A stretch of DNA of 64,000 nucleotides from Dyadobacter fermentans (GTDB lineage: Bacteria > Bacteroidota > Bacteroidia > Cytophagales > Spirosomataceae), in contig NZ_JAHXBN010000005.1 of the NCBI RefSeq assembly GCF_019924045.1, positions 124,001-188,000 of the forward strand, in the 5' to 3' direction. The first letter of the stretch is position 1, and every line of letters starts with the position of its first letter. Of the stretch, positions 1 through 64,000 are shown piece after piece. The notes under the pieces are model-generated. The model saw nothing but the letters and a program-made list of their open reading frames with translations, searched no databases and was not told the DNA's origin. Both the position numbers and the translations under genes were made by a program.

Positions 1-62
1 TTAAATCTTTAAGCCACTTATAAGAGATCTTCATCTAGAATGCTTTAATAACAATAAAAATT

Positions 63-84
63 CAGGCGCAGCAAATGCGGCCTG
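63..84 (-). terminator. Probable terminator of the DUF1684 gene
   Basis: On the minus strand the arms CAGGCCGCA and TGCGCCTG form a stem with one bulged base and the loop tttgc. The stem is followed by the T-rich run AATTTTTATT. It lies about 70 bases past the stop codon of the DUF1684 gene. Bases 1-62 hold no recognisable gene. Confidence 0.5.
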
Positions 85-157
85 TTTGCAAAATTAATGA
101 TTTAGTTTGAACGGCATTCGGCGATATCGTGCCACTTGCTTGTTTTTTATCAGGCCA

Positions 158-811
158 TCATTCTGCATGCGTGGCTTCCTCGGTCACTTCGCCCGCGTGA
201 ATGGCGACTGTCAATGTATTTTCGGCAGGCGGTACCGGGCAGGCGTAGCTCTCCTGGTAGGCGCAATAAGGGTTATACGCCTTGTTGAAGTCCAGCACTA
301 TGGTGTTGTTCTTGATCTGATCCACCGGGTAATCCAGGTAACGGCCGCCACCATAGGTTTCCTTGCCGCTGGTGCCGTCGCGGAAAAGCACCGAAATAGT
401 GCCCTCGTTCTTTAAAAGCAGCAGTTTTTGCGGCTGGCCTTCGATATTGAAATTAGCATAGCCGTATTTTTCATATTTCTCGGTGGTCCCGTCAGTATAT
501 TTTACGATTACCTCCTTATCGTCTTGCATGTAGGGAGAGATGTTGGCTTTCACACGGAATGCGAGGCTCGGTTCGAAATAATGCAGGCCATGAAAGCTTT
601 CTTTATCCTTAATGGGGGAGTCGTCGCCGGACTTGAACTGCTCATCTTTGGCGGCACGCTCTTCAAGGATTTTGGTTTTGTAGGCCGCCGGGTTGGCCAC
701 GATGGCATCATCGGAGCTGCTGGTGCCGCCCATGTTTTCAATAATGAAGTACGCAAGGATCGCAATGAACATGGCGATCGTGCTGTATCGGATCACTTTA
801 TTTTTGAACAT
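158..811 (-). CDS. DUF1684 domain-containing protein
   Basis: A protein of 217 residues. One hydrophobic segment at about residues 8-25 suggests a membrane anchor or uncleaved signal, so the rest should lie outside the cytoplasm. The C-terminus from residue 180, with NPYCAY, then YACPVPP, then an EN and an AGE group, is the hallmark of DUF1684. The biochemical role of the family is not known to me. The start at 811 (MFKNK) was preferred over a 37-residue upstream extension, because the hydrophobic segment then sits at the N-terminus as expected. The gene is monocistronic and divergent from the response regulator at 999. Confidence 0.8.
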   Translation of the reverse strand: MFKNKVIRYSTIAMFIAILAYFIIENMGGTSSSDDAIVANPAAYKTKILEERAAKDEQFKSGDDSPIKDKESFHGLHYFEPSLAFRVKANISPYMQDDKEVIVKYTDGTTEKYEKYGYANFNIEGQPQKLLLLKNEGTISVLFRDGTSGKETYGGGRYLDYPVDQIKNNTIVLDFNKAYNPYCAYQESYACPVPPAENTLTVAIHAGEVTEEATHAE

Positions 812-998
812 AATAAGGATTATAGGGTAATCGGACTGCAAACTTACACCCGATCGCGCGCTTTGAAAAAGTATGGAAGGTTTATTTACTTTTTTGGAAT
901 AATTTTGAAACTTCGCGACCATCGGGTTTGCGATGTTGGTTGAAATATATCTAAATTGACCTGGGAAAAAACTTTAAACACAATACCTGCCCCATTGT

Positions 999-1376
999 AT
1001 GTCATACACAAAACGAGTACTCATTGCCGAAGACAGTTCAGTTATTCAAAACCTGGCAAGGAAGATTCTGGAATTTCAGCATTATGAAATCACTTCCGTG
1101 AAAAACGGCGAGCAAGTGCTGCAATTGCTTGAAAAGGAGGATTTTGATATCATTCTTTTGGACATCAATATGCCAGTGATGGATGGAATGGAATGTGCGA
1201 GAAGCATCCGCAAATTGCCTGACGAGAAGAAGGCCAAAACGCCGATCGTAGCGATTACGGGCAATGCCAAAAATTATTCAGACGAAGATTTCAAAGAAGC
1301 AGGATTTGACGATGCGCTGATGAAGCCGTTGAATTTCGACCGCCTGGTTGAAGTGGTGGCGCATCTGACCGAATAA
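999..1376 (+). CDS. CheY-like single-domain response regulator
   Basis: A 125-residue receiver domain with no output domain. The acidic pair E11/D12, phospho-acceptor D55 (in LLDINMPVMDG), T87 and K109 (in MKP) are all present, so it should be phosphorylatable. Without an effector domain it must act by protein-protein contact, for example in a phosphorelay or on another enzyme. No histidine kinase is in the window. The metallo-hydrolase gene begins 7 bases downstream, so the two are probably cotranscribed. A promoter -7 candidate TAATTTTG lies at 901-908; its -33 partner is not obvious. Confidence 0.9.
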   Translation: MSYTKRVLIAEDSSVIQNLARKILEFQHYEITSVKNGEQVLQLLEKEDFDIILLDINMPVMDGMECARSIRKLPDEKKAKTPIVAITGNAKNYSDEDFKEAGFDDALMKPLNFDRLVEVVAHLTE

Positions 1377-1383
1377 ATACCTG

Positions 1384-2145
1384 ATGAGGATTACATTTTT
1401 AGGAACCGGCACATCGCAGGGAATACCGGTTATTGCCTGCGATTGTGTCGTTTGCCGTTCTAATGACCAGCATGACAAGCGTTTAAGGACTTCCGTGTGG
1501 ATTCAGGCCCACGGAAAATCGTTTGTAATCGATACCGGCCCCGACTTCCGCCAGCAAATGCTCGGCGCTAAGGTGAAGGACCTGGACGCGGCTATTTTCA
1601 CCCACCAACACAAGGACCATACCGCCGGCCTGGACGACATCCGCGCGTTCAACCACCGCCAGCAAATGGATATCCCCCTTTACGGCAGGCAGGAAGTTTT
1701 GAACCAGATCAAAACGGAATTTGCCTACGCATTTGCCGAAAAGCGCTACCCCGGCGTTCCGCATTTCTCGCTGCATCCTATTGAAAACGAGCCGTTTGAG
1801 ATAGAAGGCGTGAAGGTGATTCCCATTGAGGTAATGCATCATAAGCTACCCGTTTTCGGCTATCGGATCGGCGATTTTACCTACATTACAGACTGTAACT
1901 ACATTTCCGAAGAAGAGCAGCAGAAAATTAAAGGCTCGCAGGTGCTGGTGCTCGATACATTGCAAAAAGAGCCGCATCTTTCGCATTTCACACTTTCGCA
2001 AGCGCTCGATCTGATCGACAAGCTCAATGTTCCCCAGGCTTATCTGACACATATGAGCCATAAGCTGGGCCTGCACGCTGTCGTAGAAAGCGAACTTCCT
2101 CCGCATGTGCATCTGGCGTACGATGGGCTGGTGCTGGATATGTGA
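1384..2145 (+). CDS. MBL-fold metallo-hydrolase, PhnP-like
   Basis: A 253-residue protein of the metallo-beta-lactamase superfamily. The metal-binding signature H74-x-H76-x-D78-H79 (THQHKDHTAGL) is intact, with later His/Asp ligands in VMHH, ITDC and LTHMSHK. Near the N-terminus, C19, C21 and C24 match the extra structural-zinc cysteines of PhnP-like cyclic phosphodiesterases (family knowledge). The likely reaction is hydrolysis of a cyclic phosphate or similar phosphodiester; the substrate is unknown. There is no signal peptide, so it is cytoplasmic. It shares a transcript with the receiver protein upstream and converges on the molybdopterin oxidoreductase gene. Confidence 0.85.
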   Translation: MRITFLGTGTSQGIPVIACDCVVCRSNDQHDKRLRTSVWIQAHGKSFVIDTGPDFRQQMLGAKVKDLDAAIFTHQHKDHTAGLDDIRAFNHRQQMDIPLYGRQEVLNQIKTEFAYAFAEKRYPGVPHFSLHPIENEPFEIEGVKVIPIEVMHHKLPVFGYRIGDFTYITDCNYISEEEQQKIKGSQVLVLDTLQKEPHLSHFTLSQALDLIDKLNVPQAYLTHMSHKLGLHAVVESELPPHVHLAYDGLVLDM

Positions 2146-2169
2146 TATAAGCTTAGGTAAATTTCGGAA

Positions 2170-2862
2170 TTAGCTGTAGCGATCGTTTCTCCAAGGATAA
2201 GCCGTATTGGAATATCCTCTCAATTCCCAGAATCCCAGCTGGTTTTTAGGTAAAAACTGGATGCGGCTGATCCATTTGCTGCCTTTCCATGCATAAAGCT
2301 GCGGGGTGATCATCCGTACTGGGCCACCGTGGTCGCGTTCGAGCGGTTTCCCATCGGCAGTGTGCACGAGCAGGACGTCTTCTTTCAATGCCTCTTCGAG
2401 TGAAAGATTGGTCGTGTATTGGTCGTAACCATGGCAGAGCACGTGAGTAGCGGTCGGTTTGGGCATGACCAATGCGGCAATATCAACCAGGCGTACGCCC
2501 ACCCAAGGCACATCCATGCGTGACCAGGTGGTAACGCAGTGAAAATCGCTTACGTCGTTGGTTTGGGGTAATGCCATGAAATCTTCCCAACTGAGCGTGA
2601 CAGGCGATTCCACCTCGCCATCGACCACCAGCTTCCATTTGCTAAGCGGCACGTCCGGCTTGAAACCCAGGTCGAGCACTGGCCATTTGACGGTCTTGGT
2701 CTGACCAATGGGCAGCTGGGGCATTCCGTGGCGGTTGGGCGCACCGCTTCCCATGGGCCGGGTATCAGAAACGGAAGGAGTCCCGGCCATTTGCTGTTCG
2801 AAGCGGGCTTTGAGCTTCATCCGCGCTTCAATGATTTTATCGAGTTTGCTGCTGTCTTCCAT
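2170..2862 (-). CDS. Sulfite oxidase-like molybdopterin oxidoreductase
   Basis: A 230-residue stand-alone molybdopterin-binding domain of the sulfite oxidase family. C109 in SDFHCVTTWSR is the expected cysteine ligand to molybdenum, and the HG and RM-P blocks near residues 145-190 (CHGYDQY, HGGPVRMITP) contact the cofactor in relatives. There is no haem domain, no dimerisation domain and no Tat or Sec signal, so it appears cytoplasmic, unlike the exported MsrP (YedY). The physiological substrate is not known. It begins 12 bases after the DUF819 gene and is probably cotranscribed with it. A later start at M15 is possible. Confidence 0.85.
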   Translation of the reverse strand: MEDSSKLDKIIEARMKLKARFEQQMAGTPSVSDTRPMGSGAPNRHGMPQLPIGQTKTVKWPVLDLGFKPDVPLSKWKLVVDGEVESPVTLSWEDFMALPQTNDVSDFHCVTTWSRMDVPWVGVRLVDIAALVMPKPTATHVLCHGYDQYTTNLSLEEALKEDVLLVHTADGKPLERDHGGPVRMITPQLYAWKGSKWISRIQFLPKNQLGFWELRGYSNTAYPWRNDRYS

Positions 2863-2874
2863 GTCAGTCGATGT

Positions 2875-4101
2875 TTAGGTGCTGATCCATTGCATCATTA
2901 AAGCAGTCAAATACCCTCCATAAGTTCCGATGGCGTAACCTAAAATTGCCAGCAGCACACCCACGGGCGCCAGCGACGGGTGAAATGCCGCTGCAACGAC
3001 CGAAGCCGAAGCCGATCCGCCCACATTGGCCTGGCTACCGACGGCGAGAAAAAAGAAGGGGATTTTAAGCCATCTGCACGCGATAATAAGGATAATGCCG
3101 TGAATCGAAATCCATATCAGCCCGATCGCGAATAGGCCGGGGTTACCCGCCACCGCTCCCAGGTCCATTTGCATCCCGATTGTAGCCACCAGCACGTACA
3201 GGAACACCGAGCCCAGCCGCGAAGCGCCATAATATTCCAGCTTGCGCACGGGCGTGAGCGAAAGCAAAATGCCGATCAGGGTAGCAATGCTGATAACCCA
3301 GAAGAAGTTGGATGTAAGGCTGTATTTTTCGAGCGCCGGATAATTCGAGGCAAGATAAGGAGTGATAATCTCGGCCAGTCCGTGCGCGAGGCCCGTTGCC
3401 CCGAAACCTGCTGCTGCCAGGAAAATATAGTCGCGCAGCATAGGGTTCTTTTCGTTGGCCTTTTGATCCGAATCCAGGTGTTCTTTGACCTCCTGCACCG
3501 CGCGGCTGTCTGCGCCCAGAAATGCGTCCACGCGGGATGCGATACCGGCACCATAAATCAATGCGGCCATCCATAGCTCGGCGATGAGCACGTCGACGGC
3601 CACCATTTGGGAGAAAAGCGCGTCGCTGGGGTGGAACACCTCGCGCAATGCGGTCTGGTTGGCCCCGCCGCCAATCCAGCTACCGGCGATCGTCGCCAAT
3701 CCGCGCCAGACGGCGTCGGCGCCTTCGCCGGCAACGGTGGCCGGGCTGATGCTGCCGACGATCCACAATGCAACCGGGCCGCCTATCATAATGCCTGCGG
3801 TGCCGATCAGCATGGCCGCCAATGCCTTTGGCCCAAGCCGCGTCAGCGACTTCCAATCCATTCCGACGGTGAAAAGTACGAGACAAGCCGGCAGGAAGTA
3901 TTTAGAAACGACCGGATACAGCTGCGATGTGGCGCCATTAACCACCCCGAACGAGTTGAGCAAACCAGGTATGAAATAGCATAGCAATAGGGGAGGTATA
4001 ACGGTGTAAAACCGCTTCCAGCTAGGCTGCGCAGCCGTGTAGAAAATGCCGGCCAGTATCAACATTAACAGGCCGAGAACGACGGCGTCGTTGGTAATCA
4101 T
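2875..4101 (-). CDS. DUF819 family integral membrane protein
   Basis: A 408-residue, strongly hydrophobic protein with about ten predicted membrane segments and the glycine-rich stretches typical of DUF819 (YjcL-like), for example GSWIGGGANQTALREVF near residues 141-157 and GSQANVGGSASA near residues 356-367. The family looks like a secondary carrier; its substrate is not established. It is the first gene of a two-gene minus-strand unit with the sulfite oxidase-like enzyme, so the carrier may supply or remove that enzyme's substrate (inference). It is divergent from the DUF3052 gene. Confidence 0.85.
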   Translation of the reverse strand: MITNDAVVLGLLMLILAGIFYTAAQPSWKRFYTVIPPLLLCYFIPGLLNSFGVVNGATSQLYPVVSKYFLPACLVLFTVGMDWKSLTRLGPKALAAMLIGTAGIMIGGPVALWIVGSISPATVAGEGADAVWRGLATIAGSWIGGGANQTALREVFHPSDALFSQMVAVDVLIAELWMAALIYGAGIASRVDAFLGADSRAVQEVKEHLDSDQKANEKNPMLRDYIFLAAAGFGATGLAHGLAEIITPYLASNYPALEKYSLTSNFFWVISIATLIGILLSLTPVRKLEYYGASRLGSVFLYVLVATIGMQMDLGAVAGNPGLFAIGLIWISIHGIILIIACRWLKIPFFFLAVGSQANVGGSASASVVAAAFHPSLAPVGVLLAILGYAIGTYGGYLTALMMQWIST

Positions 4102-4250
4102 GCGTCAGAATTACAGGTAAGGGAAAAGTGAATGGCTAAAAATAGCTGAAAAGTGCCGGAAATGCATTCTTTTAGCGCTTTTGCATACGGCGGCTTGTGT
4201 GTGAAATTGCGGGTTTGTAACTTACTTCTAATGTATCATTTACTTATATC

Positions 4251-4664
4251 ATGGCCATGCAGGCAGGTTATTCCAATACAAGTCTTGTCAAAAAACTGGG
4301 CATCAAACCCGGCTTTAAAATCAGGTTCGTAGATCCGCCGGAGCATTACTTCGACTTGTTGGAAGGGCTACCTGCTGACATTGATGTTTTTGAAGATCCA
4401 GTGTCTGGTCTGGACTTCGTGCATTACTTCACCAAACAAGCCGCCAGTCTGGAAAGAGATTTACCGGCATTGAAACAAGAGATCGTTCCGAACGGCACCA
4501 TCTGGATTTCCTGGCCAAAAAAGGCTTCCAAAGTACCAACCGACGTTACGGAGGACGTGATCCGTAATCTTGCATTGTCGACCGGTCTGGTAGATGTGAA
4601 AGTATGTGCGGTGGACGCAGTTTGGTCGGCTTTGAAGCTGGTGATCAGGATTAAGGATCGGTAG
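4251..4664 (+). CDS. DUF3052 family protein
   Basis: A 137-residue soluble protein. The N-terminal block GYSNTSLVKKLGIKPG and the later IWISWPKKAS and AVDAVWSALKL blocks match DUF3052, a small family of unknown function found in several phyla. No catalytic residues can be named from the sequence. The start MAMQAG is the first ATG; a second ATG lies two codons in. The gene is isolated. The stop codon lies inside a short inverted repeat (4659-4682). Confidence 0.75.
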   Translation: MAMQAGYSNTSLVKKLGIKPGFKIRFVDPPEHYFDLLEGLPADIDVFEDPVSGLDFVHYFTKQAASLERDLPALKQEIVPNGTIWISWPKKASKVPTDVTEDVIRNLALSTGLVDVKVCAVDAVWSALKLVIRIKDR

Positions 4665-4682
4665 GAGATAGACTACCTACCG
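4659..4682 (+). terminator. Hairpin over the DUF3052 stop codon
   Basis: The arms CGGTAGG and CCTACCG are separated by 10 bases, and the TAG stop is inside the left arm. No T-run follows, so this may be a 3'-end stabilising hairpin rather than a true intrinsic terminator. Confidence 0.35.
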
Positions 4683-4940
4683 GAAGGTATGTTAGTTGAT
4701 GGCGAGCGGCTGTGAAACTTGTAATTTTTATAAGAATAAGTTTTGATATTTATGCATCCATTTCTTTATGTAGTTGATTTTTAGACAGTTATTTTATTGT
4801 AGAGATATTTTTGTTTTGAAATCGGAGTCGAATCTTTTAAACTTGTTGTAGATTTTATTTGACATGATTGTTAAATAAAATAGTGTCCACAAGATCGAAG
4901 CGGACTTCATTTTAAACGGAACTGCGTCTGCAAGATAACT

Positions 4941-4948
4941 ACTCAACG
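4941..4948 (+). promoter_or_regulatory. ACTCAACG leader motif before the yjbH-like gene
   Basis: The octamer ends 5 bases before the ATG at 4954. The same octamer precedes five genes of the exopolysaccharide locus at 52-61 kb in the same orientation and at similar distance. The rest of the AT-rich stretch 4683-4940 holds a possible -7 box, TATTTTTG at 4806-4813, but no convincing -33 box and no other structure that I can see. Confidence 0.6.
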
Positions 4949-4953
4949 TAAGC

Positions 4954-6879
4954 ATGATCGAAAATTACTATCTGAGGCTTCTATCGTTTCGAAGCCAGTC
5001 TACGAGGTTCTGGGAGTTTACTTCAAGGTACCTGCTGATTTCCATCCTGCTTACCTTTTTTATGAGCGCTCCCTTGCAAGCTCAAACCAATATTTCCGGC
5101 AAACCCGGGTTGATTTACATCCCTTCTGCCCGGATGACCGAAGACGGTGCGTTCCAGTTTGGTTACCATTACAACCCGATCAAGTATGGGTTTAGGTTTA
5201 ACCGCCAAAATTCGGAGGGTATTTATTTTGCCAATCTGACGATCCTGCCAAGACTTGAAATTAATATCAACCTGCTACGCATCAATAATGAATTAAAAAA
5301 AGGACAAAAGGGAATCGGCGACCGGCAACTTGATATTAAATACTTGCTGTTGAAAGAGACCGCTAAACGCCCTTCGGTGGCCGTTGTGCTTTCAGCACCT
5401 TTCGGGATCGATAACTCGTTATCTACGAATGCGGTGATGGCAAGTAAAACGCTGCGTTTGGGGGGGAACCTGTATGCCGAGCTCACTGCGGGGTTCGGAA
5501 GCCCGGTCTATATCAAACGTGACGAATCCGAAAAGAGCAATTACGACATCTTTGAGAATCTGGAAATCGTATCGAAAAAGAAATTGGGCTACCGGTACTT
5601 GTCAGGACCATTTGGTGGCTTCAACCTGCGTTTAGACAATAAGGTTGGTTTAATGGCCGAGTGGGACAGCCAGCATTTTAATACCGGGCTTTATGCCACC
5701 CTTTTTAGGCGATGGACCGTCCAGGCAGCCATTTTGAATTTCGACCAGGTAACTTTCGGAACATCGTATGCAGTGAATATGATTACGCTTCCCAAACGGC
5801 TTCGGGCCCATCAGAATGCTGAAAGACATACACCAACCAGCCTTGAAAAAAGAACTAAGCTGCTTAACAATTTTGAAAATTTAAGCATTGATACGACATC
5901 GGGAAAGATAGCTTACGAGCAGCGGATATATCGCAACCCTTATGTAGGGATGTTCGAAGTACAGACCGCATTACCCGATTCTGGTGTTACTGAACTAGTG
6001 CCGATGTTCCAGGGGGTGCCCATAGGCGCCTACCGGATGGGTAAGCGGATCAGCTATCGGGCCTTGGCAAAAGACGAAAAGGAAGCGCGCGGTTTTTTGC
6101 AAAAAAGATATAAGCTGGATTTTTGGCTTCAACCTGTCTTTGCCGCCAATTTTGGCTACCGCGAAAAGACATTGCAAAGTAATACGAGTGTGCTGCTGCA
6201 AACCCAACTTTACCTTTGGAAGGGAATGGCGTTGAATGCAGGACTTCTCTTGCCGATCACCAATGACATGGATGACCGCCCGAAGATAGTCCGTCCCGCG
6301 CCAATTTTTCTAAACCAGTTTCTGAGCTTAGGTAAGCATTTTGTCAGTGCTTCGGCTGGCTACTTCTACAATGATCAATACGGCGTAAATTTGCAATACC
6401 GTCATCATGATCTAAGCGGCCCCTGGTCGTTTGGCATCGAAAGCGGGCTTACTGGTTTATACTACTATACCAGAAAGGGCATTTATTATGAGAAAATGGA
6501 TCATCTACTGCTTGTAGCCGATGCTGCCTACCGGCTGCCGCGACCCGAGCTGACACTGAAACTTTCTGGGGGCAGGTATCTTGCCGGCGATGAGGGAGGT
6601 CGGTTTGATTTGATACGCCAGTTTACCAATGTCGAGGTAGGCTTGTATGTTATGAAAACCAACAACGGCACGACTGCCGGATTCAACTTTGCCGTCCCGA
6701 TCCCGCCAGGGAAAATTGCCCAGGGTAAGAAAGTCCGGCTGCGGACGACTGACGAATTCCGCTGGGAATACAGCTATACCCGGGGTTTCAGAATCGGTGA
6801 GCGGTACCGCACCGGTTACCAGCTCGACCAGAAACTACGACAGTATCATATAAACTATCTCAACAGGCAACGACCATAA
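4954..6879 (+). CDS. YjbH-like exopolysaccharide-associated envelope protein
   Basis: A 641-residue protein with an N-terminal signal (hydrophobic core about residues 27-40, ending SAPLQAQ). The mature start GKPGLIYIPSARMTEDG, followed by NSEGIYFANLTILPRLEI and KGIGDRQLDIKYLLLKE, is typical of the YjbH family, predicted outer-membrane beta-barrels. In Enterobacteria the yjbEFGH genes are linked to exopolysaccharide production; the exact role of YjbH is unsettled. Partner genes yjbEFG are absent here, so it is an orphan. It carries the ACTCAACG leader motif shared with the polysaccharide locus at 52-61 kb, which suggests co-regulation. No in-frame ATG lies between residue 1 and the signal core, so this start is well supported. 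Confidence 0.8.
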   Translation: MIENYYLRLLSFRSQSTRFWEFTSRYLLISILLTFFMSAPLQAQTNISGKPGLIYIPSARMTEDGAFQFGYHYNPIKYGFRFNRQNSEGIYFANLTILPRLEININLLRINNELKKGQKGIGDRQLDIKYLLLKETAKRPSVAVVLSAPFGIDNSLSTNAVMASKTLRLGGNLYAELTAGFGSPVYIKRDESEKSNYDIFENLEIVSKKKLGYRYLSGPFGGFNLRLDNKVGLMAEWDSQHFNTGLYATLFRRWTVQAAILNFDQVTFGTSYAVNMITLPKRLRAHQNAERHTPTSLEKRTKLLNNFENLSIDTTSGKIAYEQRIYRNPYVGMFEVQTALPDSGVTELVPMFQGVPIGAYRMGKRISYRALAKDEKEARGFLQKRYKLDFWLQPVFAANFGYREKTLQSNTSVLLQTQLYLWKGMALNAGLLLPITNDMDDRPKIVRPAPIFLNQFLSLGKHFVSASAGYFYNDQYGVNLQYRHHDLSGPWSFGIESGLTGLYYYTRKGIYYEKMDHLLLVADAAYRLPRPELTLKLSGGRYLAGDEGGRFDLIRQFTNVEVGLYVMKTNNGTTAGFNFAVPIPPGKIAQGKKVRLRTTDEFRWEYSYTRGFRIGERYRTGYQLDQKLRQYHINYLNRQRP

Positions 6880-6905
6880 ATTAATCGTCCCCTGTTTTTT
6901 CTCAA

Positions 6906-6926
6906 AAGCCGGTAGGCGACCGGCTT
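6906..6926. terminator. Hairpin after the yjbH-like gene
   Basis: A perfect 8-bp stem (AAGCCGGT / ACCGGCTT) with a 5-base loop lies 26 bases past the stop codon. The downstream T-tract is poor on the plus strand (TATGATGG), so termination efficiency is uncertain. Confidence 0.5.
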
Positions 6927-7040
6927 ATGATGGCCACTAAAAATAAATTCTGTATATAGCGATCCTTGGTAGCGCGGATGTTGTTGTCGGAAATGGAGCT
7001 AATCCGTTTTTTTAACCATCAATCATCCAAAACCTTCACC

Positions 7041-7553
7041 ATGAGTACACAGAACGAAACCACCGCGCTCAAAACCAGTAAAGAATTATTTGTTAAAATG
7101 GTAGTCTCCAATTGGGAGCTGCAAAACCAGCGCCTGAATGGCTGGCTGGCCAAATTATCCGACGAACGTTTGTTGGAGCCCGTTGCCGAAGGCAAAAACA
7201 GGGCGGTTTACCTGCTGGGCCATCTGGTGGCAGTCAATGACGGAATGATCGCATTGCTTGGGTTGGGCGAGCGCCTGTATCCGGAGCTCGACGAGCCTTT
7301 TGTCAAAAATCCCGACCGCAGCTTCGAGGAAATTCCAACGGTAACTGAGCTGAAAGAAAAATGGACTAATCTGAATGCGGTATTGACCCGCTATTTCGCA
7401 GAGCTGGACGCTGATGAGTGGTTCAGCAAACACAATGCGATCTCCGACGAAGACTTCGGGCGCGAACCACACCGGAATAAGCTCAATATATTGATTAACA
7501 GGACTAATCATCAGGCTTATCACCTGGGGCAACTTATTTTTTTAAAAGCCTGA
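7041..7553 (+). CDS. DinB family protein
   Basis: A 170-residue four-helix-bundle protein of the DinB/YfiT superfamily. H61 (LLGHLVAVND), H157 and H161 (NHQAYHLGQL) form the expected metal-binding triad. Members include thiol transferases and metal-dependent hydrolases, but most, like this one, have no assigned substrate. The start MSTQNE at 7041 was chosen over a TTG-initiated 25-residue extension that lacks DinB similarity. The gene ends 91 bases before the iron-sulfur subunit gene, so co-transcription is uncertain. Confidence 0.85.
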   Translation: MSTQNETTALKTSKELFVKMVVSNWELQNQRLNGWLAKLSDERLLEPVAEGKNRAVYLLGHLVAVNDGMIALLGLGERLYPELDEPFVKNPDRSFEEIPTVTELKEKWTNLNAVLTRYFAELDADEWFSKHNAISDEDFGREPHRNKLNILINRTNHQAYHLGQLIFLKA

Positions 7554-7644
7554 CATCGCCGGGCAACAGTTGTAAAAGTCAGCAATTTTGTAATATTTTA
7601 CAGGATTGTTCACCACTCTCACAAAATCTTCATCACTCACCATC

Positions 7645-8136
7645 ATGGCTGTATATAACCTATCATTAAATGGCAAAAAGGTGAAAGTCGATGTGGAACC
7701 CGATATGCCTTTGCTTTGGGTAATACGCGACTTTGCCGATTTGAAAGGGACCAAATTTGGGTGCGGGATGGCGCTTTGCGGCGCTTGCACCATCCACCTG
7801 AACGGTCAGCCGGCACGGGCATGCCAGACACCGGTTTCGAGCGTCGGGAAAAACGATAAAATCACGACCATCGAAGGTATCGGCGAAGGTAAACTGAGCA
7901 TTATCCAGAAAGCCTGGATTGAAGAGCAGGTCCCGCAATGTGGCTATTGCCAATCGGGTCAGATCATGTCGGCGGCGGCACTGCTGAAATCCAACCCATC
8001 ACCGACGGATGCGGATATTGACGCGGCTATGAGCGGAAACTTGTGCCGCTGCGGTACTTACGACAGGATCAGAAAGGCGATCCACCGCGCGTCGGACGAA
8101 ATGAAAGTTGCCGAAAAAGGGATCGGCCAGCGCTAA
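7645..8136 (+). CDS. Molybdenum hydroxylase small subunit (2Fe-2S), IorA-like
   Basis: A 163-residue iron-sulfur subunit. The plant-type ferredoxin cluster is bound by C40, C45, C48 and C60, and the second cluster of the xanthine oxidase family by C99, C102, C134 and C136 (CGYCQSGQ and CRCGTYDR). It passes electrons from the molybdenum subunit encoded next door to an outside acceptor; there is no separate FAD subunit gene here, as in the IorAB-type two-subunit enzymes. The start [10 protein letters not shown] at 7645 was chosen over an upstream TTG. It carries no export signal itself and could travel with the Tat-dependent partner. Confidence 0.92.
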
Positions 8137-8168
8137 TGCCAATTCATCAACCTTAGCCACAGAAAACA

Positions 8169-10331
8169 TTGGAAAATATACAAACATCACGGCGTGACTT
8201 TTTGAAAGCCGCCGGATTTACATCACTCGGACTGGCTGTCGGTATCTCGGGCTTTACCAGGGACGCTTCGCTGAAAAAAATCGCCCCGGCTGTATTGAAG
8301 CTGGAAATCAATCCATTCATTATCATCGATACGACGGGCAATATTACGCTGGTAAACCCGCGCCCGGATATGGGCCAGGGCTCCACGCAGGCCGTGCCTT
8401 CGCTGCTGGCCGAAGAACTGGAAGTGAGCCTGGAAAAAGTGCTTATTGTGCAAAGCGACGGCAAGGGCAAATATGGCAGCCAGACGTCCGGGGGAAGCAG
8501 CTCTGTACGCGAGCTATGGATGCCGATCCGAAAAGCCGGCGCAGCGGCGCGGGAAATGCTGACTATTACCGCCGCCAAAAGATGGAACCTGCCTGTCTCT
8601 GAATGCGTAGCCGAAGACGGTAAAATCTGGCACAAGGCCAGCGGAAAGAGCCTTCCTTACGGAGAGCTGGCCGACGATGCCTCCAAACTGGAAATTCCCA
8701 AGGAGCCAAAACTGAAAGATCCCAAGGATTTCAAGATAATCGGAAAGTACAACAAGCGCCTGGATGTGCCTGAGCGTGTGACGGGAAAGGCTGTTTACGG
8801 CCTGGACGTGGACGTGCCGGGCATGGTGTATGCCGCCATCGTACACTCACCGATGATCCACGGCAAAGTAGCGTCCATCGACGACTCGGATACCAAAAAA
8901 GTGAAAGGCGTTTTGCAGGTGATCAAAACCGAGCGCACCATGCCGCACCGTACATCGGAGGCCGTAGCGGTTGTTGCCACCAATTGGTGGGCCGCATTGA
9001 AGGGCAAACGCGCTTTGAAGGTGAATTGGGATAATGGTGATTCTGCCAAAACGGTGGATACTGCGAGCTATTTTGCGGCCACTTACGAAGCTGCGAAAAA
9101 GGAAGGTGTGAATTTTGAAGAAAAAGGTGATTTCGGAGTGAAATATGCGAATGCAAAAGATAAGCTCGAATCACATTATGAGACGCCCTTCTTAGCACAT
9201 GCACCTATTGAGCCCGAGAATGCGGTCGTGCATGTGAAGGATGATGGAAATGTAGAGATATGGGCGCCGATCCAGGGACCTGACTGGGCATTACGGGATG
9301 TTTGTGGCTATTTGAAGGTAAAACCTGAGCAGGTTAAAATTAATGTAACCTTGCTGGGGGGCGCGTTCGGCCGCAAGGCATACCATGACTTTCTGCTCGA
9401 AGCGTGCCATATTTCCAAGGAGCTGAAAAAGCCTGTTAAAGTGATCTGGACGCGGGAAGACGATATTACCCAGGGACCGTACCGCCCGGGTATGCTGAGC
9501 CACATGCAGGGATTTGTGGAAGACGGTAAGATCACCGGTTTTCACCATCATGCCATCGGGGAGTCCATTGTCGGCCAGGTCTTCAAAGGGCTCAAAGACG
9601 ACGAAGCCGACCCGTGGCTGAGCGAGGAAATCAGCACAGGGAATAACAAGTATCAGTTTGGTACAGCCTCAAAAGTGAGCTGGACGAATGTAAAAACCGA
9701 CATCCCCGTTGTTTGGTGGAGATCGGTGTATGCTTCCAACTTCGGCTGGGGACAGGAATGCTTCGTAGATGAGCTGGCGCATCTGGCCAAGAAAGACCCG
9801 CTCAAAGCACGCCTTGAAATTCTGCCGGACGAGCGCTTCAAAAAAGTACTTGAAACGCTGGCCGAAAAAGCGAATTGGAATGAGAAACTTCCCGAAGGGA
9901 GTGGTAAGGGAATTGCGGTTTTCAAATCATTTGGTAGTATTTCGGCCTGCTGCATTACCGTTTCCAAAAAGGATAATGGGGTGAAAATCGATAAAGTGGT
10001 CTCGGTGATCGACTGTGGTTACTATGTAAATCCCGATAACGTAAAGGCGCAGACGGAGGGTAATATCGTAATGGGTATCACCGCGGCGATCAAGGACGGG
10101 ATTACATTCACGAACGGCATTTGCGATCAGACCAACTATCACCAGTTCAATGTTATGCGCATGAACGAGGCACCGCCGATGGAAATCCATATTGTCGATA
10201 GCGGCGCGGTTCCTGGTGGGGTAGGAGAACCCGGCCTTCCGCCGATCGCTCCGGCGTTGGGTAATGCAATATTCGCAGCTACCGGCAAGCGCCTGAGAAA
10301 ATTGCCTTTTGATATTAACAATATTGCCTGA
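8169..10331 (+). CDS. Molybdenum hydroxylase large subunit (IorB-like), Tat-exported
   Basis: A 720-residue molybdopterin-binding subunit of the xanthine dehydrogenase/isoquinoline oxidoreductase family. The N-terminus has a twin-arginine signal (S7-R8-R9-D10-F11-L12-K13, then a hydrophobic stretch), so the folded enzyme should act in the periplasm. The catalytic glutamate is E687 in [10 protein letters not shown]. Cofactor contacts include the [14 protein letters not shown] block. The reaction should be hydroxylation of an aldehyde or N-heterocycle; the substrate cannot be told from sequence. Translation must start at TTG 8169, because the Tat motif begins only six codons later and no ATG is nearby. 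The TfoX-like gene starts 4 bases after the stop. Confidence 0.9.
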
Positions 10332-10335
10332 TAGC

Positions 10336-10677
10336 ATGGCCTATGATGAACGAGTAGCCAACCGCATTCGTGAGGCATTGGCTAATCAACCCCTGGTGGA
10401 GGAGAAAATCCTCTTCCAGGGGTTGGCTTTTATGGTCGACGACAAGATGTGCATTTGTGTCCGTAACGATGTGCTCCTATGCCGCATTGGCCCCGATGAG
10501 TACGAAGCCGCGCTGGAAGTTAACGGCGTGGAACCTATGATCCACAATGGACGGTCGATGAAGGGGTATGTATTTGTAAGCCCGGAAGGGTATGCTACCT
10601 GGGGAGCCTTCGAGTCATGGGTGAATAAATGCCTTAGCTTTAACAAGCTGGCCAAGTCATCCAAAAAGAAAAAGTAA
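10336..10677 (+). CDS. TfoX/Sxy N-terminal domain protein
   Basis: A 113-residue protein matching the TfoX N-terminal domain, with [29 protein letters not shown] and [10 protein letters not shown] as landmarks. Enterobacterial TfoX/Sxy activates competence genes, but single-domain versions like this are widespread in Bacteroidota and have no proven role. The lysine-rich tail is unusual. It starts 4 bases after iorB and its stop codon overlaps the next start (TAATG), so it is translationally linked on both sides. Confidence 0.85.
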
Positions 10678-11165
10678 TGGAGGAACTGTTGATTAACCAA
10701 AAGTATCAGCTGGAAAAGTTTCCTGGAAAAGGCGGTTGGACTTATGTGATCCTGCCCGAAATCCCGCAAAGTATCAAACGGAAGTTCGGAATGGTGAAGG
10801 TCAAGGGTCGCATTGATGATTATGAATTAATGGGCTACAATCTGATGCCCATGGGCACCGGACAATTGTTTCTTCCTGTGAAAGCAGAAATCCGCAAGAA
10901 GATCGGCAAGAAGGAAGGGGACTGGGTGAGCATCGAGCTGTATGCCGACAATTCCGCATTAGCTATTCCGGAAGAACTGATCGACTGCCTTAAAGATGAG
11001 CCCAAAGCCTATGCCAACTTTTTGAAACTTGGCGAAGGTGCCCAAAAAGAATACCGCGACTGGGTCTATTCCGCTAAAAAGGATGAAACGAAAGTAGCCC
11101 GCATCGCCAAAATGATCGACATGCTGCTGCAAGGCAGGCGTTTAACGGGCGATCAGCCGATTTAG
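10677..11165 (+). CDS. DUF1905/YdeI-like (OmdA domain) protein
   Basis: A 162-residue protein with an N-terminal DUF1905 beta-barrel-like domain (about residues 10-90: GKGGWTYVILP, VKGRIDDYEL, LPVKAEIRKKIGKKEGD) and a C-terminal YdeI/OmdA helical segment (about residues 95-155, with AYANFLKLGEGAQKEYRDWV). The function is unknown; YdeI relatives are linked to peptide or bacteriocin tolerance in some species. The ATG overlaps the stop of the tfoX-like gene by one base. It converges on the hip operon with a 22-base gap and no clear terminator. Confidence 0.8.
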   Translation: MEELLINQKYQLEKFPGKGGWTYVILPEIPQSIKRKFGMVKVKGRIDDYELMGYNLMPMGTGQLFLPVKAEIRKKIGKKEGDWVSIELYADNSALAIPEELIDCLKDEPKAYANFLKLGEGAQKEYRDWVYSAKKDETKVARIAKMIDMLLQGRRLTGDQPI

Positions 11166-11187
11166 CTTAGTTTCGCATCAGTCTTGC

Positions 11188-12195
11188 TTATTTTTTGTTC
11201 GCCTGGCTTTTCTTCGTCATATCGATGATCCGAAAAAGCCGGTCTTTCACAGTTGAAATGTAGCTGTTTTTGCTTTCCGGTGATAAACCTGACTTTTGGA
11301 TTATCTCTGTCATCTTTTCTTGGGCATTGATATAATTGTCAAGTATCCCGGAAGCTCTTTTTTCAGTAATTGCCAGGCGCTTTGCAAATTCGATGAAATC
11401 AGGCCTTCCGTAGTAACCGTAAGCGGAATAAAATGGCGCTTCCAGGCAGCCCTCGTAGAGCTCTAAGGCTATATCGTTTTCATACGGTGTATGCAATTTC
11501 GTGCTCATCAGATCATAAGCCGGCGTTAGCCGATATTCTCCTGTTTGAAGCTGTATCAGTGAGAAATTCCTGAGATGAGCATCGCCGTTGCCGACCACAT
11601 AATTGAAGACTACCAGCCTAAAAAGTTCTTCAAGCGCGGGAATTGCTGCCGGAACGTACATTTTGATTAGCGTACCTATTTCTTCATAGGTGGCATCGTA
11701 CTTGTAATTTTGCCCGTGTGAGACGCTGGTCCGGTTTAAGAGTTGTGCGAAATCCTCCTGTTGATACTTGGTTTGATCGGACTTTAAATCAAACCTTCGG
11801 GTAATGTAGGCCGGCTCACCGTCACTGAAATGGATTATCCCGTTTGCCGCGGTACGTATGCGGAATAGCTGCCGGGCAATCTGCATTGTCAGGTGCTCGT
11901 TTTCTGGTGAATCTTTGATTGCAGCAAGCTGGGTGGAAGCAAGAGCAGGTTTTATAATATACTCGCCTGCCGTTTGGGTCATTACCAGTTCTTTGTTTTC
12001 ACGGCGCAGCGAGTATTTGAGCTGGACGCCCGAGATGGACAATCGGGTTGTGTGTTTTTGAAATTCAGCAAGATTATCAGCCTTGGGACTAGGAAAATCC
12101 AGGACGGCAGAGACTTTTTCTCCATCAAAAAGCTCATTGCTGCACTTTGAACAGAAGTCTTGTTTGGTCCCCCGGTAGCAGGCTGAACATTGCAT
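11188..12195 (-). CDS. hipT: HipT-like toxin kinase with N-terminal zinc ribbon
   Basis: A 335-residue HipA-fold serine/threonine kinase that lacks the HipA N-terminal subdomain, which is encoded separately just upstream. C3, C6, C15 and C18 form a small zinc ribbon before the kinase. The glycine-rich loop carries S53-I54-S55-G56-V57-Q58, matching the SIS motif of the E. coli HipT loop, where phosphorylation controls activity. K82 (YIIKP) should bind ATP, D205 in NGDAHLRN is the catalytic base, and D228 (PAYDLM) binds metal. HipA/HipT kinases phosphorylate aminoacyl-tRNA synthetases (GltX or TrpS in E. coli); the target here is unknown. The start lies one base after the hipS stop. Confidence 0.88.
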   Translation of the reverse strand: MQCSACYRGTKQDFCSKCSNELFDGEKVSAVLDFPSPKADNLAEFQKHTTRLSISGVQLKYSLRRENKELVMTQTAGEYIIKPALASTQLAAIKDSPENEHLTMQIARQLFRIRTAANGIIHFSDGEPAYITRRFDLKSDQTKYQQEDFAQLLNRTSVSHGQNYKYDATYEEIGTLIKMYVPAAIPALEELFRLVVFNYVVGNGDAHLRNFSLIQLQTGEYRLTPAYDLMSTKLHTPYENDIALELYEGCLEAPFYSAYGYYGRPDFIEFAKRLAITEKRASGILDNYINAQEKMTEIIQKSGLSPESKNSYISTVKDRLFRIIDMTKKSQANKK

Positions 12196-12196
12196 A

Positions 12197-12514
12197 TTAT
12201 TCAGGTTTTACTGTGATCGCGCCGATAGTGTCTTCGCCTGCCGTCGCCAGCAGTCGACGGAAATGATCGTTTTCGTCAATTTTCAGGGCACGGCATTGTA
12301 TGTCTTTGTTTATTCCCTCTGACAAAAGCCCGAAAAAGAAACCGAATAACTCCTTTGAAAGATGCGCACGCTGGCTTTTAGGAAGGCTGAGGCTTATTGC
12401 TTTCTTTTGCGGGTCTGCAAAATACAGCTCTTCGTACACGAACTTGTACTGACCGTCCGAATCCTTTTGCAGGTAGCCTGCTAGCTCTCCGTTATTATAT
12501 ACTAGTCCTTTCAT
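12197..12514 (-). CDS. hipS: HipS-like antitoxin (HipA N-subdomain protein)
   Basis: A 105-residue protein equal to the N-terminal subdomain of HipA, encoded on its own as in E. coli O127 HipBST, where HipS is the main antitoxin. Landmarks are VYNNGELAGYL, SLSLPKSQRAHL, ELFGFFFGLLSEG and LLATAGEDTIGAITV. E. coli HipS blocks HipT with a tryptophan (Trp65) pushed toward the active site; this protein has no tryptophan at all, so inhibition must use another residue, perhaps a phenylalanine of ELFGFFFGLL. The start codon lies inside hipB (20-base overlap), so the two are translationally coupled. Confidence 0.85.
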   Translation of the reverse strand: MKGLVYNNGELAGYLQKDSDGQYKFVYEELYFADPQKKAISLSLPKSQRAHLSKELFGFFFGLLSEGINKDIQCRALKIDENDHFRRLLATAGEDTIGAITVKPE

Positions 12515-12722
12515 TGCCCGTCATTTTAATGGTCAGGTTAATGCTCAGCCCGAGTACTTCCAGCAGCCTTTCAAACGAACCAAGCGAGGGGTTACCCTTG
12601 CCACGTTCGATCGTATACAATGTCTTGGAAGTGATACCTGCCATCTGGGCAACATCCTCCTGCCTCAGGCCCAAATCCTGGCGACGAATGGCAAGAAAAC
12701 TTCCTAATTCCTCTCTATTCAT
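12495..12722 (-). CDS. hipB: HipB-like XRE-family repressor
   Basis: A 75-residue protein consisting almost entirely of a helix-turn-helix domain (IRRQDLGLRQEDVAQMAGIT, then LYTIERGKGNPSLGSFERLL). It should bind the operators upstream and autoregulate the operon. The start MNREEL at 12722 was chosen because the upstream extension has no HTH similarity and because an operator-like repeat overlaps this start codon. It is the first gene of hipB-hipS-hipT. Confidence 0.88.
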   Translation of the reverse strand: MNREELGSFLAIRRQDLGLRQEDVAQMAGITSKTLYTIERGKGNPSLGSFERLLEVLGLSINLTIKMTGNERTSI

Positions 12723-12736
12723 CGGTATTATGTTAC
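12721..12736. promoter_or_regulatory. HipB operator candidate 1
   Basis: The sequence ATCGGTATTATGTTAC overlaps the first bases of the hipB start codon. It is one of three copies of ATCGGTAnnATnnTAC; the core GTAn-N4-nTAC is an imperfect inverted repeat. Confidence 0.55.
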
Positions 12737-12781
12737 TGATTTGTGGGAATATAACGTTCCATTTGTAGGTTATTGTTCTGA

Positions 12782-12797
12782 ATCGGTAATATAATAC
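12782..12797. promoter_or_regulatory. HipB operator candidate 2
   Basis: The sequence ATCGGTAATATAATAC is the second copy, 61 bp from the first. It would lie in the 5' leader if transcription begins near 12827. Confidence 0.55.
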
Positions 12798-12833
12798 GTA
12801 TTTTTCATCAAATGATAGAAACATCGCTTTAAC

Positions 12834-12857
12834 CAAACCTAATCGGTAAAATGTTAC
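12834..12857 (-). promoter_or_regulatory. hip promoter -7 box with operator candidate 3
   Basis: On the minus strand TAGGTTTG (12841-12834) fits the Bacteroidota -7 box TAnnTTTG. The third operator copy, ATCGGTAAAATGTTAC (12842-12857), sits directly upstream, between the -7 box and the expected -33 position, and its core GTAA-AATG-TTAC is a perfect inverted repeat. A repressor bound there would block RNA polymerase. No good -33 box is seen. Confidence 0.5.
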
Positions 12858-12913
12858 GATAGGCTTATCGCCAACTTTGAGAAGGAAATTCTCTCCATAA
12901 GGGGGAGTAGGAT

Positions 12914-12928
12914 TAGCGCTTGGCGCTA
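12914..12928. repeat. Short inverted repeat beside the long palindrome
   Basis: TAGCGC-TTG-GCGCTA is a perfect 6-bp stem with a 3-base loop, 6 bases from the 45-bp palindrome. Confidence 0.5.
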
Positions 12929-12934
12929 TGCATA

Positions 12935-12979
12935 AATTCGACAGGATAATCGGAAATTTTCCGATTATCCTGTCGAATT
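12935..12979. repeat. 45-bp near-perfect palindrome
   Basis: Two 22-base arms are perfectly complementary around the single centre base 12957. The palindrome lies 22 bases past the stop codon of the haloperoxidase gene and upstream of the hip promoter. It may serve as a strong transcription terminator of the minus-strand haloperoxidase operon, although only a weak T-run (ATTTATG) follows. The arms contain TAATCGG, which also occurs at hip operator copy 3 (12840-12846). Confidence 0.75.
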
Positions 12980-13001
12980 GCGAATTTTCCCTCGGGAGTA
13001 A

Positions 13002-14564
13002 TTACTCAGCACCATCCGTCTTAGCCCGCTGAACAGCATAGCTCCCGATCTTGTGGCCGGATGACAGGCCGACTTCACAGTCGAAGCGGTAGTGGATCAT
13101 GCCGTAAATGCGCGATACCGACGCTTCGGAGGCCATATCGTCGACTTCCTTCTTTTTATCAGGGAAAATGTGGGCCAATATCTCGGCGGCAGCTCCTGAG
13201 AATGTGGAGTGACCAGAGGTGTAGGATGGGAAGTTAGGCAACCCGACAGACGTTTTGATCTTGCTGCTCATTTGGTTTGGCCGTGGATAGTAATACCAGT
13301 ACTTCACATCCCAGCAGCAAATACCTGCGTCTTGCATAGTGGTGCCCAGCAGAGCAAGCGTACGTGCGGTGCGCACTTCGCTGTATTTGTTTTCGTGGCA
13401 CAACTCAGCTCCCTTTCTGTGCCAGTGACCCGGAGGGGTATAACTGCCGACGCCGTCGGACCAGAAGCTGGCGATACGTGCTTGCTCACGTGTCTGGTTT
13501 TTGGCGATATTGAGCAGCTCATCCAGGTCCTTTTGGTACGCCGGGCTGCCGATAATTGGCGGTGCTTCGGGACGGAGCGCTACCACCGTCGCAGAGTCGA
13601 AGTTCCAGGGTGTTACGAAGCCATAAGTTGGAAGCATAGGCGGGCGGGGAGGAAATTCCTGGCTCACCCAGGGCTCGGTAACGCCAATTTTGCGTGCATT
13701 CGCAATCATAGAGGCTGTTTGGGCCTGGTTGTTTGCGCCGCTCATTTTGTCGGTTTTGGCACGTGCCATGATTTTTGCACCCACAGCTTTGCCCAGTTCG
13801 GAGCCGGCCAGGATATCGCTTTCAACATTCATTCCCGCCGATAGTCTGCTTTGTTTATGCTCAGCCAGTTTAGCTTCCAGGAATGGTACTTCCCCGGGGA
13901 ACATCGCTTTCAGAACAACGCAGGAAGCTTCTGCAACCACCGCATCTTCCGAAGGGTACGATGGAAGATCGCTCACCGGCAGCAGCGTTTTGATCGAGGT
14001 GTCGTTTTTCGAAGGGGCTTTGCGGTTGTATTTGAATTTGTAGTTCCAGGCCGCTACCAGCGCATCATATTGCGCGACGCTCAGATATGCAAGCGCGCGC
14101 GCCGTGTAAGGCGGGTTGGCGAAGGGGAATTTTGGGTCGTCCAAAGGTTTGCTCGCGTCGGGCACGGGGTATTTGCCGTCGGCGTTGGAAGCCGGAGGAC
14201 TGTTGTAGCGGGCAGCCAGCTCGCGCGCTATTTCGTTCCAACGGTAGACCGCACCCGCTCCCCAGTAGTTGATTTGCTCGCGTTGCTGCGGAGTAACCGC
14301 CTCGGTTGCTGTTTTCAGTTTTTGAAGCTCAGCTTTGTAGTCAGCGGAGGTTGCCTCTTTGGGTTCAGCGACTGCGATGGCGTCTGATGAGGCCAGTACG
14401 TAAGGCTTCCAGGTGCCGGCTTTTTCGTCCAGGCTGGAAGGTGTGTTGATACCTGCTGTTGGTTCATCGACGGTTTTCGAACAGGACCATAGCATCATTA
14501 TCGCGATGGCCGGTATGGCCAGGCGCGTAATGGAATGCCGAAAGGAGATATGGTTAATTTTCAT
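13002..14564 (-). CDS. Vanadium-haloperoxidase/PAP2-type lipoprotein
   Basis: A 520-residue protein with a lipoprotein signal ending LWSC (cysteine near residue 28). The C-terminal 100 residues hold the three PAP2 signatures: K421-x6-R428-P429, S450-G451-H452 in PSYTSGHS, and S484-R485 to H491 (SRIYGMIHYRFD). This architecture with a long helical N-terminal half is that of vanadium-dependent haloperoxidases and related acid phosphatases; sequence alone does not decide which. It should be tethered to a membrane facing the periplasm or surface. It follows the outer-membrane barrel gene by 18 bases and is cotranscribed with it. Confidence 0.85.
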   Translation of the reverse strand: MKINHISFRHSITRLAIPAIAIMMLWSCSKTVDEPTAGINTPSSLDEKAGTWKPYVLASSDAIAVAEPKEATSADYKAELQKLKTATEAVTPQQREQINYWGAGAVYRWNEIARELAARYNSPPASNADGKYPVPDASKPLDDPKFPFANPPYTARALAYLSVAQYDALVAAWNYKFKYNRKAPSKNDTSIKTLLPVSDLPSYPSEDAVVAEASCVVLKAMFPGEVPFLEAKLAEHKQSRLSAGMNVESDILAGSELGKAVGAKIMARAKTDKMSGANNQAQTASMIANARKIGVTEPWVSQEFPPRPPMLPTYGFVTPWNFDSATVVALRPEAPPIIGSPAYQKDLDELLNIAKNQTREQARIASFWSDGVGSYTPPGHWHRKGAELCHENKYSEVRTARTLALLGTTMQDAGICCWDVKYWYYYPRPNQMSSKIKTSVGLPNFPSYTSGHSTFSGAAAEILAHIFPDKKKEVDDMASEASVSRIYGMIHYRFDCEVGLSSGHKIGSYAVQRAKTDGAE

Positions 14565-14582
14565 TGTTTTCTATCTGGAATA

Positions 14583-15509
14583 TTAGTTTTTAGCTTCTTT
14601 GGCGTAACGGAATTGGTAAAGTACGCCTACGGAGAAGGCAGTGCTCTGGCCCATGTTCCGCCCGGAGATCACATGTGATGCGCGCGCATTCACACCGATA
14701 TTTTTAGGCTGGAATTTGGCATACACCCCCACCAAGGTCGCTTTCATATTATTGGTAGGGAAGGGCATATCGTTCCGGCGAATGTTGTCTCCGCCGTCAC
14801 ACGCCCCGTACTCGATGAAGCCTTCAGCCTGGATGGCCTTTTTGAGGTAACCCAATCTTGCCGAAGCGTCGTAGGCATTGGGTACGGATACTTCGTTGGT
14901 ATTATAGAGCTTGCCATCGGCTTGGTAAGAATCGCGGTCGATGGTGATTTTGCTTCTGAAAATATAGGAGGCCGAAGCGGTCAGGTAAATGCCGCTTTGA
15001 TGCCGGTAACTAGCCAGCAACCGCGCAGTGGCGGTTTTGCATTGCAAGCCGATGGACATCGGCAGAAAATCAGGTATGTAGTTCGTTGTCGGAATCGATG
15101 CGCCCCCGATGGCGTGCAGCGAGAATCCCGATTTGTTCAGGAAGCGGTATTTCAACCAGAGGGAAGCATCCTGAAAGCCTTTCTGCCATTTGAGGTTACC
15201 CGCGCTGGTTTGCGTCCACACGTAAGGCAATGCCACAATGGCGTTGAGGTTTTTGGTAATACCGACGGCGAGCATCGGCATGACGCTTTGTGTCGTGTGG
15301 GTGCCGATATTGAGGTTTTCACGCTTCAAACTATTTTCCCAATACTGGTCCCATGAGCTGTGCGTGTAGGAAACTGCCAGACAGGCCGTTTTTTTACCCA
15401 TGTAAATGGCGTCGTTGGGCATCTGCGCGTAGGCGGAGGATATGGGGCCGGCGATCGTCAGCAATATGCCAAGCAGGCGCAGCCCTTTTTGATGTAAAGA
15501 ACTTATCAT
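14583..15509 (-). CDS. Outer-membrane beta-barrel protein
   Basis: A 308-residue protein with a signal peptide ending SAYAQ. The remainder alternates hydrophobic and polar residues in amphipathic strands, and ends in an aromatic-rich strand (FSVGVLYQFRYAKEAKN), typical of an outer-membrane barrel. It resembles the barrel family around phenol-degradation MetA-type channels (weak recognition). Its job next to a haloperoxidase/PAP2 lipoprotein may be substrate passage. The start codon sits 3 bases after a foldable leader element (15513-15588). Confidence 0.7.
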   Translation of the reverse strand: MISSLHQKGLRLLGILLTIAGPISSAYAQMPNDAIYMGKKTACLAVSYTHSSWDQYWENSLKRENLNIGTHTTQSVMPMLAVGITKNLNAIVALPYVWTQTSAGNLKWQKGFQDASLWLKYRFLNKSGFSLHAIGGASIPTTNYIPDFLPMSIGLQCKTATARLLASYRHQSGIYLTASASYIFRSKITIDRDSYQADGKLYNTNEVSVPNAYDASARLGYLKKAIQAEGFIEYGACDGGDNIRRNDMPFPTNNMKATLVGVYAKFQPKNIGVNARASHVISGRNMGQSTAFSVGVLYQFRYAKEAKN

Positions 15510-15512
15510 AGA

Positions 15513-15588
15513 TCAGAAATTAATATGTGGTGCACACCTGGATGGGTGCAAATAATGTAGCATACCACTTGCCGTTCAGGATTTCTGA
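15513..15588 (-). promoter_or_regulatory. Foldable leader element before the barrel gene
   Basis: An outer stem TCAGAAAT/ATTTCTGA (8 bp, 15513-15520 with 15581-15588), an inner stem GTGGT/ACCAC (15527-15531 with 15564-15568) and a hairpin TGCAC(A)CC/GGGTGCA (15531-15538 with 15544-15550) can nest. They meet at one base, 15531, so the inner stem and hairpin cannot both be complete. The outer stem closes 3 bases before the ATG and could mask the ribosome site. It matches no riboswitch class I can name. Confidence 0.4.
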
Positions 15589-15618
15589 CGGTAATGCGTT
15601 ATGATTTAGAAAGAAATG

Positions 15619-16170
15619 CTAGCAATATTCGGGCGGGGGAGATGCCAGTGAGGTATGGTGTGACGGGTAGTGCGCCGCCACATAATGAGTGTTAACCGAC
15701 AAACGAATTTCCAATGCAGTGGCTTCGGAGTGATCCGGAAACTGCTGTGTGTTAGGAATGTAGATTTTTACAAGATTGCTTAACAGCTTGATCGCCTTGC
15801 CATACGGGCTCTGTGGGCCGTCCGTCTGAGGATCACTCAGGACCTGGATCGCGTTGGCCAGTTCAAAAAAATGGTCGCGGGCCGCTTCGTTGGATTGCAG
15901 TGTCACATAAAGCGTGTCGTTCTGGTGCAGGACGTGTGTTGGATTGTAGAACTGCCCGTCCTGCCGAACCAGGCCCTCAATGTTGTCGGGGATTTCAAGA
16001 TCGCCGGAATAGGGTAGCGATGGAAGGTACATTTTACGAACCAGCGACTGGCCCGTTTCGCCGGAAGTAGCTATCTGATAGTCTTTTTCAAAGAAAAGAA
16101 CAGCAAAGCTTAGCCCAAACATGTTGTAGAGCAGCAACACCAGTAACCCTATCGACGCCAGTCTTCTCAA
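15619..16170 (-). CDS. Hypothetical membrane-anchored protein, His-rich tail
   Basis: A 183-residue protein I do not recognise. One hydrophobic segment (about residues 5-27) suggests a signal anchor with the rest in the periplasm. The C-terminus is rich in histidine and proline (HYVAAHYPSHH, then SPPPEYC), which may bind metal. Translation starts at TTG 16170; the next ATG would cut the hydrophobic segment. A -7 box candidate TACATTTG reads leftward at 16199-16192. It is the first gene of a probable unit with the barrel and haloperoxidase genes, so a shared envelope role is likely (inference). Confidence 0.6.
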   Translation of the reverse strand: MRRLASIGLLVLLLYNMFGLSFAVLFFEKDYQIATSGETGQSLVRKMYLPSLPYSGDLEIPDNIEGLVRQDGQFYNPTHVLHQNDTLYVTLQSNEAARDHFFELANAIQVLSDPQTDGPQSPYGKAIKLLSNLVKIYIPNTQQFPDHSEATALEIRLSVNTHYVAAHYPSHHTSLASPPPEYC

Positions 16171-16396
16171 TTCTTAAAGAGGATTTATAACCAAATGTAA
16201 TCATTTTAGCTACATATAAACAAGGGCCCGGATAAATCATTAACTGGCTCATTTACTGCTAAATGTAGTAACCGGCGGTTATTAATTATAGAATGAATAG
16301 GTTATTTATTTGGATTTCAGAGGTATGTATTGAAAGCCTGGCCCAACGACTGTCAAAATTTGCTATCTTGAAGCCATCAACATATCCCTGAAAGCC

Positions 16397-16915
16397 ATGC
16401 GAACCTATCCGTCTTTGTCTGAGCTTTGTAAGCGCGCGGTAATGCTGTTGTTTCTGGCGTGGTGTGCATTTGTGCCGGAAACCATATTCACCCAAAAGGA
16501 TTTTGAAAAACTGAAACCTATCGTGGGAACCTGGCTCAATAAACGTTCAAGGGGCGACATTTATGAAACCTGGACCCGAAAGAGCGAAAAGGAGTTTGCC
16601 GGAATGAGCTATACGCTGGCGGGCGCCGGTGCTACGGCTGGTGATACTACGCCTCTTGAAAAGGTCCGCCTTTATATTCAGGGAGGCGAGATTGTGTATG
16701 CGCCGGTAGCCGCAGGGCAAAATGATGAAAAAGAGGTTTTGTTTAAACTAAAAACCATCGAAGGCAACCGGTTCGTGTTCGAGAACCTGCAACACGATTT
16801 CCCCAAGCGGATTGTCTACGATTTCCGGTCAAGCGATTCGCTTTATGCCCATATCGAGGGCGAAGTACAATCCAGGCAGCGCAGGGTCGATTACCCCTAC
16901 CGTAGAATTCATTAA
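16397..16915 (+). CDS. DUF6265 family exported protein
   Basis: A 172-residue protein with an N-terminal signal (hydrophobic core about residues 14-27). The mature part begins with the lipocalin-like block KPIVGTWLNKRSRGDIYETW and continues with EKVRLYIQGGEIVYAPVA and FVFENLQHDFPKRIVYDF, as in DUF6265. The family is small beta-barrel proteins without assigned activity. A DinB gene starts 15 bases downstream, so they are likely cotranscribed. Confidence 0.75.
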   Translation: MRTYPSLSELCKRAVMLLFLAWCAFVPETIFTQKDFEKLKPIVGTWLNKRSRGDIYETWTRKSEKEFAGMSYTLAGAGATAGDTTPLEKVRLYIQGGEIVYAPVAAGQNDEKEVLFKLKTIEGNRFVFENLQHDFPKRIVYDFRSSDSLYAHIEGEVQSRQRRVDYPYRRIH

Positions 16916-16930
16916 ACTATCCATAACACC

Positions 16931-17449
16931 ATGAAAAGATCAGAGATCGTACCAATGCCCCCGTTTTTTGACAGATATATTAACCTTGTTGACGATATCG
17001 ACCTTTTCGATGGCTTCTCAAAACTCACGCCGGAGCATGTTTTTGCCGAAACTGAAAAGCTGATTGCGCTCGGAGACCGCGTATACGCGGAAGATAAATG
17101 GACCATCAAAGACATTCTACAGCATGTGATCGACAATGAAAGGATCATGTCCTACCGCGCGCTACGTTTTTCGAGAAATGATAAAACTCAGCTTCCGGGC
17201 TACGACGAAGCCATTCTCGCAGCGAATACCGTTGCTGGTCACCGTACCGTCGCCGATTTGATGCAGGAATGGAAAGAGCTTCGCCAAAGCACGATCACCT
17301 TGTTCAAAAACATGGACAGAGCCATGCTCACGCGCGTGGGCAATGCCAATCAGACAGAGATTACAGCCCTGGCTTTGGGTTTTGTGATTCTCGGGCATCC
17401 GGTGCATCACATGAATGTGATCCGCAACCGCTACTTCCCGCTGCTTTAA
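16931..17449 (+). CDS. DinB-like (DinB_2) family protein
   Basis: A 172-residue helical protein. The metal-triad histidines are in the central [11 protein letters not shown] and the C-terminal [12 protein letters not shown]. No enzymatic role is known for this subgroup. Its last four bases overlap the 3' end of the convergent DUF255 gene (17446-17449), so the two transcripts are antisense at their ends. Confidence 0.85.
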
Positions 17450-19461
17450 ACGCCAGCGAGCTGTTCGAGCGCTTCTTCCACTTTGGTTACCGGCAACTGG
17501 CAGGTCTTATCGAAACAGACATAAATAGCTGTTTTGGCATTTATTTCGGTCCTGTTTTGCAGCAGTGGCAGCGTGGAGGAAGTGCTTGTTCCCATCACGA
17601 TTTTGTTGGGGATGAAGAACCGGTCGAAATCCTTGCGCATGGCATCGGCATCGCCGCCTATGATCGCGATTTCGGCGGTAGGCACAGCGCGCTGGCAATA
17701 CAAGGCCGCCCAGTTGGTCACCCATTGCACATCAGCGAGCAGCAACTTAGTCATTTTGGAAAGCATATTGTCGGCGATTTCCAGGTAATCGTCGCGATCC
17801 AGCATTTTGCCTAATGTGTAAAGATTATGGGCCATCATTGAGTTGGAGGCCGGGATCACGTTGTCGAAAAGCTCTTTTTTGCGCGCGATGAGCGTTTCGC
17901 CGTAGGCGTCTGTGAAATGGAAGAATCCTTCCGACTGGTCGTAGAAATTGCTTATTGTGTAGTCGGCCAGCACTTGGGCTTTTTGCAGCCAGTCTTCCTC
18001 AAATGTGACCTGATAAAGCCCCAGATACCCCTCGATCACTGCGGCATAATCTTCCAGAAAGGCTGTCACAGTGGCTACGCCGTTCTTATAGCTGTGTTTC
18101 AAACGGTTTTCCGTCGTCATTTTCGAAGCAATAAAATGCCCGGTTGCGACGGCCAGATCGCGGATTTGTTCATCTCCCAAGGCGCGGTAAGAGTCGGTCA
18201 GGCCTTTGATTAACAGGCCATTCCACGAAGCCAGTATTTTGTCATCCAGCCCCGGCCGGATTTTCGACCGACGCTTTTCGGCTAGTTTGGCTAGTGCATT
18301 TTCATACAATGCAGGAAAGTCATCGGCCCGAATGCCAGCAGTTTTTGCAGCATATTCTACGGGCTCGGTCAAATGCAGGTGATTATAACCGTGTTCCCAG
18401 TTTCCCTGCCTGGATATTTTATACAGTTTTGAAAACCAGCTGAAATCCTCACCCAATGCTGCTTTAAGCTCCTCCTCGGTCCAGATATAGAATTTGCCTT
18501 CGATGCCTTCGCTATCGGCGTCCAATGCGGAGAAAAAACCGCCTTCCGGGCTGCGCATTTCATGGGAAAGCCATTGGATGGTTTGCTGGATGCGGTTTGC
18601 GTAAAGCGGGTTCTGTGTCAGTGAATAGGCTTCTGCATAAATGCTCAGTAACTGCCCGTTATCGTAGAGCATTTTCTCGAAATGCGGGATAAACCAATCT
18701 TCGTCCACCGAATAGCGTGCCCAACCGCCGCCGACGTGATCGTAAATGCCGCCCAGGGCTATGCGGTTCAGGGAAAGTTCTACCTGAGCAAGTGCTTCGG
18801 GATTTTGGCTGATATCAAAATAGCGCAGCAAAAATTTATAGATCGAGGGCATCATGAATTTCGGCGCGCGGTCCATACCGCCTTTCTCAGTGTCGAAATG
18901 GCGCTGGATCTGCTCGAACATCGCGTCCGCATCGCTGCTATTGAACTGGACGGTAGCATTGGCCAGGCCGTACTTCTGGCTTTCGGAAGCCACCATGTTT
19001 TCGACAAAGCCTTCCGCGGAGCTTGCAAGCTCGTCGTAGTGATTGGTGAATGCCTGGTTAATGCTTTTCAGAAGCTGTACCCAGTTTTGCGGCGGCAGGT
19101 AGGTAACCCCGTAAAATGGCTTCGTATCGGGCAGCAGAAACACGTTCAGCGGCCAGCCCCCTCGCACGCCCATCGCCTGCACGGCGTCCATGTACACCGC
19201 ATCCACGTCGGGGCGCTCTTCCCGGTCGACTTTGATGCACACGAAATACTGATTCATTACCTGGGCGATGGGCTCTTTTTCAAAGCATTCCCGCTCCATA
19301 ACATGGCACCAGTGGCATGCCGAATAGCCGATGCTGACCAGGATGGGCTTGTTTTCACTTTTGGCTTTGGACAACGCTTCCTCGCCCCAGGGATACCAAT
19401 CTACCGGATTGTGGGCGTGTTGAAGTAGATACGGGCTGGTTTCTTGGCTGAGTCGGTTCAT
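17446..19461 (-). CDS. Thioredoxin-domain DUF255 protein (YyaL/SSP411 family)
   Basis: A 671-residue protein. The N-terminal thioredoxin-like DUF255 domain (residues 1-165) opens with [18 protein letters not shown] and holds C49-H50-W51-C52. The rest is an alpha/alpha-barrel like that of N-acylglucosamine 2-epimerases, with [17 protein letters not shown] and the [12 protein letters not shown] block. The family is conserved from bacteria to mammals (SPATA20); its reaction is not settled. No export signal is seen. It follows the T9SS-protein gene by 17 bases. Confidence 0.88.
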
Positions 19462-19478
19462 ATGAGTGCAGGCAGCGA

Positions 19479-21110
19479 TTATGGCAGGATCACTACCTTT
19501 TTAATGACAGTTCGGTTATTGGTGGTGAAACGGGCAAAATACATGCCAGACGATAGTTTGGGGAGCGTGATCGTCGTCCTGGTTTCACCGGCGAATGCTT
19601 TCAGTTTTTGTTGCAGGAACGTCTGCCCTTTGGTGTTGGTCAATGCAAATTCGACTTCTGTAACCCCATTGATACCCGAGAGCGAAACGTTGAGCTGCTG
19701 TGCAGCCGGGTTTGGATAAACATTCACCATTTCCAGCGAGGGTTCAACACCGTTAACCGAGTCGTTCAAATCAAATTTGCAGAGGAAAACCTCCTTTCCT
19801 TTCAGGGTAATGTTGCGCGCCCAGTTTTGATAGGAGACAGTGATCGAAGTAGTGGCATTGTCGGCTGCATAGGGATTTTGGGCGGCGATCAGGATATTCT
19901 GGCCTTTTACAATGCCCCGCCAAACCGGATTTTGCTGTTCCATATTGTCCCGTGCGGACATCGGGATCACCAGCTGATAATTTCCTTCGAGCATATCCTT
20001 GAATTGCGAGAGCCGGTACAGCCCGTAAATGAAATGCTCGTAGGGCGCATAATTTTCCTGCCTGTCAGCCGACAAAAACGGGTTTTCCCAAAGCCAGAGG
20101 CCTTTTGCGCCGGAAAAGAACGGGAAAATGGCGGTGGCTTCCGCCATGAAATCGGTGATCAGCGGGATGTTCGGGTCATAACTGTCGTGCACGCGCAGCC
20201 ACACGAAGGGGATGATCGGTTTGGTGCTCCACGCCGCATTCGCTTCAATGCTGAATAGCAGATAGGAAAGGTAATCCTTGCCGATGGGGTGATCGTAACC
20301 ATAATAATAGTAGGGCGAGGGTGACAGAAAATCCATGGCATTATAAAAACTGCCGCCGATCTTGCCCGCATTGTCCTGCATCAGGTAATGTGTGCGTGCC
20401 AGGTTGGTAGTCCAGTCCTGCCAGCTGTTGGCAGTGATATTCAGCCAGGTATTCCGGATAGGCACATCGCTGTAACTGGTCAGTGACGCTTTAACACCCT
20501 TCGCGCGCAGGCGGTTAGCGGCTTCGGTGTACCACCAGCGCATATCACGCTTGTAAGTGGCCAGAAAATCCGCGTCGGACAGGTTGCGGTAATTTTGAGG
20601 TATCTGAGCGTTGGTTTTTAATGCGAGAATATCGCGGTCCTCGCGCTGCATGCGCTCGATGTCAAGGCACACGACGTCGGTGCTGGTAACGGTGCTTGCG
20701 TAATTATCCCAATAGCTCCGGTAAGCGGCCGTATCATTACCCCACGGGCTTTTTAATGCGTTATCAGCCCACGGCTGGTTACCGCTGGACGTGGCCACGC
20801 CATACCAGAGCATCGCGCGCTGGCCCTGCGCCAGCGACCCGGGTTCCGATCCGCTAAACGCAGAAATATGGCTGAAACCATGTTTTAATGGCTGTGACTG
20901 TGTGTCTCCGAAGCGCGGCCCGCTGTAAATGATTTTGAATGGAAGCGAAAATTCGGGGAATTTGCTCCATTCGATGCGATTGTTGGTTGTGACGGGGTTT
21001 AGCACATAACCGGGCTGGCAATTCTGGCTATGCGCTTTGGGTATAAACAGCATCACACTCAGAAATACGCTGAAAAATGCCTTTGAATAGATGTTTGTAT
21101 AGTATGTCAT
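19479..21110 (-). CDS. T9SS-exported protein of unknown catalytic class
   Basis: A 543-residue protein with a signal peptide (ending PKAHSQ) and a C-terminal type A sorting domain (about residues 460-543: [16 protein letters not shown], then [13 protein letters not shown] and VIKKVVILP). The middle has tryptophan- and tyrosine-rich blocks ([21 protein letters not shown]) that suggest a TIM-barrel glycosidase-like fold, but I cannot place it in a family. It should be exported through the T9SS and attached to or released from the surface. It is first in a unit with the DUF255 gene. Confidence 0.75.
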
Positions 21111-21167
21111 AAGATTTGACCAGACAAATTCGTTACTTTTGCAATGTCGCCAATTTCATTTTTCCGG

Positions 21168-21223
21168 GACGCGAAGTCCGCGACGCGTAGTCCGCGACGC
21201 ATAGTCCGGGACGCGAACCACGG
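21168..21223. repeat. Four tandem copies of a 14-bp repeat
   Basis: Units at 21168-21181, 21182-21195, 21196-21209 and 21210-21223 follow GACGCGwAGTCCGs; the last unit is degenerate. The first can fold as GGAC-GCGAA-GTCC with its preceding base. It is GC-rich in an otherwise AT-rich divergent intergenic region. Confidence 0.8.
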
Positions 21224-21279
21224 CACGCCAATTAATTCAGCAAAAAAGAAATTGCCTTGAAACGTAAAATACAATTAAC

Positions 21280-21735
21280 ATGAAACGATTACTCCTTTTT
21301 GTTCCAGTCCTGTTTTTCTCGCTTTTGCTGATTAGCTGCGGAGACAAAGATAAGGACCAAACGCCTGAGCCAACAGCAAAGAGTAAAATACTGGTCAATT
21401 ATCCTTGGAGAATGTCTGCCGTGACAGATTTGTCTGGAAAGGCCATTCCGGATACCCAATGGGGGACGGATACAAAATTCATTTTGAAAATGGACATCCA
21501 GTTTCAATCAAATGCGACTGTGAAAGCATTGGATCAAGGTTCGAGCCAGGTACTCAATGGCGGGACCTGGTATCTGATCAATGAGGAGAAGGCGCTGGAT
21601 ATCAAGATCGTCGGATTCTCCGGTGAGTTCGGATTGGAAGAGCTGACCAGCAGTAAAATGAGACTGAAAAGCAAAATGCCGGTTAACGGGGTAGAGCAGG
21701 AGGCGATCATGGTCTTCCAGCCTGTTATCAAATAA
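21280..21735 (+). CDS. Hypothetical lipoprotein, lipocalin-like
   Basis: A 151-residue protein with a lipobox ending LLISC (cysteine at residue 20) and a charged linker (GDKDKDQTPEP). The remainder (YPWRMSAV, then GGTWYLINEEKALDI and MRLKSKMP) has the pattern of lipocalin-like domains common in Bacteroidota, which bind ligands of unknown kind. It should be membrane-anchored. A strong terminator follows, so it is monocistronic. Confidence 0.65.
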   Translation: MKRLLLFVPVLFFSLLLISCGDKDKDQTPEPTAKSKILVNYPWRMSAVTDLSGKAIPDTQWGTDTKFILKMDIQFQSNATVKALDQGSSQVLNGGTWYLINEEKALDIKIVGFSGEFGLEELTSSKMRLKSKMPVNGVEQEAIMVFQPVIK

Positions 21736-21763
21736 CCGGTGGTGCAGTATACAATTTATAGTG

Positions 21764-21792
21764 AAAAGCGGCGGATAAAATCTGCCGCTTTT
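21764..21792 (+). terminator. Intrinsic terminator
   Basis: A 12-bp stem (AAAAGCGGCGGA / TCTGCCGCTTTT, one G-U pair) with loop TAAAA is followed by CTTATTTT. It ends the lipoprotein transcript. Confidence 0.85.
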
Positions 21793-21816
21793 CTTATTTT
21801 GTACAAATTTTTTTGA

Positions 21817-23130
21817 ATGAAAAAGAACGTACCCTCCATCATCAACGCGTGGTGCATGTACGATTGGGCCAATTCGGTGCACGCATTGGTGATCGTTTCC
21901 AGCATTTTTCCCGTCTATTTCAGCGCGACAGCATTAAGTGCGTCGGGTACGCCCGAGGTTAATTTTTTTGGTGCGCAGATCAAAAGCTCGGTGCTTTTCT
22001 CCTACACGGTCTCGGTTTCGTTCCTGATCACGGCGCTGCTGATCCCGATTTGCACGGCCATCGCTGATTTTACCGGCAAGAAAAAGCGTTTTATGCAGTT
22101 CTTCTGCTACACCGGCGCATTGAGCTGTATGCTGCTGTACTTTTTTACGAAGGAAACCATGCTTTCCGGAGTGTTCCTTTTTGGTTTGAGCCTGATCGGA
22201 TGGAGCGGCAGCATCGTTTTTTACGACTCGTACTTGCCGGAAATTGCGACAGAAGACCGTTTCGATCAATACAGCGCGCGTGGTTTTTCATTGGGTTACC
22301 TGGGCAGCGTGCTGCTGTTGCTGTTCAATTTGAGCATGATCCTTGCGCCGCAATTCTACGGCATTACCCAAAAATCGCTTCCTGCCCGCATTTCGTTTTT
22401 TACTGTGGGATTGTGGTGGATATTGTTCGCCCAAATTCCTTTTTATTATCTGCCATCGGGCAATGCCGATAAGGAAAAGAGCGGAAACTGGATATTTCAC
22501 GGGTTTAAAGAACTAAAAAAGGTGTACGGACGCCTGCGCGAGCAGCCATACCTGGCCAAGTTCCTGAGCGCATTTTTCATTTATACCATGGGCCTGCGCA
22601 CGGTTATGTACGTGGCGACGATCTTCGGTGCAAACGAGCTGAAATTACCTTCCCAAAGTCTGATCATCACCGTGCTGCTGATACAACTTGTCGGGATTGC
22701 AGGCTCGTACACATTTGCGTGGCTCTCGGGCAAGATCGGTAATATCTATGCTTTGATGATCGGTGTAGCTATCTGGATCGGCATCTGCACGGGGGCTTAT
22801 TATACCACCGAAGCCATGGAATTTTACGTGATCGCCTGCACGGTAGGAATGGTGATGGGCGGCATTCAATCACTTTCCCGCTCCACTTACTCGAAACTGA
22901 TCCCGGAGAACATTACGGACACCGCATCCTATTTTAGTTTCTATGATGTGACGGAAAAGCTCGCGATTGTGATCGGTACATTTATATATGGTACAGTCGA
23001 GCACATTACCGGCAGCATGCGCAACAGCATACTGGCGCTGCTGATTATTTTTGTGATCGGACTGCTGCTGCTGTACCGTATTCCTTCGAGGAAAGTTTAC
23101 AGCTTCGAATTGGATCGTAATAAAAATTGA
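21817..23130 (+). CDS. MFS transporter, UMF1/Atg22-like
   Basis: A 437-residue inner-membrane protein with about 12 predicted membrane segments. The opening NAWCMYDWANSVHALVI and the VMGGIQSLSRSTYSKLIP block near residue 350 are typical of the UMF1 family, related to the vacuolar amino-acid effluxer Atg22. The substrate in bacteria is not known. It stands alone between a terminator and the tRNA-Val gene. Confidence 0.88.
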   Translation: MKKNVPSIINAWCMYDWANSVHALVIVSSIFPVYFSATALSASGTPEVNFFGAQIKSSVLFSYTVSVSFLITALLIPICTAIADFTGKKKRFMQFFCYTGALSCMLLYFFTKETMLSGVFLFGLSLIGWSGSIVFYDSYLPEIATEDRFDQYSARGFSLGYLGSVLLLLFNLSMILAPQFYGITQKSLPARISFFTVGLWWILFAQIPFYYLPSGNADKEKSGNWIFHGFKELKKVYGRLREQPYLAKFLSAFFIYTMGLRTVMYVATIFGANELKLPSQSLIITVLLIQLVGIAGSYTFAWLSGKIGNIYALMIGVAIWIGICTGAYYTTEAMEFYVIACTVGMVMGGIQSLSRSTYSKLIPENITDTASYFSFYDVTEKLAIVIGTFIYGTVEHITGSMRNSILALLIIFVIGLLLLYRIPSRKVYSFELDRNKN

Positions 23131-23154
23131 GCTAATATCGCGGCACGAAAATGC

Positions 23155-23229
23155 AGGATGTTAGCTCAGCTGGTTCAGAGCGCCGCCTTGACAGGGCGGA
23201 GGTCAGCGGTTCGAACCCGCTACGTCCTA
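23155..23229 (+). tRNA. tRNA-Val (anticodon GAC)
   Basis: Full cloverleaf: acceptor stem AGGATGT/ACGTCCT (one G-U), D arm GCTC/GAGC, anticodon stem CCGCC/GGCGG with loop TTGACAG (anticodon GAC at 23190-23192), T arm AGCGG-TTCGAAC-CCGCT, discriminator A at 23229. CCA is not encoded. A weak promoter (TTGG at 23110, 19 bases, TAATATCG at 23133) overlaps the end of the MFS gene. No integrase or duplicated tRNA end is seen nearby. Confidence 0.95.
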
Positions 23230-23234
23230 CAAAG

Positions 23235-23269
23235 AAAGGCTTGTATATCAATATGATATGCAAGCCTTT
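23235..23269 (+). terminator. Terminator of tRNA-Val
   Basis: A 15-bp stem (AAAGGCTTGTATATC / GATATGCAAGCCTTT, one G-U) with loop AATAT starts 5 bases after the tRNA. Confidence 0.8.
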
Positions 23270-23303
23270 GTCGTATTACCCCTGACGACTTTTTATTTGT
23301 CGC

Positions 23304-24593
23304 TTATATTTGATATGCGATCACAAACATATCAAGAAAACCGGCTGAAATTTTGGAGCTGCCGCCGAATGTGAGATTCCCTTTGTAAAATCCTGACAGA
23401 TGGGGTTTGTCATTACTCCCGACCGCTATGCCTGTGCCGACAACAGTATCGTCACTACGCGGAAATTCCACTCGCTGAAGCGTACCATCGGGGCCATATT
23501 TTAGCAGGGTCGAGGCATCGCTTATCACGTACGCATTGCCGGACTTGTCGGTGGCTACACCCGATCCCTGAGTGGTCTTATCAAGCGGCATGTTCCATAT
23601 CGGGCTACCATCGGGGCTATATTTTGCCAGGAAGCCGCTGGCATTGGCTTGGTGTTGCCCCGTCACGAATACATTACCAAGCAGGTCCAGCGCGATACCT
23701 CTGCCAGAATCGGAGTACGGCTTTCCCAATGACTGCATCCATTTAAACGAGCCATCCTTATCATATTTGGCAACAAACGCATCGGCATATCCCACCGAGG
23801 CCGTGCTGGTATTGCCGAAGGCCGTGGTGCCGAAAAACGCGCCCGTCACATAGACATCGCCGTCCGGGTCGGTTACGATCCCGTACCCGGTTTCGCGCTC
23901 ACTCCCCCCGGCTGATTGTACCCACAAAAATTCACCGTCGGTATTGTACTTGGCAACAAACAGATCAAACTCTCCGACAGACTGTTTGCGGACGCCTCCA
24001 AAGAAACCGGTGCCCTGAAATTCTCCGGTCAGATATACGTTAGCCGCATTATCGAGGGCCACGTCATAGCTGCGCTCTCCGCCGTCACTTCCAGCGGTGC
24101 GGATCCACTGCGGATGGCCATGGGTGTCGTATTTTGCAATGAACACGTCGGCGCTGCCCGCTGATGTGATCGAGAAATCACCGGCAGAAACGGTTTCGTA
24201 ATAGTGGCCGGTGATGTATGCATTACCACTGGCGTCTACGGCGATGCCGTGTCCCTCGTCGTTTCCGGCGCCTCCGATGGGCCGCACCCATTCGAGTTTC
24301 CCCGTTGGATAATACTTCGCGATAAATACATCGGTATTTCCTGCTGCGTTGATGGTGATACTGTCGAAGAGCGTCGTTCCAGAAAATGAGCCGGTCACAT
24401 AGATGTTGTTGGCCGCGTCCAATGCAATGTCATAACCAATAGCATTTGATGCGGTAATAATGATGGGCGGGGTTATGATTCCAATTGTATCTCCTTTCCC
24501 GGGATTCTCCGGAACCGGGGCAGGTTCATGGGTGTGTGGATTTTTACATTGCCATAATCCTAAGCACAAAATGAAAAGGCAAACATATCTCAT
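23304..24593 (-). CDS. SBBP-repeat beta-propeller lipoprotein
   Basis: A 429-residue protein with a lipoprotein signal (LWQC, C16). The rest consists of repeats of about 50 residues built on the pattern GNAYITGxF then DVFIAKYDxxG, the SBBP (seven-bladed beta-propeller) repeat; about seven copies are visible. It is likely surface-exposed; binding partners are unknown. The start at ATG 24593 was preferred over a TTG two codons upstream. A copy of the ACTCAACG motif lies 83 bases before this start (24677-24684). Confidence 0.85.
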   Translation of the reverse strand: MRYVCLFILCLGLWQCKNPHTHEPAPVPENPGKGDTIGIITPPIIITASNAIGYDIALDAANNIYVTGSFSGTTLFDSITINAAGNTDVFIAKYYPTGKLEWVRPIGGAGNDEGHGIAVDASGNAYITGHYYETVSAGDFSITSAGSADVFIAKYDTHGHPQWIRTAGSDGGERSYDVALDNAANVYLTGEFQGTGFFGGVRKQSVGEFDLFVAKYNTDGEFLWVQSAGGSERETGYGIVTDPDGDVYVTGAFFGTTAFGNTSTASVGYADAFVAKYDKDGSFKWMQSLGKPYSDSGRGIALDLLGNVFVTGQHQANASGFLAKYSPDGSPIWNMPLDKTTQGSGVATDKSGNAYVISDASTLLKYGPDGTLQRVEFPRSDDTVVGTGIAVGSNDKPHLSGFYKGNLTFGGSSKISAGFLDMFVIAYQI

Positions 24594-24783
24594 GATCAAA
24601 TAAAGATTGGGGGAAGATGTAATTCTAAATCAGATGGGGTGAAGCAATTGTAGCTACATAGAGCCAAATACCCGCCCGTTGAGTTGCATGGTGCAAGTAA
24701 TAATTTTAATAACCAGAGTTTTATTATTACTTTAAAAAGACAAAATTGACTAGTACCTGGAATTCTCTATTGTATTGAAAACT

Positions 24784-25359
24784 ATGCTGGAATTGACCGA
24801 GCGCCAATGGGCGTTGTTTGATTATGTGAAGGAAATGCACGGCGGGCAGAAGCGTAAATACACCGGTGCGCCGTATTACACGCATTTGCTGAGTGTTGCC
24901 GACCGCGTGGAGCAATATGTGCAGAATGGTTATGAAACTGAAATAGCGCTTTGCCACGATCTGATAGAGGATACGGAATGCTCGTTGGCCGATTTGTCCT
25001 ACAAACTGATGAGTATCGGATATAATATCGAAGAAGATGAGGTGATCCTTGCTTGCGTGGATGACCTTACCGATAAATACACCACCGAGAAATACCCGTC
25101 GCTCAACAGGGCGCAGCGAAAGGAGCTCGAAAGCGCAAGGATAGTAACATCGCGGCCGGTTGCCCAGACGGTCAAGTATGCGGATATTATCGATAATATG
25201 CTTTCCCTGGCCGAGCATGATCCGGGCTTTGCGCGGGTGTACGCGCGCGAGGTAGATAGCTATTTGTGGAAGATCAATATGGGAGATCCAGGGCTTTATG
25301 CGGCGTGCTGCGAGCTCCTGACGGAGGTAAAAGGGAAACTGGGTTTAGACCAGAATTAA
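24784..25359 (+). CDS. HD-domain protein, small alarmone hydrolase-like
   Basis: A 191-residue protein matching the hydrolase domain of SpoT-type enzymes. H34 (YYTHLLSV), H58-D59 (ALCHDLIEDT), E62-D63 and the later KYADIIDN block supply the metal-binding HD set. No synthetase, TGS or ACT domain follows, so it would be a stand-alone (p)ppGpp hydrolase or a related nucleotide phosphohydrolase. The start at ATG 24784 was chosen over an upstream TTG. It converges on infB with a shared strong terminator. Confidence 0.75.
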   Translation: MLELTERQWALFDYVKEMHGGQKRKYTGAPYYTHLLSVADRVEQYVQNGYETEIALCHDLIEDTECSLADLSYKLMSIGYNIEEDEVILACVDDLTDKYTTEKYPSLNRAQRKELESARIVTSRPVAQTVKYADIIDNMLSLAEHDPGFARVYAREVDSYLWKINMGDPGLYAACCELLTEVKGKLGLDQN

Positions 25360-25380
25360 TATGGATCCGGAAATGCATTA

Positions 25381-25413
25381 AAAAGCCTGCTTCTTTGTGT
25401 GAAGCAGGCTTTT
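25381..25413. terminator. Bidirectional terminator
   Basis: A perfect 13-bp stem (AAAAGCCTGCTTC / GAAGCAGGCTTTT) with a 7-base loop and T- or A-rich flanks lies between the convergent HD-domain and infB genes. Confidence 0.9.
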
Positions 25414-25430
25414 ATTATATCGGGAGCTGA

Positions 25431-28400
25431 TTAAAGCGTCCGTTTTACTTCGCGTAGCTCGAAACTTTCGATGATATCGCCGATTTCGATGTCGTTGTAG
25501 TTTTTGACACTCAAACCACATTCGTAACCGTTTCTTACCTCCTGAACGTCGTCTTTGTAACGTTTCAGCGAGTCGATTTCACCTGTGTAAAGTACGATAC
25601 CGTCGCGGATCACGCGGATCTTGTTGTTACGCTTCACATAACCATCCGTAACGTAGCAACCTGCAATCGTACCAATGCGGCTGATCTTGAATACTTCGCG
25701 GATTTCGATGTTTCCGGTGATGATCTCTTCGATCGTCGGAGCCAACATACCCGTCATCGCGTCTTTGATTTCTTCGATCGCCTGGTAAATTACCGAGTAG
25801 TGGCGGATTTCGATCTGATCCTGCTCAGCCATTTTCTTCGCATTCGAAGACGGGCGAACCTGGAATCCGACGATGATCGCATCGGAAGCAATCGCAAGGT
25901 TGACGTCGGATTCGGAAATCTGACCTACTGCCTTGTGAATGATATTTACCTGAACTTCGGAAGTCGAAAGTTGCAGCAATGAATCCGAGAGTGCTTCTAC
26001 CGAACCATCCACGTCGCCTTTTACGATCAGGTTCAGCTCGCGGAAAGTACCGATCGCCTTACGACGGCCGATTTCTTCAAGGGTAATGTGCTTACGGGTA
26101 CGGATCGATTGCTCGCGCTGGATTTGCTCGCGCTTGGTAGCAATGTCACGCGCGTCACGCTCGTTTTCGAATACGTTGAAACGATCACCTGCCTGTGGAG
26201 CTCCGTTAAGACCGAGCAACTGTACCGGCATGGATGGGCCCGCTGTTTTGAGCCTTTTTCCAAGGTAATCCGTCATTGCTTTTACTTTACCGAAGTGCGC
26301 TCCGGCCAATACCACATCTCCTACTTTCAAAGTACCGGTTTGAACAAGGATCGTCGTCACATAGCCGCGGCCCTTGTCGAGCGAGGCTTCCACAACGGTT
26401 CCTGCCGCACGGCGGTCCGGATTGGCTTTCAGTTCGAGCAATTCCGCTTCGAGCAATACTTTTTCAAGCAACTCATCGATACCCAATCCCGATTTGGAAG
26501 AGATTTCCTGGGTTTGGTATTTACCACCCCATTCTTCCACCAAAAGGTTCATATTCGCCAACTCTTCGCGGATCTTCTCGGTGTTGGCACCTGGCTTATC
26601 CACTTTACTGAATGCAAACACGATAGGTACACCGGCTACCTGTGCGTGGTTGATCGCCTCGCGTGTTTGCGGCATGACGCTGTCGTCCGCTGCGATTACG
26701 ATGATTACCACGTCGGTGATTTTCGCACCACGTGCACGCATCGCGGTAAATGCCTCGTGACCCGGCGTATCGAGGAATGTTACCGGTTTGCCGGTTTTTG
26801 TTTTAACGCTATATGCACCAATGTGCTGGGTAATACCTCCGGCCTCGCCGCTTGCTACGTTTTCCTGACGAATGTAGTCAAGAAGCGATGTTTTACCGTG
26901 GTCAACGTGACCCATGATCGTTACGATCGGTGCTCTTTCTTTCAGGCTTGCTTCGTCGTCGACCTCTTCCTGAACGTCGTTCTGTACTTCTTCTTCGGCA
27001 GAAATAAAGGCTACCTCAAATCCGAATTCGTCGGCAATAAAAGTAATGGCTTCTGCATCCAGGCGCTGGTTGATCGAAACGAACATACCCATGCTCATAC
27101 ACACTGAGATTACCTCCTGTACGGTCACGTCCATCAGGGACGCAAGGTCGTTTGCAGAAACGAACTCGGTTACGCGCAATACTTTTGTTTCTTCATCGTC
27201 GAAGCCGTTCGGATCGTTCTGATCTCCGCGGTCGCGGCGACGGCCTTTTCCTCTGGCCGGACCTTTGGCGCTACCACCACCCATACGGGCCATTGTAGCT
27301 TTGATATTGCTGGCAACTTCCTTATCGGAAACCTCCTCGCGGCGGCCACCTCTGCGGTTGTTGTTGCTGTTGTTACCGCCGCGGTTGCCCTGCCCGCCTT
27401 GCGCCGGACGTTGTCCGCCGCCTTGCTGGCCGCCACCCTGAGAGGTGTTGCCCGGCGTGTTAGGACGGTTGCGGTTGGCGTCGGTGCCACCAGTATTGGC
27501 ATTAGTATTATTACCCGAAGTGGCTGCATTCGCATCGGCAGGCCGGTTTTCACCAGGGGCTGCTGCGCCGTCACGGATTCTCTTTCTTTTTCTGCGGCGT
27601 TTCTTATCAGCTGCATTGTCGCTGGAAGCAACCGGATCTTTCTTTTTATTGGAAGGCAGTTCTATTTTTCCAACCACCCGTAATCCTCTGAGTTGTTCAC
27701 CGCGCGCCTCAATCAGCTCTGATCCGCCTGCCGGCTGCTCCTCGCTCGTATTGGACGGTTCCGGTGCAGCAGGGGCTGCTGGTGCCGCTTTTTCAGCAAC
27801 TGGTGCTGCTTCTTTCGGCTCAACCGGCGCAGGTGCTGGTTGGGCTTCGGTAGGTGCTGCGGGACGTGGCTCTTCTTTAACTGGCGCTTCTGCGGCCGGC
27901 GATCCGGCGACCGGCGATCCGGCGGCCGGTGTTGTCGCAGCTGGTGCCGCTGGCGCAGCAGGAGTTTCTTTCACAGGAGCCTCTGCCGGAGTTTGCTTCA
28001 CAGGCTCAGGCTGGGCCGCTATCGGTTTGATTTCTTCTTTCTCAACCGGTGCAGGAGCAGGTTTCGGTGTTTCCGCAACTACCTCTTTGGGAGCTTCCGG
28101 CTTTGGTTGCTCCTCAGGTGCAGGCTGTTGTACTACCGGTCGTTTTGCATCCAGGTCGATCTTGCCAACTACCTTGATACCGGGAAGTTTATTTTCAAAA
28201 GCAGGCTGTGGCTCGGTTGCAGCAGGTTTCTCTTCTACAACTGGCTTTTCCTCGGCTTTCGGTGTATTTCGGAAATAAAGAATTCCCTCAACATCGCTTT
28301 TTACTTTGTCTTCCTTCACCTCAATCGGCGCTTCCACAGGAGGAGCAGCCGGTTTTTGCGTCAGGGAAGTTCTCAGTTCATTCGATTTGAAGTCCTTCGC

Positions 28401-28550
28401 AAGAAACTCAATTTGATCGGCATTAATTTTGGTATTCGGATTAGTTTCCACCTTATACCCCTTGGCAGACAGATGATCCACGATCGTAGTAATACCCACG
28501 TTCAGGATCCGTGCCACTTGGCTAAGGCGCATCATTTTATCTTCTGCCAT
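25431..28550 (-). CDS. infB: Translation initiation factor IF-2
   Basis: A 1039-residue IF-2, the GTPase that places initiator tRNA on the small ribosomal subunit. Layout: IF2_N (about 5-55), a long Pro/Ala/Glu linker (about 60-310), a basic Gly/Asn/Arg-rich stretch (about 310-450), a second IF2_N (about 455-520), the G domain, then domains II-IV. G1 is GHVDHGKT (547-554) and G3 is DTPGH. The G4 motif reads S648-K-V-D instead of the usual NKxD. It is the last gene of the rimP-nusA-infB operon. The linker is longer than in Enterobacteria but ordinary for Bacteroidota. Confidence 0.97.
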
Positions 28551-28620
28551 ATTAGCAATTTAGTAGAATAAGGTTTTGCATTGATTGCAGGGCTGTTTTG
28601 CACAGCCCCACGGGTTAATA

Positions 28621-29862
28621 TTATTCAAATTCTTTCCGCAGAATATCGAGCACGTCCTCGACAGTCGCTTCTTCCAGGTCGGTTCTTCTTACAAGTTCCT
28701 CCTTGCTCAGGGCCAGTACGCTCTTGGCTGTATCCAGACCGATTTTGTGCAATTCGTCGATGATCCATTCGTCGATTTCATCCGAGAATTCGGTCAAATC
28801 AACGTCTTCATCATTTTGTTCTTCGATATCGCGGAATACGTCGATTTCCATTCCCACCAGTTTGCCGGCCAGCTTGATATTCTGTCCGCCTTTACCGATT
28901 GCCAGTGATACCTGGTCTGGTTTGAGGAAAACCGATACGCGTTTGGCGTCGCGGTCAATTTGCATGGAGCTTACTTTCGCAGGGCTCAATGCGCGGCTGA
29001 TGAGTAGTTCGAGGTTGTCGGTGTAGTTGATAACGTCGATGTTTTCGTTACCCAATTCACGAACAATGGAATGGATACGTGAGCCTTTCATACCTACGCA
29101 TGCGCCCACCGGATCGATCCGGTCGTCGTATGATTCAACGGCAACTTTGGCACGTTCCCCTGGTTCACGAACAACTTTCCGTACCGAAATGATTCCATCG
29201 TAGATCTCGGGAATCTCCACTTCGAACAATCTTTCCAGGAATACCGGCGATGTTCTGGACAATGTGATCTTGGGCGATCCGTTGTTCATTTCCACTTTAT
29301 GAATCACCGATTTCACGGATTCTCCTTTGCGGAAACGGTCTTTGGATATCTGTTCGGTACGTGGCAGCGAAAGCTCATTACCTTCCGAATCCACGATGAT
29401 TACCTCGTGTCTCAAAGTTTGGTACACCTCCCCGGTGATCATTTCACCCACCTGATCCTTGTATTTTTCATACATGATCTCCTTCTCCATGTCTTTGATC
29501 TTCTGGATCAGGGTCTGGCGGGCAGTCTGTACAAGACGACGGCCGAATTCCACCAGTTTTACTTCTTCGGCAACTTCTTCGCCTACTTCGAAGTCACTCT
29601 GGATCTTGCGTGCTTCTGCAAGAGGTATTTTGTTATATTCCCAGATATCTTCGGAGTTGTCGTCCACGATTTCGCGGGTACGCCACATTTCAAGGTCACC
29701 GCTTTCCGGGTTGATGATCACATCAAAATTATCGTCGGTGCCATATTTCTTACGAATCATAGTACGAAATACCTCTTCCAAAACACTGATCATCGTAGGA
29801 CGATCGATGTTCTTGGAGCTTGCGAACTCCGCGAATGATTCAATTAATATTCCGCTATCCAT
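28621..29862 (-). CDS. nusA: Transcription termination/antitermination factor NusA
   Basis: A 413-residue NusA with the N-terminal RNA-polymerase-binding domain (about 1-130), S1 domain (about 135-200) and KH domains (about 230-350; GACVGMKGSRIHSIVRELGNE and SLAIGKGGQNIKLA are the two GxxG loops). A short acidic tail (DEWIIDELHKIGLDTA...) replaces the two acidic repeats of the E. coli protein, as usual in Bacteroidota. It binds RNA polymerase and nascent RNA to modulate pausing and termination. It follows rimP by 88 bases. Confidence 0.96.
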   Translation of the reverse strand: MDSGILIESFAEFASSKNIDRPTMISVLEEVFRTMIRKKYGTDDNFDVIINPESGDLEMWRTREIVDDNSEDIWEYNKIPLAEARKIQSDFEVGEEVAEEVKLVEFGRRLVQTARQTLIQKIKDMEKEIMYEKYKDQVGEMITGEVYQTLRHEVIIVDSEGNELSLPRTEQISKDRFRKGESVKSVIHKVEMNNGSPKITLSRTSPVFLERLFEVEIPEIYDGIISVRKVVREPGERAKVAVESYDDRIDPVGACVGMKGSRIHSIVRELGNENIDVINYTDNLELLISRALSPAKVSSMQIDRDAKRVSVFLKPDQVSLAIGKGGQNIKLAGKLVGMEIDVFRDIEEQNDEDVDLTEFSDEIDEWIIDELHKIGLDTAKSVLALSKEELVRRTDLEEATVEDVLDILRKEFE

Positions 29863-29950
29863 GGGTATGTTAAAGAATATTTGCTGATACTAAGTTAGAC
29901 ATATTATATAATTGATCCCAACCAGAATAAGCGATTCCGGCGTTGTGGGT

Positions 29951-30433
29951 CTATTTAAACGAGATTTCGATCAGTGCCTTGGAGATTTCATCCAGGCGGA
30001 TCGTCCGCACCAGCGACGCCTCGTCGACGGGTGTTTTCGGTTTTTTCTTGGGAGCGGGCAGCTGTATGGTAATGCTTTCGTCACCTGCTTCGGTCAGGTT
30101 TCCCAGCAGGGCTTCACCGGTTTTCAAGGTAATCTTCAAATTCCGGCCCACATTTTTCTTGTACTGGCGTGGCAGCACTAACGGCTGGTCCAGGCCAGGG
30201 GAAGAAACTTCCAGCGTGTACGCGTCTGTGAATATTTCCAGCTCTTCAAGCTGCTTGGCGAGCCTGCGGCTGATGGAGGTGCATTGCTGAATGGTAATGC
30301 CCTCGTCGCTGTCGACAAGGATGGTAACTTTCTGACTTGCCTTAGAAGGTTTCATAACGATGTCTATCAGAAAACAATCGCCATCTTCCAGAAGAGGGGC
30401 CAGCAAAACTTCTAAATGTTCCTTTACGGTCAT
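29951..30433 (-). CDS. rimP: Ribosome maturation factor RimP
   Basis: A 160-residue RimP, needed for 30S subunit maturation. The N-terminal domain has DCFLIDIVMKP, the core has VDSDEGITIQQCTSISRRLAKQL, and the C-terminal SH3-like domain ends at LDEISKALIEISFK; the YTLEVSSPGLDQPL motif is diagnostic. The start MTVKEH at 30433 was chosen over a TTG five codons upstream. It is first in the rimP-nusA-infB operon and preceded by a good promoter and a terminator-like leader hairpin. Confidence 0.95.
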   Translation of the reverse strand: MTVKEHLEVLLAPLLEDGDCFLIDIVMKPSKASQKVTILVDSDEGITIQQCTSISRRLAKQLEELEIFTDAYTLEVSSPGLDQPLVLPRQYKKNVGRNLKITLKTGEALLGNLTEAGDESITIQLPAPKKKPKTPVDEASLVRTIRLDEISKALIEISFK

Positions 30434-30456
30434 GTATAAGCTATACAAATAAAAAA

Positions 30457-30473
30457 GGGGATTTAGACCCCCT
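30457..30473 (-). promoter_or_regulatory. Terminator-like hairpin in the rimP leader
   Basis: On the minus strand a run of five G and a run of four C pair around TCTAAAT and are followed at once by TTTTTT (30456-30451), 17 bases before the rimP ATG. It looks like a short intrinsic terminator or attenuator inside the 5' leader. The stem is only 4-5 bp, so strength is doubtful. Confidence 0.4.
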
Positions 30474-30502
30474 CAATCAATCGATCAAAATAGAATTGGA
30501 TG

Positions 30503-30534
30503 CAAATATAAAATTATTTTATCATTTCTACAAA
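30503..30534 (-). promoter_or_regulatory. Promoter of rimP-nusA-infB
   Basis: On the minus strand the -33 box TTTG (30534-30531), a 20-base spacer and the -7 box TATATTTG (30510-30503) fit the Bacteroidota consensus TTTG-N19-TAnnTTTG. The predicted start is near 30496, giving a leader of about 60 bases. Confidence 0.65.
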
Positions 30535-30600
30535 CATTCGGGGATGTCTTCCAAATCCGTTTCCGTCGCCTATTTTTGCAAAAAATGCTATTCTGAATCA

Positions 30601-31686
30601 ATGAAGGGGATCAAGAAGTTACTGTGGTTTTTGTATCAATGCTTTGCTTGCTATACCCTGCTGATTTACATACTGATACTGTGGGTGCCGTCCGACGGCT
30701 GGTTAGCAGGGTTTATGATGATGTCGTTTCCGGCAGTGGTACTCGTTCACTTGATTTCGGTGCCTGTTTGGTTCGTTGTCGAGAAGAAAAAGGCCATTTT
30801 GCCGCTGATTATGTTCATTGCAGCCGGTTTATTTCTTTCCAGGACATATCAGTTGGGAAGTTCGGATGATGCGCCGGTTGAGAAAGGCGATAAGGGCAAC
30901 TTCTCTGTGATGAGTTATAATGTCCACGTTTTTCAGCGTTTTTCGGAATGGCGTCTGGAAAGCACCCGAAAGGAAATCAAAAAAATGAAAGCCTGGATAG
31001 GGGATAGCGGCGCGGATGTGCTTTGTATGCCCGAGTATTACGACGAGGATGAAACCATTTTCGATTCGGGGAATTACCTGCGGAAAAAGGGCTACAAGCA
31101 TTCTGCACATTTCTACCGCCGGAAATATGGAAAGTCGTATTGGGGATTGGCAATACTTTCTAAATATCCCATTGTAGCATCCCGTGACACGATTTTTGTG
31201 GCGCAAAACGGCATGATCCAGGCCGACATCAAAGTAGGCCGCGATACCGTGCGGGTTATAGGCCTGCATTTGTACTCTATGACATTGGGCCTCAGTAAAC
31301 TGGTGCATCAGAAGGAAATGGACGGCGTGAAGGCCGAGGGCCGGATTACACTTCGCAAAATGAAGAATGGCTTCACGCAAAGGGCCGAAGAGTTTACGGT
31401 TTTGCAGGACTGGATCAAAGCATCTCCTTACCCGGTACTGGTATGCGGGGATTTCAATGAAGTACCATATAGCTACATCTACGGAAAGCTGCGGAAATCA
31501 CTCAAAAATAGTTTTGAAGAGAAGGGGCATGGGTTTGGCTTTTCTTATAACCACTTGCCTTATTTTATCAGGATTGATCATCAGTTCTATGATGATAGCA
31601 AACTATCGGTGCTGGACTTCACTACGTACTCCAAAATAAAATACTCGGATCATTATCCGATTATGGGTACCTACCGCTTTAAATAA
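30601..31686 (+). CDS. Membrane-anchored endonuclease/exonuclease/phosphatase protein
   Basis: A 361-residue protein. Two or three N-terminal membrane segments (about residues 5-90) precede an EEP-fold domain from about residue 100: SYNVHVFQ, the metal-binding E in CMPEYYD, GLHLYS, GDFNEVPYSYIYG, IDHQF and SDHYPI. The fold cleaves phosphodiesters in nucleic acids, lipids or inositol phosphates; the substrate is unknown. The start MKGIKK at 30601 puts the first membrane helix at the N-terminus; a 35-residue upstream extension has no family support. A -7 box TATTTTTG lies at 30571-30578, 22 bases before the ATG. Confidence 0.85.
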   Translation: MKGIKKLLWFLYQCFACYTLLIYILILWVPSDGWLAGFMMMSFPAVVLVHLISVPVWFVVEKKKAILPLIMFIAAGLFLSRTYQLGSSDDAPVEKGDKGNFSVMSYNVHVFQRFSEWRLESTRKEIKKMKAWIGDSGADVLCMPEYYDEDETIFDSGNYLRKKGYKHSAHFYRRKYGKSYWGLAILSKYPIVASRDTIFVAQNGMIQADIKVGRDTVRVIGLHLYSMTLGLSKLVHQKEMDGVKAEGRITLRKMKNGFTQRAEEFTVLQDWIKASPYPVLVCGDFNEVPYSYIYGKLRKSLKNSFEEKGHGFGFSYNHLPYFIRIDHQFYDDSKLSVLDFTTYSKIKYSDHYPIMGTYRFK

Positions 31687-31710
31687 AAACAGGCTCCAAA
31701 GAGCCTGTTT
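31687..31710. terminator. Bidirectional terminator
   Basis: A perfect 10-bp stem (AAACAGGCTC / GAGCCTGTTT) with loop CAAA begins right after the EEP stop codon and overlaps the stop codon of the convergent DUF4907 gene. Confidence 0.85.
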
Positions 31711-32059
31711 ACTGATATTGAATGCCGAGACTGTCAAGCTCATGTGTCGAGACCGTAGGCGGGAAAATACCCCTGTCGAGCTTATGCTTGACGAATCCTC
31801 CTGTTTTGGCGGCCTCCTGCTCGGTCGCAAAACCATTCATGCCAGGAACTCCGGGAATTACCTTCTGCTCGATTACCAGGGTAGTATCCTGACGGATATT
31901 GTAACCCCAGCCATGCTCGCCCCTGATTGTTTCAACCTTGAAACGGGAAAGGCCTTCGCCGCCCTGATTTACATCTTGTCCTTTCAGGAACAAAAAGTAG
32001 ATCGCGGCGGCAAAGGCCAGTATACCTATAATCAGGATTCTGCTGTTTCTGCGAATCAC
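31709..32059 (-). CDS. DUF4907 domain-containing protein
   Basis: A 116-residue protein with one N-terminal membrane segment (about residues 7-25). The domain GWGYNIRQDTTLVIEQKVIPGV followed by GFATEQEAAKTGGFVKHKL and PPTVSTHELDSLGI is DUF4907. The family is of unknown role and usually sits beside Kelch genes, as here: its ATG overlaps the Kelch gene's stop (ATGA, 4 bases), so the two are translationally coupled. Confidence 0.85.
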   Translation of the reverse strand: MIRRNSRILIIGILAFAAAIYFLFLKGQDVNQGGEGLSRFKVETIRGEHGWGYNIRQDTTLVIEQKVIPGVPGMNGFATEQEAAKTGGFVKHKLDRGIFPPTVSTHELDSLGIQYQ

Positions 32060-33096
32060 AGATCGTCGTCGGTGTTGATGGGTTGAGAAGGATCAAAGCC
32101 CCAGAAATCGTCGGCTCCGTTACCTTGGCCAGCGGCGCTACCTGTTCCGAGGTAACCGATTTTGCCTATTACGAATGAGCCTGCAAACCCTCTTTGAGTT
32201 GGGAAAGGAGCTCTTTCGACCCAGCTGTTCGCGCCCGGATCGTACTCCCATACGTCAGACCTGCCTTCGCCACCGACAACAAAAGCTTTGCCATCGATCA
32301 CGAAAGACGACCCATAAGCACGTGCCGGGAAAGCATCCTGATCGAATCCGTCAGCGAAATCGATGCGGGTCCAGTTACCCGCGCCGCCGTTACCTGCCGG
32401 ATCGAAGCTATACATATCTTTGTAAGATGTGTTAGCATTGCTTTTGCCGAATCCAACATATGCCTTTGTGCCAATGGTGAATGCAATTGAGCCGCTTCTC
32501 TTACCACCTTTGAAGGTAGCCATCTCGGTCCATTTATCGGTAGTAGGATTATATTCGTAAAAATCCTGGTAGTAGTTGCTGGCGTTGAAACCAAGACCTA
32601 CGTACGCTCTGTCGTTCACAACGAAAGAAGTGGCAAACTGGCGGGTTCCGCCACCGAAATCAGCGATTGCGTCCCATTTGTTGGTAGCAGGATCGTATTC
32701 GTAGAAATCTTTTTTGTACCCGTTGTCGACGGCAAGCACGCCGTCATAGCCGCCGCCTACATAGGCTTTGCCTTTCAGAACGAACGCCGTAGCGTTGTTG
32801 CGACCGGTTCCGGGGAATGGAGTTATTTGTGTCCAGGTTTGTCTTTCGGCGTTGTAAGCCCAAAAATCTTTTACCCGCGCAACTGTTTCGTTTGTATAAC
32901 CAGTACCAATGTAACCTACGTTACCAATCACAAAACTCACCGCGTTGGTCCGGATCGATCCTCCGAAGTTTGGCAGATCCTTTCTGAACCAGTTTCCGCG
33001 TTTTTCTTCATCATCCTTGTTGCTGCAGCTCATTTGCACCAACGCGGTAGAAGCGACTAGAAGGGCTAACGAAGTCTTTTTTAAGGTATTAAACAT
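32056..33096 (-). CDS. Kelch-repeat lipoprotein
   Basis: A 346-residue lipoprotein (lipobox ending QMSC, cysteine near residue 24). The rest is a beta-propeller of five or six Kelch-type repeats with the pattern AFVLKGKAYVGGGY then FYEYDPATNKWDAIADF. It resembles galactose oxidase-like Kelch proteins but has no copper-site signature, so it is probably a binding protein. It is cotranscribed with DUF4907 and divergent from DUF4270, a recurring grouping in Bacteroidota. Confidence 0.88.
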   Translation of the reverse strand: MFNTLKKTSLALLVASTALVQMSCSNKDDEEKRGNWFRKDLPNFGGSIRTNAVSFVIGNVGYIGTGYTNETVARVKDFWAYNAERQTWTQITPFPGTGRNNATAFVLKGKAYVGGGYDGVLAVDNGYKKDFYEYDPATNKWDAIADFGGGTRQFATSFVVNDRAYVGLGFNASNYYQDFYEYNPTTDKWTEMATFKGGKRSGSIAFTIGTKAYVGFGKSNANTSYKDMYSFDPAGNGGAGNWTRIDFADGFDQDAFPARAYGSSFVIDGKAFVVGGEGRSDVWEYDPGANSWVERAPFPTQRGFAGSFVIGKIGYLGTGSAAGQGNGADDFWGFDPSQPINTDDDL

Positions 33097-33209
33097 GAAA
33101 TTATTGTTTGACGAATTGTTACAAATGAGTAATGAGAATTATTGAATATTTCAACTGGCCGCTTGCTTGCATATGGTATGACAAGTTCACCGGTAACCTA
33201 AATTTTTTG

Positions 33210-33240
33210 CAAACATAACATCTTGATACTGCTAAGTAAA
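33210..33240 (-). promoter_or_regulatory. Promoter candidate of the Kelch-DUF4907 operon
   Basis: On the minus strand TTTA (33240-33237), a 19-base spacer and TATGTTTG (33217-33210). The -7 box fits TAnnTTTG and the -33 box matches 3 of 4 bases. The leader would be about 107 bases. Confidence 0.5.
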
Positions 33241-33525
33241 ATAATCGGAAATTTTTTGTCCAAAACTTTAATCTGTCAGTTACTTTCAACGCGTATCGGG
33301 TTACAATGTTGCGCCGCTGTGGCTGTCGGTCAGTCTTGGGATGCATTCCAACCCCGAATGGTTTAAAATAGTCCTGCATCTTTTACGTTTCTTACCTTGT
33401 TTGCCACTATTGCAATACTTGCAGCGTAACGGTTCAAAAGCCTCTGTTTAACTCTTACGTATGCATTCCGTTTTTTGTTGCAAACCGGATTTTACTTTCT
33501 TATTTGTCTGAAATCGTTGAATCAT

Positions 33526-33556
33526 GTTGTAATTAAGAATGCAACTGATATTTTTG
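33526..33556 (+). promoter_or_regulatory. Promoter candidate of the DUF4270 gene
   Basis: GTTG (33526-33529), a 19-base spacer and TATTTTTG (33549-33556); the start codon is 24 bases further on. Confidence 0.55.
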
Positions 33557-33580
33557 CACTTTTTACTGTTCTTGCTCTAA

Positions 33581-34981
33581 ATGAAATTTAAGTCTTATTC
33601 CTTAGGGAAGTCGTCCATAGTTCATAAGCTTCTGATCATAGTTGCATTTGCGTTTTCGCTCACGGCTTGTGAGTGGGGGGATCAGATAGAATCCCTCGCT
33701 CAGCCAAATCCGGATGACTTCGCAGTGCTAAGTACCGATACCGTCACGATCAAGCTCTCAACAATCGGCACAGACTCGCTGATGACCGGCGCTGCCTCAC
33801 GTATGCTGCTGGGCAATTACAAAGACCCCTATTTCGGAAAGGTACGAACCATGAGCTTTTTTCAGCCTACGCTGGCAAGCAGTGCGTCGGTGGTGCAGGA
33901 GGCAGAATATGATTCGCTCATACTATCGCTGAGATACGACAATTCTTACAGCTACGGCGATACAACCAAGCCAATGAACCTTACAGTTCACAGACTGCTT
34001 ACCGATATCCTTGATAAAAGTGCCTATTGGAATCACAATTCGACCGCCTATGACCCGACACCAATCGGAAAGGTGACCATAGTTCCCAGGCCGACGACTA
34101 CTTCGTTGTTGAAAATAAGATTGTCAGATGTACTAGGGAAGCAGATTTTCGAAATGGCTAAAAATAATCAGCTCACTTCGAACGCGGATTGGATTAACCT
34201 GGTGAAAGGCTTGGTTGTCGTGCCTGCGGCGACCGATAATGGTCCGGTCGTCGGCTTCAAGTGGGGCCCCCCAGTGGCTGATACCACATCCGTTCAACTT
34301 CACTATCATACACCTCTGGCGAGTGAGTTCAAGAAGGATTCGACGGTGTTTAGAGTTACTGCGAGCTACAATCAAACACTGGGGGATCATGCAGGAACGC
34401 AGCTGGCGAAACTGCCCGAGAACACACGCGTTTCCTTGCCATCCTCGCAATCTGGTAACCAAGCATTCATGCAGGCGGGAGCGGGCGTGATGCTGCGCGT
34501 AGATTTGCCTTATTTAAGTAATTTTAAATTTGCACAATACACTGCCATCAATAAGGCATATCTGCGAGTCAAGCCGCTAAAGGCTTCGATTAGCAACGCA
34601 TTTAGGGTTCCTCCGGTCTTGTATCTCTACCGGGTCGATAAGAATAACCAGTTTTACACCGATGCCAACGGTGCGCCTCTGGCTGTGACGTTGCTGGGTA
34701 CCGGAGGAGGCGTAAGCAGCGTCTATTTTAACGACCTGATTAAGAACGAGCGTTATTACCGTTTTGACATCAGCTCTTTCGCGACAGAAATAATGGTTTC
34801 GGAATCCAACGATGTCGGCGGATTTGTAATCCGTAGCAGCCCGTTCGGTTCGAGCGGCACTTTCCGTGAAGCCGGCAGTCAGTTCTCCATGACCGTTGAT
34901 CGCCTGGTAGTTGGTGATCAGCAGAATGCAGACAAAGGTGTAGAGCTCGAACTTTATTATACGACAGTAAAGTCGAAGTAA
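33581..34981 (+). CDS. DUF4270 family lipoprotein
   Basis: A 466-residue lipoprotein (lipobox ending LTAC, C30, followed by EWGD). DUF4270 landmarks are the LGNYKDPYFGKVRTMSFFQPTL block near residues 84-105, YDSLILSLRYDNSYSYGDTT and the C-terminal LELYYTTVKSK. It is a large surface-exposed protein family restricted to Bacteroidota, function unknown. It is divergent from the Kelch/DUF4907 pair and ends at a bidirectional terminator. Confidence 0.88.
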   Translation: MKFKSYSLGKSSIVHKLLIIVAFAFSLTACEWGDQIESLAQPNPDDFAVLSTDTVTIKLSTIGTDSLMTGAASRMLLGNYKDPYFGKVRTMSFFQPTLASSASVVQEAEYDSLILSLRYDNSYSYGDTTKPMNLTVHRLLTDILDKSAYWNHNSTAYDPTPIGKVTIVPRPTTTSLLKIRLSDVLGKQIFEMAKNNQLTSNADWINLVKGLVVVPAATDNGPVVGFKWGPPVADTTSVQLHYHTPLASEFKKDSTVFRVTASYNQTLGDHAGTQLAKLPENTRVSLPSSQSGNQAFMQAGAGVMLRVDLPYLSNFKFAQYTAINKAYLRVKPLKASISNAFRVPPVLYLYRVDKNNQFYTDANGAPLAVTLLGTGGGVSSVYFNDLIKNERYYRFDISSFATEIMVSESNDVGGFVIRSSPFGSSGTFREAGSQFSMTVDRLVVGDQQNADKGVELELYYTTVKSK

Positions 34982-35004
34982 TAAAACATAGACCAATACA
35001 GCAA

Positions 35005-35034
35005 AGAGGGGTATGCGCGAGCGCTTACCCCTCT
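35005..35034. terminator. Bidirectional terminator
   Basis: The 9-bp stem AGAGGGGTA / TACCCCTCT encloses an inner GCGC-GA-GCGC hairpin; CTATTTTA follows. It separates the convergent DUF4270 and bestrophin-like genes. Confidence 0.85.
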
Positions 35035-35039
35035 CTATT

Positions 35040-35942
35040 TTACATCACCACGCCATTTTTCGGCAGTATTTTCTCGGGAACCTTCTCGGCCCCGATTAGT
35101 TGCAGCAGGTTGATCTCGATATTGCGCGACATGGAAGTCATCGGAATATCATTAGGCCCGTTTTCAAAAGGGTTTTGCATGATGTAGGCAATCCATTCGA
35201 CATAAAAGAACAGGAACGAAATCGTGAATGTAATCGGGATGGCAATGCGGCCGATGCTCTCGACAAGGCCCATAGGCAGTACCAGGGTGAAAATGAATAT
35301 TACCAGATGCACGAAAAACGCGTATTGCGTAGGGAAGACCGTATTCTTAATCCGTTCACATTTGCCCATCGCGTCACAAAGCCTTCGAAGGGTATCGTCG
35401 ATATTCTGATAGAGCAATGTCTTGATTTTCCCTGAATCATGTAATGCGGCAACTTTGAACTGGATCAGGTTCAGGATGGCGTTGGGAATATTGTCTTGCG
35501 CGCTTACATATTCGCGCTCTTCGGTCGTCAGGTGCAGATCGGCGTACACGAGTACCTGTGTGCGACGGAGAGAATTAGCCAGGGCGTAGCACCAGGCAAT
35601 CTGTAAGTGGGCTATATTGGAGACCAGCTCGTCTTTTTCTTTGGCCGGAGCTTCGGTAAATGCGACGGCCTGGCGTACGAGCGTCCGGCTGTCGTTGACG
35701 ATTTCTCCCCAGGATTTGCGCGCTTCCCACCAGCGGTCATAGGCCGAGTTAGTCCTGAAACCAAGCAGCAGTGAAAGCGCCGTGCCGAGAATGGTAGTGA
35801 TCGAAATAGGGAAGGAGAGGAAATGCCAGTTTTGATAACTGAAAAGATAAAATACCAGTGTTGCGTAAGCAGTAACCGCAACGACGCCCACCCAAATGCC
35901 TTTGAGCAGGCGCCAGATCGAAAAGACCTCTTTGACGTACAT
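35040..35942 (-). CDS. Bestrophin-like anion channel protein
   Basis: A 300-residue inner-membrane protein of the bacterial bestrophin family (RFP-TM). Membrane segments lie at about residues 16-36, 42-60, 210-232 and 235-255. The motif LLGFRTNSAYDRWWEARKSW (about residues 59-78) and the C-terminal ENGPNDIPM block are characteristic. Relatives form pentameric anion or cation channels. It is monocistronic, between terminators on both sides. Confidence 0.9.
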   Translation of the reverse strand: MYVKEVFSIWRLLKGIWVGVVAVTAYATLVFYLFSYQNWHFLSFPISITTILGTALSLLLGFRTNSAYDRWWEARKSWGEIVNDSRTLVRQAVAFTEAPAKEKDELVSNIAHLQIAWCYALANSLRRTQVLVYADLHLTTEEREYVSAQDNIPNAILNLIQFKVAALHDSGKIKTLLYQNIDDTLRRLCDAMGKCERIKNTVFPTQYAFFVHLVIFIFTLVLPMGLVESIGRIAIPITFTISFLFFYVEWIAYIMQNPFENGPNDIPMTSMSRNIEINLLQLIGAEKVPEKILPKNGVVM

Positions 35943-35975
35943 ATGTGATCATAATAAGTTCTTCGCCAAAATAGA

Positions 35976-36013
35976 AAAAAGCGGACCATAGTGACACCTA
36001 TAATCCGCTTTTT
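35976..36013 (-). terminator. Terminator of the RND efflux operon
   Basis: A 10-bp stem (AAAAAGCGGA / TCCGCTTTTT) with an 18-base loop starts 21 bases past the pump gene's stop; a T-run continues on the minus strand. Confidence 0.8.
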
Positions 36014-36033
36014 GAAATAAAAACAATATCCTG

Positions 36034-39000
36034 TTAATGTGCAGCAGCGTCGGCTATGTTGCCGGGTTTGGTTGGCTGGTTGCCTTTTTTCCCGGTTGCC
36101 AGCTTTTCGATGGCCACAAACAAGACAGGCACCACGAAAATCGCCAGGGACGTAGCTGCGAGCATACCGCCGAATACCGTCCAGCCGATGGTTTTCCGGG
36201 ACTCGGCCGCCGCGCCGCTTGCAAACGCGAGGGGAAGTACCCCCAGGATAAATGCGAGCGAGGTCATGATGATAGGCCGTAAACGCAGCTGCACCGCTTC
36301 GAGCGTTGCTTTTACGAGCTCCATTCCGTTATCTACCCGCTCTTTGGCGAATTCGACGATCAGGATCGCGTTCTTGGCCGCAAGACCGATCAGCGTAATC
36401 AAACCGATCTGCGCATAAATGTTGTTCGACAAATTCGGCAGCAGCGTAAGGGTCAAAATCGAGCCGAACGCGCCGATTGGTACGGCGAACAGTACAGAGA
36501 ATGGAATCGACCAGCTCTCGTAAAGCGCAGCCAGGAACAGGAACACGAAGACGATAGAGATCGCGAAAATAGTGGTAGTACTATCTCCCGCTTTAATCTC
36601 TTCACTACTCATACCCGAGAATTCGTAGCTGTAACCGGCAGGAAGCTTGGCCGCTTCTTCGCGCAATGCGGTAATCGCCTGACCACTACTGAAACCGGGT
36701 TTGGGTGTACCGTTGATCTCTACGGAACGGTAAATGTTGTAGTGCGAAATCAATGCGGGGTTCTCTACGACTCTGGAGGTCACCAGCGCGCTCAGCGGCA
36801 CCATATTGCCTGCCTTGTTTCGAACGTAGAACTTCTGGATCTTGTCGAGCGAAGAGCGGAAACTGCTGTCGGCCTGCACCATCACGCGGAAGTTGCGGCC
36901 ATAGAGGTTGAAGTCGTTGACGTAGGAACTACCCAGTAATGTCGATAGTGAGTTGAACACATCATTCACCTGCACCCCCAATTTCTTGGTCTTCTCACGG
37001 TCGACGTCGATCTGGTAGCTTGGGGTTCTTGCGTTGAAGAAGGTATAAGCCATCGCTATTTCAGGACGTTTGTTAACCCGGCCCAAAAACTCGCGGGCCA
37101 CGCCTTCAAACTGCTGGATGTTGTCGGTGCTGGTCGACTGTTGCAGCTGGAACGTAAAACCTGAGGTCGCGCCCAGACCCGGGATCGCAGGAGGGGCGAT
37201 TGCCAGCACGCGCGCTTCCTTAATGTCGGCCGTGCGCTTCTGTATTTCCTTGATCACCGCCTGCACGTGGTGCTCTGCGCCTTTACGGTCTGCCCACGGG
37301 TGCAAGCTAACGAACATCGTACCCACGTTGGATTTGTTCGAGAAGCTGATCACGTTCAATCCGGCCAGACCACCCACCACTTTCACTTCCGGGATGGAGG
37401 ATACCCGCGCCATAATGTCTTTAATCATCGCCACGTTGCGGGTCGTTGAAGTGGCTTCCTGCATTTCGTAGGTTACAAACAGACGGCCTTCGTCTTCTAC
37501 CGGGATAAAGCCGGATGGTTTGTTTTTGAATAGGAAGAACAATCCGACAAACAGACAGACCATCATCACCAGCACCAATGGTGTGGCTTTGATCCATTTG
37601 GAAACACCTCTTGTGTACGAGCGCGAAACTTTGTCAAACCAGCGGTTGAAACGGTCGAAGAACTGCTCTAAAAGGTTCTTTTTCTCGTCTGCACCTTTGG
37701 ATGGGCGAAGCATGATCGAGCAAAGCGCGGGCGTGAGCGAAAGGGCTACAAATGCCGAAAGCAACACCGAAACAGCGATCGTGATCGCAAATTGCTGATA
37801 AAGCCGCCCTACAATACCCGGCACAAAACCTACCGGCACGAATACCGCCGCAAGGATCAATGCAATCGCAATTACAGGGCCGGAAATATCCTTCATGGCC
37901 TGTTCGGTAGCAGCGCGGGGCGACATTTTCTTTTCATCAATATAATGCTGCACCGCTTCCACCACCACAATCGCGTCGTCGACGACAATACCGATCGCGA
38001 GTACGAATGCAAAAAGCGTCAGTGTGTTGATCGTAAATCCGAAAGGAATAAAGAATATAAATGTACCGATCAACGAAACCGGGATCGCCAGGATCGGAAT
38101 CAGGGTCGCGCGCCAGTTTTGAAGGAACAAGAACACGACGATCACCACAAGGATCATCGCCTCGCCGAACGTGTGAAGTACTTCCTCGATCGATACTTTC
38201 ACAACCGATGCGGTTTCAACCGGGATCACGTAGTCGATGTCTTTGGGGAAGGTTTTCTTCATTTCCGTCAAAGCTTTCATTACACCTTCGTAGGTGTCGA
38301 GCGCATTGGCACCCGGTGCCTGGTAAATAAGCACAAATGCCGCAGGCTTGCCGCTTACGAATGCATTCACGCCGTAGTCGAACTTGCCCAGCTCTACGCG
38401 TGCGACGTCGCGCAGGTATACCACGCTACCCTGCTCGGGCGCAGAGCGCACGATGATGTTTTCAAACTGCTCCTTGGTATTCAGGCGGCTGTTGGTCAGC
38501 ACGCTGTATTCGAATGCCTGCGCACCGGGCTGCGGGGTACCACCCACGGTACCTGCCGCGATCTGCAAGTTTTGCTCTGCCAATGCCGCCGAGATGTCCG
38601 ACGGCGTCATTCTCAGGTTGGCCAGTTTCTCCGGATTCAACCAGATACGCATCCCGAAGTCGTCCGCACGGGACACGATATCACCCACACCTTTCACGCG
38701 TTGAAGGGCGTCCTTGATGTAAATGTTGGCATAGTTACCAATGAACTGCGCATCGTGCGAGCCGTTGGGCGAATACAATGCCAGGGCGATCATAATACTT
38801 GGCTGGCGTTTACGTACCGTCAAGCCCAGGCGTTTCACCGCATCGGGTAGGGTCGGTTCAGCTACGCTTACGCGGTTCTGAACGTCAAGAGCCGCGATAT
38901 TTACGTCCGTACCCACGTCAAATGTGACGTTGATGCTGCTTTGCCCGCTGCTGGTACTGTTACTGGACATGTAGGTCATGCCGGGCACGCCGTTGATCTG

Positions 39001-39204
39001 CGTTTCAATGGGGGTCGTTGTCGTCTGCTCGACCGTCTGAGCGTCGGCCCCGGTGAAGTTACCGCTAACGGTTACGGTAGGAGGGGTAACGTCGGGATAT
39101 TGGGCCACCGGCAGGGTGGTCAAGGCAATGAGCCCCACCAACACTATTACCACCGAGGATACTATCGCGGTGACCGGCCTTTTTATAAAAACATCTGCAA
39201 TCAT
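36034..39204 (-). CDS. RND efflux pump permease (HAE1/AcrB-type)
   Basis: A 1056-residue inner-membrane pump subunit with 12 membrane helices and two large periplasmic loops. The start MIADVFIKRPVTAIV, the proton-relay acidic pair in GIVVDDAIVVVEAVQ (near residue 410) and the relay lysine in LAAKNAILIVEF (near residue 945) are intact. It exchanges protons for drugs or other amphiphiles and should trimerise. It is the last gene of a tolC-adaptor-pump operon (39 bases after the adaptor). No regulator gene is adjacent. Confidence 0.95.
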   Translation of the reverse strand: MIADVFIKRPVTAIVSSVVIVLVGLIALTTLPVAQYPDVTPPTVTVSGNFTGADAQTVEQTTTTPIETQINGVPGMTYMSSNSTSSGQSSINVTFDVGTDVNIAALDVQNRVSVAEPTLPDAVKRLGLTVRKRQPSIMIALALYSPNGSHDAQFIGNYANIYIKDALQRVKGVGDIVSRADDFGMRIWLNPEKLANLRMTPSDISAALAEQNLQIAAGTVGGTPQPGAQAFEYSVLTNSRLNTKEQFENIIVRSAPEQGSVVYLRDVARVELGKFDYGVNAFVSGKPAAFVLIYQAPGANALDTYEGVMKALTEMKKTFPKDIDYVIPVETASVVKVSIEEVLHTFGEAMILVVIVVFLFLQNWRATLIPILAIPVSLIGTFIFFIPFGFTINTLTLFAFVLAIGIVVDDAIVVVEAVQHYIDEKKMSPRAATEQAMKDISGPVIAIALILAAVFVPVGFVPGIVGRLYQQFAITIAVSVLLSAFVALSLTPALCSIMLRPSKGADEKKNLLEQFFDRFNRWFDKVSRSYTRGVSKWIKATPLVLVMMVCLFVGLFFLFKNKPSGFIPVEDEGRLFVTYEMQEATSTTRNVAMIKDIMARVSSIPEVKVVGGLAGLNVISFSNKSNVGTMFVSLHPWADRKGAEHHVQAVIKEIQKRTADIKEARVLAIAPPAIPGLGATSGFTFQLQQSTSTDNIQQFEGVAREFLGRVNKRPEIAMAYTFFNARTPSYQIDVDREKTKKLGVQVNDVFNSLSTLLGSSYVNDFNLYGRNFRVMVQADSSFRSSLDKIQKFYVRNKAGNMVPLSALVTSRVVENPALISHYNIYRSVEINGTPKPGFSSGQAITALREEAAKLPAGYSYEFSGMSSEEIKAGDSTTTIFAISIVFVFLFLAALYESWSIPFSVLFAVPIGAFGSILTLTLLPNLSNNIYAQIGLITLIGLAAKNAILIVEFAKERVDNGMELVKATLEAVQLRLRPIIMTSLAFILGVLPLAFASGAAAESRKTIGWTVFGGMLAATSLAIFVVPVLFVAIEKLATGKKGNQPTKPGNIADAAAH

Positions 39205-39243
39205 TTCGTACTGGTTTATGAAATAGTAAAAGGGACCGGCTGC

Positions 39244-40383
39244 TTATTTCTTAGGAGCGGCACCCTGGGCCTGAGCTGGTGCGCCTTCCTGTACAACTGC
39301 TCCTTCGCGAAGGTTCTGCACACCTTCCACCGCGATTTTCTCGCCTTCTTTAAGTCCGTCTTTGACGATGATATTCGCGCCGATGGCAGTCCCAAGCACC
39401 ACTTTGCGTTGGGTTACCTTGCTGCTGTCGCCTGCGACGTACACAAAGAACTCGCCCAGCTGCTCGGTAACGGCTTTGTATGGAATGACAATGGATTTGG
39501 CCGCTGCATTGTTGAGCACCATCACAGTGCCGCTCATACCTGCGCGGAGTTGATTGTCCTTGTTGGGAAATACCAGACGGGCCTTAATGCTACCGGTTTG
39601 GGGATCCACCGCGCGGTCAAGCAATGCGATCTTACCGTGGGCGGGGTAAACATCCGTTCCGAATTTGATCGAGAATGTCGAATCGCTCGCCTTTTGAGAC
39701 TTCATCAATGTGGTGAAACGGTAAATTTCTTTCTGGTCCACGTTGAAATCGACCGCCAACTGATTGTCGGTCGAAACCTTGTTCAGCACCGTTTGGCCGG
39801 CTGAAACAGGCGCGCCTACTTTCACTGCCGATATCCCGATAAGACCGTCAAATGGCGCGACTACTTTCGTATAACGCACGCTGGTCTGGCTCGCCTTGAT
39901 GCTTGCCTTGGCAGCGTCTACTTGTCTTTTGGCTACTTCGAGGGCGGCATCGGCATTATCGACGAGCTGCTTGGCAACCGCGTCGTTCTTTTCGAGCTCA
40001 TGGTAGCGGTCGGCATCTTTCTGCGCGCGGGCAAGGTTGGCTTCCTGCACATTCAGGGTGGCTACGGCCTGATCGTAGTTGGCGTCGTAAAGCTGGGCAT
40101 CGATCGTGTACAGCAGCTGGCCTTTGCGTACGCGGGCCCCGTCGGTGAAATGGATGCCGGTTACAAAGCCGGTAACCTGCGGGCGCAGTTCCACTTCGTT
40201 CAAAGGTACCACCGTTGCTGGGTACTCATCATAGTAGGAGGCCTCTGAGGAAGTTACTTCTGCCAGGGTTACCTGTACGGCCGGAGGAGCGGTGGGCGCC
40301 TGTTGCTGGTCTTTTTTGCCGCATGAGAAGATGGTCAATGCAAGCAGGGCAGCGGGGTAATATTTTGTGGTATTTAAATACAT
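39244..40383 (-). CDS. RND efflux periplasmic adaptor (MFP) lipoprotein
   Basis: A 379-residue membrane-fusion protein. The lipobox ends IFSC (cysteine near residue 21) and is followed by a GKKDQQQ linker. Then come the barrel-sandwich hybrid halves (VELRPQVTGFVTGIHFTDGARV and VVAPFDGLIGISAVKVGAPVSAGQ) flanking a helical hairpin (about 95-160) and a beta-barrel. It joins the pump to the outer-membrane channel. The start at ATG 40383 was preferred over a TTG three codons upstream. Confidence 0.94.
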   Translation of the reverse strand: MYLNTTKYYPAALLALTIFSCGKKDQQQAPTAPPAVQVTLAEVTSSEASYYDEYPATVVPLNEVELRPQVTGFVTGIHFTDGARVRKGQLLYTIDAQLYDANYDQAVATLNVQEANLARAQKDADRYHELEKNDAVAKQLVDNADAALEVAKRQVDAAKASIKASQTSVRYTKVVAPFDGLIGISAVKVGAPVSAGQTVLNKVSTDNQLAVDFNVDQKEIYRFTTLMKSQKASDSTFSIKFGTDVYPAHGKIALLDRAVDPQTGSIKARLVFPNKDNQLRAGMSGTVMVLNNAAAKSIVIPYKAVTEQLGEFFVYVAGDSSKVTQRKVVLGTAIGANIIVKDGLKEGEKIAVEGVQNLREGAVVQEGAPAQAQGAAPKK

Positions 40384-40440
40384 ATCATTCAAGTATTTTC
40401 TAATGGAAGCTGGTGTTAAATGGGTTGGCAGCAGGGCCTG

Positions 40441-41805
40441 TTATTGAATGTTGATCTGTCCTAGCGCTTTCTGAACGTCGATCTTGCTCGCCAGCACCAG
40501 GTACAATGCATTGTAATAGTTGATGCGCGCCAGGCGAAGATCGGTTTCGGAAGTAACCACCTCGAGGTAGGTTTTGATGCCCGATTTGTATTGCAGCTGG
40601 ATCACATCATACACCTCACGTGCGAGCTCTACATTCTCTTTCTGGGCCAAAAGGTTGGTCAGGTTGCCTTTGTAATTGGCCAATGCGCTGGCGTATTCAG
40701 AGTTCACATTGTTTTGAAGGCCTTTCAAGTCCCAGTCCAGGCGTTTGAGCTGCCACTCGGCCTGTTTGGTGTTCGCTTTTCTTTTACCGCCCTGGTAAAT
40801 AGGCAGCGAAAGGGTCAATAGGCCGAACGAGTTGGGATAGTTCTTGTTATAAAGGTCTGAGAAATGGTTGTTCTGAAAGTTGAGGTTATATGCTCCGTTC
40901 AGCGACAGGTTAGGCAAATAGCTCCATTTGTTGTACTGCAAGTTCGCTTCGGCCAGTTTCTTCTGCGTTGCCAGGATCTGGTACTCGATCCGGCCGTTCA
41001 GGTCCACATTCTGCAAGGTGTCCAGGGCAATTTCTCGCTCCATTTGCAAAGTATCATAGCTGATCTGCAACGCTTTGTTAAGCGGATAACCCATCAATGT
41101 TTTCAGGTATTCCACTTTTGCTTTCAAGACTTCCTCGTTGCTTTTCTTGTTGGCGCGGGTATTGTTGAGGGAAATTGTCGCCCGTTTGTAGTCGATCTTG
41201 TCGGTTATGCCCGATTTGTACTGGTTCTGGGCATCTTTCAGGCTGCGTTCCAGGCGCAGGATGTCCTCTTCGGCTACGCGGATCTGCTGGGTGGTGGCCA
41301 GTACATCGTAGAATGCCTTGGAAACACTCACTGCCAGGTCGGTTTTGTTGTTGACCGTATTCTGGCTTGCCGCGAAAAGCACATCGCCGCGGGTGCGTTT
41401 GGCTAGTAGCACGTCACGGTTGAAGATCTGCTGTGAAAGCGTGAACTGTGTAGCCGAAACGTTGTTAACCCCCAGTTTCACCGGGTTACCGGCGATAATG
41501 CTGGTCTGAACAATAAAATTGTGCTGCAAATTGTAGTTAAAGCCGATTTGCGGGTACCAGTCGGCCAGTTTGGCGCGGACTTGATTGGCCGTAATCTGCT
41601 CGTCGATCAGCGATTGCTGGATCGCTGGCTGGTTTTTGATAGCGTACGCAACCACTTCCTGTAAAGTTGCCTGCTCCAAGACCAGCGCTTCCCGGCTGGT
41701 TTCCTGGATGCCCTGAGCCAGGGCGGTACTGAGCAAATTTAATAAGAGGAATGCCGAGCTAAGCGCCAAACGCGTCGTTTTTTGTGGCTTAGACCAATAC
41801 TTCAT
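40441..41805 (-). CDS. TolC-family outer-membrane efflux channel
   Basis: A 454-residue protein with a signal peptide (ending STALAQ) and two TolC/OEP repeats (about residues 45-245 and 255-450), rich in long helices with the IDYKRATISLNNTRANKK and YKSGIKTYLEVVTSETDLRLARINYYNAL motifs. It forms the outer-membrane exit duct of the RND system. It is the first gene of the operon. Confidence 0.93.
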   Translation of the reverse strand: MKYWSKPQKTTRLALSSAFLLLNLLSTALAQGIQETSREALVLEQATLQEVVAYAIKNQPAIQQSLIDEQITANQVRAKLADWYPQIGFNYNLQHNFIVQTSIIAGNPVKLGVNNVSATQFTLSQQIFNRDVLLAKRTRGDVLFAASQNTVNNKTDLAVSVSKAFYDVLATTQQIRVAEEDILRLERSLKDAQNQYKSGITDKIDYKRATISLNNTRANKKSNEEVLKAKVEYLKTLMGYPLNKALQISYDTLQMEREIALDTLQNVDLNGRIEYQILATQKKLAEANLQYNKWSYLPNLSLNGAYNLNFQNNHFSDLYNKNYPNSFGLLTLSLPIYQGGKRKANTKQAEWQLKRLDWDLKGLQNNVNSEYASALANYKGNLTNLLAQKENVELAREVYDVIQLQYKSGIKTYLEVVTSETDLRLARINYYNALYLVLASKIDVQKALGQINIQ

Positions 41806-42187
41806 GTAGGTTTTTAATTAGAATTTTGGATAGAAATTAAGTGGTACTGTCTGGTGATGAACAGGTTTGATAATTGGAAAAAAACGTGAGAGGATCAGCT
41901 ATCCGTGGCTAGGAACAGGATTTTGACCCCCGAAAAGAAAGGATGGATTGGCGTTAGCATGGCCAGCAGGTTTAGAGAACGTTTTTGTAAACAATCGGTG
42001 ACATTGGTGGGCTGCGTATAAGCTTCCCCGTTGTCCGATTGTACTTATTAAGGATTAAAACGAGGGAATAGTTTCCTATCTCTTGGAAAAAAATGGGTAG
42101 CGCACCATGAATTCTTCAAAATGTGTAATTTTAAAGCAGAATTATGCCGCACTAGGACATTTCAAAGGCTTTTGTTATGCGTAAAAA
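41806..42187. other. Intergenic region upstream of the efflux operon
   Basis: 382 bases with no credible gene. It should hold the efflux promoter near 41830-41950, but I see no clean TTTG/TAnnTTTG pair. It also lies past the 3' end of the symporter gene; no strong terminator hairpin is visible. Confidence 0.5.
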
Positions 42188-43900
42188 CTACGCATTAGAG
42201 TTTTCTTCCATGCGTGTTTCATGCTGCGGCCAGATCTTTTCGATCAGCGCTGCGAAGATGATCACCAGCACGCAGCCAATTAAATTCAGCCAGAGAAATG
42301 CCGTCAGATCGATCATGTAACTAACGATCACGAATATTTCACCGATAATAGCCCCCCAGAAAACCGCCCGGCTACCGATATTCTTGAAATAAAATGCAAC
42401 CAGGAATATACCCAGGATAGTCCCGTAAAACAGCGAGCCGAGGATATTAACAGCTTCGATCATACTTCCCAGCCGGGAAGCATATTGCGCGACGGCAATA
42501 CAGAACACGCCCCAGAAAAACGTCGCCCAGCGTGAGGCGGCCACGTAATTACGGCCATTCTCGTCTTTGCGCACGATCCGTTTATAAATATCGACAATTG
42601 TGCAGGAAGCCAGAGAGTTATAGGCCGCGGCCACTGAGCCCATCGACGCCAGCAGTATCACCGCGATGAGCAGCCCCACCATCCCCGCAGGCAGGTAGTC
42701 GATCACAAAGCGGAGGAAAATGTAGTTCACATCGTTGGTATCGCCGCCATTGGCTTTGGAGAGCACTGCTGCGGCCTCCTTACGGACATCCTTCACCTTG
42801 CTTTCCAGGCCTGCCAGAGCGTTGCGGGAAGCGGCAATCGCTTGCTGATCGTCCTTGCGAATCGCCTCTGTAAGCGCCATTACCTGTGGGCGCTTCACCG
42901 ACTGGATCTGATCATGCTGCTTTTCCAGGGACGCATATTCGGCCGCGTAAGGACTGGATTTGACACGGTCGACAGCCGTTTGATTGAAGAAAAGCGGCGG
43001 CGTGGTAAACTGGTAGAATGCAAACACAAGTACTCCTACCAAAAGGATCAGGAACTGCATCGGAATTTTCAACAGGCCATTCATTGCAAGTCCGAGCTTG
43101 CTTTGACCCTGTGAGCTGCCGGTCAGGAAACGGCCTACCTGCGACTGATCGGTACCAAAATAGGAGAGTTGCAAAAAGAACCCGCCGATCAGCCCAGACC
43201 ATACATTGTACCGGTTATTCAAATCGAAGGTAAAGTCAATCAGGTTTACCTTACCCATTTTGCCCGCTACGTGCAACGCATCGGTAAACGAGACCTGCTC
43301 GGGCAGGAACTTTACCACCATGACGCCCGCCACGACCATGCCGATCGTGATAATGCCCATTTGCTGCAAATGCGTATGTGAAACCGCCCGCGAGCCGCCC
43401 AGCGTGGTGTAAAGGATTACGACTCCGCCCGAAATGATGTTGGTCCAGGTAATGTCCCATCCCAGAATAGCCGAAAGGATCAGCGACGGGGCATAAATGG
43501 AAAGTCCTGTGGACAAACCGCGTTGCAAAAGGAAGAGAAATGCGGTGAGCGCGCGTGTGCGCAGGTCAAAACGGCCTTCGAGGAATTCATAGGCGGTGAA
43601 TATTTTGAGCTTGCCGAACTTGGGAACGAATGTCACGCAAAGTACCACCATTGCCAGTGGCAGTCCGAAGTAGAACTGTACGAATCGCATACCGTCGGTA
43701 TAGGCCTGTCCGGGTGCGGAAAGGAAGGTGATGGCGCTGGCCTGGGTGGCCATCAGCGATAGTGTCACATGGTACCAGGGCATCGACTGGCCGGCCAGCA
43801 GGAACGAATCCATCGTATGCTTTTCACGGCTGCGGTAGATCCCGTAAAGTACTACAAATAGGAGGGTAAGCGAAAGAACAATCCAGTCGAGTGTGCTCAT
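42188..43900 (-). CDS. Sodium:solute symporter (SSS family)
   Basis: A 570-residue inner-membrane carrier with about 13 membrane segments. The early SLMATQASAITFLSAPGQAY block (about residues 49-68) and the GGFFLQLSYFGTDQSQVGR block (about 240-258) are typical of SSS carriers. A soluble helical insert (about 310-375) sits between helices. The substrate is not given by sequence; its divergent neighbours suggest a sugar, perhaps L-rhamnose (inference). It overlaps the 47-residue upstream gene by 4 bases. Confidence 0.9.
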   Translation of the reverse strand: MSTLDWIVLSLTLLFVVLYGIYRSREKHTMDSFLLAGQSMPWYHVTLSLMATQASAITFLSAPGQAYTDGMRFVQFYFGLPLAMVVLCVTFVPKFGKLKIFTAYEFLEGRFDLRTRALTAFLFLLQRGLSTGLSIYAPSLILSAILGWDITWTNIISGGVVILYTTLGGSRAVSHTHLQQMGIITIGMVVAGVMVVKFLPEQVSFTDALHVAGKMGKVNLIDFTFDLNNRYNVWSGLIGGFFLQLSYFGTDQSQVGRFLTGSSQGQSKLGLAMNGLLKIPMQFLILLVGVLVFAFYQFTTPPLFFNQTAVDRVKSSPYAAEYASLEKQHDQIQSVKRPQVMALTEAIRKDDQQAIAASRNALAGLESKVKDVRKEAAAVLSKANGGDTNDVNYIFLRFVIDYLPAGMVGLLIAVILLASMGSVAAAYNSLASCTIVDIYKRIVRKDENGRNYVAASRWATFFWGVFCIAVAQYASRLGSMIEAVNILGSLFYGTILGIFLVAFYFKNIGSRAVFWGAIIGEIFVIVSYMIDLTAFLWLNLIGCVLVIIFAALIEKIWPQHETRMEENSNA

Positions 43901-44040
43901 TGAAAACGGGTCATAAATAAATAGAAGAGGACAATTTGCAATGCGAGCATGCCAATCAGCAGAATGTACAGCTGTTTCCAGCTATTGACAAATGGGGGCA
44001 GCCCGTCGCGGTCCTGCGAGCTATTTTCTTTTATGATCAT
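43897..44040 (-). CDS. 47-residue single-helix membrane protein
   Basis: A small protein with an acidic N-terminus (MIIKENSSQDRDGLPP), a SWKQLY stretch and one membrane helix (about residues 25-43), ending MTRFQ. Its stop overlaps the symporter start (ATGA), so translation is coupled and it may be an accessory subunit of the carrier. The start at 44040 was chosen because the upstream extension has no such pattern. A -7 box TACTTTTG reads leftward at 44100-44093. Confidence 0.7.
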   Translation of the reverse strand: MIIKENSSQDRDGLPPFVNSWKQLYILLIGMLALQIVLFYLFMTRFQ

Positions 44041-44134
44041 CGTTCGGGTCGAAAGGTTTAGTACTGAAAATGGCCGGGTATCGTACCACAAGCAAAAGTA
44101 GAACGGTTTTGACAGACTTTTAGCATGTAAAAAT

Positions 44135-44151
44135 GTTAACGAAGCGTTAAC
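44135..44151. promoter_or_regulatory. Perfect palindrome between symporter and rhamnosidase operons
   Basis: GTTAACG-AAG-CGTTAAC is a perfect 7-bp inverted repeat in the 221-base divergent region, 35 bases upstream of the symporter -7 box. It could be the operator of a sugar-responsive regulator serving both directions. No regulator gene is in the window. Confidence 0.5.
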
Positions 44152-44261
44152 GGTAGCTATATCCGTCACTTAGCCAGCAGGACAGAACAGGCTAGTTGAC
44201 AAGTTTATAATTATTTATTTTCCCGCAATATTACAATCCTGAACACCAAAACTATCTACTT

Positions 44262-46049
44262 GTGAAAAACTACCTGGCCTTCCTTTTACTTTTTCTATGC
44301 GTGCTCGCAGGCAAAGCTGTCGCGCAAGAGCTGTCAAGCTCTGGATTATACGACAGAGGGCTTCCACCCATTTTCGACAACAGCTATGATGCTCAGAAGG
44401 ATTCGCGGATTCGGCAGTATCTTTCTCCCAAACGCATTGTGTGGATGTCCGACCGTAGTGGAGCCAGTGTAGTAGATGCTTCCAACCTGCTCAGGAAAGG
44501 TACCGGACAGGCCGATCTGGTCCACACGAGCTTCGCCAAGCTGATCAGCAAAGAGGGAGAAACTCCGGGGGTGTTGTTTGATTTTGGAAAAGAGATACAG
44601 GGAGGTATTCAGATCGTGACCGATCAGCCCGCCAACCAGAAACCAATCCGCATCCGCATTCGCCTGGGTGAATCCGTCAGCGAGGCGATGTCCGATATCG
44701 ATACGATTCAGGGCGCGACCAACGACCACGCCATGCGCGATTTCACGATTCAGGTGCCCTGGCTGGGCGTCATGCAGGTAGGTAACTCCGGTTTCCGCTT
44801 CGCCAGGATCGACCTGGTGGACGCTGATCGCGAGCTGCAACTGAAAGAAGTACGTGCCATTTTCGAGTACCGCGACATTCCTTATCTGGGTTCGTTTAAG
44901 AGCAGCGACGAGCGCCTGAACACCATTTGGAATACCGGCGCCTACACGGTGCATTTGAATATGCAGGAATACCTCTGGGACGGTATCAAGCGCGACCGTC
45001 TGGTGTGGGTAGGGGATATGCATCCCGAGTTGATGACGATTAACGCTGTTTTTGGCAAAAATGAAGTCGTGGCCAAAAGCCTTGACCAGGCCCGCGATAT
45101 CACACCGCTCCCGGGCTGGATGAACGGCATTAGCGCCTATTCCATGTGGTGGGTGCTCATTCACCGGGATTTATACAAAAACCAGGGCGATTTGGAATAC
45201 CTGCGCAAGCAGCAAAAATACCTTGTCGCGCTGCTCGACCAGCTCATGGAGAAAACCAAAGACAATAAGGAAAACCTGGATGGTACGCGTTTTCTGGACT
45301 GGCCATCGAGCGAAAACCCGAAAGGCATTCATGCCGGCCTGCACGCGATGATGATCATGACACTGGAAGCCGGCGCCGAGCTTTGCCAAATCCTGGACGA
45401 GCCCGCGCAGGCCACGCGCTGCAAAACGATGGCAACGCAGATGAAAATGTACGCCCCCGACGCGAATGGTTCCAAACAAGCGGCTGCACTTATGGCCCTG
45501 GCCGGGCTCATGCCTGCCGAGAAAGCCAATGCAGATGTGATTGCCGTAGGCGACTGCGAGCGTTTTTCTACGTTCTATGGCTACTATATGTTACAGGCCA
45601 AAGCCAAAGCGAAGGACTATACCGGCGCATTGAACTGCATCCGTAGTTACTGGGGCGGCATGCTCGACATGGGTGCTACCACGTTTTGGGAGGATTTCGA
45701 TCTGGCCTGGACCAAAAACGCCGCACCGATCGACGAGCTCGTGCCGGACGGAAAAGATGATATTCACGGGGATTTTGGCGCGTATTGCTACAAAAAGCTC
45801 CGTCACAGCCTTTGCCACGGATGGGCTTCGGGCCCTACTTCCTGGCTTTCGGAGCACGTGCTGGGCGTAAGCATTGTCGAACCGGGCTGCAAAACGATCC
45901 GCATTGAGCCAAACCTGGGCGATTTGCAATGGGTGGAAGGCACTTACCCGACACCGATGGGCGTGGTCAAGATCCGGCATGAAAAGCAGGCTGATGGGAC
46001 TGTCAAGTCCAAAATCGACGCGCCCAAGGGTGTTAAAGTATTGCGTTAA
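44262..46049 (+). CDS. GH78-like rhamnosidase-fold protein, divergent active site
   Basis: A 595-residue exported protein (signal ending KAVAQ, GTG start 44262). After an N-terminal beta domain (about 30-210) it has the six-hairpin alpha/alpha toroid of GH78 and a C-terminal beta domain. The catalytic-loop region reads LWDGIKRDRLVWVGDMHPE (about residues 239-257). The glutamate of the canonical DER signature is replaced, so activity may differ from true alpha-L-rhamnosidases. It is first in a two-gene operon with the 946-residue GH78 enzyme (18-base gap). Confidence 0.78.
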   Translation: MKNYLAFLLLFLCVLAGKAVAQELSSSGLYDRGLPPIFDNSYDAQKDSRIRQYLSPKRIVWMSDRSGASVVDASNLLRKGTGQADLVHTSFAKLISKEGETPGVLFDFGKEIQGGIQIVTDQPANQKPIRIRIRLGESVSEAMSDIDTIQGATNDHAMRDFTIQVPWLGVMQVGNSGFRFARIDLVDADRELQLKEVRAIFEYRDIPYLGSFKSSDERLNTIWNTGAYTVHLNMQEYLWDGIKRDRLVWVGDMHPELMTINAVFGKNEVVAKSLDQARDITPLPGWMNGISAYSMWWVLIHRDLYKNQGDLEYLRKQQKYLVALLDQLMEKTKDNKENLDGTRFLDWPSSENPKGIHAGLHAMMIMTLEAGAELCQILDEPAQATRCKTMATQMKMYAPDANGSKQAAALMALAGLMPAEKANADVIAVGDCERFSTFYGYYMLQAKAKAKDYTGALNCIRSYWGGMLDMGATTFWEDFDLAWTKNAAPIDELVPDGKDDIHGDFGAYCYKKLRHSLCHGWASGPTSWLSEHVLGVSIVEPGCKTIRIEPNLGDLQWVEGTYPTPMGVVKIRHEKQADGTVKSKIDAPKGVKVLR

Positions 46050-46067
46050 GGTCTAACTCATTATCTT

Positions 46068-48908
46068 ATGGAAAAATATATGTTGTCGGTCATGCTGGCA
46101 TTGGGTACTATTTGGGCGAATGCGAAGGGGCTGGTGCCTGCTTACCTTCGCTGCGAATACAAAGAATCACCGGTGACCGACGCCCGTCACCCGCGCCTGA
46201 GCTGGGAGCTGTCGGCGGCTGAAAACAATCAGGTGCAAACTGCCTACCAGATCCTGGTCGCGTCTTCGGTCGAAAACCTCACCGAGACCCACGCTGATTT
46301 ATGGAATTCCGGAAAAACGGCTGGTAGGAGCACCGCTCAGATAGAATATGCAGGAAAACCGCTCACGTCGCGTAAGGTTTGCTACTGGATCGTCAGGAGC
46401 TGGGATAAGAATGGTATAGCTGGCCAGTGGAGCAGGCCCTCGCAGTGGGAAATGGGGTTGCTCGATAAATCCGAGTGGAAAGGGCAATGGATCGGGCTGG
46501 ACCTGGATCGCCAGGGCAAAGGTAAAGTGTACCACTTGCCGCCAGCTCCTTATCTGCGTAAGGAGGTAACGATCCGGAACGGTTTCAAGAAAGCCCGGCT
46601 GTATGTGACGGCATTGGGCTTATACGAGTTTAGTATTAATGGAAGAAAGGCGGGCGATGCGTTTCTCACCCCTGGTTGGACAGATTACGATAAGCGCGTT
46701 TATTACCAGACCTACGATGTAACCGCTGATTTGAGAGCCGGTAAAAACGCATTGGCCTCGCAGCTCTCCTACGGCTGGTATGCGGGTTATCTGGGTTATT
46801 CATTACTAGTCAAAAATCCGGTAGTGCGCGGGTTTTACGGGAAAGTGCCACTCTTGAAAGCGCAGTTGGAAGTAGAGTATGCGGATGGGAAAACAGAAAC
46901 TTTCGTGACTGACCAGACCTGGAAGGCAAGCCAGGGAGCGCTACTGGAATCGGATTTGCTCAATGGAGAAACTTATGATGCACGTTTGGAGCAAACCGGC
47001 TGGGATATGACTGGTTTTGACGATAGCCGTTGGAAGAACCCACAGGTTTTTCCCGATAAAACGGAGCGTAAAATGCAAGTATACCCCGCCCCGCCCGTGA
47101 AAATCACCCAGACGTTAAAAGTGGTGAGCCGAAAGGACAGCGGTAATGGCACTTATATTTTTGATATGGGCCAAAACTATGCGGGCATTGTCAGCCTGCG
47201 CGTAAAGGGCCTGGCAGGTGATACGATTCGTCTTCGTTTTGGAGAAAAGTTGCATCCCGACGGCAGGTTGATGACCGAAAACCTGAGAATGGCCCGTGCT
47301 ACGGATACTTACATATTAAAAGGTGATCCTGCGGGTGAAATCTGGGAGCCTAAATTCACATTTCATGGGTTTCAGTACGTGGAGGTGACAGGGTTGAGAA
47401 ATGCGCCGACAGACGAGACGTTAACGGGCCTAGCCATCGGCTCGGACACGCCAAAAGTCGGCGTATTTGAAACGGACAATGCAATGGTCAACCAACTTTA
47501 CAGCAATATCGACTGGACGCAGCGTGCCAATTACGTGGATATTCCCACCGACTGCCCGCAGCGCGATGAGCGGATCGGCTGGACGGGCGACGCGCAGGTG
47601 TATGTGAAGTCGGCGACCTTTAACAGGGACGTCGCCTCATTTTTTACCAAATGGGTGGTCGATCTGAACGACGGTCAATACGAAAACGGCGCTTACCCGC
47701 TGTACGCGCCGCGCCCGAACCTGCGCAAAACCGACACTTTTTCGCCCGGCTGGATGGAAGCAGGTATCATCTGTCCTTACCAGATTTACCGCTCATACGG
47801 CGATACCCGCATGATCCGCGACGGCTGGGCTGACATGGTACAGTTCATGGATTTTCTGGATGTAAGAAGCAAGGGGACCTATCTTTTCAAAGAGAATGCA
47901 TTTGCCGACATCGATCCGAAAGGAGGCTTCGGGGATTGGCTTTCATTTGGCAAGAAAACCCCGCCGGATATGCTCGCCTCTTTCTACTACGCCTATTGCG
48001 CCGATCTGATGGCTGAAATGGCGGCAGCCACCGGGAATGCACAAGACCAACAGCGGTTTTCAGAAACAGGCAGGAAAGTGCGGGAAGCAATCCGCAGCCA
48101 TTATGTCGATCAGCAGGGCCGTTTCAAATGCGACGATAAGGCTTATGGCAATGGAGCGGGTTACGTGGACGGAGCCTTGGGTTTTACCGGGCATACTCAG
48201 ACTGCTTACGCCAACGCTATTTATATGGATATTATTCCGCCTGCCGACCGCGTAAAAGCAGGAGCCTATCTGGCCGAGCTCTTGAAAGAGAATGGTGGTA
48301 AGCTCGGGACCGGCTTTCTGGGTGCCAAGCCGCTGCTTCCCGCGCTTTCGGCCACCGGCCATTCAGATCTTGCCTACAAACTGTTTTTGAGCAAAGAGTT
48401 TCCTTCCTGGGGATTTGAGGTCGAAAACGGCTCTACGACGATCTGGGAGCGTTGGGATAGCTTCACCAAAGAGGACGGCTTTAAATACAATGCGGCTATG
48501 AACTCGTTCAGCCACTATGCATTCGGGGCTGTGTGCGAATGGATGTTTGGCAATGCAGCGGGAATTGTAATGACCAAACCTGGTTTTGAGACTTTTGACA
48601 TCCGCCCTGAAATTGCGCCCGATGGAATGGGCAGCAATGGTGTTAATCACCTGAAAGCCTCGGTGCGTACGATCAACGGTATCATTACCTCTGAATGGAG
48701 CAAGACTGGCGGCAAACTGACAATGAAGGTGACCGTGCCCGTGAACACGCTCGCTCACATATATGTACCTGCGGGCGCAGATGCGAAGGTACTTCTGAAT
48801 GGGAAGCAGCTATCTTCCTTCACTTTGGTAAAAAGCCTTGGGAAAGAAGATAGCTACGTTGTTGTCGAGGCCGGCTCGGGCAGGTATGAGTTTACCGTGA
48901 GCAAATAG
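46068..48908 (+). CDS. Alpha-L-rhamnosidase (GH78)
   Basis: A 946-residue exported enzyme (signal about residues 1-19). Domains in order: Fn3-like (20-120), Bac_rhamnosid_N carbohydrate-binding domain (about 150-330), beta domain (about 335-465), six-hairpin catalytic domain (about 470-830) and C-terminal beta domain. The catalytic signature DIPTDCPQRDERIGWTGDAQ (about residues 491-510) is complete, with the general-acid glutamate in RDER. It hydrolyses terminal alpha-L-rhamnosides in the periplasm or at the surface. The convergent rfbD gene begins its 3' end 5 bases away. Confidence 0.93.
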   Translation: MEKYMLSVMLALGTIWANAKGLVPAYLRCEYKESPVTDARHPRLSWELSAAENNQVQTAYQILVASSVENLTETHADLWNSGKTAGRSTAQIEYAGKPLTSRKVCYWIVRSWDKNGIAGQWSRPSQWEMGLLDKSEWKGQWIGLDLDRQGKGKVYHLPPAPYLRKEVTIRNGFKKARLYVTALGLYEFSINGRKAGDAFLTPGWTDYDKRVYYQTYDVTADLRAGKNALASQLSYGWYAGYLGYSLLVKNPVVRGFYGKVPLLKAQLEVEYADGKTETFVTDQTWKASQGALLESDLLNGETYDARLEQTGWDMTGFDDSRWKNPQVFPDKTERKMQVYPAPPVKITQTLKVVSRKDSGNGTYIFDMGQNYAGIVSLRVKGLAGDTIRLRFGEKLHPDGRLMTENLRMARATDTYILKGDPAGEIWEPKFTFHGFQYVEVTGLRNAPTDETLTGLAIGSDTPKVGVFETDNAMVNQLYSNIDWTQRANYVDIPTDCPQRDERIGWTGDAQVYVKSATFNRDVASFFTKWVVDLNDGQYENGAYPLYAPRPNLRKTDTFSPGWMEAGIICPYQIYRSYGDTRMIRDGWADMVQFMDFLDVRSKGTYLFKENAFADIDPKGGFGDWLSFGKKTPPDMLASFYYAYCADLMAEMAAATGNAQDQQRFSETGRKVREAIRSHYVDQQGRFKCDDKAYGNGAGYVDGALGFTGHTQTAYANAIYMDIIPPADRVKAGAYLAELLKENGGKLGTGFLGAKPLLPALSATGHSDLAYKLFLSKEFPSWGFEVENGSTTIWERWDSFTKEDGFKYNAAMNSFSHYAFGAVCEWMFGNAAGIVMTKPGFETFDIRPEIAPDGMGSNGVNHLKASVRTINGIITSEWSKTGGKLTMKVTVPVNTLAHIYVPAGADAKVLLNGKQLSSFTLVKSLGKEDSYVVVEAGSGRYEFTVSK

Positions 48909-48913
48909 CGTAG

Positions 48914-49780
48914 TTAACTTACCGTTTCGTTTATCAGGCGATCGATGCACACGCGGAGACTGTCACGCCAATAAGGAATCGTGATGTCGAACGTCGCTTT
49001 GATTTTCGACTTGTCCATGACCGAATAGGCCGGGCGAACCGCACGTGTCACATATTCCGACGTTTTAACCGGATTGAGTTTCACGGTCGTTTCACTCAGG
49101 TCGAAAACGGCTTTGGCAAAATCATACCACGAAGTAACGCCTTCGTTGCTGTAATGGTAAATACCGTAGGCGGTGCTGTCGGATTCAGTAATGTCTAGGA
49201 TCACATTCGCCAGATCGATCGCGTAGGTAGGAGAGCCCACCTGATCGATGATCACACCCAGCTGCTCGCGTTCGCGGCCAAGGCGCAACATGGTTTTGAC
49301 AAAGTTGTTGCCGAATTCAGAATACAGCCAGCTTGTGCGGATCGTGAAATGCTCAGGCAAAATCTCGCTTATAGCTGCCTCGCCTTCCAGCTTGGTCAGT
49401 CCGTAGATATTTTCAGGCTCGGCCGGATCGGTTTCCGAGAGCAGTTGGGGAATGTCACCTTTGAAAACGAAGTCCGTTGAAATGTGAATCAGCGTTGCCT
49501 GGTGTTTTTTACATACTTCGGCAATATACGCAGCACCGTCGCGATTGACTTTCCGGCAGGTGTCCACATCATCTTCGGCTTTGTCTACGGCCGTATAGGC
49601 AGCGCAGTTAATGACGAACTGCGGCTTTTCAGCTGTAAAGAGCTTGTCGAGCAGTTCTTTGTCGAGGATGTTGGCGCTTTCTTCCGAAGGGAAGGAGATG
49701 TCAGTAATGTTACGTTCCGTTGAGTTTTTTTTAAGGCAGCTTCCCAGCTGACCTGAGGCTCCTAATACGACTATTCTCAT
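48914..49780 (-). CDS. rfbD: dTDP-4-dehydrorhamnose reductase
   Basis: A 288-residue short-chain dehydrogenase-fold enzyme, the last step of dTDP-L-rhamnose synthesis (NADPH-dependent reduction). The Rossmann motif GASGQLG (7-13), the catalytic Y-x3-K in YGLTKLEGE and the HISTDFVFKGD block are present. The start MRIVVLGASG at 49780 was chosen over a 10-residue extension. It lies about 7 kb from rfbCBA and next to the rhamnosidase genes. The leader reads ACTCAATG with the start codon inside it, a one-base variant of the ACTCAACG motif. Confidence 0.93.
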   Translation of the reverse strand: MRIVVLGASGQLGSCLKKNSTERNITDISFPSEESANILDKELLDKLFTAEKPQFVINCAAYTAVDKAEDDVDTCRKVNRDGAAYIAEVCKKHQATLIHISTDFVFKGDIPQLLSETDPAEPENIYGLTKLEGEAAISEILPEHFTIRTSWLYSEFGNNFVKTMLRLGREREQLGVIIDQVGSPTYAIDLANVILDITESDSTAYGIYHYSNEGVTSWYDFAKAVFDLSETTVKLNPVKTSEYVTRAVRPAYSVMDKSKIKATFDITIPYWRDSLRVCIDRLINETVS

Positions 49781-49839
49781 TGAGTATTTGTTGAAATGCG
49801 TTCTTTGCAAATTTAAAGAATGCCTCAGGGAAGGAGCTA

Positions 49840-50820
49840 TTATTTGTTGATTATTATTTTGCGGGAAGTAGTTTTTCCTTTATCGTCCTGCACATTCACC
49901 AGATAAATGCCAGCGGGTAGGTTGTTCACGTCGATGCCATGCTCGTAGTTCCGGTTGACTGATATTATGCTCCGGCCGCTCATGTCGACTACCGATACTT
50001 GCTTAATGCTTTTGCTGTTGCGGATGAAGATCCTGTCACGCGCAGGGTTCGGATATACCGCCGCATTCACTTCGTCCAGCGAACTGTTTTCAGGTTTCAG
50101 TATTTCCGTTCCGTCTGCTGCGACCAGCGCGATATCGGCGCGGGGTGCCATTTCGCGGGCCGAGGAAAGGTCGGCTCCGAATGTGTAAGCCAGGTAAGTG
50201 TTGGGGACGATCGCCGCGTTGGTTGTCATCGAACCCGAGCTGGTGTTACTGGCGCTTCCAAACAATGATACCGCGTCGACTGTGGACGGGATTTTTACCC
50301 ATTTTGAACCATTCCAGCCGATAATGTAAACCTTGCTCAGGTTCCCGCCAGGGGCCAGGGACGACATAGCGCTTTCAAGGTGCCACGATAGGGTGATTTT
50401 CGTGGCAGTTGCGCCGTTGATATCCCAATATTCCTGGCCGGAAACTTTGCCGATGTTGGCGTCCTTGCTTGTAGCGGAAAACGGTGCGCCTGTTGGCAGG
50501 GGCGGATAATTACCGCCCTTGTGGCTTGATGTAATGGCAACGGCCGGATTAGCCGAAAAATAGGCGCCTGTCGTACCATCTGCGGTGGCCGCAAATGGGC
50601 GGTACACCGAATTATCGCTGGTGGGAAAGACAAAGCGATTGCTGCCGGTAACTTTCACGTAGCCGTCGACCATGTTGAATGTGACGTTGGCAGTACTGGG
50701 ATAGGTAACTTTCCCGAATGCCTTGCGGTCGGTAAATATCCGCCGTCTCTGCGCGTGCAGGCTGTCCATTCCGGTCAGAAGCACGCAAAGGAGTGCTAAA
50801 ATACGTAAAACCCTTCTCAT
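49840..50820 (-). CDS. T9SS-sorted exported protein in the polysaccharide locus
   Basis: A 326-residue protein with a signal peptide (ending DSLHAQ) and a C-terminal type A sorting domain (about residues 245-326: VYPNPARDRIFIRNSKSIKQ, then LPAGIYLVNVQDDKGK). The middle (about 30-240) is a beta-rich domain of unknown family. It should be exported via the T9SS, and its position between the WcaJ-type gene and rfbD suggests a surface role linked to the polysaccharide. Confidence 0.75.
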   Translation of the reverse strand: MRRVLRILALLCVLLTGMDSLHAQRRRIFTDRKAFGKVTYPSTANVTFNMVDGYVKVTGSNRFVFPTSDNSVYRPFAATADGTTGAYFSANPAVAITSSHKGGNYPPLPTGAPFSATSKDANIGKVSGQEYWDINGATATKITLSWHLESAMSSLAPGGNLSKVYIIGWNGSKWVKIPSTVDAVSLFGSASNTSSGSMTTNAAIVPNTYLAYTFGADLSSAREMAPRADIALVAADGTEILKPENSSLDEVNAAVYPNPARDRIFIRNSKSIKQVSVVDMSGRSIISVNRNYEHGIDVNNLPAGIYLVNVQDDKGKTTSRKIIINK

Positions 50821-50939
50821 CGTTTCCTTTATAAATTCTAAATGTAAGTAACACTTTTTGTGATGTAAAAATAGAAGTTCTACTACATATAAAAAAGTGT
50901 GCCTCGGGAAAAATGATGGAAGGAAAGCGCGGAAAATAC

Positions 50940-50962
50940 AAAAGGCGCCATCGGCGCCTTTT
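50940..50962 (-). terminator. Terminator of the WcaJ-type gene
   Basis: A perfect 10-bp stem (AAAAGGCGCC / GGCGCCTTTT) with a 3-base loop and a T-run lies 38 bases past the stop at 51000. It separates the WcaJ-type gene from the T9SS-protein gene. Confidence 0.85.
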
Positions 50963-50999
50963 GTGATACTTTAAAGTTGTGGATACTGTAAGATAAATA

Positions 51000-52370
51000 C
51001 TACTGACCGCGTCCAAGAACCATTACTTGTACAGTTCTGAAAATCAGTTGAACGTCGTCAAAAACACTATAAGATTTCAGATATTGAAGATCATATTTGA
51101 GGCGCTCAACATTCTTGGCAACCGTATCGGCATAGCCAACGTTGATCTGTCCGATCGACGTAATGCCTGGTTTAACTGTCAGTAGGCGCTGGAAGTCATG
51201 CGGAGCTGCTTCCATAAGCATGTCCACGTCATATTTGTACAATGGGCGCGGACCTACCACCGACATTTCTCCTTTCAGTACATTGATGAACTGCGGCAAC
51301 TCGTCGAGGCGAGATTTGCGCAGAATACGGCCTATTGGTGTAATGCGTGGATCGTTATCACCTTGGGAATGTTGCAGACCCATTTTATCCGCATCAACAC
51401 GCATACTGCGGAACTTGTAGATGTAGAAAGGTTCCCCCCAACGTCCCGAACGTTGCTGTTTGAAGAATACAGGGCCCGGTGATGTGATTTTGATCGCTGC
51501 CCACACCAGGAAAAACACCGGCGCGCCCAGGATCATCACAATGGCGGAAAATATCAGGTCGAATGCACGTTTAACAGTCTGCTCGTTCAGGCTTGAAAAC
51601 GGTTTGGTATTAATCTCGATGATCGGATACATATCGTGGTACTCGATCGACGCCATATTGGTCATGAAGCCGCGGAAGTCTGGTACCAGGCGAATATGCG
51701 TGCGCTGGCGCTCGCCCATGCGGATCACTTCTTTCACCTGCTCGTCGTTCATTTCCGAAAGGCAGCAATACAGGTAATCCAGTTGCTTTTCTTTGACCAT
51801 CGCTTCCAGTTTTTCGATTGGATTTGTTTCCGAAGAAGGATCGATTGCCCCGGAGAAGCGGTAACCAAGCTCTTTACGTTCGGCATAAAACTCGCGGATC
51901 AGTGTCGCAAGGTCGCCCTTACCTACGATCCCGTACCGATTGTAGTTGTAACCAGCCTGGCGGTAAATTTTGAGAAAAAGCACAGCTCCTGCTCTTGAGG
52001 CCGAGGACAGCGAAATGAACATGATGTAGGTCATCAGGAACTGGTAGCGCGAATACTCCTCGCCTTGCTTGCTGAGGTAAAGAAACGCCATCATTACCGC
52101 TCCATGTACCGTCACTGCTTTCAAAAAGCTCGCGAGCTGTGTATTGAAGTGATAGGATAGCCGGGTGAAGCGGTAAGTTTTAAAAACGTAGATCGTGAAA
52201 ATCCACACCAGGTTTGCAACCAGCAACAGGTTTACGTACTGATTCTCGAAAAGCGTGGTGATCCCGTTATCAAAACGAAAGATGTAAGCAAAGAAGAACG
52301 ATAGATTTAGGAGCGCGACGTCCGTCCAGAGGTGAGCCTTAGGCAGTAGCCCAGGATAGTGATTTTTCAT
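51000..52370 (-). CDS. Undecaprenyl-phosphate sugar phosphotransferase (WcaJ family)
   Basis: A 456-residue integral membrane enzyme that starts polysaccharide synthesis by moving hexose-1-phosphate from a nucleotide sugar to undecaprenyl phosphate. Four or five N-terminal membrane segments (about 12-130) and a CoA-binding-like domain (about 140-250) precede the bacterial sugar transferase domain (about 262-450), with KRAFDLIFS, YKFRSMRVDADKMG, KSRLDELPQFINVLKGEMS and VGPRP. It probably uses UDP-glucose, but the sugar cannot be fixed from sequence. The ACTCAACG motif lies 11 bases before the ATG. Confidence 0.93.
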   Translation of the reverse strand: MKNHYPGLLPKAHLWTDVALLNLSFFFAYIFRFDNGITTLFENQYVNLLLVANLVWIFTIYVFKTYRFTRLSYHFNTQLASFLKAVTVHGAVMMAFLYLSKQGEEYSRYQFLMTYIMFISLSSASRAGAVLFLKIYRQAGYNYNRYGIVGKGDLATLIREFYAERKELGYRFSGAIDPSSETNPIEKLEAMVKEKQLDYLYCCLSEMNDEQVKEVIRMGERQRTHIRLVPDFRGFMTNMASIEYHDMYPIIEINTKPFSSLNEQTVKRAFDLIFSAIVMILGAPVFFLVWAAIKITSPGPVFFKQQRSGRWGEPFYIYKFRSMRVDADKMGLQHSQGDNDPRITPIGRILRKSRLDELPQFINVLKGEMSVVGPRPLYKYDVDMLMEAAPHDFQRLLTVKPGITSIGQINVGYADTVAKNVERLKYDLQYLKSYSVFDDVQLIFRTVQVMVLGRGQ

Positions 52371-52695
52371 AAGTTCTATAACGTTGAGTATAAATGCCTT
52401 TCAGGTACCAAATCTGTTGGGGCTTTTATAGGCTATCAATTCGGGAAATCTGTTAGTGTTCAGATTTCAGTTTTGATCTACCAACCCGTCCGGATGCATT
52501 CAATGGTATGTAACAAGTTTAAGGCATTTCTTTCTTAATTCAAAACAGAGCAATTGCCTAAATGTTGTATTTTATTGATAATTAATAGATTATGTTCTAA
52601 AAATTATACAATTATTTTGCGGATGCTGGATATTGTCCTATTTTGACATTTTAATCTACTATCGTAAAATTCGTAGAATTAATTTTTGTAGTATA
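52371..52695. other. Intergenic region upstream of the WcaJ-type gene
   Basis: 325 AT-rich bases without a gene. They hold the ACTCAACG motif (52382-52389) and should hold the promoter of the WcaJ-type gene; no clean promoter pair and no terminator for the DUF1501 gene is visible. Confidence 0.55.
52382..52389 (-). promoter_or_regulatory. ACTCAACG leader motif before the WcaJ-type gene
   Basis: The motif ends 11 bases before the ATG at 52370. The local sequence TACTCAACGTTAT is shared with the copy before the GT4 gene. Confidence 0.6.
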
Positions 52696-54225
52696 TCAGG
52701 TGGTGGTGATTTTATAGTTGCCCAGAAGATTCAACTCTCCATTACCTTCAACGTGAACCTGTTTAACGGTGATATCCTGGCCGACAGAGATGGTGTGTCC
52801 GCTGTTGATGACGACGATATCATTCGGCCCGGGCATTCGGCCGGTGGACCAAATTGCCCGGTCGGGCCACATTCCCGAGCCGAGGGACTGGACGGTGTCT
52901 GAGAAGAGGGAAGTCGTTGTAAAATTCTTATAAAGAATACTGTTTGAAGTAGTTTCGGTAGCACCGAGCCAATCAACGAGCAGATCGCGGTAGACGCGGC
53001 GAAAGTCGACTTGCATTTTGATATCCTGGTTGTTATTATATTGTGAAGGTGTAATGGGAATAAGATCTACATCCAGGTTAGGGTTAGTTCCTATCATTTG
53101 CCTTTTAATACCGGAGCCGAATATAAACATGGGTGCTGCGACGCCGTGGTCGGTACCTTTCGACGCGCTTGAATTAGCCCTGCGACCGAAATCGGAAAAT
53201 GTCATTCCAACCACCCTGTCTTGGGTACCTTGTAATTGAAGGTCGTTTTGAAAAGCCGTGATGGCCTCCGATAACTGTTTTAGCAGCGACGCATGCTCAC
53301 CTTCGATCGTGCTTGACGTGCTAACCTGTGACGCATGCGTGTCAAAGCCTCTGAGTTCAACGCAATACACCTTGGTCGATAGTCCACCGTGAATTAGTCT
53401 CGCTACAATTTTCAGCTGCTCACCAAGATTGTTTACACCCACTGCGCCGGGATAAGTAACCATGTTTTTCCCGGCGTCTCCCGCTGTTTTTATTTCTTGT
53501 GAATACCCTACTGACAACATCTCCTGCTCACGGTAGTGCTTAATCAGCTCTCCGGCGTCACAGCAGGGTAAATCGTCGCTGGATGTTCCCTCCACCGTGC
53601 CTAAAAGTTGATAGAAACTGGTTGGGTCTTGCAGGGATATATTCATTGGCTGATCTGTTCCCAACAAAGTTGTTGTGTTATTATAGCCAATTTGAATCGC
53701 CAATGGATCCTTCATTTGTGTATTGGGGTAACCCAACGGGTAGCCCGGATATTTCGAATTCAGATATCTGCCTGCCCATCCACTTTGTGAATATTTGTCC
53801 GAATCGACGGCGGTCATCCAAATATCGGTCGAGCGGTAATGCGACTGATTTGGATAGGGATAAGAGACAGAATGGACGATGCCCAACTTGCCTTCATTAA
53901 AAAGATTCTGAAGGCCCGGCATTGACGGATGGAGGCCTGTCTCGGAAAAAGAGTTTAACTTCAGGACTTTGTTTTCTGGGATCGCAATGTTGCTTCGGAG
54001 ATTATAGTATTTCGGATAGAAATCAAGCGGTATAACAGTATTGAGCCCGTCGTTGCCTCCATTTAGATATATGATAACCAAAACCCTCCCTTCGGCAGTT
54101 GGTGCGCTTGCGAGTGCAGACCGAAGCAGAGGAGACTGCTCATTGTGAGCAGTCAGCGAGAATCCAGATAGTTTTATCGGTAGCGCCATCGACGACGCTA
54201 ATGCAAGAAAATTTCTACGGTTCAT
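52696..54225 (-). CDS. DUF1501 protein with Tat signal and beta-rich tail
   Basis: A 509-residue protein. The N-terminus MNRRNFLALASSMALP is a twin-arginine signal, so it is exported folded. The DUF1501 core (about 45-420) shows VLVIIYLNGGNDGLNTVIP, VELRGFDTHASQ and TFSDFGRRANSS with GTDHG, the metal-site pattern of the alkaline phosphatase/sulfatase superfamily. The last 55 residues (PGPNDIVVINSGHTISVGQD, then ELNLLGNYKI) look like the start of a G8-type beta domain and do not resemble a T9SS sorting domain. It follows DUF1800 by 10 bases. Activity is unknown. Confidence 0.85.
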   Translation of the reverse strand: MNRRNFLALASSMALPIKLSGFSLTAHNEQSPLLRSALASAPTAEGRVLVIIYLNGGNDGLNTVIPLDFYPKYYNLRSNIAIPENKVLKLNSFSETGLHPSMPGLQNLFNEGKLGIVHSVSYPYPNQSHYRSTDIWMTAVDSDKYSQSGWAGRYLNSKYPGYPLGYPNTQMKDPLAIQIGYNNTTTLLGTDQPMNISLQDPTSFYQLLGTVEGTSSDDLPCCDAGELIKHYREQEMLSVGYSQEIKTAGDAGKNMVTYPGAVGVNNLGEQLKIVARLIHGGLSTKVYCVELRGFDTHASQVSTSSTIEGEHASLLKQLSEAITAFQNDLQLQGTQDRVVGMTFSDFGRRANSSASKGTDHGVAAPMFIFGSGIKRQMIGTNPNLDVDLIPITPSQYNNNQDIKMQVDFRRVYRDLLVDWLGATETTSNSILYKNFTTTSLFSDTVQSLGSGMWPDRAIWSTGRMPGPNDIVVINSGHTISVGQDITVKQVHVEGNGELNLLGNYKITTT

Positions 54226-54235
54226 GGTGAAGTGC

Positions 54236-55873
54236 TTAGAATAGGTGAAACTCTGCCATGTGAAAAATGTACCTTACCAAAGATCTGCATCTCCTCATGA
54301 CTACATCATACCTTTCGGGTTTTGTAGGCAATTCTCGGTAGGCATTCCATTCAGTAACCCAATTTCTTCTAGAGAGTCCTTTCATCATGATGGTATCGAT
54401 CAAAAAATTTTTTTGACCTTCAGTCAAATCGATAGCCAATAGATTTCGGGTAAATTCCTGTAAAACTGCCTCGACCGTGACAGATGGCGTACCTGCTACG
54501 TCGGAAAAATTGGGTTGTATAGACTTCACCATTCCCACGAGGTCAATCAGCACTCCTCCCGGTACGATGTCTTGAGTGGGAGAAGCGATAATAAATTGGT
54601 CCGTGACCCTGTTGCGCATACCTATCAGGGCGCCTGTGATCCAATTTTTGGATAGTCCTGTCTGGTAATAAGGTGGATATCCGAAAACTGACGGTTGGTC
54701 GAGTAAACGTAACTGCAGATTGGACATATTCTCATAAGCGAATTTCGAATATCTCCTGAATGCGGCCAGATTAGATTGTGGATCTGGCGGCTTTACGTTG
54801 TAAAATCGAAGCATACCGATAACGAGTTCCATCGGCGATTTCATGATGGCAGCCCGGTTTTGTGTCGCAAAGAAAATGTCGCTTGAAAGGAGTTTTCTTA
54901 TGACCGGGGCGATACTAAAATTGTTTTCCGGGCTTGCGAAAAATGTCGCCAGCGGTGCAATTACATTTTCCTCGATCGACGCTGTAACCTCTGGATTTAC
55001 ATACCACTTGTAAAGCTTTCGGCATATAAATCTTGGAGTGTGCGGATGGCGCAAAAGCATACTGATCAGGTCATCTATTTCTTGGCTTCCTGCCTCGAAG
55101 TCGGATCTTCCCGTTATTTGGGTGTTATTGTAGTAGCTCGAAAAAGTTTTATTGCCGGTATCGTGTCGGTCGGGCGTAAAAACAGCATCACAAAAGGTGG
55201 AGTTTTCAATCAGATAATTCCTCACTTGCCAGCCGGTGAGAACTTTTGCAGCCGCTTTGACATCATCCTCCGTGTAATTAGGCTTTCCATAAAAATCAGC
55301 TTGACCAACCACAAAGAGCTCCTGCAACTCCCGGGCGTAATTTTCGTTGGGCCTACCTTTGGTATTCTCATTGCCATTTTGAAAAATGAGCATTCCTGGG
55401 TCCTTTGTAACTTCTACGGCCAACGTCTTGAAACTGCCCAAGGCGAGGTTGCGCAAAAGCTGCAAATTTTGGTGGGTAAGACGATAGTCGAACACGACAC
55501 CTTGCGGAACAACAAAATGATTCTGCCAAAAAGCGGTAAGTTTTTCAAGGATGGAGGGTGGCTTACCTTGATCGGCCATTAGCCCCGCCCACCAATATCT
55601 GACGTAGTAACACCAGTCACTCCGCCGATCCTTATTGAAAGGAACATTCAGAAAGGGCTGTCCGGCGGTAGCCTTAGTCTCATCAAGATCTATCGGCACG
55701 GGCGGCGACGCATGGAGGCTCGAATTCGCGATAAGTTGATCAATGGCCTGCAATGGTGACAGGCCGGTAAAGGCGCTAATTTCCTGATTTGTTGGACCGA
55801 ATGTTGTGCGCCTTAATAGGTGCGAAGCACTGCGTGCATCTAATAGTGGTTGATAAGTGTCCAGGTATGGCAT
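54236..55873 (-). CDS. DUF1800 protein
   Basis: A 545-residue protein of the DUF1800 family. Landmarks are SASHLLRRTTFGPTNQEI, LEKLTAFWQNHFV, NENYARELQELFVVG, DDVKAAAKVLTGWQ and PHTPRFICRKLYKW. No signal peptide is evident. The family occurs as a fixed pair with DUF1501 in many bacteria; neither has a proven reaction. The start MPYLDT at 55873 was chosen over a 27-residue extension without family support. The pair is embedded among exopolysaccharide genes. Confidence 0.85.
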   Translation of the reverse strand: MPYLDTYQPLLDARSASHLLRRTTFGPTNQEISAFTGLSPLQAIDQLIANSSLHASPPVPIDLDETKATAGQPFLNVPFNKDRRSDWCYYVRYWWAGLMADQGKPPSILEKLTAFWQNHFVVPQGVVFDYRLTHQNLQLLRNLALGSFKTLAVEVTKDPGMLIFQNGNENTKGRPNENYARELQELFVVGQADFYGKPNYTEDDVKAAAKVLTGWQVRNYLIENSTFCDAVFTPDRHDTGNKTFSSYYNNTQITGRSDFEAGSQEIDDLISMLLRHPHTPRFICRKLYKWYVNPEVTASIEENVIAPLATFFASPENNFSIAPVIRKLLSSDIFFATQNRAAIMKSPMELVIGMLRFYNVKPPDPQSNLAAFRRYSKFAYENMSNLQLRLLDQPSVFGYPPYYQTGLSKNWITGALIGMRNRVTDQFIIASPTQDIVPGGVLIDLVGMVKSIQPNFSDVAGTPSVTVEAVLQEFTRNLLAIDLTEGQKNFLIDTIMMKGLSRRNWVTEWNAYRELPTKPERYDVVMRRCRSLVRYIFHMAEFHLF

Positions 55874-56028
55874 GTTCTTTCCCCTCGTCTCGTTATAATG
55901 ATGCGTGGCGTTTTTAAGGACTAGCATCATTATAACAAAGGTACTACATGTCAACTATTTTAGAAAATAGTTTGAGAAATATTGTAGAATTTATTCTGCA
56001 ATTGTATCGCCGAACGGGAGAATGGCCG

Positions 56029-56907
56029 TTAACTGACTACTCTGGGATGAGGTAGTAATTTCTGAAGATATCTGCCATAACCGCTTTTAACGAGCGGTTG
56101 AGCGATATCGTTTAATTCTTCTTCATTTATAAAACCCATACGATATGCCACTTCTTCAACGCAGCCTATTTTAAGTCCCTGGCGTTCCTCAATAACTTGC
56201 ACAAACTGGCCTGCCTGCATCAGGGATTCGAAAGTGCCGGTGTCGAGCCAGGCAGTTCCTCGGTCCAGTACACCAACTTTTAGTCTGCCAGATTCAAGAT
56301 AAACCTTATTTACATCGGTAATCTCGTATTCGCCTCTGGGCGACGGTGCAATTGATTTTGCGATATCGACTACGTCGTTGTCGTAGAAGTAAAGTCCCGG
56401 TACTGCATAGTTCGATTTAGGTTCCAGTGGCTTTTCTTCAATGGAAAGTGCATTGAACGACTCGTCAAACTCTACTACTCCATAGCGTTCGGGATCATGT
56501 ACCTGATACGCGAAAATGACACCGCCCTGAGGATCGGCATTGGCCTGAAGAAGCTTTGACAGGCCTGAACCATAAAAAATATTATCTCCTAATATCAACG
56601 CAACTTTGTCAGTCCCAATAAATTCCTCACCGATCACGAAGGCCTGGGCTAAGCCGTCCGGGCTTGGTTGGACCGCATAGTTAAACTTACAGCCGATCCT
56701 AGTTCCATCACCCAGCAATTTTTGGAAATGAGGCATGTCGTGCGGAGTTGAGATGACTAATATCTCCCTAATACCGGCGAGCATCAAAATAGACAGCGGG
56801 TAGTAAATCATCGGCTTGTCATAGACAGGCATAAGCTGCTTACTGACAGCAAGGGTGAGTGGATGTAAACGCGTTCCTGATCCACCCGCAAGAATAATTC
56901 CTTTCAT
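56029..56907 (-). CDS. rfbA: Glucose-1-phosphate thymidylyltransferase
   Basis: A 292-residue nucleotidyltransferase. [18 protein letters not shown] with the K in [16 protein letters not shown], the LGDNIFYG metal site and [19 protein letters not shown] are diagnostic of RfbA/RmlA. It makes dTDP-glucose from dTTP and glucose 1-phosphate, the first step toward dTDP-L-rhamnose. It sits 51 bases after rfbB, with an ACTCAACG motif in that gap. Confidence 0.96.
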
Positions 56908-56919
56908 AATTTAACGATT

Positions 56920-56927
56920 CGTTGAGT
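56920..56927 (-). promoter_or_regulatory. ACTCAACG leader motif before rfbA
   Basis: The motif ends 12 bases before the rfbA ATG, inside the 51-base gap after rfbB. Confidence 0.6.
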
Positions 56928-56958
56928 TATCAAAATATGTGCAACTGTCGCGCTGAGA

Positions 56959-58023
56959 TTAGCGGCGATCATACATTTCCTCGTAATAATGTTTGTAAGC
57001 TCCGGACGTGACATTGTTCAACCACTCGGTGTTGCTCAGGTACCACTCGACGGTCTTCGTAAGGCCCTCACTGAATTGCAGCGAAGGAACCCACCCTAGC
57101 TCTTTTTTGAGTTTTGTAGCGTCAATTGCATAGCGCAAGTCGTGTCCGGCCCTGTCTGTAACATACTGAATCAGTCCTTCGGAGGTGTTTTCTTCTCGCC
57201 CCAGTTTTTCGTCCATGATCTTGCAGAGCAGCTTGACCAGGTCGATATTTTTCCATTCGTTGTGGCCACCAATGTTGTAGGTTTCACCATTTTTGCCTTT
57301 ATGGAATATCACATCGATCGCTCTTGCATGATCTTCCACAAAGAGCCAGTCGCGGATGTTTTCTCCCTTTCCATATACCGGCAGTGGTTTGTCATTGAGG
57401 ACATTGTGAATCATTAACGGAATCAGCTTTTCCGGGAAGTGATTGGGCCCATAGTTATTTGAGCAATTAGAAATGACAACCGGCATTCCATAAGTGTTAT
57501 GATAAGCCCTTACAAAGTGATCGGAAGAGGCTTTTGAAGCGCTGTATGGCGAGCGTGGATCGTATTTTGTTGTTTCCAGGAACAACTCCTCCGGATTGTG
57601 CAGCTCACCGTAAACTTCGTCGGTCGATATATGATAGAACAAGTGTTTGTCTATGTCATTCCTCCAGGCTCTTCTTGCTGCGTTAAGTAGATTCACCGTT
57701 CCAACTACGTTGGTCATTACAAATGCCATCGGATCAGAAATCGATCGGTCCACGTGGGATTCTGCGGCAAGATGGATTACGCCCTTGAAATCATGCTCAA
57801 TGAAAAGATCTTCCACAAACCCTGAATCTGTAATGTCTCCTTTTACAAAAGTGTAATTTGGAAACGCTTCCAGATCGCTGAGGTTTTCAAGATTACCAGC
57901 GTAAGTCAATGCATCAAGGTTGAAGACCTGGTAGTCGGGATAAGTTGTTACAAACCGTCTAACTACGTGCGATCCTATAAAACCGGCCCCGCCGGTAATC
58001 AATATTTTGTTTGAATTGCTCAT
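56959..58023 (-). CDS. rfbB: dTDP-glucose 4,6-dehydratase
   Basis: A 354-residue SDR-family enzyme with the NAD site GGAGFIGSHVVRRF (residues 8-21), the catalytic T-D-E in HISTDEVYGEL and Y-x3-K in SPYSASKASSDHFV. It converts dTDP-glucose to dTDP-4-keto-6-deoxyglucose. It starts 18 bases after rfbC and has no ACTCAACG motif of its own. Confidence 0.96.
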   Translation of the reverse strand: MSNSNKILITGGAGFIGSHVVRRFVTTYPDYQVFNLDALTYAGNLENLSDLEAFPNYTFVKGDITDSGFVEDLFIEHDFKGVIHLAAESHVDRSISDPMAFVMTNVVGTVNLLNAARRAWRNDIDKHLFYHISTDEVYGELHNPEELFLETTKYDPRSPYSASKASSDHFVRAYHNTYGMPVVISNCSNNYGPNHFPEKLIPLMIHNVLNDKPLPVYGKGENIRDWLFVEDHARAIDVIFHKGKNGETYNIGGHNEWKNIDLVKLLCKIMDEKLGREENTSEGLIQYVTDRAGHDLRYAIDATKLKKELGWVPSLQFSEGLTKTVEWYLSNTEWLNNVTSGAYKHYYEEMYDRR

Positions 58024-58041
58024 GTCTTAGTTTTATGTTCT

Positions 58042-58590
58042 TCAGGTATTGGGAATTGCTTTGAAGATTTCCTCGAAGGTTGGTAATATCTGATCCTTTT
58101 CGGAGACAATAGGATTTTCGACACCCCAGGAAATATTGAAATAGGGGTCGTTCCAGCGTAGCCCGCCTTCCGATGTCTTGTTATACATGTTTGTGCACTT
58201 ATATTGAAACACGCTGTCTTCAAGCGCTGCGAAACCATGGGCAAAGCCCTCCGGGATATACACCATTCTTCTATTTTCTGCACTGAGTTCGAACAATTCG
58301 AATTTTCCGAACGCAGGCGATTCCGAACGAAGATCGACAGCGACGTCGAGCACCCTGCCGGAAATCACGCGTACCAGTTTGCCCTGTGCGTGGGGCGCAC
58401 GTTGGAAATGAAGGCCGCGAATGACTCCTTTCCTGGAGAAGGATTGGTTGTCTTGTACAAACGTTTCGGTAAAGCCCTGCGCTTTCCAGGCTTCGTCATT
58501 GAACGACTCGAAGAAATGCCCCCGATCGTCGCTGAATACGGCCGGCGTAATTATCCAGACGTCAGGAAGGGATGTTTGACTGAATTTCAT
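58042..58590 (-). CDS. rfbC: dTDP-4-dehydrorhamnose 3,5-epimerase
   Basis: A 182-residue cupin-fold epimerase. GHFFESFNDEAWKAQGF, the QDNQSFSRKGVIRGLHFQ block with the catalytic His and YIPEGFAHGFAAL are diagnostic. It makes dTDP-4-keto-L-rhamnose for RfbD. The start MKFSQT at 58590 overlaps the upstream glycosyltransferase by 29 bases; the ACTCAACG motif 4 bases before it therefore lies inside that gene's coding sequence. A 15-residue upstream extension was rejected. Confidence 0.95.
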   Translation of the reverse strand: MKFSQTSLPDVWIITPAVFSDDRGHFFESFNDEAWKAQGFTETFVQDNQSFSRKGVIRGLHFQRAPHAQGKLVRVISGRVLDVAVDLRSESPAFGKFELFELSAENRRMVYIPEGFAHGFAALEDSVFQYKCTNMYNKTSEGGLRWNDPYFNISWGVENPIVSEKDQILPTFEEIFKAIPNT

Positions 58591-59686
58591 GTTGCGTTGA
58601 GTAAATGGTTCGAAAATGGTTTTCGTATTGTTCAATTATGTTATTCCACTCGTATATATGCTTGATTTTGTGTAGGTTGTTTGCTACAAAGGAGCTGTAT
58701 TTCTCCTTTTTGACAGTTTCGATCGTCTGTTTAACCTCGTTGGCATTCTGGAAATAGAGTGCGTCTTTCTCAAGGATCGTTGCGTTAAACTCGTTCTGGT
58801 TGGCACAGATAAGCGCTTGCGATGCCATAGCTTCCAGCAATGATGGATTTGTACCTCCTACCGAATGCCCATGGAAGTAGACATTAGAATAGTACCGCAA
58901 GTTATTCAATGCATTAATATCGTAAATGCCCCCGATAAACCGGATTTGCTCAAAGGCAGCGTATTTGCTTTTCAGGTATTCTCCATACTTCGTCGCATGC
59001 TTACCTACAACTAGAAAAGGTGCTCTCCCATTGGATTTTGAAATCCCTTCGAGAATAGTGTCGACGTTATTTTCAGGCTCCAGTCGTGCAATGAGCATAT
59101 TGTAACCGTACGCTTCTAACCCATATTGATTCAGAACGTTTGTGCTGGGATCCTCAAACGGAAAGGCACCGTATGGAATATACGTAGAGGGTATTTTATA
59201 TTTTTTTGCCAAATAGTCCTGAATTCCCAGTGAGTCGGCAATCCAGTGATCGCTATATACCGTTCCCAGGTATTCTGCCCACTTGAGGAAGTTCCTTACT
59301 GGCTTCGAATATTTGGTGCGCTTCCATTCTAAACCATCCATGTTGGTGGTGATGATACAGTTCTTGCGCGGAAGCAACCATCCCCACACCGTGCTACTGG
59401 TATAACCGAGCTGTAAAATGATATCATACGTTTGCTTGCGCGCATGTAGGATGCAGTTAAGATCATACACGAACTGTCCTGCAGTTCCCCATTTATCTTC
59501 GGGATCGTTACAGTGCACCAGTTTTACCCCGTTCCATTCCGATTGCTGGTAGGGGTGAGAATGTGAGTTATAAACGGTGATATCGTGTCCTCGTTCCACC
59601 AGCCCCTTGGCTAGGTATTCCGCAAATTGCTCGAACCCGCCATAGTGATTGGGAATTCCGCGTGTGCCTATGATAGCTATTTTCAT
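58562..59686 (-). CDS. DUF1972-type glycosyltransferase
   Basis: A 374-residue GT-B transferase. The N-terminal DUF1972 domain starts MKIAIIGTRGIPNHYGGFEQF, and the C-terminal GT4-like half has LIARLEPENNVDTILEGI, IRFIGGIYD and HGHSVGGTNPSLLEAMASQ. DUF1972 proteins are often rhamnosyl- or related transferases; with a dTDP-rhamnose pathway next door, rhamnose is a fair guess for the donor (inference). It is cytoplasmic or peripheral to the inner membrane and adds a sugar to the lipid-linked repeat unit. Confidence 0.9.
   Translation of the reverse strand: MKIAIIGTRGIPNHYGGFEQFAEYLAKGLVERGHDITVYNSHSHPYQQSEWNGVKLVHCNDPEDKWGTAGQFVYDLNCILHARKQTYDIILQLGYTSSTVWGWLLPRKNCIITTNMDGLEWKRTKYSKPVRNFLKWAEYLGTVYSDHWIADSLGIQDYLAKKYKIPSTYIPYGAFPFEDPSTNVLNQYGLEAYGYNMLIARLEPENNVDTILEGISKSNGRAPFLVVGKHATKYGEYLKSKYAAFEQIRFIGGIYDINALNNLRYYSNVYFHGHSVGGTNPSLLEAMASQALICANQNEFNATILEKDALYFQNANEVKQTIETVKKEKYSSFVANNLHKIKHIYEWNNIIEQYENHFRTIYSTQHEIQSNIPS
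58595..58602 (-). promoter_or_regulatory. ACTCAACG leader motif before rfbC
   Basis: The motif ends 4 bases before the rfbC ATG. It is inside the last codons of the DUF1972 glycosyltransferase gene, where it encodes part of YSTQ. Confidence 0.6.
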
Positions 59687-59693
59687 GAAATAT

Positions 59694-59701
59694 CGTTGAG
59701 T
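59694..59701 (-). promoter_or_regulatory. ACTCAACG leader motif before the DUF1972 gene
   Basis: The motif ends 7 bases before the ATG at 59686, in the 18-base gap after the GT4 gene. Confidence 0.6.
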
Positions 59702-59704
59702 TTT

Positions 59705-60892
59705 CTAGCCTTCAATAACTTTTTTGTAAAAATCTGTTGTCAGTGCACCGATGTTCGCCCAGTCGTAATCCTCCCTGATGAGGCGATTGGACATTTTTGT
59801 CACAGTTGATAACCGATCAGGATTATCAGCTATTTCCATGATCTTTCCGGCTAAATCTTCAGCGTTCTCGCTTTCAAACAGGAATCCGGTTTCATTATCC
59901 CTGATAATCTCCATAAAAGGTTTGAGATCAGAGCACAGGACAGGCTTCCCGTAGCTGAGGCTCAGTAGAAGCACGCCACTTTGATAAATCTCCCGGTAGG
60001 GTAAAACAACCAGGTCGGCGTTGTCATAGAAACCGGCAACTTCCTCGTCGGGAATGTACCTGAAATCTGTTCTGACAACATTCGTGATTCCGAGACTTGT
60101 GATCAGGTTTTTGTAATAATCCAGATCGCTTTTCCAAGCCTTGCCTGCTATGGTCAGATGTATTTTCCTACCTCTCGTACCTACTTTCGCGATTGCCTCC
60201 AGGAGAATATCCAATCCCTTTACTTGTTTTATCTGACCGAAGAAGAGAATGCGTAGTTCCGGGCCGACACTTTTTTTCGAAGAGGATGTGGATATAAACG
60301 GAAGATAGTTGCCATGCGGAATAACGGCGACCGGGTTATTGGTAAGTCTCTTTTCAGTTAGAAAGTTAAGAGAAGACTGGTTGTGCACGACAACTCCATC
60401 CATCAATTTGTAGCAAGCCAATTCAATATAGTGGTTAGCTTGCTTCGTAAAAGAGTTTACATCGTGAATGGTACCAATGCATTTGAAACCTAACAGCTTA
60501 CCTATGGATAAGACTATCAGATCGATGCCGCGAAAGGTAAAGAAATGGAGATGAGCGATACGGGCACCTTTACTTTTAGCGTCCCGAAAGGCAACAGCAT
60601 GACCTTTGATATATTCCGATGCCTTAGATAAGACGTTTCGGGACCAAAGACGGGTAAAGCTGAAAAAAGTTTCTACATTCTCGAAATTCCGTTTCTTGGT
60701 TACGTCACAGGTGTAATAAAGTGTTTTTACACCATGACTACCTAGCCCATAAGCTAATCCGTAATCGTAGTAATCCATTCCTCCATGCCCTCCGACCGGC
60801 TCGATGAGCGCAACTGGTGCACGGCTAAATGATTGTTCCCGATATTGAGATTTTGTTGCCGATTGCTCTCGGTAGATCACACTTTCTTTCAT
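59705..60892 (-). CDS. Glycosyltransferase family 4 protein
   Basis: A 395-residue GT-B transferase. The N-terminal half has a glycine-rich acceptor loop (EPVGGHGGMDYYDYGLAYGL, residues 32-51); the C-terminal half has LRILFFGQIKQVKGLDILLEA, LTIAGKAW and the E-x7-E signature region VVLPYREIYQSGVLLLSLSYGKPV. It adds one sugar of the repeat unit at the inner face of the membrane; donor and acceptor are unknown. The first 25 residues (KESVIYREQSATKSQYREQS) are hydrophilic and could be an extension. Confidence 0.9.
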   Translation of the reverse strand: MKESVIYREQSATKSQYREQSFSRAPVALIEPVGGHGGMDYYDYGLAYGLGSHGVKTLYYTCDVTKKRNFENVETFFSFTRLWSRNVLSKASEYIKGHAVAFRDAKSKGARIAHLHFFTFRGIDLIVLSIGKLLGFKCIGTIHDVNSFTKQANHYIELACYKLMDGVVVHNQSSLNFLTEKRLTNNPVAVIPHGNYLPFISTSSSKKSVGPELRILFFGQIKQVKGLDILLEAIAKVGTRGRKIHLTIAGKAWKSDLDYYKNLITSLGITNVVRTDFRYIPDEEVAGFYDNADLVVLPYREIYQSGVLLLSLSYGKPVLCSDLKPFMEIIRDNETGFLFESENAEDLAGKIMEIADNPDRLSTVTKMSNRLIREDYDWANIGALTTDFYKKVIEG

Positions 60893-60894
60893 AA

Positions 60895-60902
60895 CGTTGA
60901 GT
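60895..60902 (-). promoter_or_regulatory. ACTCAACG leader motif before the GT4 gene
   Basis: The motif ends 2 bases before the ATG at 60892, in the 63-base gap after the pyruvyl transferase gene. Confidence 0.6.
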
Positions 60903-60955
60903 ACACTGATGGTTTACAGTTTGTATTACCTCAATTTTGAGCGCACTTCTGGTAA

Positions 60956-61999
60956 TCAGAGCACTGCGTCCAAGGCCTGAATAATCAGCTTTTCTTTTTC
61001 AATGTGGGCGATGTTGGGAATAGGGTTCAGGTCAAAAGTATAATTTTCAATCTGAAAGCGGTCGATGAGCCTGGATGTTTGATGCTCTTCTTCAGTGAAT
61101 TTTAGATTTTTATCAGAATAGTTGTAAATGGCGAACCGTATGCCACTGGCGTGAGCCAACACTGCCGGATGAAGCCTCGCCGAAACGACGAATGAAGCTC
61201 GTTGAATCGCATTGATTGCAGATTCAATCTGATGGCCCATTACAATCTCAGTCAAAATGCCGTTTTCCTGAAAAACTTCATTGCATAACTGAGCCTGTGA
61301 AAGGTCCGTTTCGGAATCGCATATCAAATTGACTACTCTGTTTACACCCAATTTAGCACAAAGCCTGACAACTAGTAATGCGAGATCGCGGTTGACTTTA
61401 TGGTTGTCTAGTCCGTTGTACTCGGTCAAATCCCGGCAGCTAAATACGACATACTGTTGCGTTCCTCCGGATGCTGCCGGATCTAATTTATGGAGGAGTG
61501 CAAGATCGGGTACAAAACTGAGTTTGGTATTATCTATTCCCAATTTTTTTGCCGTTGCAAGGGATTTATTGTCGCGAAGAAAAATTTTCCTGGATAAGAA
61601 TCCGGCAGCTTTGACGATCAATTTTGTTTTCGATTTTGTAATGCTGTCCATTCCGATGCCAAGGTAATATATCGGAATACCCTGAGATCGTGCCAGCGCC
61701 ATATATTTAAGTCCCCCTGTACCACCCTGATCCATAAAACATGTTCCACCTCCCCATGCAAGCGCGGATGAACCTTTTACTTTTTCGAGAAATACCGCGA
61801 CAGAAATTAAATTTAAAGGTACTGTTTCGATTTCAACATCTCTCTTGTGAAGGCTAATGGCCTGATCTAAAATATCCTTGTCGCCGTAAGTGAATATCGA
61901 AATGCTGCTAAACTTCCGCTTGTAATAGCTAATAAGCGTATCAAGCATCAGCAAATCCCCGAAATTTCCCCCGTAATAGCCGATTAAAGAAAGTTTCAT
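60956..61999 (-). CDS. Polysaccharide pyruvyl transferase family protein
   Basis: A 347-residue protein with the family's N-terminal SLIGYYGGNFGDLLMLDTLI, the middle LAWGGGTCFMDQGGTGGLKY and the C-terminal FVVSARLHPAVLAHASGI blocks. Members transfer pyruvate from phosphoenolpyruvate onto a sugar to give a ketal, which adds negative charge. Its presence suggests an acidic polysaccharide (inference). The start overlaps the Wzx stop by 4 bases. Confidence 0.87.
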   Translation of the reverse strand: MKLSLIGYYGGNFGDLLMLDTLISYYKRKFSSISIFTYGDKDILDQAISLHKRDVEIETVPLNLISVAVFLEKVKGSSALAWGGGTCFMDQGGTGGLKYMALARSQGIPIYYLGIGMDSITKSKTKLIVKAAGFLSRKIFLRDNKSLATAKKLGIDNTKLSFVPDLALLHKLDPAASGGTQQYVVFSCRDLTEYNGLDNHKVNRDLALLVVRLCAKLGVNRVVNLICDSETDLSQAQLCNEVFQENGILTEIVMGHQIESAINAIQRASFVVSARLHPAVLAHASGIRFAIYNYSDKNLKFTEEEHQTSRLIDRFQIENYTFDLNPIPNIAHIEKEKLIIQALDAVL

Positions 62000-63228
62000 T
62001 CTGATAAAGGTCTAAGTTTAATCTTGTTGTATTGGGATGAGAATATCGCGTAATATAAAATCGCGATGACAAACTCGCTGGCAACATAGCTAACGGCAAG
62101 AAACCGGATTCCGTAACTACTGAAAATGAATACAGCACCGATCTGAAAAGTTATCGCCGTAACCGACGCGATCAATTTCTTCCTGATATTTATTTCTGAC
62201 AAAATTGAAGCTCCGAGTGCAGTAGAGAAAAACCGGAAGGGGAGGCTGACACTCAGTACTTGTAAAAGGTATGTAGATTCCGTAAACGAATCCGGGTAAA
62301 TGTATGATACTAGAATGTCCGCGCCGCCTATTACAATTGCAGCCAGTACAATTCCCATTACAAATGCGATTGCTCCGTGCTTAATGGGAAGTTTATCCAG
62401 GGCACCCTGAGCGTCAAGTTTGTGATACTTGGGGAGAAAGTAGGTTCCAAAAATAAGATTTGGTAAAATATAGCACGCCGCTAAAAGCGTATTCGCCGAC
62501 GAATACATTGCAGAGCTGGCTGATCCGAATAGTAAAATAGATACAATGGTCGAGATCTGTATTTGGGCAACATTCAGTGTGCCATTCAAGGAATAATAAA
62601 CGGATTCCCGGATGAATTTAAATGTATTTCCAAACCCGCTGAAAAGGTTAAACGACGGCAGAACAATGTATTTTTTGCCTATAATAAAAATAATCCCCAA
62701 CGTTAGCACATGGGCCATTAATAATGCAAATGCTACGGATTGCATTGTCGAAGTAAATATCAGAAATACAAGAACAGCGAGCAGGCGGCCCACCGGTAAA
62801 ACGCTCTGAAAAATCGAAACCAGATTAAATCTTTCCTTGGCCTGGAAATAGGCGATGAGCAGGTACTGACCCGCAGTTGGAAAATAGAATGAGGCAAGAC
62901 ATGTTGCAACGACACTGTTCCCGTTGCTCCTGGATAACAATACGGAGGTAATGGCAAAAGATAGTATAGTGGTAATGACCAGCGATCTTAATGCAGTGAT
63001 GAGATACGAATCGGTTTCCTCCGGAGTCACGCATGCGCGCCTTAAGAATAATCCTGAAATACCAACGCTCGCCAGCGGACCTATAATGGACAAAAGCGAA
63101 TTAGAGGCGGCATAGAAACCGAACGACTCGATGGAAAGGCTGTGGCTTAGCACGACTTGGAGCAGAAACGTAGTGCCTGCCGCTCCGAAACCACTCATCA
63201 AGATTTTTAAGATTTTTCCCGGTTGCAT
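61996..63228 (-). CDS. Wzx-type repeat-unit flippase
   Basis: A 410-residue inner-membrane protein with about 12 membrane segments, of the MATE-like polysaccharide flippase superfamily (opening ILMSGFGAAGTTFLLQVVLSH). It should move the undecaprenyl-linked repeat unit across the inner membrane. Sequence conservation is low, as usual for Wzx. It starts one base after the Wzy stop and overlaps the pyruvyl transferase gene by 4 bases. Confidence 0.85.
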   Translation of the reverse strand: MQPGKILKILMSGFGAAGTTFLLQVVLSHSLSIESFGFYAASNSLLSIIGPLASVGISGLFLRRACVTPEETDSYLITALRSLVITTILSFAITSVLLSRSNGNSVVATCLASFYFPTAGQYLLIAYFQAKERFNLVSIFQSVLPVGRLLAVLVFLIFTSTMQSVAFALLMAHVLTLGIIFIIGKKYIVLPSFNLFSGFGNTFKFIRESVYYSLNGTLNVAQIQISTIVSILLFGSASSAMYSSANTLLAACYILPNLIFGTYFLPKYHKLDAQGALDKLPIKHGAIAFVMGIVLAAIVIGGADILVSYIYPDSFTESTYLLQVLSVSLPFRFFSTALGASILSEINIRKKLIASVTAITFQIGAVFIFSSYGIRFLAVSYVASEFVIAILYYAIFSSQYNKIKLRPLSE

Positions 63229-63229
63229 A

Positions 63230-64000
63230 TCAGTTTATCGCGTTTCTATACCCGCCAAATAAGGCAAGATGTTTGAAGAGGACCTTGTAAAGACCTACGA
63301 ATATTGCCAGCCACAAAATGCTGATTGCCTGAGCGGAAATACCCGATGTGATTATTTTGGAAGAGATTTCCAAGACTGCCATATACAGAAACAAGTTGTA
63401 GAAACTTCCGCGCTTTAAAATCAAACTGTTGTAAATATTACGGACCATAAAGCCAAAAAGGGTACATCCCAAAACTACACCAACGTATCCGAAGTTGACA
63501 TACAAATCACCCATTAGCGTAGGGGGAATCCCAAAGCCCTCAAATTCAAGGTTCGTCACCTTTTTCAGCCACGACTGGTAATCTATCTGTTTACCTGGAA
63601 GCGCTGTGAGTATGTCCATAAAGAATGTGCCGCCGTATTCGTATTCATCCCGGGACATAAAGTAGGTTAATACTTTTTCAAGATTTGAAATGTATATGAT
63701 AAACCGGTAAGAAAAAGTGGTGGATAAGCTGGTTGTTGTCATGCTATCCGGGTTCCTGAACATTTCAAATAGGTTGACAAAGAGCAAGCCCAGAAATGTG
63801 TAAACCAACATCCGCGTTTTGGGAATAGGCGAGGAAAGGTAATGTTTGGCAATAAGCAGATAGAGGCATACCCAGAGAATATACCGCCTGGAACCAGTTC
63901 CGGTCATCGCCAATCCCATTATGGCAAATAACAAGAACAGTTGTGTTTTGTCCTTGTTGTAACCATATGCATAAATTGCGTAAAGCGCGACACCGTACAT
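63230..64000 (-). CDS. Wzy-type oligosaccharide repeat-unit polymerase (partial)
   Basis: At least 256 residues; the gene runs to the right edge of the window, so its N-terminus may lie outside even though the last codon seen is ATG. The visible part is very hydrophobic, with a large extracytoplasmic loop (about residues 85-165) between membrane segments, as in Wzy polymerases. The GTGSRRYILWVCLYLLIAKH block fits the family. It should link repeat units in the periplasm. Confidence 0.75.
   Translation of the reverse strand: MYGVALYAIYAYGYNKDKTQLFLLFAIMGLAMTGTGSRRYILWVCLYLLIAKHYLSSPIPKTRMLVYTFLGLLFVNLFEMFRNPDSMTTTSLSTTFSYRFIIYISNLEKVLTYFMSRDEYEYGGTFFMDILTALPGKQIDYQSWLKKVTNLEFEGFGIPPTLMGDLYVNFGYVGVVLGCTLFGFMVRNIYNSLILKRGSFYNLFLYMAVLEISSKIITSGISAQAISILWLAIFVGLYKVLFKHLALFGGYRNAIN

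What the first reader, a model, noticed from the sequence alone, without database searches (positions are those of the whole stretch)
52382..60902. ACTCAACG leader motif shared by polysaccharide genes and yjbH
The octamer ACTCAACG is found in sense orientation 2-12 bases before the start codons of the WcaJ-type gene (11), rfbA (12), rfbC (4), the DUF1972 transferase (7) and the GT4 gene (2), and also 5 bases before the yjbH-like gene at 4954, 45 kb or more away on the other strand. By simple arithmetic about two copies of any octamer are expected in both strands of 64 kb; I count seven, six of them at start codons of polysaccharide-related genes. At rfbC the motif is kept even though it lies inside the coding end of the previous gene. 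Genes joined by 1-4 base junctions lack it. A position inside the ribosome footprint suggests control of translation, by an antisense RNA with the seed CGUUGAGU or by an RNA-binding protein; a DNA-binding factor is less likely at such a place. This could define an undescribed polysaccharide regulon.
Basis: partly seen in the sequence, partly recalled or inferred. Interest (0 to 1): 0.82.

Follow-up and report, generated by a model that had tools for sequence, protein, structure and literature searches.

The report
Small RNAs targeting polysaccharide gene starts
An eight-letter signal in front of sugar-coat genes of a bacterium matches, letter for letter, the core of a family of small regulatory-RNA-like genes found throughout its genus, which probably control these genes by pairing with their messages.

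Summary
The genome is Dyadobacter-like (Bacteroidota). ACTCAACG occurs 8 times in the window (shuffle mean 1.5), six times 2-12 nt before start codons. In 42 wcaJ loci of relatives it precedes wcaJ in 33 and rfbC in 10 of 12. It lies in the last 33 nt before the first ATG of 54 of 625 ORFs, against 3 and 5 of 616 in control windows and 0 in reverse orientation. Its complement is the conserved core of short intergenic elements ending in an intrinsic terminator: 1-8 copies in 48 of 48 same-genus genomes, no meaningful Rfam match. The leader consensus TACTCAACGTTA is the complement of the RNA consensus. Likely mechanism: pairing over the translation start, probably repressing polysaccharide genes, as FopS RNAs do for susC in Bacteroides. 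Expression and effect are untested. The yjbH site is not conserved, rfbA and one transferase barely so, and genome-wide the octamer is not enriched. A new member of a known kind.

The parts
52382..52389 (-). ACTCAACG target site, 11 nt before the ATG of the WcaJ-type sugar transferase gene
   Evidence: exact in 33 of 42 orthologous leaders; here TACTCAACGTTA, the 12-nt complement of the small RNA
51000..52370 (-). WcaJ-type sugar transferase (Bac_transf, CoA_binding_3), conserved core target
   Evidence: Pfam
56920..56927 (-). ACTCAACG site, 12 nt before rfbA
   Evidence: exact in 2 of 13 orthologs, 4 of 13 allowing G-U wobble
56029..56907 (-). rfbA-like nucleotidyltransferase
   Evidence: Pfam
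58595..58602 (-). ACTCAACG site, 4 nt before rfbC, inside the coding end of the upstream transferase
   Evidence: 10 of 12 orthologs; codons TCA ACG unchanged in those 10
58042..58590 (-). rfbC-like dTDP-sugar epimerase, conserved core target
   Evidence: Pfam
59694..59701 (-). ACTCAACG site, 7 nt before the DUF1972/GT4 transferase
   Evidence: 1 of 12 orthologs
58562..59686 (-). DUF1972 glycosyltransferase
   Evidence: Pfam
60895..60902 (-). ACTCAACG site (TACTCAACGTTATG), 2 nt before the GT4 gene
   Evidence: no ortholog in the 42 loci, so conservation untested
59705..60892 (-). group 1 glycosyltransferase
   Evidence: Pfam
49778..49785 (-). ACTCAATG at the rmlD start (its ATG is the start codon); pairs 8 of 8 with the small RNA core if one G-U wobble is allowed
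   Evidence: exact-or-wobble in 9 of 31 rmlD orthologs, 8 of them ACTCAATG; weak, since the ATG is given
4941..4948 (+). ACTCAACG site, 5 nt before the yjbH-like gene
   Evidence: not conserved in orthologs
4954..6879 (+). YjbH-like exopolysaccharide protein gene
   Evidence: Pfam
49718..49725 (-). ACTCAACG inside the rmlD coding region, about 55 nt after its start; also in three close relatives
   Evidence: role unknown, may be coding chance

Best explanation
ACTCAACG (extended TACTCAACGTTA) is the pairing site for a family of trans-acting small RNAs of Dyadobacter and some other genera of its family. Each RNA is short (about 60 nt from just before the core to the T-run; 5' ends not mapped): a stretch with the near-invariant core CGUUGAGUA, usually AACGUUGAGUA, then an intrinsic terminator hairpin. 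The window's genome has six copies at separate places, all outside the window. The RNA pairs with 8-13 nt just before the start codon of single cistrons of the exopolysaccharide cluster (wcaJ and rfbC as conserved core; rfbA, glycosyltransferases, wzc, wzi and perhaps rmlD in this lineage), covers the ribosome footprint and most likely represses translation. SHOWN: the sites, their conservation and orientation, the RNA-like genes with conserved core and terminator, and the exact complementarity. INFERRED: that they are transcribed, that they pair, that the effect is repression, and that neighbouring two-component systems control some copies.
For: Sites: in 42 wcaJ loci 54 of 625 ORFs carry ACTCAACG in the last 33 nt before the first ATG, versus 3 and 5 of 616 in two control windows of the same genes, 0 for the reverse complement and 1 for the reversed octamer. 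Without wcaJ, 20 of 589 leaders hold it within 25 nt, against a mean of 0.17 for the 1120 permutations of the octamer (next best 7). RNA genes: a DNA search with one copy found 17 places in 15 of 48 genus genomes, each holding CGTTGAGT; covariance model R1 hits 48 of 48 genus genomes at E<=0.001 and 17 of 22 other family genomes in an order sample; 20 of 25 model-found copies looked at hold the exact core while flanks and hairpins differ. Consensus structure: core outside the hairpin. Flanks of the sites (T before in 35 of 54; T, T, A after in 38, 34, 36 of 54) are the complement of the RNA flanks. 12-mer TACTCAACGTTA, RNA genes included: 9 versus 0 reversed in this genome, 119 versus 38 over 61 family genomes. 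Predicted duplexes at or below -13 kcal/mol: 80 of 625 leaders versus mean 5.7, maximum 14, for 40 shuffled RNAs. RNA level rather than DNA level: the rfbC site lies inside coding sequence within a gene cluster, with codons kept. TAnnTTTG (Bacteroidota -7 box, recalled) lies 2-45 nt upstream of 17 of 64 copies, shuffle mean 2.9, maximum 8.
Against: No transcript data. The exact TAnnTTTG box is missing for 47 of 64 copies. Folded alone, the core is unpaired in three of six copies but partly held in a short stem in the other three, 6 pairs in the C138:28331 copy. Genome-wide, ACTCAACG is not enriched. yjbH, rfbA and the DUF1972 transferase are poorly conserved, and rfbB, wzx and the pyruvyl transferase lack a site. 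Some copies lie before terminators instead of genes, and some 12-mer copies in other genera precede genes not known to make polysaccharide (L248, L274, L379). The core barely varies, so compensatory changes cannot be tested; of 9 non-exact wcaJ leaders 4 keep pairing by G-U wobble and 5 do not. The 42 loci come from fewer genomes (five genomes give two each) and are related, so counts are not independent. Model R1 was built from sequences cut on AACGTTGAGT, so its hits lean towards that core.
Confidence: 0.8

Rival explanations
1. An RNA-binding protein recognises ACUCAACG in leaders and 3' ends of polysaccharide mRNAs; the RNA-like loci carrying the complement are secondary or unrelated.
For: The site is short and strand-specific and also occurs before terminators; the genome encodes one RRM_1 protein.
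Against: It leaves unexplained why the exact complement, flanks included, is the conserved core of a multicopy terminator-tailed family in 48 of 48 genus genomes.
Confidence: 0.08
2. A DNA-binding transcription factor or a promoter element uses ACTCAACG.
For: Conserved position upstream of wcaJ, which may head an operon.
Against: A gap of 0-19 nt to the ATG leaves little room for a promoter; the rfbC copy lies inside coding sequence; never in reverse orientation before the 625 ORFs. TAnnTTTG boxes upstream of the wcaJ motif are not above chance (4 of 30, shuffle mean 1.9, maximum 7), so the transcription start there is also not located.
Confidence: 0.05
3. The RNAs pair as proposed but activate or stabilise the mRNAs rather than repress them (an alternative for the sign only; it shares the pairing with the best explanation).
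For: The direction cannot be read from sequence; copies in 3' ends behind wcaJ could protect RNA.
Against: Sites 0-19 nt before the ATG lie in the ribosome footprint; the closest studied case, FopS, represses from the start-codon region (PMC11697453, passages seen).
Confidence: 0.2
4. Chance: a locally common octamer.
For: Genome-wide counts are ordinary; the yjbH site is not conserved.
Against: Conservation across a genus with diverged flanks, and the control windows. Chance remains open for single sites such as yjbH.
Confidence: 0.02

Closest known systems
FopS small RNA family and RbpB, Bacteroides thetaiotaomicron (PMC11697453; abstract and passages seen)
   Same: Multicopy paralogous RNAs in Bacteroidota; single-stranded 5' stretch with a shared seed, then an intrinsic terminator; binding near start codons of glycan-related genes. 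Our genome has no Hfq by search and one RRM_1 protein, the domain of RbpB as I recall it.
   Different: FopS represses susC-like transporters for glycan uptake, typically at the first gene of polycistrons, and is described as conserved within Bacteroidaceae (12-15 copies). The present RNAs match polysaccharide synthesis genes, several cistrons of one cluster, in Dyadobacter and relatives, with 1-8 copies. No Rfam family matched them meaningfully. Sequence relation to FopS not established.
JUMPStart/ops element read by RfaH in enterobacteria (recalled)
   Same: A short conserved element upstream of polysaccharide gene clusters.
   Different: ops is GGCGGTAG-type, once per operon, and acts in transcription elongation (recalled); no such element above chance in the window (2 one-mismatch hits, 2.9 expected).
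Sibling small RNAs in general, e.g. those of Neisseria and duplicated csrB in Vibrio (titles and abstract starts in the listing)
   Same: Several copies with a shared function, which can join several inputs.
   Different: Other phyla and other targets; no sequence comparison made.

Membership tests
Trans-acting seed-pairing small RNA | Stand-alone gene in an intergenic region | tested here: met
   All six copies of the window's genome lie between listed ORFs; the C17 copy between a response-regulator gene and an AraC-type gene
Trans-acting seed-pairing small RNA | Own promoter | tested here: inconclusive
   TAnnTTTG in 17 of 64 copies, above shuffles but a minority
Trans-acting seed-pairing small RNA | Intrinsic terminator after the seed | tested here: met
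   15-pair consensus hairpin, 6 pairs with changes on both sides, then T-run
Trans-acting seed-pairing small RNA | Conserved seed complementary to initiation regions of several mRNAs | tested here: met
Trans-acting seed-pairing small RNA | Seed accessible in the folded RNA | tested here: inconclusive
   unpaired in three of six folded copies and in the consensus, partly paired in three
Trans-acting seed-pairing small RNA | Transcript detected and target level changed by it | not testable with these tools
   no expression data
FopS family | Multicopy, 5' stretch with shared seed plus terminator, start-codon-proximal sites | tested here: met
   FopS features from PMC11697453
FopS family | Sequence homology to FopS/GibS R1 | tested here: inconclusive
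   no meaningful Rfam match; the FopS sequence was not at hand, and whether a FopS model is in this Rfam copy was not checked
FopS family | Binding by RbpB | not testable with these tools
   one RRM_1 protein in the genome; binding unknown
JUMPStart/ops | GGCGGTAGNNTG in the leader (motif recalled) | tested here: not met

The most novel reading that the evidence does not exclude
A complete RNA network controls exopolysaccharide in Dyadobacter and relatives: several sibling RNAs at different loci, several near two-component genes, share one seed and act on cistrons one by one, while ACTCAACG-terminator elements (behind wcaJ in some species, behind a response-regulator operon and elsewhere) act as sponges that titrate them.
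Probability: 0.3. Interest if true: 0.85.

Novelty: new member of a known kind. Interest (0 to 1): 0.76.

Why it matters
Small-RNA control in Bacteroidota outside Bacteroides is, as far as I recall, barely charted, and this genome shows no Hfq. A seed kept almost unchanged across a genus and beyond, with target sites readable ahead of named polysaccharide genes, makes post-transcriptional control of exopolysaccharide synthesis here directly testable with a few deletions and one reporter. It also shows that a leader octamer can lead to an RNA regulon from sequence alone.

Tried and rejected
DNA-binding factor or promoter: disfavoured because the spacing leaves little room, the rfbC copy is inside coding sequence, and no reverse copies occur before the 625 ORFs. 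JUMPStart/ops: not above chance in the window. One-mismatch copies as extra sites: not in excess. General genome-wide leader motif: rejected. yjbH as conserved member: not supported. Rfam: nine weak hits in ten loci, all far below their gathering scores, none in L007. A copy of the RNA in the window: none; the two weak R1 hits on the window are antisense readings of target sites. R1 hits beyond the family (10 of 212 order genomes, E 1e-4 to 1e-3) were treated as probable chance: of six fetched, L221 has a changed core and L220, L222-L225 did not pass the core filter. Simple codon-based gene calling missed AT-rich polysaccharide genes and moved starts, so first ATGs of long ORFs were used. Literature: no paper found on such RNAs in Dyadobacter, Spirosomaceae or Cytophagales (listings seen, some cut at 10 or 15 rows; one paper seen in passages). 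The library lacks most subscription papers and all preprints, and the spelling Spirosomataceae was not searched.
Full report
WHERE. The window lies in an 8.0 Mb genome (G000:C138:124001-188000). The nearest named relatives by the wcaJ protein are Dyadobacter (97-95 % identity for the four best), placed by NCBI in Spirosomataceae, Cytophagales.

THE OBSERVATION. Eight exact ACTCAACG are present, shuffle mean 1.5 and never 8 in 100 shuffles. Six precede ATGs by 2-12 nt as described: a YjbH-like gene, a WcaJ-type transferase, rfbA, rfbC, a DUF1972 transferase and a group 1 transferase. Two further leader copies lie outside the window before a Wzc-like gene (gap 2) and a Wzi-like gene (gap 6). On the coding strand of the 24 kb polysaccharide region the octamer occurs 10 times and no other octamer is as common. 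Yet genome-wide it is ordinary: 143 copies against 183 of the reversed octamer, and 46 against 43 with an ATG within 14 nt. Of the 119 copies that I could place, the script put 84 in coding sequence, the rfbC site among them. Matches with up to one mismatch are not in excess.

CONSERVATION. Of the 30 best same-genus wcaJ loci (own included), 23 keep the exact octamer before the ATG while the flanks differ. In the 42 named wcaJ loci (41 Dyadobacter, one Persicitalea) the count by ortholog is: wcaJ 33 of 42 exact (37 allowing G-U wobble), rfbC 10 of 12, rfbA 2 of 13 (4 with wobble), DUF1972 transferase 1 of 12, rmlD 0 of 31 exact but 9 with wobble, 8 of them ACTCAATG whose ATG is the start codon. 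rfbB (0 of 12 exact) and DUF1501 (0 of 9) serve as controls, each with one wobble match; GT4, wzx and pyruvyl transferase had no ortholog in these loci. The rfbC site is read as TAC TCA ACG at the end of the upstream gene, and TCA ACG is unchanged in the 10 loci that hold it, although serine has six codons and threonine four. yjbH fails the test: 0 of 12 other genomes with a long match, and 0 of 17 loci with a match in two pieces, have the octamer at the start. Over 625 ORFs in these loci, the last 33 nt before the first ATG hold the octamer in 54, control windows of the same genes in 3 and 5 of 616, the reverse complement in 0, the reversed octamer in 1. Leaving out wcaJ, 20 of 589 leaders hold it within 25 nt; the 1120 permutations average 0.17, and the next best has 7.

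THE PARTNER. One ATG-proximal copy (C17:230186) precedes no gene. Read on the other strand it is CGTTGAGT followed by an intrinsic terminator, between a divergent response-regulator gene (receiver plus LuxR-type domain) and an AraC-type gene. A DNA search with it found 17 places in 15 of 48 genus genomes, all holding CGTTGAGT. Eighteen copies, cut on AACGTTGAGT, align with a 15-pair hairpin, six pairs with changes on both sides. The covariance model built from them finds 1-8 copies per genome at E<=0.001 in 48 of 48 genus genomes and at least one in 17 of 22 other family genomes within an order sample of 241; ten marginal hits outside the family are probably chance. G000 has six: C17:230142, C35:288849, C138:28331, C138:22641, C107:136706, and C9:962802 with a changed core. 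In 25 model-found copies the core CGTTGAGT is exact in 20, while flanks and hairpins differ between subfamilies. Folded alone, the core is unpaired in three of six copies and partly paired in a short stem in three. TAnnTTTG stands 2-45 nt upstream of 17 of 64 copies (shuffle mean 2.9). Rfam holds no meaningful match.

FIT BETWEEN THE TWO. Site flanks favour T before and TTA after the octamer (35, 38, 34 and 36 of 54), the complement of the RNA consensus TAACGTTGAGTA. The 12-mer TACTCAACGTTA, RNA genes included, occurs 9 times in G000 against 0 reversed, and 119 against 38 over 61 family genomes, though 21 of these 61 have none. In other genera it stands 2 nt before a GDP-mannose dehydratase gene (L368) and 24 nt before a sugar-nucleotide epimerase-type gene (L266); other copies there are RNA genes, precede genes with no evident polysaccharide role (L248, L274, L379) or lie elsewhere. 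Predicted duplexes of -13 kcal/mol or better: 80 of 625 leaders against a mean of 5.7, maximum 14, for 40 shuffled RNAs. Of 9 non-exact wcaJ leaders, 4 keep pairing by wobble and 5 do not.

MECHANISM. The likeliest reading is a sibling family of trans-acting RNAs pairing just before start codons. The nearest studied case, FopS of Bacteroides, has a similar layout and represses susC-like genes from the start-codon region (PMC11697453, abstract and passages seen), so repression is my choice, at about 0.65 by itself. The genome has no Hfq by search and one RRM_1 protein; that RbpB, which binds FopS, is an RRM protein is recalled. Four of the six copies in G000 have a response-regulator gene within about 2 kb, which suggests, without proof, several inputs onto one seed; no control for this was run.

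LOOSE END. Copies of ACTCAACG also lie before terminator-like hairpins on the same strand: behind wcaJ in five of the 30 loci and at five places in G000 (by eye), one behind an operon with a response regulator. They may be sponges or 3'-end targets; translation control alone does not explain them.

NOVELTY. The kind (multicopy trans-acting RNA) is known; this family, its seed and its polysaccharide-synthesis targets were not found in Rfam or in the papers searched.

Noticed in passing
G000:C138:22641-28390 (L039, L038): Two copies of the RNA converge on a segment of about 5.6 kb holding a LuxR-type response regulator; G002, G033 and G036 show the same two subfamilies converging at 5-8 kb.
   Followed up: partly
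G000 C138:208461, C17:58640, C27:23667, C65:141068, C77:26878; L088, L089, L093, L097, L106: ACTCAACG followed on the same strand by a terminator-like hairpin and not before a gene; a possible sponge or 3'-end site.
   Followed up: partly
L122, L124 (G026, G025): One RNA subfamily sits as tandem copies next to what looks like the 3' end of groEL (by eye, not searched); tandem copies also in L123.
   Followed up: no
L400-L416: In many same-genus genomes the yjbH-like protein matches as two adjacent pieces.
   Followed up: no
L110-L117, upstream of the seed: Inverted repeat GTAGAAATGTATCTAC, unchanged in the eight aligned copies, upstream of the -7 box; a possible operator.
   Followed up: no
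L159, L164, L269, L370: Two octamers in tandem, 27-57 nt apart.
   Followed up: no
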